Below, in pieces: positions 1-18,351 of a DNA stretch of 18,351 nt. The stretch is taken from assembly GCA_017646305.1 (NCBI GenBank), contig JAGCMR010000268.1, positions 1-18,351 on the forward strand, read 5' to 3'. The notes beneath the pieces were generated by a model. That model did not search any database. It saw nothing but the letters and a program-made list of their open reading frames with translations, and was not told the origin of the DNA. Each line of letters starts with the position of its first letter. Position 1 is the stretch's first letter. The position numbers and the translations under genes are program-made. The stretch is from Spirochaetaceae bacterium (GTDB lineage Bacteria > Spirochaetota > Spirochaetia > Treponematales > Treponemataceae).

Positions 1-123
1 GATACAGACATGGCATCTGAAATGGTAGAGTACACAAGAAACCAGATCCTGACACAGGCAGGAACTGCAATGTTGGCTCAGGCTAACGTTCAGTCACAGA
101 ACGTATTGGCATTGTTGAGCTAA
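1..123 (+). CDS. flaB: FlaB-type periplasmic flagellin, C-terminal fragment
   Basis: The window opens inside a reading frame that gives 40 residues and ends in TAA. The sequence (…[20 protein letters not shown], then …[10 protein letters not shown]) is the conserved C-terminal D0 helix of bacterial flagellin, and its wording is typical of spirochaete FlaB core flagellins. In spirochaetes this protein builds the core of the periplasmic flagellar filament. The 5' part lies outside the window, so the paralogue (FlaB1, 2 or 3) cannot be decided. A strong terminator follows 51 bases after the stop, so flaB is probably transcribed mostly as a separate, abundant message. The family call is secure because of the helix sequence and because flaG and fliD follow. 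Confidence 0.88.
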
Positions 124-174
124 ATTACCTTTTCATCAAAGAGATATCTGGATGTCATCTTTTTGGTGAGTAAT

Positions 175-212
175 AAACCAAGAGAGGTGCGCCCCTCTCT
201 TGGTTTTATTTT
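175..212 (+). terminator. Strong intrinsic terminator after flaB
   Basis: A perfect 13-bp inverted repeat (175-187 with 194-206, arms AAACCAAGAGAGG / CCTCTCTTGGTTT) has a 6-base loop and is followed by TATTTTA. It is the strongest hairpin I saw in the window. It should end flaB transcription and protect its 3' end, with some readthrough into flaG, whose Shine-Dalgarno sequence starts two bases after the T-rich tail. Confidence 0.9.
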
Positions 213-219
213 AGGAGGG
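213..219 (+). promoter_or_regulatory. Ribosome binding site that sets the flaG start
   Basis: AGGAGGG lies 3 bases before the ATG at 223. The frame is open back to a TTG at 163, but that start has no good ribosome site and its first 20 codons would run through the terminator hairpin. The ATG at 223 is therefore the real start. Confidence 0.85.
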
Positions 220-222
220 CCC

Positions 223-591
223 ATGAGTGCAATTCAATCACTTGGGCGGAATTTGGCAATGGATGGCCGCCTATACAACACCTCACCTACTACTCCACCA
301 GTAGCATCAAAAGGAGTAACTATATCCGTTCCTGATGTAGCTGAAGTGGTTCAAGTCCTTGCTGAAAATCAAGCTAAAGATAAAACCTATATTCAAAAAC
401 TTCAAAGAGTTGCTGATTCCTTAGATAGGAAGGTTAAATTCAACGTTAATCAGGAACTCGGTCAAGTTGTCGTCAAGATTGTTGACCCTTATACCGATAA
501 GGTATTAAGGGAAATCCCTTCTGTAGATATGCAAGAGCTAAGAGTCACAATGCGACAAACTATTGGTATGATAATTGACGAAAGCGTGTAG
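223..591 (+). CDS. flaG: FlaG family flagellar protein
   Basis: The product is 122 residues, the usual size for FlaG. The N-terminal 35 or so residues are low in complexity. The C-terminal half carries the FlaG signature: a helix (LAENQAKDKTYIQKLQRVAD), then LDRKVKFNVNQELGQVVVKI and VDPYTDKVLREIPS, ending in a helix. FlaG proteins are small filament-associated proteins encoded next to fliD and thought to affect filament length. Their biochemical role is poorly defined. The gene sits between flaB and fliD, 28 bases upstream of fliD, and is probably cotranscribed with it. I saw no convincing promoter between the flaB terminator and the start, so transcription may come from readthrough or from an undetected sigma-28-type promoter. 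Confidence 0.87.
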   Translation: MSAIQSLGRNLAMDGRLYNTSPTTPPVASKGVTISVPDVAEVVQVLAENQAKDKTYIQKLQRVADSLDRKVKFNVNQELGQVVVKIVDPYTDKVLREIPSVDMQELRVTMRQTIGMIIDESV

Positions 592-619
592 GAATTATAT
601 CTACAGACATAGGTGAACG

Positions 620-2701
620 ATGTCTGGAATCAGTATACCCGGTGTGGGAGACAAGTACAAAACAAATGAACTCGTAGAAGCACTTATCAATCAAGAGAGA
701 GTTCCGTTAGAGCGGGAGCAAAAAACTCTTGATGGATACAAGGTACAAAAAGATGCCTTGAGAAGTGTCAATCAAAACATGTCTTCATTACGGGAAAGTG
801 CAAGAAATCTTTATTCTTTTGATAATCCTTTTAATAACAAAATGGGAATTTCTTCTGACGAGGATGCAATTTCAGCAGATCCAGGAAGAAATGCTTCATT
901 TGAATCATTTAAAATTGATGTACTTCAGCCAGCTACAACAGATAGATTTCTTTCAAAAGAAATAGAAACAAACTATCGTGTTGATGCAGGAAAATATGTT
1001 TTTAAATCTGGAGAGAAGGACGTAACAGTCAATTGGAAGGGTGGTACCTTAAAGGAATTTGTTACCGCTGTAAACAAGCGAAGCAAAGATACGGTAAAGG
1101 CAACCCTTGTAGGTGTTTCTCCTGGAAAACAAGCCCTTTTATTGGAGTCCTTGCAAACGGGAGAGGCTAACCGTCTTGTATTTGAAGAAGACGCACTGGA
1201 ATTTGCCAAAGACATTGGAATGATTCAAAAGGTTCAGCCACAAGGAATTCCTCTTTCTTCTTCTAACACAATTAAAGAAGCTCCAGCAAATACCTACTCA
1301 ATTTCCACTAGCCAGGAACAGGTAGGAATGCCTGACCTTTCTTCTGAAGGTGTTACAGTGAAGGATGGCACAATTACAGTTCCTCCCCGAGGAAGTTTTT
1401 CCATCGATGTACCAGCTGATATTGCCACTGATTCAAACCAGCGGATAGAATTTTCCATTGGACAAGCAGATGTTGCAGATATTACCACTGCTTTGAATGA
1501 AGCTTCACAAGAACCTGTTTTGCCTGGTCCTGGAGGAATAAATTTTAAGGGAATTAGAATTGATAATATTCAATCTGATACCACTTTACCCCAAAATACT
1601 TCTAATAGACCCCAAACTCCTTTAACTCCCATCAGCAATGATCAAATTGTATCTATTCGTATGCAAGATGGTTCTGAAATCCCTATTGACCATGCAGCAG
1701 GTGAAACCAATGAAGACGGTAGTAAGAAGGTCTCTGTTGAAGTTGCGGATTATCCCAATATTGATTCTATCGTAATACGCAATAGAAATACTGGTAAAGA
1801 GCTAACCCTTAGTACCATTGAAACCTTCAATAAGAATGCAGACTTGGGATTTGAGCCAATCAATCCAGCAAGCGTTGCTCAGGATGCAAAAATAAAATAT
1901 GAAGGAATCACCATTACACGTCCTACCAACGAAATAGACGATGTAGTGCCTGATGTTACTTTACATGTAAAAGATAAAACAGACAGAACAGCCACAATAG
2001 ATATCAAGCCCGATACTGAATCGGCAAAAGAAGCCTTGATTACCTTTGTAGGAACCTATAATCAGCTGATAGCAGAAATTAATGTGCTGACTCAAACAAA
2101 GGAAGAAATCATTACTGAGCTGGAATATCTTTCAGATGAGGAGTCTGAACAATACAAGGAATGGTTGGGCCTATTTCAGAGTGATTTTTCTCTTAAGAAT
2201 GGGAAAAGTACCATGCAAACAATTATGTCTGCTCCCTATGTTGTAGAAGATAATTCAGAAATTTCAATGCTCTCTCATTTGGGAATTTCTACTAGTGCTG
2301 ACAGTTTTTCAAGCTTTTCTGCAAGTCGATTACGAGGGTATCTTGAAATTAATGAAAAAGTACTAGATAGTGCCCTAGAAAATAATCTTTTAGAAATAAA
2401 GAATATTTTTGGCTATGATACTGACGGTGACATGGTAATTGACAGTGGAATCGCATATCTTTTAGATACAAGATTGCAAAGCTATGTGCAGTCAGGAGGA
2501 ATTATTCCTACGAAAATCTCTGGAATTGACACAAGAATCGCAAGTTCAGAGACACGTATCGAAAAGCTTGAGACACAAATTGAGGCTAAAGAGCAGGAAC
2601 TGAAGCAAAAATACAGCCAAATGGAATCTACACTGAATAGCCTTGATTCACAGTCTCAGTCAATAAGCAATACTTTTAATAAATCTAGTGGTAACAACTA
2701 G
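620..2701 (+). CDS. fliD: Flagellar filament cap protein FliD (HAP2)
   Basis: The product is 693 residues, in the long range seen for spirochaete FliD. The N-terminal domain (about 1-115) begins MSGISIPGVGDKYKTNELVE and continues with a coiled segment ending near YSFDNPF, as in the FliD N-terminal family. The middle (about 120-450) is beta-rich. The C-terminal domain (about 450-690) contains a long heptad-like helix (ASSETRIEKLETQIEAKEQE) and ends in an S/N-rich tail, as in the FliD C-terminal family. FliD forms the cap on which flagellin subunits assemble; in spirochaetes this takes place in the periplasm. The ATG at 620 follows AGGTG with a 4-base spacer. No fliS follows; two genes of unknown function occupy that place instead. 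Confidence 0.93.
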   Translation: MSGISIPGVGDKYKTNELVEALINQERVPLEREQKTLDGYKVQKDALRSVNQNMSSLRESARNLYSFDNPFNNKMGISSDEDAISADPGRNASFESFKIDVLQPATTDRFLSKEIETNYRVDAGKYVFKSGEKDVTVNWKGGTLKEFVTAVNKRSKDTVKATLVGVSPGKQALLLESLQTGEANRLVFEEDALEFAKDIGMIQKVQPQGIPLSSSNTIKEAPANTYSISTSQEQVGMPDLSSEGVTVKDGTITVPPRGSFSIDVPADIATDSNQRIEFSIGQADVADITTALNEASQEPVLPGPGGINFKGIRIDNIQSDTTLPQNTSNRPQTPLTPISNDQIVSIRMQDGSEIPIDHAAGETNEDGSKKVSVEVADYPNIDSIVIRNRNTGKELTLSTIETFNKNADLGFEPINPASVAQDAKIKYEGITITRPTNEIDDVVPDVTLHVKDKTDRTATIDIKPDTESAKEALITFVGTYNQLIAEINVLTQTKEEIITELEYLSDEESEQYKEWLGLFQSDFSLKNGKSTMQTIMSAPYVVEDNSEISMLSHLGISTSADSFSSFSASRLRGYLEINEKVLDSALENNLLEIKNIFGYDTDGDMVIDSGIAYLLDTRLQSYVQSGGIIPTKISGIDTRIASSETRIEKLETQIEAKEQELKQKYSQMESTLNSLDSQSQSISNTFNKSSGNN

Positions 2702-2719
2702 CAGAAGCGGGGGTAAGAA

Positions 2720-3310
2720 ATGAAAATATACATCAATGGGCAAGAAGCAGATATTACCCTTGATTCGGAAAAGAATTTGGGTGATGTTTTAACAGGTTTT
2801 GAAGCAGAATGTGCCAAAAATAAGGCCACCACTGTGAATATTGTGGTGGACGGAGAAGAAGTTTCTGCAGATAAGTTTGAGGTGTTTACTCAAAAGCCAA
2901 TAGAATCAATAAATACCTTGGAGTTAACCACTATTACTGAAGATGATGTAGCTCTTTCTTTCAAGGATATAGCCACTCGCTTTGGGGAAATTGTTGAGGA
3001 CTTAAAGCTTATTTCTGTCCAATTTCAAAATGGTCAGGATAAAAAAGCTTTAGTGACAGTAACCAAGTTAGCAGATAATGTAAACTATTTCTGCAAGGCA
3101 ACTGCCCTTTCTACCCTTTTTCCTGAAAAATTTGCTAATATGAATATTGATGGAGTTACAATTCAGGATTTCTTTGGTGATTTTATGACAATTTTGACAG
3201 ATTTTGAAGAAGCCTTTAAAAATTCTGATTCTGTAATGCTTGGTGACCTTGCAGAATACGAGATTACACCAAGGATTGAGTCAATTATTGCTATGATTGA
3301 TTCAATTTAA
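2720..3310 (+). CDS. Conserved flagellar-operon protein of unknown function
   Basis: This is a 196-residue acidic soluble protein with no signal peptide or membrane segment. The first 70 residues look like a small beta-grasp-like or alpha/beta unit (MKIYINGQEADITL… then TTVNIVVDGEEVSADKFEVF). The rest (about 80-196) looks helical and hydrophobic in heptads (LSFKDIATRFGEIVEDLKLI … FFGDFMTILTDFEEAF). The start follows a GGGGG stretch a few bases upstream, 18 bases after fliD. It occupies the place where fliS (flagellin chaperone) follows fliD in many bacteria, but I see no FliS motif. I recall a gene of unknown function at the same place in T. pallidum (TP0873). A role in flagellar export or assembly is inferred from position only. 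Confidence 0.72.
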   Translation: MKIYINGQEADITLDSEKNLGDVLTGFEAECAKNKATTVNIVVDGEEVSADKFEVFTQKPIESINTLELTTITEDDVALSFKDIATRFGEIVEDLKLISVQFQNGQDKKALVTVTKLADNVNYFCKATALSTLFPEKFANMNIDGVTIQDFFGDFMTILTDFEEAFKNSDSVMLGDLAEYEITPRIESIIAMIDSI

Positions 3311-3331
3311 CAAGTAGTATAGCCCGATTTT

Positions 3332-3335
3332 GGAG
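3332..3335 (+). promoter_or_regulatory. Ribosome binding site that decides the start of the next gene
   Basis: GGAG lies 8 bases before ATG 3344 but only 2 bases before the in-frame GTG at 3338. The spacing favours ATG 3344. Confidence 0.6.
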
Positions 3336-3343
3336 ATGTGGAA

Positions 3344-3610
3344 ATGCAAATACTGAAGTTGAACAATGTGAAAAAAAATGAGGGTGTAATATACTACCGT
3401 AGGCATTATACCGCTGAGGCAGAAATTGAATTGCCAAACTGCGTAGAAAAACTTCCCATATCTTTCACTATAGAAACTGGTCCCCTTGGAGATAAGCAGT
3501 TTGATCTTGAATTTGATCCACAAAGAATCAATTATCCCATTGTGCCTATAAAGCGAGCTCTTAAGGAGTATATCCTGAATATTGATCAGCTGGGAGTTCT
3601 GCCCCTATGA
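3344..3610 (+). CDS. Small conserved protein of unknown function
   Basis: The product is 88 residues from ATG 3344, or 90 if GTG 3338 is used. It is soluble, with no signal peptide or transmembrane segment. It seems mostly beta in the first 60 residues (EGVIYYRRHYTAEAEIELP, then KLPISFTIETGPLGDKQFDL) and helical at the end (PIKRALKEYILNID). No family is recognised with confidence. Its stop overlaps the tsaE start by 4 bases (ATGA), so translation of the two is probably coupled. By position it would match TP0874 of T. pallidum, from memory. Whether it belongs functionally with flagella or with t6A synthesis cannot be told from the sequence. Confidence 0.68.
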   Translation: MQILKLNNVKKNEGVIYYRRHYTAEAEIELPNCVEKLPISFTIETGPLGDKQFDLEFDPQRINYPIVPIKRALKEYILNIDQLGVLPL

Positions 3611-4041
3611 CATTTGTTACTCATTCAGCAGAGGAAACAATCCTTTTGGGAAAAAAGATTGGATCAATGCTACAACCAGGGGCTATTATAGCCATGGAAG
3701 GAACCCTTGCTGCTGGAAAAACAACTATTACTAAGGGAATAGCAGAGGCCTTAGGCATAGAGGAAACAATTACAAGTCCAACCTTTACACTTATTTCCGA
3801 GTATCAGGGAACCTATCCCTTGTACCACATGGATGTATATCGTCTTGACTCTTCTGAGGATTTTATCAATCTGGGAGTAGAAGATCTTATGTATGGTGAA
3901 GGAATCAGTATAATTGAATGGAGCGAGCGAGTACGAGATGAGTTGCCAGCTTCTACCATTACTCTGCGTCTAGAAATACGTCAAGATGGAGGACGAAATG
4001 TTCATCTTGAAAATTGGCCCTATGGAGAAATCGATTTATGA
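3607..4041 (+). CDS. tsaE: tRNA t6A biosynthesis ATPase TsaE
   Basis: The product is 144 residues, the normal size for TsaE (YjeE family). It has a P-loop, EGTLAAGKTTITKG (about 33-46), then the family segment ITSPTFTLISEYQG and YPLYHMDVYRLD, and later the EWSERV motif. TsaE binds the TsaB-TsaD complex and hydrolyses ATP to support formation of N6-threonylcarbamoyladenosine at position 37 of ANN-decoding tRNAs. The gene overlaps its upstream neighbour and tsaB by 4 bases each (ATGA), a tight arrangement that suggests coupled translation. tsaD and tsaC/Sua5 are not in the window. The family is recognised clearly. Confidence 0.93.
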   Translation: MTFVTHSAEETILLGKKIGSMLQPGAIIAMEGTLAAGKTTITKGIAEALGIEETITSPTFTLISEYQGTYPLYHMDVYRLDSSEDFINLGVEDLMYGEGISIIEWSERVRDELPASTITLRLEIRQDGGRNVHLENWPYGEIDL

Positions 4042-4697
4042 AAGCATTGGCAATAGATAGTGCTGTAACTTGCATTAGTTTGGCTGCTTGTAACCAGCAA
4101 AAAAAAGCATCTGTAACACTAGATATTGGAATGAGACAATCAGAAAAGCTTATTCCCGCCATTGAATATGTGCTAGAACAAGTAGAATTAGATACTTCTC
4201 AGCTTGATTTTATTGCTTTAAGTGGTGGTCCAGGCTCTTTTACGGGATTACGGCTGGGATTTGCAGCCGCTAAGGGCTTACAGCTTTCTACAGGTTGTCC
4301 AGTATATTCCATTCCAACACTCCAAGCTCAGGCTGAACCCTATAGCTCGTGGCCAGGTAAGGTTATTTCTGCAATAGATGCAAAAAAAGATCGTTTTTAC
4401 GTGCAAATTTTTTTTCAGGGAAAGGAAATAGGTCCAAGCCAAGACATTGGTATAGAAGAAATTGCTCAGCAATTGGATGAAAATGATCAGGTTCTTATTG
4501 TAGGCCCTGACAGTGAAGCCTTATTGAATAGGCTTCAGGACTTTAACCCTTCACTACACCTTTGTAGATTTCCCAGCTTAACCTCCTCCATTACCGATGC
4601 CTTATTCAGCATGGGAAGTAAGGCAACTAAGACCTTGGAGCCCTACGAAGGACCTATTTACTTGCGAAAAAGTGAGGCAGAAGAGAACAAAAAATAG
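4038..4697 (+). CDS. tsaB: tRNA t6A biosynthesis protein TsaB
   Basis: The product is 219 residues from the ATG at 4038. A longer frame opens at 4014, but the ATGA overlap with tsaE and the family N-terminus MKALAIDSAVTCISLA point to 4038. The protein has the ASKHA fold of the Kae1/YgjD family. The hallmark GGPGSFTGLRLG lies at about 64-75, followed by GLQLSTGCPVYSIPTL, DAKKDRFYVQIF and the typical end GPIYLRKSEAEE. TsaB is the partner that holds TsaD in the bacterial t6A complex and has no known catalytic activity of its own. It is the last gene of the plus-strand run and is followed by a terminator. Confidence 0.93.
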   Translation: MKALAIDSAVTCISLAACNQQKKASVTLDIGMRQSEKLIPAIEYVLEQVELDTSQLDFIALSGGPGSFTGLRLGFAAAKGLQLSTGCPVYSIPTLQAQAEPYSSWPGKVISAIDAKKDRFYVQIFFQGKEIGPSQDIGIEEIAQQLDENDQVLIVGPDSEALLNRLQDFNPSLHLCRFPSLTSSITDALFSMGSKATKTLEPYEGPIYLRKSEAEENKK

Positions 4698-4738
4698 TTT
4701 TCCAAGAAACCCTTACAAAAAAATACACCACAGAAAAT

Positions 4739-4776
4739 ACACCCCTAAAAATACAATTTAGGGGTGTTATTTTTTT
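4739..4776. terminator. Intrinsic terminator between convergent tsaB and lipoprotein genes
   Basis: An 11-bp perfect stem (ACACCCCTAAA 4739-4749 with TTTAGGGGTGT 4757-4767) has a 7-base loop. On the plus strand it is followed by TATTTTTTT, a good terminator for tsaB. On the minus strand the same stem is followed by ATTTTC, a weaker tail, 30 bases after the lipoprotein stop. The hairpin therefore probably serves both convergent operons. Confidence 0.85.
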
Positions 4777-4796
4777 AAGGAAGCTGATCGATAGCC

Positions 4797-6947
4797 TTAG
4801 CGAATATCAAAGTAGAATCTACTAAGATAGGTGTATCGATTCTTTGCTCGCTCCCAGAAGGGACTTTGAGGATAAGAATCAATGACATGCTTGTAAGCCT
4901 TTTGTGCTTCCTTTACATTTTTTATGGAAGACTTGGATTCTAACACTTGCCCTTTCAGGTAATATGCTGCGTCAAAATCACTGATAGCAATTTCAAAGAA
5001 CTTGTTCAAGGTTTCTAAGGCAGCAGGATGATCCTCTGCGTGAAAATAATCTTGGGCTTGAGCTAAAAGCATATCCTGTGCCTGCTGTTGGCTAGAATCA
5101 ATCTCTTCAGGAGACTCATACAATGTACCTCTGTTAATATCTGCTGTTCGTTGACGCTCCAATTCCTCACTTACCCAGGGTAAATCCATATTTTCCATGG
5201 ACATACCAGTTTCTGGATTAAAATTATCCTGGGAAATGGTATTTGAAGGTGATTCTGGCTGATATGTTTCCTGCTGCAAAGTAGAAACCTGAGCAGGAGA
5301 ATTTCTTTCTACAGTTCTCGGTGTTGTAGTCTGGGGGGGTACAACTACTGTGGCAGCGGGAGATGCTTCCCGTGTTGCTGGTTCTGTAGGAGAAGGTGCT
5401 GCTGTAGCAGAGGGAGTTGGTTCCCGAGGTACAGATGCTACAGAGGAAGGTGCAGCTGTAACAGCAGGAGATGCTTCCCGTGTTGCTGGTTCTGAAGGAG
5501 AAGGTGCTGCTGTAGCAGAGGGAGTTGGTTCTCGGGATACAGGTGCTACAGAGGAAGCTGTGGTAGCAGGAGTTGGTTCTCGGGATACAGCTGTGACAGC
5601 GGGAGATGCTTCCCATGTTGCTGGTTCTGTAGGAGAAGGTGCTGCTGTAGCAGAGGGAGTTGGTTCCCGAGGTACAGATGCTACAGAAGAAGCTGTGGTA
5701 GCAGGAGTTGAATCTTGAACTGGAGATTGATTCTGTGTAGCCACTGATTGTGCCTGAGAAGGAGCTACAGGTAATGGTTCTTCTGCTTTGGGAATAGACT
5801 GGGTGGTTTCTTGAGTTTTTTCTGAAGAAACTAACGCAGGGAAATCCTTTGGCTGAGGTATTGTATCTTGATAACCAGGAACAAGGCTTTCATAGCTAGG
5901 AGCGATTACACGAAAACCATTTTGAGCTATCGCATCTGTAATAGTAACTTCTAGATAATCATCAATAAAGGTGGCAGTAAGCACATCCTGCTTGTAAAAA
6001 TGAAGGATGGTAGTACCTGGTTTAGTGGATTTCATGGTAAAGGAAGTATCTTCACTGGTGCGACGACGACCAAAATAAGTGAGACTAGGAGTTCCAATGG
6101 AGGTTCCATCCTTTGTTACTTCACCAAGATACACCCAACCAGTTCCTGGATACCGTATATCCAGATATTGTTCCTTATCCATAGCAACGGAACGGGAAGG
6201 AACTACAAAATCATCAAGAACACCTTGGGTTGCATCAATGTCCACAGGCTCAATAGCTTCAGCTTCAATGGCAACTGATTCCAAGGCTTCGGTTTCCTGA
6301 TCTAGAGGCTCAGAATTTTCCGTCTCCATTGAAAGCTGCTCATCAACTTCAGCTTCCACTATAACAGGCTCTGTCTGAGCTGTTGATTCTGCTACCACAG
6401 GAGATTCAGTTTCTTGACTTGCAGGATTCTCATTCAATTCTGGTAGCTGCTCCACCACAACAGCTGTATTATCTTCTACAACTACAGCCATATCCTCCTG
6501 ATTATAACCTGCTGACAGGTCATCCTCTTGAAACAAATCGATAATTTCGATTTCTTGGAGATAATCTTGAGAATCATCTTGTACGATAACTTCTAAATCA
6601 GCTTCTGAAGAGGCTCCTTCATCAAGAGGAATTGAATTATCTAGGGCTGCTATAGTATCTAAAGATGGAGATTCGGCGGAAGGCTCTTCTACAATATTAT
6701 TTTCATCCTGTTCTTGATTTAACTCTGAATCAGACTGCTGGAGAGCATCCTGTTCAAGGATAGGCTCCTCTTGTTCAGAGTCTGCTTGTCTAGGCTCCTG
6801 CTCAAGCTCCTGCTCAAGAACTGTCTGAGATTGTACAGGCTCCTGAATCACTTCTTCTGGCACTACTTCCTGGGCAGGAGGAGTTGAAGAACAGGAAAGC
6901 ATCAGCAAACACAGGCAGAGAATACTAGGAAATATAAAACGCTTCAA
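4797..6947 (-). CDS. Large repeat-rich lipoprotein with C-terminal TPR region
   Basis: The product is 716 residues and starts with TTG. The signal peptide MKRFIFPSILCLCLLMLSC has a spirochaete-type lipobox with Cys19. Residues 20-240 are a highly acidic, Glu/Gln-rich low-complexity stretch. Residues 243-345 form a compact, probably beta-rich domain (QYLDIRYPGTGWVYLGEV; TYFGRRRTSED; TTILHFYKQDVLTATFIDDY). Residues 414-536 are PT/SA-rich tandem repeats. Residues 617-716 are helical and TPR-like (AQDYFHAEDHPAALETLNKF; EAQKAYKHVIDSYPQSP). The layout suggests a lipid-anchored protein that reaches across the periplasm or outward by disordered linkers and ends in a protein-binding module. It is coupled to the upstream small membrane protein by a TTGA overlap, downstream of smc. 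The molecular function is unknown. Confidence 0.82.
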   Translation of the reverse strand: MKRFIFPSILCLCLLMLSCSSTPPAQEVVPEEVIQEPVQSQTVLEQELEQEPRQADSEQEEPILEQDALQQSDSELNQEQDENNIVEEPSAESPSLDTIAALDNSIPLDEGASSEADLEVIVQDDSQDYLQEIEIIDLFQEDDLSAGYNQEDMAVVVEDNTAVVVEQLPELNENPASQETESPVVAESTAQTEPVIVEAEVDEQLSMETENSEPLDQETEALESVAIEAEAIEPVDIDATQGVLDDFVVPSRSVAMDKEQYLDIRYPGTGWVYLGEVTKDGTSIGTPSLTYFGRRRTSEDTSFTMKSTKPGTTILHFYKQDVLTATFIDDYLEVTITDAIAQNGFRVIAPSYESLVPGYQDTIPQPKDFPALVSSEKTQETTQSIPKAEEPLPVAPSQAQSVATQNQSPVQDSTPATTASSVASVPREPTPSATAAPSPTEPATWEASPAVTAVSREPTPATTASSVAPVSREPTPSATAAPSPSEPATREASPAVTAAPSSVASVPREPTPSATAAPSPTEPATREASPAATVVVPPQTTTPRTVERNSPAQVSTLQQETYQPESPSNTISQDNFNPETGMSMENMDLPWVSEELERQRTADINRGTLYESPEEIDSSQQQAQDMLLAQAQDYFHAEDHPAALETLNKFFEIAISDFDAAYYLKGQVLESKSSIKNVKEAQKAYKHVIDSYPQSPFWERAKNRYTYLSRFYFDIR
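5340..5708 (-). repeat. In-gene tandem repeats coding for PT/SA-rich units
   Basis: Three long copies of nearly identical DNA share the plus-strand phrase AGATGCTTCC at 5361, 5469 and 5604, so the period is 108 then 135 bases (36 and 45 codons). All spacings are multiples of three. The protein unit reads REPTPSATAAPSPTEPAT followed by (W/R)EASPAVT, and a shorter partial unit (SREPTPATTASS) lies between copies. The very high DNA identity suggests recent duplication and possible length variation between strains. Confidence 0.88.
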
Positions 6948-7279
6948 GGTGCAGCCTCCAATAAATCAGTAATAAGCTCGTCATTGGCTGTTCGCAGAGA
7001 ATCCAATAACTGTTGATCTGGAGGTGAAAACCATCTGTCAATATCTTGTTCTGTCCAAACGTAGTCCTTTGGCCGTACAAGGTAATATTCGTCTGGCGTA
7101 GACGGAGGCTCTGGTGCGACAAGGGGCTGATGGAGAATAAAATTCTCATCAACGGAAAACTTTTTCTTACTGAATAGATTGCTTTCTCCCACCATGATAA
7201 TTATAACAGCAATAAGGAAAAAAGCTAGTAGAATAAGTATACTAATCTTGGCAAATTTTGGAATATCAATTCGACTCAT
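6944..7279 (-). CDS. Small single-pass membrane protein of unknown function
   Basis: The product is 111 residues. A short cytoplasmic start (MSRIDIPKFAK) precedes one strong transmembrane helix (about 12-30, ISILILLAFFLIAVIIIMV). About 80 residues then face the periplasm; they are rich in proline and aromatic residues (LVAPEPPSTPDEYYLV, YVWTEQDIDRWFSPPD). The ATG at 7279 lies inside the smc end (14-base overlap) and is preceded by GGAG at about 9 bases. The stop overlaps the TTG of the downstream lipoprotein. The layout resembles small bitopic envelope or divisome proteins, but I recognise no family. Co-translation between SMC and a periplasm-spanning lipoprotein is the main clue to its role. 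Confidence 0.75.
   Translation of the reverse strand: MSRIDIPKFAKISILILLAFFLIAVIIIMVGESNLFSKKKFSVDENFILHQPLVAPEPPSTPDEYYLVRPKDYVWTEQDIDRWFSPPDQQLLDSLRTANDELITDLLEAAP
6955..6959 (-). promoter_or_regulatory. Strong ribosome binding site supporting a TTG start
   Basis: On the minus strand GGAGG lies 7 bases before the TTG at 6947, inside the end of the small membrane-protein gene. It supports a TTG start for the large lipoprotein, which begins exactly at the signal peptide. Confidence 0.75.
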
Positions 7280-10193
7280 TTTGATTATCTCCAGAAACTA
7301 CAGATTTATTTCTTTTTGGTGGATGAGGTGGAATGTACACATCCTCCTCCAACTCCACATCTTCTTCTTCAAAGGGCTCCACATCAGGCAAGGTGGTACC
7401 ACCACCAGTGGCTTCATTTTCCAACCTGATGGTAATAACCTTACTAACTCCAGATTCCTCCATGGTAACACCCAACATGGTACCAGCACCGGAAACTGTT
7501 TTTTTGTTGTGGGTAATAACAATGTACTGGCTCACATTGGCAAAATCCCTGAGGGTATGGATAAATCGCAACACGTTCTGCTCGTCCAAGGCGGCGTCAA
7601 TCTCATCCAAAAGACAAAAGGGAGAGGGACGAACCATATAGGTGGCAAAAAGCAGGGCCACCGCTGTCATGGTTTTTTCACCACCAGACAAAAGGGCAAT
7701 ATTTTCCAGCTTCTTTCCCGGAGGCTGAGCAAAGATGTCAATTCCAGATTCAAGAACATTCTGTGGGTTTACTAGACGTAGCTCTGCCCTACCGCCACCA
7801 AAAAGCCGACGGAACATGTTATGAAAGTTTTTCTTGATTTTGTTGTAAGTGGCCAAAAAGAGCTCTGTGGATTCAGCCCGAATTTCCTCGGTAATTCGCT
7901 GTAGATCATCCTTGGCTTTTTGCAAGTCAGCAATTTGGCTAGAAAGGAAGTCATAGCGTTCCTTTGTTTCTGCAAATTCCTCTGGAGCAGAAAGGTTTAC
8001 GTTTCCCAATTCCTTCATGGACTGACGAGCCTTTGCTAGCTTGTCTCGCAATTCAGCAGTGGGAACGGTAATGGTGTACATCCGTTCCTCAAATTCCATC
8101 AAATCTCGGGAATGATTTTCTCGGAAATTGTCCTTTACGTTACGTATATCTGTTTCGATGGTGGCCAAATCGAGGCTATATTTTTCTACCAATGCCTGAC
8201 TTTTAGACAATTCAGCTGTTTTTTTCTGAATCTCTTCTTTCTTACCAGAAACATCGCTGTTACGAGTGGAGATTTCCTTTTCCAGAGACTCTAATTCGGA
8301 AGTCATGGCAATACCCTTTCGCTCGATGGAAGCAATCTCCCCTTCTAGCTCCAGTAATTGCTGATGAATGTCCTCGAATCTATTCTTTTCTGCAAACAGC
8401 TCGTTATCCACCTCTCGCAGGGCAGCTTCTTCTGAAGCGAGATTTCGACGAAGCAATCTGATTTTATCCTCTGCAGACTGAATATGGGTTTGCATCTGGG
8501 CCTTTTGAATACGAAGCTCCTCCAAGGTGGCTCGATATTCATCGATTTTTCCCACCAAGTTTGCATTTTCACTTTTGAGCTCAGAAATTCTTTCCCGTAA
8601 ACCCTCCTGCCGCTGCTGAATCTGAACAATTTCCTTGTCGATGGAGCGTTTCTTTGTAATAATTCCTTCTGGAGCAAGAAAATCATCAATAAATTGAGGG
8701 GTAGAATCAATGTATTGAGTTAGAGCTTCTTTAAGCTGCTGCAAGAGAGATTCCATTTCTAAAAAGGAATCAAAACCTGTTTTGCTAAATTTTCCTGCAT
8801 CGGAGCTAGAGGGATTAGAAATTGCTACAAAGTCACTGAAAATATTCTTTCGACCAGTGGCTAAAGCCATCAACTTGCCCAAAAGACTATCCACCTGCTC
8901 CCGCGCACTGGCACAGGCAGAAGCAGAATAACCGGCATCCTTGAGACGAGAATCCAGCTCTGTAACGATATCCTCAGTAATGGACTCCAAATCCTTTCGG
9001 AAATCCACTGCCTGTAGAGCCATTTCTTGGATATTTTTTTCGTGTTGGGCAGCTTGACGATCGTTTTCTGTAATGCGGCTACTGGCAAGATTAATATTTT
9101 CTTCAAAGGAGGAAATATTCTTGCCAACCTCTTCTATACGACGACGCTGCTGATGAAGCCCTGCTTCTTGTTCGTCAATATCTTCCTGCAGGGTTTCAAT
9201 TTGTTCAGTTAAAAATGAATGACGACCTTCCAGCTGGGTCAGTTTTTGCTTGATTTCACCTTGACGCTGGTTCAGTTGCTTGGCCTGCTGGTCCTTACCA
9301 TTTTTTTCAATGGCAAGACCGTGGATTTGTTTTTCTAGCTCCACCAAACGGCCTTCCATGGCATTAACTTCTTCCATGTTTTCTGACAAGGAGGCATTGA
9401 TAGCATTAATTTCTTGACTTACTTTTTCTCGTAACTGAGAAGCCTTTTCCATCTCCTTTGCCTTATGATCTTGGTCCACCAAAAAGCCTTTAAGACGAAG
9501 GAGCTGAATATCAAGCTCAAAGTTAAAAATATCATCTCGTAAACCACGGCAAGCAATAGCCTTGTCGGCTTGCACCTTCAGCACATCATAGGAACGCTTT
9601 ACTTCACCCATAATGCCTTCAATCTGGCGCATATTTTCTTCCGTTCGCTCTAGTTTTCGTTCTGCCTCAGCCCGCTTAACCTTAAATCGTGTGATACCAG
9701 CGGCTTCTTCAAAAAGATAGCGACGATCTTCTGGCTTGCTAGAAAGGATTTGGTCAATCTTACCCTGCTCCATTACAGAATAAGCAGCCTTTCCTACACC
9801 AGTGTCCCAGAAAAGCTCACGAATGTCCTTTAATTTTACTTGGGCATTGTTGATGTAATATTCACTTTCACCAGAGCGATACAGGCGACGCTTGATAGTA
9901 ATTTCACTAATATCTAGGGGCAAAAGCATCTTTTCGTTGGCAATGGTAAGGGTTACTTCTGCCACGTTTAAGGCCTTTCGGGTTTCAGTACCGTTAAAGA
10001 TAATGTCTTCCATCTTTTCAGCACGCATATTTTTTGAGCTTTGTTCACCTAAAACCCATTTTACTGCATCTACAACGTTGCTTTTTCCACAACCATTAGG
10101 CCCCACTAAGGCGGTAATTCCATCTGAAAATTCTATTCTGGTACGATCAACAAATGATTTAAAGCCAAAAATTTCAAGACTTTTTAGAAACAC
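7266..10193 (-). CDS. smc: SMC chromosome-segregation ATPase, short form with atypical centre
   Basis: The product is 975 residues; common bacterial SMC is about 1,150-1,200. The N-terminal head has Walker A GPNGCGKSNVVDAVKW (31-46), and the Q-loop region YSVMEQGKIDQIL is at 138-150. Long coiled coil covers about 165-395 and 512-695. The C-terminal head has the conserved lead-in KELGNVNLSAPEEF (727-740), signature LLSGGEKT (834-841) and Walker B FCLLDEIDAALDEQN (859-873). The centre (about 397-511) does not show the glycine-rich SMC hinge. The tail is acidic and specific to this protein. SMC compacts and helps segregate the chromosome, usually with ScpA/ScpB, which are not in this window. The start is GTG at 10193 with AGGGG 5 bases upstream. 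The gene leads a coupled three-gene unit. Confidence 0.92.
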   Translation of the reverse strand: MFLKSLEIFGFKSFVDRTRIEFSDGITALVGPNGCGKSNVVDAVKWVLGEQSSKNMRAEKMEDIIFNGTETRKALNVAEVTLTIANEKMLLPLDISEITIKRRLYRSGESEYYINNAQVKLKDIRELFWDTGVGKAAYSVMEQGKIDQILSSKPEDRRYLFEEAAGITRFKVKRAEAERKLERTEENMRQIEGIMGEVKRSYDVLKVQADKAIACRGLRDDIFNFELDIQLLRLKGFLVDQDHKAKEMEKASQLREKVSQEINAINASLSENMEEVNAMEGRLVELEKQIHGLAIEKNGKDQQAKQLNQRQGEIKQKLTQLEGRHSFLTEQIETLQEDIDEQEAGLHQQRRRIEEVGKNISSFEENINLASSRITENDRQAAQHEKNIQEMALQAVDFRKDLESITEDIVTELDSRLKDAGYSASACASAREQVDSLLGKLMALATGRKNIFSDFVAISNPSSSDAGKFSKTGFDSFLEMESLLQQLKEALTQYIDSTPQFIDDFLAPEGIITKKRSIDKEIVQIQQRQEGLRERISELKSENANLVGKIDEYRATLEELRIQKAQMQTHIQSAEDKIRLLRRNLASEEAALREVDNELFAEKNRFEDIHQQLLELEGEIASIERKGIAMTSELESLEKEISTRNSDVSGKKEEIQKKTAELSKSQALVEKYSLDLATIETDIRNVKDNFRENHSRDLMEFEERMYTITVPTAELRDKLAKARQSMKELGNVNLSAPEEFAETKERYDFLSSQIADLQKAKDDLQRITEEIRAESTELFLATYNKIKKNFHNMFRRLFGGGRAELRLVNPQNVLESGIDIFAQPPGKKLENIALLSGGEKTMTAVALLFATYMVRPSPFCLLDEIDAALDEQNVLRFIHTLRDFANVSQYIVITHNKKTVSGAGTMLGVTMEESGVSKVITIRLENEATGGGTTLPDVEPFEEEDVELEEDVYIPPHPPKRNKSVVSGDNQNESN

Positions 10194-10206
10194 ATGAACC
10201 CCTAAG

Positions 10207-10234
10207 AAAAAAATCGGGCCAAAAAAAATTGGCC
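10207..10234 (-). terminator. Terminator-like hairpin in the smc leader
   Basis: On the minus strand GGCCAA, six Ts and TTGGCC form a 6-bp stem-loop, followed by CGA and seven Ts. It lies downstream of the proposed smc promoter and just before the smc ribosome site. It could stop readthrough from the lipoprotein/porin operon, attenuate smc, or both. The stem is short, so efficiency is probably partial. Confidence 0.55.
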
Positions 10235-10298
10235 AAAACCAGTCTATTTATTTTTGCATGAAACAATTACCTGAAGATAATTTTCACACATAAAACAG

Positions 10299-10327
10299 AT
10301 TGTACCAGTTTTAGCCAATGCTTTCAA
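10299..10327 (-). promoter_or_regulatory. Sigma-70-type promoter of smc
   Basis: On the minus strand TTGAAA (10327-10322), a 17-base spacer and TACAAT (10304-10299) match the housekeeping promoter pattern. The predicted start is near 10292, giving a leader of about 99 bases before the GTG. The -35 box lies only 9 bases after the stop of the upstream outer-membrane protein gene. Confidence 0.65.
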
Positions 10328-10336
10328 TATCAATAA

Positions 10337-11485
10337 TTAATAATAGAAGGCTAAGGAGAAGGCTCCATGTATCTGAGGAGAGGAGCCTGGATCCAATCCC
10401 TTCTCCTTTCCGTACAAAGCTAAAGACATGTGGAAAGGACCAAGATCAAGACCAAGTCCACCAGCAAGATAGGGACCTGTCAAACCAAAGCGCAAGGCAA
10501 TGGACTTAAACAGAACAGCTTCCATACCCACAGAAAGATCCAGTAAGGGATGTGGAAGGAAAATTGCCCGTTCTCGGTTAAACAATTTGGTAAAATTGGC
10601 ATAATCCACATAGACAGCAAAGGAAGTAAGCACCTTCTTGAGAACACCAGTAGGAACCTGTACACCGAGTCCAAGAGTCAAATCTCCTGATTGGATGAAT
10701 TTATTCCAATCACCATTTTCAGAGAAGGACATGGAGGAAATAGCTCCTAGATCCTTGTTCATTCCAAGATACAGATCCTTCCAAACAGCTGATACAGAAA
10801 GGAAGTCCCAGACATTGTAGGTTGCACCAATATCAAAGCCTAGACCTAAGGTCATGGAAGCAGGTAATGTTGAAAAATCTATGGAGGTAAGACCTGTTAC
10901 AGAACCCTGGTGATAGATACCAAATCTACCTAAAAGCTCTGTAGTAATACCTAAGGATACCTTGTGAATTCCTTCATCAATAATGGGGCAGGAAAAACCA
11001 CCCACCAAGAACAAGTCACCACCAGCTACTGTCGTCATTGAAGAAACTGATGGCAGGTCTGCACGAACAAATACATTATTATACAAACCAATGCCCCAGT
11101 TGTTTGCAACCAAGGAAAAGGTTAATGGCAACATAATGTCTCCATCTATGTAAATTCCGTTACTTCCCTTTAAGAGCTCCACTAAGGTATCTGTAATGTT
11201 AATATTTTCATTACCTTTCATTAGGTCAAAAAGTACACTGGGAACACCTGGTGGTAACCCAAAATCAAAGGCTAATGTGGGCAAAAATACCTGCTTTCCA
11301 CTAAACATCATGCCACTGGGATTGTTCAACATCACAAAGGGCTGATCAAAGTCACAAAGATAGCTTTTACCCATTCCAGAGGAACGAACATCCACCACAG
11401 AGGGAGCAAAAAAATCTATAGCAGAAACAGAATAGGTTATGATTGCTGAAAAAAGCATAAGACAAACGAGGCATTTCTTTTTCAT
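10337..11485 (-). CDS. Outer-membrane beta-barrel protein, FadL/TraF-like
   Basis: The product is 382 residues. The signal peptide is MKKKCLVCLMLFSAIITYSV with likely cleavage after SVSA (about 22). The mature protein has alternating beta-strand patterns throughout (GDLFLVGGFSCPI, ASMTLGLGFDIGATYNV, LTLGLGVQVPTG, ALRFGLTGPYLAGGLGLDLG) and ends in SLAFYY, an aromatic C-terminus typical of proteins inserted by BamA. The start of the mature part (SVVDVRSSGMGKSYL then FVMLNNPSGMMFS) resembles FadL, PorV and TraF-like barrel proteins; treponemes have a family of FadL-like porins near the flaB locus. The exact family and substrate cannot be settled. It overlaps the upstream lipoprotein gene by one base (TAATG) and has a good GGAGG site. 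Confidence 0.78.
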   Translation of the reverse strand: MKKKCLVCLMLFSAIITYSVSAIDFFAPSVVDVRSSGMGKSYLCDFDQPFVMLNNPSGMMFSGKQVFLPTLAFDFGLPPGVPSVLFDLMKGNENINITDTLVELLKGSNGIYIDGDIMLPLTFSLVANNWGIGLYNNVFVRADLPSVSSMTTVAGGDLFLVGGFSCPIIDEGIHKVSLGITTELLGRFGIYHQGSVTGLTSIDFSTLPASMTLGLGFDIGATYNVWDFLSVSAVWKDLYLGMNKDLGAISSMSFSENGDWNKFIQSGDLTLGLGVQVPTGVLKKVLTSFAVYVDYANFTKLFNRERAIFLPHPLLDLSVGMEAVLFKSIALRFGLTGPYLAGGLGLDLGPFHMSLALYGKEKGLDPGSSPQIHGAFSLAFYY

Positions 11486-12252
11486 TATTGACCTCCCTTC
11501 ATTTTATCCAGAAGGTCTGAAATAGTAAAACCACCAATACCAACACCTGCTGCCTCATCCTTTCTCTCTCCTGTTAAAACATCTGCTACCCCCATGGCGG
11601 CAGACAGGGCTGCTTTTGATTCCTCTGTAAAACTACCTCCAAGTTCATTTTTAAAAGCTTCAGCATCAAATGCATCCCCGTTACTAGCAGCTTTTGCAGC
11701 CTCTTGGAAGGCCTTCATCTTATCTTCAAAAGAAGAACCTTCACCAGATTCTGTTTTTACAGTATTCACAATGAGGCTTGCAGCACTAAAGGCAAGGGTG
11801 GAAGCATCAGTTGTTTTCAGAATTTCTTTATCTTTCAAAACAGTTTCTAATGCCGTGGTGTTTATAGCAGGAGCACCTTGACTCAAGGAATCCATGATGG
11901 TAGCAAAATCCATGCTCTCGTCACCATTGGTAAGCTGTTCCACCACATCTCCCAACTTAGAAACGGGAAGAATAGCACTTGTTCCTGCTTTTAATAGATT
12001 TTCCTTGTCACCTTTACTAAGGTTGTTGATTTCATCTTGATTACGGCCAGACAGCTCATTTAATACATCAGCCGCCTTTTGAGGATCTGAGGCCAGCTTG
12101 TCTATATTTCCTGCTAAATCGGCAGTAGACATAGAACCAATAATGCCAGAAATATCTCTGGAAAAACTGTATAATGGCTTGGAAAATAGCTCACAAGACA
12201 TTATAAGACAAACAAATAATAAAGAAGTGAAGAAAAATAAACACTTTTTCAT
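11485..12252 (-). CDS. Lipoprotein of unknown function paired with an outer-membrane barrel
   Basis: The product is 255 residues. The signal peptide MKKCLFFFTSLLFVCLIMSC has a lipobox ending at Cys20. The mature part is mostly helical, rich in Ala, Asp and Lys, with no membrane segments (NIDKLASDPQKAADVLNELS; DKMKAFQEAAKAASNGDAF; EESKAALSAAMGVADVLTG). It ends in a Gly-rich stretch and DLLDKMKGGQ. AAGGAGG lies 6 bases before the ATG, and a promoter lies just upstream. I recognise no family. The one-base overlap with the barrel gene suggests that the two are made together and may form an outer-membrane complex. Confidence 0.78.
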   Translation of the reverse strand: MKKCLFFFTSLLFVCLIMSCELFSKPLYSFSRDISGIIGSMSTADLAGNIDKLASDPQKAADVLNELSGRNQDEINNLSKGDKENLLKAGTSAILPVSKLGDVVEQLTNGDESMDFATIMDSLSQGAPAINTTALETVLKDKEILKTTDASTLAFSAASLIVNTVKTESGEGSSFEDKMKAFQEAAKAASNGDAFDAEAFKNELGGSFTEESKAALSAAMGVADVLTGERKDEAAGVGIGGFTISDLLDKMKGGQ

Positions 12253-12274
12253 TATGAGCCTCCTTAACTCTACA

Positions 12275-12303
12275 ATTCTACCAAAAAAAAATTGAAATCA
12301 CAA
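12275..12303 (-). promoter_or_regulatory. Sigma-70-type promoter of the lipoprotein/barrel operon
   Basis: On the minus strand TTGTGA (12303-12298), a 17-base spacer containing nine Ts and TAGAAT (12280-12275) form a good promoter. The predicted start is near 12268, giving a very short leader of about 15 bases that consists of little more than the ribosome site. Confidence 0.6.
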
Positions 12304-12314
12304 CATAAAATAAT

Positions 12315-12353
12315 AAAAAAAAACTGGCATAAGGAAAAAATCCCAATGCCAGT
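12315..12353 (-). terminator. Intrinsic terminator after ftnA
   Basis: On the minus strand an 8-bp stem (ACTGGCAT, 12353-12346, with ATGCCAGT, 12330-12323) is followed by eight more Ts, 20 bases after the ferritin stop. It ends the ferritin message just before the next promoter. Confidence 0.85.
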
Positions 12354-12372
12354 CTAAAAACTCCAATATAGA

Positions 12373-12885
12373 CTACAGTGTTAGGCTTGGAGCTGTATAG
12401 GTACGGCTTCCCAAGTCTGCATCCAACAGATAGAGGGAACGTGCGTCGCCACCAAAAAGCTCCATCTTAGAAATCAACTCGTGAGTATTTGCCTCTTCTT
12501 CACCCTGCTCCTTTACGAACCAGTCCAAAAACTGCATGGTGCGATAATCCTTCAACTGTTCTGCAGCAGCATAAATCTCGTTAATGGTAGTTGTTACACC
12601 ACATTCATGGGCCAGAGCAAAGTGCAAGGGATCATCTAATTTTTCGTAAGTCTTGTTGGGGCGAGAAATAGAGTCAAGTTCAACAAGCTCGTTATTGTTG
12701 TGCAGGTACTGATACATCAACATTCCATGGTCTCGCTCTTCCTGAGCCTGGATTTTGAACCAGTTAGCAAAGCCCTTCAAGCCTTTGTGCTCGTAGTAGT
12801 TTGCAAAGTCAAGGTAAAGATAGGCAGAAAAAAATTCATTGTTTACCTGCTTAGTAAGCAATGATACAATCTTTGGATCAAGCAT
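12373..12885 (-). CDS. ftnA: Non-haem bacterial ferritin
   Basis: The product is 170 residues from the ATG at 12885. An upstream in-frame ATG at 12945 would add 20 residues unlike the family, and GGAGG sits 6 bases before 12885. The ferroxidase residues fall at the same numbers I know for E. coli FtnA: Glu17, Glu50 and His53 (QAQEERDHG), Glu94 (AHECGV), Gln127 and Glu130 (KEQGEEEAN). The protein forms a 24-subunit cage that oxidises Fe(II) with oxygen or peroxide and stores the mineral. It lacks the methionine haem ligand context of bacterioferritin. It is a single-gene unit, diverging from the redox regulator rex across 196 bases, a pairing that fits iron and redox homeostasis. Confidence 0.95.
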   Translation of the reverse strand: MLDPKIVSLLTKQVNNEFFSAYLYLDFANYYEHKGLKGFANWFKIQAQEERDHGMLMYQYLHNNNELVELDSISRPNKTYEKLDDPLHFALAHECGVTTTINEIYAAAEQLKDYRTMQFLDWFVKEQGEEEANTHELISKMELFGGDARSLYLLDADLGSRTYTAPSLTL

Positions 12886-12957
12886 TTTATACCTCCGATA
12901 AAATAATAAAGAAACAGCTCTGTATGTTGCTGGAACTGTCTGCAATTTCTTGGTTTA

Positions 12958-12986
12958 AATATATCCTTCTATAAGAATAAATGCAA
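12958..12986 (-). promoter_or_regulatory. Candidate ftnA promoter
   Basis: On the minus strand TTGCAT (12986-12981), a 17-base spacer and TATATT (12963-12958) could drive ftnA with a leader of about 65 bases. The match is moderate. The region 12886-13081 holds this promoter and the rex promoter; I saw no clear Fur or PerR box there. Confidence 0.4.
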
Positions 12987-13046
12987 GGTCAAAACGAACA
13001 ATTACTCCATTCTAATGATTCAACCTATATCTATAAAAAAATATAC

Positions 13047-13075
13047 TTCACAAATAATTCGTTCTGTTATATAAT
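13047..13075 (+). promoter_or_regulatory. rex promoter, predicted to give a leaderless mRNA
   Basis: TTCACA (13047-13052), a 17-base spacer and a perfect TATAAT (13070-13075) form a strong promoter. Standard spacing puts the transcription start at about 13082, the A of the rex ATG. The -35 region reads TTCACAAA, which resembles one half of the known Rex operator (TTGTGAA…TTCACAA). The other half is not visible. Confidence 0.7.
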
Positions 13076-13081
13076 GGGGAT

Positions 13082-13732
13082 ATGGCAAAGCAAAAAATTC
13101 CTGCAACGCCTTCTATTCGGCGTTTACCATCATACCTTCACCTCATCAAGCAAGTGCACTCAGAAGGTGATGATTTTATCTCTGGTACAGTAATTGCCCA
13201 AGAGCTACATCTTGAGCCTATTCAAGTACGAAAGGATTTGGCTATTACCGGTATTATTGGAAAGCCAAAGCGAGGATATCCTGTAGCACCTCTTATTGCT
13301 GCCATTGAGCATTTCCTTAGTTGGGATAACTCAAAGAAAGCCATAATTGTTGGTGCAGGAAATTTAGCAACGGCTCTCACTGGATATTCCGAATTCCAAT
13401 ATCATGGATTAAATTTTGTTGCAGCCTTTGACAAGGATTCCAACAAGGTTGGCCAATCCATCCATGATGTACCAGTGTATTCTATCGATGAAATGAAAGA
13501 GCGAATTGCAGGCTGTGATGTTTCTCTGGCAATTCTTACTGTTCCTTCCACCTTTGCTCAGGAAACAGCTGACATCATTGTAAAATCTGGCATAAAGGCT
13601 ATATGGAACTTTACTAATGCAAAGCTCAAGCTCCCAGAAGATGTGGTTTGCCAGCAAGAGGATTTAACTTCTGGCTATGCCATGCTCTGTGTCATGATGG
13701 ATTCCAAGAGAGAAAAAATCGTACAAGAATGA
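13082..13732 (+). CDS. rex: Redox-sensing transcriptional repressor Rex
   Basis: The product is 216 residues, the normal length. The N-terminal winged helix (about 1-75) has IPATPSIRRLPSYLHLIKQV, then the recognition region EPIQVRKDLAITG and the wing KPKRGYPVAPLIAAI. The C-terminal Rossmann domain has IIVGAGNLATAL (about 88-99) and the acidic end of strand 2, AAFDKDSNKVG, which selects NAD(H). Rex binds operators when NAD+ is high and lets go when NADH rises, controlling fermentation and respiration genes. The only good start is ATG 13082, and there is no properly spaced ribosome site. The stop overlaps the rlmK start by 4 bases (ATGA). Confidence 0.93.
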   Translation: MAKQKIPATPSIRRLPSYLHLIKQVHSEGDDFISGTVIAQELHLEPIQVRKDLAITGIIGKPKRGYPVAPLIAAIEHFLSWDNSKKAIIVGAGNLATALTGYSEFQYHGLNFVAAFDKDSNKVGQSIHDVPVYSIDEMKERIAGCDVSLAILTVPSTFAQETADIIVKSGIKAIWNFTNAKLKLPEDVVCQQEDLTSGYAMLCVMMDSKREKIVQE

Positions 13733-14778
13733 GTTACGAATCTTCTTCAGCAAATTATTCTTCTGAAAAAACTGAGTATCAGGCTCAGTTATTGAAAAAT
13801 CGTCTTACGAAGCGTTTTCAGCACTTGAAAAAATGGGCTCGTCGTAGTGATATTGGATGTTACCGTCTCTACGACAAGGACATTCCAGAGATTCCCCTTG
13901 CCATTGACATTTTTTTTCTACAGAACTCCCCTTCTGACAGCGAGGCAGAAGCCTATTTACGTATCTATCTGTACCAGCGGCCCTATGAAAAGGATGAGGA
14001 AGAAGAGTCTCACTGGCTTGAGGCAATGATTCAGGTGGCAGCCCAAGTGGCAGGTGTTTCCCAAGATAAGGTGGTGGCAAAAACTCGTATGAGACAGAGA
14101 GGAAGCGACCAATACGAAAAGCAGGAAACACAAGAGGCCATTACGGGAATTGTGCAGGAGCAGGGACATAAGTTTTTTGTGAACTTGAGCAATTACCTTG
14201 ATACAGGGCTCTTTATGGACCACCGTCCCCTACGTAAAATAGTGGAAAGTGAAGCCAAAGAAAAGGCTGTGCTGAATCTCTTTTGCTATACAGCTTCCTT
14301 TTCTGTCTATGCTGTAGCAGGTGGAGCCCGTAGAGTAGATTCTGTTGACCTTTCCAATACCTATCTTGCTTGGGGAGAAAAGAATTTTTCCTTGAATGGC
14401 TTTGTTGATGCAGATAAATACCGCTTTACAAGAAGTGATGTGTCTCAGTTTTTAAAAGACACAAGGGACAGTTGGGATATTATCGTTCTTGATCCTCCTA
14501 CCTTTTCCAACTCAAAGAAAACAAAGGATACTCTGGACATAAACCGAGATTGGTCCAAGTTGGTAAATGCAGCCTTAAGTCATCTTAATCCTGGTGGAAC
14601 CTTGTATTTTTCTACCAATAGTCGGCAGCTCCACTTTGATGAAGGGCTTTTAAAACCACCAACAAAGGGAAATGATGTAGCCCAACTTAGGGTAAAGGAC
14701 ATTACCACCGCCACTATTCCAGAGGACTTTCGAAACCAAAAGATTCATCGTTGCTGGAAGCTCACCCTATCAGAATAA
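13729..14778 (+). CDS. rlmK: 23S rRNA m7G2069 methyltransferase RlmK, stand-alone
   Basis: The product is 349 residues from ATG 13729, which overlaps the rex stop. The sequence follows the C-terminal half (RlmK) of E. coli RlmKL: KNRLTKRFQHLKKWARRSDI and CYRLYDKDIPE (RNA-binding start), KTRMRQRGSDQYEK, VNLSNYLDTGLFMDHRPLR, the SAM-binding NLFCYTASFSVYAVAGGARR, VDLSNTYLAWGEKNFSLNG, the catalytic-domain motif VLDPPTFSNSKK, and the end QKIHRCWKLTL. In E. coli this half makes m7G2069 in 23S rRNA and the other half (RlmL) makes m2G2445. Here RlmK is a separate protein with no RlmL partner in the window. Specificity for G2069 is inferred from homology. A longer frame beginning at 13648 is unlikely, because it would run through rex. 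Confidence 0.85.
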   Translation: MSYESSSANYSSEKTEYQAQLLKNRLTKRFQHLKKWARRSDIGCYRLYDKDIPEIPLAIDIFFLQNSPSDSEAEAYLRIYLYQRPYEKDEEEESHWLEAMIQVAAQVAGVSQDKVVAKTRMRQRGSDQYEKQETQEAITGIVQEQGHKFFVNLSNYLDTGLFMDHRPLRKIVESEAKEKAVLNLFCYTASFSVYAVAGGARRVDSVDLSNTYLAWGEKNFSLNGFVDADKYRFTRSDVSQFLKDTRDSWDIIVLDPPTFSNSKKTKDTLDINRDWSKLVNAALSHLNPGGTLYFSTNSRQLHFDEGLLKPPTKGNDVAQLRVKDITTATIPEDFRNQKIHRCWKLTLSE

Positions 14779-14800
14779 TGCCACGAAAGGCCCAACTTGA

Positions 14801-17800
14801 TTAATTGAGCTGGGTCATAACCTCTACAGTGCAGGCTGCGGTGGCAAGATTGATTTCTTCTTCTTGGAGCTTGATTTCCTCGCTAATTTTTTCGATTCGA
14901 GCTTGGAGCACCTCTCTTTGAGAACCATAACCAGATTGAAGTAATTGGAGTTTTTGATCTAGCTGAGACTGAGCAGTCTGGATTTTCAGCTTCTGGTACT
15001 GGATTTTCAAGAAGGCCATGGTCATGGCATTTATTTGGCGAGAAAGCTCTAGCTTAATGGCAGAACGAGATTGTTCTAGGTCAAGCTCCGCATCCTTTAG
15101 CTGGGAGGTACTGCGCTTGAGCTGGTTCAGTTTTTTGCCCCCGTCCCACAAGGTTGTTTTAATACCTAAAGTGAGATTTGCCACAAGATCCTGTTTTAAA
15201 TCGCTTTCTCCCTTGAATAATTTTTCCATATTGCCATTCAATCCAAAGGAAACTTGCAGCGCAATGTCAGGCTTGCCGTAAATGCTGCCAGATGCCACCT
15301 TACGACCATATTCGGCGGCTTGGTGGAGCTTTTCCAAGATAGCCAAGGATTCTTGGGCGGGGTTCAAGGCAGCAGCTTCCAAAAGGCTAGGTTCTTGTTG
15401 AGACAGCTCCTGAAATGACTCGAAGAATCCCTGGGTCTGGGGAATGTGCATGATTTGAGCACTGTCCAATTGGTGCAATCCAGTTAATTCACGGAGCTCT
15501 TGCAGAATTACAGACTGATTGTGGCGAATCTGCTGGAGGCTCAAGGGAATGAGGGCTTCTTGGGTTTTTGCTTCTAGAACGGCCTGCTCTAAAACGACCC
15601 CTTGCTTTTGTGCGGCTTCCGTCAACTGAACCAATTCCTGGGCATATTCCTGCTGCTGAGTCAACAAGGCTTCCATTTGGGTAAGGGAGCTGAGGACGGT
15701 AATTTGAGCCTTTAAGGAACCGCGCTTTTGTTTTTCCAAGGAGGAAAGCTGAAGCTGACGGACAGATTCTATTGCAGAAAAAATCTTTACACTGTTGGAA
15801 ATTTTTCCCCAAGTGAAAATAGGCTGTTGTAAATCTAGCTGAAAGGTGTAGCCAAAGGTGGGCATACCGTCAAATACCTTTATGTCCGTGTTGGGCAGCG
15901 GCACTTGAATCACCTGCCCCGTGGCTGGGTTTGCAACGGGAATGGAACCAAACTCTCCCTGAGCCAGAGAAATTTCCTTGATGAGGGGATTTGCCATGTA
16001 GCTGCCTGCAAAGGTCAAGTCCACCGTAGGCTGATAGCCTGCCTGGGCATCCTTTGTGTCTAGCTGGGCTTGAATTACTGCTTCACGGGCCTTGTTCAAG
16101 TCAACATTGTTCAAATCCATGGCTGCCAGTAAATCCGTAAAGGAATAAGGTGTAGGCACAGGAGGAAGCTTTTGGGTAAAGCCAAGGGAAGAAGTTCCCA
16201 GGAAAAGAGCTGGAATCAGAAGGAGCAGGAGATTTTTTTTACCACGCTCTTTTTTCTTCTGGAGGCTGTGTAGCTCAGTAACGTAATACAGTACGGGAAT
16301 GATAAAGAGGGTAATTAAGGTTGAGGTAAGCAAACCACCGGCAATTGCCTGTCCCAAGGGTGCATAAATCTCGGAGCCTTCACCCTTGGCAAGAGCCATG
16401 GGAACAACTCCCAGCATGGTGGTGAGGGTGGTCATGAAAATAGGCCGAAGACGGCTTGCAGAACCAGACACCACGGAATCACGAAGCTCCCCTTCACTTT
16501 CACCATTGTCTCCAGAAGCCACATCCTTCTGTGCCCCTCCTCGTTGCCGTAGTAGGTTGATATAATCCACCAGAATAATTCCATTATTCACCACCACACC
16601 TCCTAAAGAAATAACACCCAATAGGGCCACCAAGCTCATGCTGGAGCGGAACAGCACTAGCCCAAGAACAACACCAATGAGACAGAAGGGAATGGTGGCC
16701 ATAACAATCAGTGGCTGTCGGAACCGCTGGAACTGTAGAACCATGACGGTATATACCAAAAACCAAGCAATGGCCAAGGCAGTAATGACAGAAGGAAGGG
16801 AATCCCCCATAAGCTCCGTAATCCCTCCCGCTTGAGTGGAAATTCCTTGGGGCAAGGGATTATTTGCAAGCCACTGATTTGCTCGGCTATCTACCCCCGC
16901 CGTGTTTTCAGACACCAAGGTAGCAGACACGGTAATGGTTTTGGAGCGATTCTTGTGGTTGATTTGGGAAATGCTTTGTTCCTGGTGAAGCTGGCTGATG
17001 TTGGACAGGGACACGGGGATTCCCAAAGAGGAGATTATCTTGATGGAGTTAAAATCCTCCAAGGTAATGGTTTTATCAGTTTTATCAGAATAAAGGTGAA
17101 TGGTATATCGATTATCGCCACTTCTGAGTCGGCCTACATCCATACCCTGAAACAAAATAGCACTAGTTATTCCTGCCTCGTAGCTGGTAATTCCTAAGGA
17201 GCTCATATACTCATGAACCATATCTATAGTGAGGGCTTGGGTGTCAAAGTCTGTATCCATTTCTACAGACACCACCTCCCTATCCTGCTGAAGATACTCT
17301 GCAAAGGCGGAGGCAGAAGCATACAGTTTTTCCATGTCCTCTCCCACAAAAGTAAGGCCATAACCACCACCACCAGAAACATAGCCCAAAAGCTTGTCAA
17401 AGCCGCCGTTAGACACCTTTGCTGTAACCCCTGGAATGGAGCTTGAAATCACCTGCTGCACCTGAAGAATAATTTCGTGAATAGAGCGATTTCGTTCAGC
17501 TACGGGAACCAGTACCACGTGGATATAGCCCTGATTGCTGGCTTCTTGACTGCTTCCCACAGATTCCTTCATGCCCACAAAGAACACTGCGTCTTGTACC
17601 TCTGGTACTGTTTCATACAGTAAATCAGCCACCTTTTCCATCTGGGCATTAGTACTTGCCAAAGGATAGCCACCGGGAAATTTCAAATTGATGTAAAAGT
17701 CACTGTTGTCAGTGGAAGGAATAAAGGCAATACCAAGGGAGCTAAGCACCAAAACCGTGGCCACCAGCACCATCAAGGCAAGAAAAATAATGAATTTCCA

Positions 17801-18351
17801 AGAAGTCAGACTCCAATCCAAGGCTTTTCGATACTTTTCCTCGATGGTGGCCATAATTTTATCCACTGTGCCCTTCATTACTGTAAGCCAGGAATTCTTG
17901 TCATCAGCCTGTAGTTCTGGTGCATCCCCTCCCTGAACAAGACTTACTCCAGCAAGAGCTTTGGGCTTAAGCAAGAGTCCCAGTAAAAAGGGCACAATTA
18001 CCACCGCAGACAGCAAGGAAGCCGTCAAAGCCATAATCAAGGTCAGGGAAACATCCTTGAGAATCATTCCCACCACGCCAGAAAGAGCGGCAATAGGCAC
18101 AAAAACCACCACCGTGGTGGCAGTACTGGCAAAGATGGAAAGTCCCACCTCATCGGCCCCTAAAAAGATTGCTCCTTCAGGATTATTCTTGTATTTTGGA
18201 CTGCCGTAATGACGGAACACCTGCTCAATCATAACGATGGAGCCGTCCACCACCATGCCCAGGGCCACCACCATACCAGAAAGACTCATAAGGTTTACAG
18301 TAATGCCGGCTAGCTTCATGGCAATGAAGGTAAAAAGCAAGGACAGGGGAA
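14801..18351 (-). CDS. RND efflux transporter fused to TolC-like outer-membrane factor, 5' partial
   Basis: One uninterrupted frame covers at least 1,183 residues and continues past the window edge. The first part (to about 16245, some 700 residues) is the RND pump from TM4 onward: GMVVDGSIVMIEQVFRHYG with the TM4 aspartate, KGT…RKALDWSLTSWKFIIFL, a second large periplasmic domain, then VVVNNGIILVDYINLLRQRG, RLRPIFMTTLTTMLGVVPMA and GGLLTSTLITLFIIPVLYYV. After a basic linker (QKKKERGKKN) comes a signal-peptide-like helix (LLLLLIPALFLGTSSLG) and a complete outer-membrane efflux protein of about 460 residues with two coiled-coil repeats (KAREAVIQAQLDTKDAQAGY; SQLDQKLQLLQSGYGSQREV). The partners of a drug efflux pump are thus on one chain. 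The periplasmic adaptor is not in the window and may lie upstream. The substrate is unknown. Confidence 0.88.
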   Translation of the reverse strand, partial: PLSLLFTFIAMKLAGITVNLMSLSGMVVALGMVVDGSIVMIEQVFRHYGSPKYKNNPEGAIFLGADEVGLSIFASTATTVVVFVPIAALSGVVGMILKDVSLTLIMALTASLLSAVVIVPFLLGLLLKPKALAGVSLVQGGDAPELQADDKNSWLTVMKGTVDKIMATIEEKYRKALDWSLTSWKFIIFLALMVLVATVLVLSSLGIAFIPSTDNSDFYINLKFPGGYPLASTNAQMEKVADLLYETVPEVQDAVFFVGMKESVGSSQEASNQGYIHVVLVPVAERNRSIHEIILQVQQVISSSIPGVTAKVSNGGFDKLLGYVSGGGGYGLTFVGEDMEKLYASASAFAEYLQQDREVVSVEMDTDFDTQALTIDMVHEYMSSLGITSYEAGITSAILFQGMDVGRLRSGDNRYTIHLYSDKTDKTITLEDFNSIKIISSLGIPVSLSNISQLHQEQSISQINHKNRSKTITVSATLVSENTAGVDSRANQWLANNPLPQGISTQAGGITELMGDSLPSVITALAIAWFLVYTVMVLQFQRFRQPLIVMATIPFCLIGVVLGLVLFRSSMSLVALLGVISLGGVVVNNGIILVDYINLLRQRGGAQKDVASGDNGESEGELRDSVVSGSASRLRPIFMTTLTTMLGVVPMALAKGEGSEIYAPLGQAIAGGLLTSTLITLFIIPVLYYVTELHSLQKKKERGKKNLLLLLIPALFLGTSSLGFTQKLPPVPTPYSFTDLLAAMDLNNVDLNKAREAVIQAQLDTKDAQAGYQPTVDLTFAGSYMANPLIKEISLAQGEFGSIPVANPATGQVIQVPLPNTDIKVFDGMPTFGYTFQLDLQQPIFTWGKISNSVKIFSAIESVRQLQLSSLEKQKRGSLKAQITVLSSLTQMEALLTQQQEYAQELVQLTEAAQKQGVVLEQAVLEAKTQEALIPLSLQQIRHNQSVILQELRELTGLHQLDSAQIMHIPQTQGFFESFQELSQQEPSLLEAAALNPAQESLAILEKLHQAAEYGRKVASGSIYGKPDIALQVSFGLNGNMEKLFKGESDLKQDLVANLTLGIKTTLWDGGKKLNQLKRSTSQLKDAELDLEQSRSAIKLELSRQINAMTMAFLKIQYQKLKIQTAQSQLDQKLQLLQSGYGSQREVLQARIEKISEEIKLQEEEINLATAACTVEVMTQLN

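Follow-up and report, generated by a model that had tools for sequence, protein, structure and literature searches.

The locus considered here raises the question of how one reading frame could supply two parts of a pump that belong in different membranes. To our knowledge, it is uncommon in bacteria for one chain to contain two proteins with different membrane destinations. The DNA analysed, hereafter the window, is a stretch of 18,351 nucleotides from a Spirochaetaceae bacterium. It contains a single open frame that encodes an RND permease and then a TolC-type outer-membrane factor (OMF), and this fusion is real.

The fused reading frame

The frame (14,801–18,349, minus strand) has no stop across 16,160–16,330 and stays open until the stop codon (14,801–14,803) that follows the OMF part. 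The RND part (16,280–18,349, minus strand) belongs to the RND permeases, matching the Pfam family ACR_tran (PF00873) over residues 1–690 with 443.2 bits against a cut-off of 28, and it ends in the twelfth transmembrane helix (TM12), LITLFIIPVLYYV (16,280–16,318, minus strand). Next comes a basic linker, TELHSLQKKKERGKKN (16,232–16,279, minus strand), which is presumed to be cytoplasmic and, placing positive charge before the hydrophobic core, doubles as a signal-peptide n-region. The core itself, LLLLLIPALFL (16,199–16,231, minus strand), was assigned to a retained OMF signal peptide from hydropathy and from alignment with separate OMFs. It is followed by the c-region GTSSLGFTQ (16,172–16,198, minus strand), with candidate signal peptidase I sites at SLG/F, GFT/Q and TSS/L. 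The mature OMF part (14,804–16,174, minus strand) belongs to the OEP family (PF02321; 90.9 bits against a cut-off of 22), with two matching stretches in the 1182-aa window part, the better at residues 1001–1171. The N-terminal part of the RND permease is cut by the end of the window; a whole version is supplied by P0001, a protein of 1557 aa from Treponema sp. in NCBI.

In an AlphaFold model from 18 sequences (mean pLDDT 78.1; below 60 at TM12 and the junction), helices and strands of the OMF part follow one another as they do in TolC. In Foldseek, the OMF model has the TolC fold (1ek9; E 4.2e-15, TM-score 0.74 by target), and its matches also include OprM and CusC. In AcrB the proton relay consists of two Asp and one Lys. 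The RND part of the window (16,280–18,349, minus strand) has VVDGSIV and VVNNGIILVDY at the positions of this relay and, since these replace the AcrB motifs, its proton path may differ from that of AcrB. On the plus strand, the listed start of the frame 13,648–14,778, which we take to be methyltransferase-like, falls inside the preceding gene (13,082–13,732, plus strand), presumably Rex-like; a likelier start is the ATG at 13,729–13,731, overlapping the stop of that gene.

Conservation of the fusion

A run of eight A residues in the linker (A8; 16,233–16,240, minus strand) is the likeliest place for a frameshift. As this run sits right at the junction, a lost base could have joined two genes on paper, or the contig could be chimeric, and a probable database chimera with a related OMF does exist. 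Nevertheless, an artefact of either kind is hardly credible, because the fused frame is shared by 43 proteins and by independent genomes, and purifying selection acts on the junction. A search with the junction plus OMF recovered at least 43 RND–OMF fusion proteins of 1518–1598 aa, 32–99% identical over that part; it admitted long proteins only and scored the 7992 candidates that share most words with the query, finding 44 in all. In P0001 the same frame is open, and its sequence differs from that of the window even though the searched parts are 99% identical; the frame is likewise open in L001, which is 88% identical to the window. Over the 46 codons of the junction, Ka and Ks are 0.23 and 0.98 against L001, and 0.08 and 0.38 against L002. 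The A8 run thus hides no frameshift, and a chance open frame or a sequencing frameshift there is excluded by the frames of the relatives together with these ratios. The fusion of an RND pump and a TolC-type factor in one frame, as claimed in the initial annotation, is therefore borne out by the open frame, by both Pfam domains and by the 43 similar relatives. The ACR_tran plus OEP pair that it proposed to look for in relatives is conserved (43 proteins, 10 genomes), and the frameshift it had allowed for at the A-runs did not materialise.

The 44th long protein, P0038 (1197 aa), has a PriA-like helicase part in place of the RND permease, followed by a linker and OMF of the fused type. It comes from a single contig of 5092 bases, and the OMF tree places its OMF next to those of P0039 and P0040. 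This contig is probably chimeric, and P0038 is omitted from the counts of fused proteins.

The junction as a retained signal peptide

The initial annotation had described the extra hydrophobic segment as a possible internal signal peptide, and the unfused relatives support this, in that the segment aligns on the signal peptides of nine separate OMFs. Those proteins mostly start with MKK or similar and have a short hydrophobic core and a c-region of small residues. All 20 fused junctions compared, some of them near-copies, carry a net positive charge ahead of the core, and in 18 of them the net charge behind it is zero or negative; the uncharged run is 12–19 residues long in these 20, compared with 11–17 in 11 separate OMFs. 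By its sequence, then, the junction is the old signal peptide of the OMF. Two members carry insertions nearby with the signal peptide itself intact: L083 (3482–8272, minus strand) has a long extra stretch after it, and P0027 has one before it.

To look for a cleavage site we used a strict signal-peptidase-I-like motif, [AGSTVIL]-x-[AGS]-[QED] within 15 residues of the end of the core, with expected counts drawn from the mature parts of the same proteins. The motif occurs in 12 of 14 fused representatives (window included), with 3.3 expected; the corresponding P of 1.5e-6 would hold only for independent rows, and these rows are related. The two that miss it are the window and L001, both with Thr at −1. 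Among separate OMFs the motif is found in 4 of 9 (1.1 expected), and since these are exported anyway, missing it does not exclude cutting. Across all 43 fused proteins the strict motif is present in 16, a loose motif in 43 and GFTQ in 26; the loose rule says little, being satisfied by 14 of 14 representatives with 11.1 expected. With a narrower search range, an earlier scan had detected a site in 16 of the 20 fused junctions, in 4 of the 5 from Bacteroidota and in 10 of the 11 that are unfused. The Thr at −1 in its own subclade is the main weakness of the cleavage reading for the window itself, and it leaves GFT/Q, SLG/F and TSS/L as possible cut positions. The cut after SLG suggested in the initial annotation is thus kept as one candidate among three. 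A signal peptidase family, PF10502, is present in all eight fused genomes searched.

Distribution and origin

The fusion is a feature of a group of gut treponemes. In the genus of L001 it was found in 8 of 10 genomes, seven times as frames of 1528–1596 aa; the fused frame of G007 is open through the junction and broken off by the contig end. The other two genomes of that genus, G002 and G005, gave no match to the fusion. Among 274 genomes of the family, 65 have an OMF relative at E <= 1e-25, and it is fused in ten: the eight above, G439 and G168. The remaining 55 have the OMF in a frame of its own (357–563 aa, with the exception of G085). The G085 frame, at 861 aa, is longer than usual and could be a fusion or a long upstream frame. 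Similarly, in other genomes of the order (G029, G048, G055, G059, G071, G098 and G212), RND-matching frames of 1253–1647 aa exceed the usual length, for example 1397 aa in G029 and 1647 aa, with stops, in G212; these could represent additional fusions or simply frames that extend far upstream.

Gene maps were drawn for 21 loci, 13 of them unfused. An adaptor gene lies directly before the fused gene in all eight loci that show that place (L001, L016, L079–L084). In 11 of the 13 unfused loci, RND and OMF are separate neighbouring genes with one gene or none between them, and no OMF adjoins the RND gene in the other two, L073 and L085. In ten of the 13, a gene of about 350–445 aa whose start resembles that of a lipoprotein follows RND and precedes OMF; L078 has no gene between the two, which there overlap by 14 bases. 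The intervening gene, for example L074:3601–4770 (minus strand), holds the same place in L068–L072, L075–L077 and L086. Its lipoprotein-like start was judged by eye, as in SSCYSVFNGGTGG; the L074 copy gave no NCBIfam match, and the gene is absent from the fused operons mapped.

Trees of the RND and OMF parts were built by a quick method without bootstrap; of the 51 fused rows (8 loci plus 43 proteins) they include 21, near-copies being dropped, and some branches are long. In the RND tree, 20 of the 21 fused rows group together (SH-aLRT 99), and P0044 groups with the unfused L069 (100), so that two changes of state are needed. The same 20 group in the OMF tree (99), where P0044 sits on a long branch between the groups and one change covers all 21 (97). 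One main fusion event is clear from these sequence trees, and a second in P0044 is possible; the two trees do not agree in showing it, since two changes appear in the RND tree and only one in the OMF tree. Separate genes look ancestral because the outer branches of the RND tree are unfused, which suggests that they came first. In the initial annotation, separate genes in close relatives were to speak against a genuine fusion. Such genes do occur, but they appear to be the older state, and the ten best-scoring OMFs among the 65 genomes are exactly the ten fused ones.

Parallel fusions in Bacteroidota

A second family with this architecture came to light through a Haliscomenobacter TolC query, which matched 30 plasmid records, seven of them under a gene named as a CusA/CzcA family RND transporter; a second Haliscomenobacter TolC query matched 15 plasmid records, none under that name. 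In Haliscomenobacter itself, RND and TolC are unfused. Five of the seven CusA/CzcA-named records were retrieved, and all five are single frames of 1446–1464 aa, each with ACR_tran and then OEP in Pfam. A protein search yielded 712 relatives; both domains are present in 119 of the 120 listed, among which three sequences are short (975, 1018 and 1158 aa).

These proteins of about 1450 aa have the same domain order as the treponeme fusion and, like it, keep a signal peptide and an A/Q-type site at the join, the strict site being missed in the window itself. The strict site follows the core in all 36 Bacteroidota representatives (below 75% identity, from the 120 listed of 712), with 5.9 expected, and Ala stands at −1 in 34 of these 36; the five fetched fusions all have the site as well. 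An adaptor gene adjoins in 5 of 5, but downstream, whereas the treponeme adaptor is upstream. The RND part also differs in type: L089, the one Bacteroidota RND scored, exceeds the cut-off of the heavy-metal CusA/CzcA model TIGR00914 (1204.7 bits), whereas P0001 falls below it (414.5 against 701.45 bits). On this difference the two fusion families look independent, and the Bacteroidota fusion probably had its own origin.

Proposed processing of the fused chain

We consider it probable, from the sequence features above, that the fused gene encodes a polyprotein for a tripartite pump of the RND type and that signal peptidase I cuts it into RND permease and OMF. For the fused pump we infer the following topology, cleavage and stoichiometry. 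The RND permease and the OMF would be translated as one chain of about 1557 aa, in which the RND part would insert with 12 helices and leave its C-terminal end in the cytoplasm. The basic segment and short hydrophobic core would next serve as an internal Sec signal peptide and bring the OMF part to the periplasm, and signal peptidase I would cut after the core. The freed OMF could fold and move to the outer membrane, while the spent signal peptide would stay on the RND part as a thirteenth, C-terminal helix. Both products would assemble with the periplasmic adaptor, whose gene lies immediately upstream in relatives, and the effect would be a fixed one-to-one synthesis of two trimeric parts.

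Another reading would have the chain remain uncut, with the hydrophobic segment serving as transmembrane helix 13 and a tether linking the RND permease in the inner membrane to the OMF in the outer one. The dimensions available for judging it are those of a pump from another phylum. According to passages in PMC4754349, the membranes in MexAB-OprM are 23 nm apart, with MexB reaching 7 nm and OprM 10 nm and a gap of about 6 nm between them. The tip of the OMF would thus be about 13 nm from the inner membrane, taking the 7 nm of MexB plus the gap from those passages. Linkers were sought in 19 rows and measured in 14, the motif being missing in L084, L079, P0041 and L092 and falsely matched in L090. 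From the end of the core to the first OMF helix there are 16–24 residues in 8 of the 14 (23 in the window), 33–43 in five and 61 in L083. At 0.35 nm per residue the reach is about 8 nm for 24 residues and about 15 nm for 43, so linkers of 16–24 residues could not bridge the pump as it is known. Fully stretched, the five of 33–43 residues could just reach 13 nm, and that of L083 could reach beyond. In the AlphaFold model about 36 helical residues precede the first long strand of the OMF part, which would place its N-terminus about 5 nm below the barrel, farther still from the inner membrane. A lasting tether is disfavoured, then, as a misfit for eight members and strained in five, and cutting by signal peptidase I fits all. 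The Thr at −1 of the likely site in the window's subclade speaks for an uncut chain, as do the longer linkers of L083 and the five others; what counts against it is that the site has persisted in 12 of the 14 representatives from Treponema and in all 36 from Bacteroidota (from 120 listed of 712), because a mere tether would not need a cut site. We regard the uncut chain as quite improbable. Of the two outcomes foreseen in the initial annotation, the polyprotein split by signal peptidase is thus the one that the sequence supports, and the covalently tied pump suffers from its geometry in 8 of 14 members.

It could also be that translation starting within the linker supplies additional OMF or most of it, the fused frame being mere read-through. 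In Bacteroidota, a Met lies within eight residues before the core in 81 of the 120 fusions listed (of 712 matches) and looks like the fossil start of an OMF gene. In Treponema, a Met within ten residues before the core occurs in only 7 of 43 fusions, and the stretch of the window from TM12 to the end of the core lacks an in-frame ATG, GTG or TTG. By a simple test, a purine-rich sequence resembling a ribosome site precedes in-frame starts in none of 11 other fused loci, among which L079 and L100 are one gene. These sequences make an internal start unlikely in Treponema, and we give the idea as a whole little credence.

If the polyprotein is cut as proposed, it would be a natural case of a fixed synthesis ratio between an inner-membrane pump and an outer-membrane channel, and its signal peptide must function from within some 1500 aa of continuous chain. 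Through the Bacteroidota parallel, the polyprotein model can be tested in cultivable laboratory strains. A bolder and rather doubtful extension is that RND–OMF polyproteins might be a recurrent, undescribed route to tripartite pumps. It would have been taken at least twice, by the Bacteroidota metal pumps and in Treponema, with P0044 as a possible third case; signal peptidase I would separate the parts, and the spent signal peptide would remain on the RND permease as helix 13 and tune the pump much as AcrZ does (PMC7267776).

Comparison with known systems

The RND–OMF architecture is already in databases, as NCBI and other sources name such proteins RND transporters. We found no paper on natural RND–OMF fusions in the open PMC literature, a scope outside which most subscription journals lie, and the available passages of PMC8277102 and PMC2279261 contain no such fusion. 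P0001 scores below the cut-offs of the NCBIfam models for AcrB and other named permeases that it matched: 578.6 against 1250 bits for the best of them, RND_permease_2 (NF033617), and 375.3 against 940.35 bits for efflux permease subfamily 2A0602 (TIGR00915), which we take to be the HAE-1 type.

Close counterparts are the unfused MFP-RND-OMF operons of other treponemes (for example L069, L074 and L078), which have the same gene order as the fused loci. Their RND permeases are 49–57% identical to the fused one in 12 of 13 loci and 41% in L085, and their OMFs are 31–38% identical in nine; they differ in that RND and OMF are separate genes, in 10 of 13 with the 350–445 aa gene between. AcrAB-TolC and MexAB-OprM likewise consist of an RND permease, an adaptor and a TolC-fold channel, and are encoded by separate genes. 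A similar arrangement is that of FbcH, the cytochrome b-c1 precursor of Bradyrhizobium, in which a polytopic inner-membrane protein leads into an internal signal peptide and then an exported protein, with signal peptidase cutting the chain. FbcH differs from the fused pump in that it is a respiratory enzyme whose second part stays in the inner membrane.
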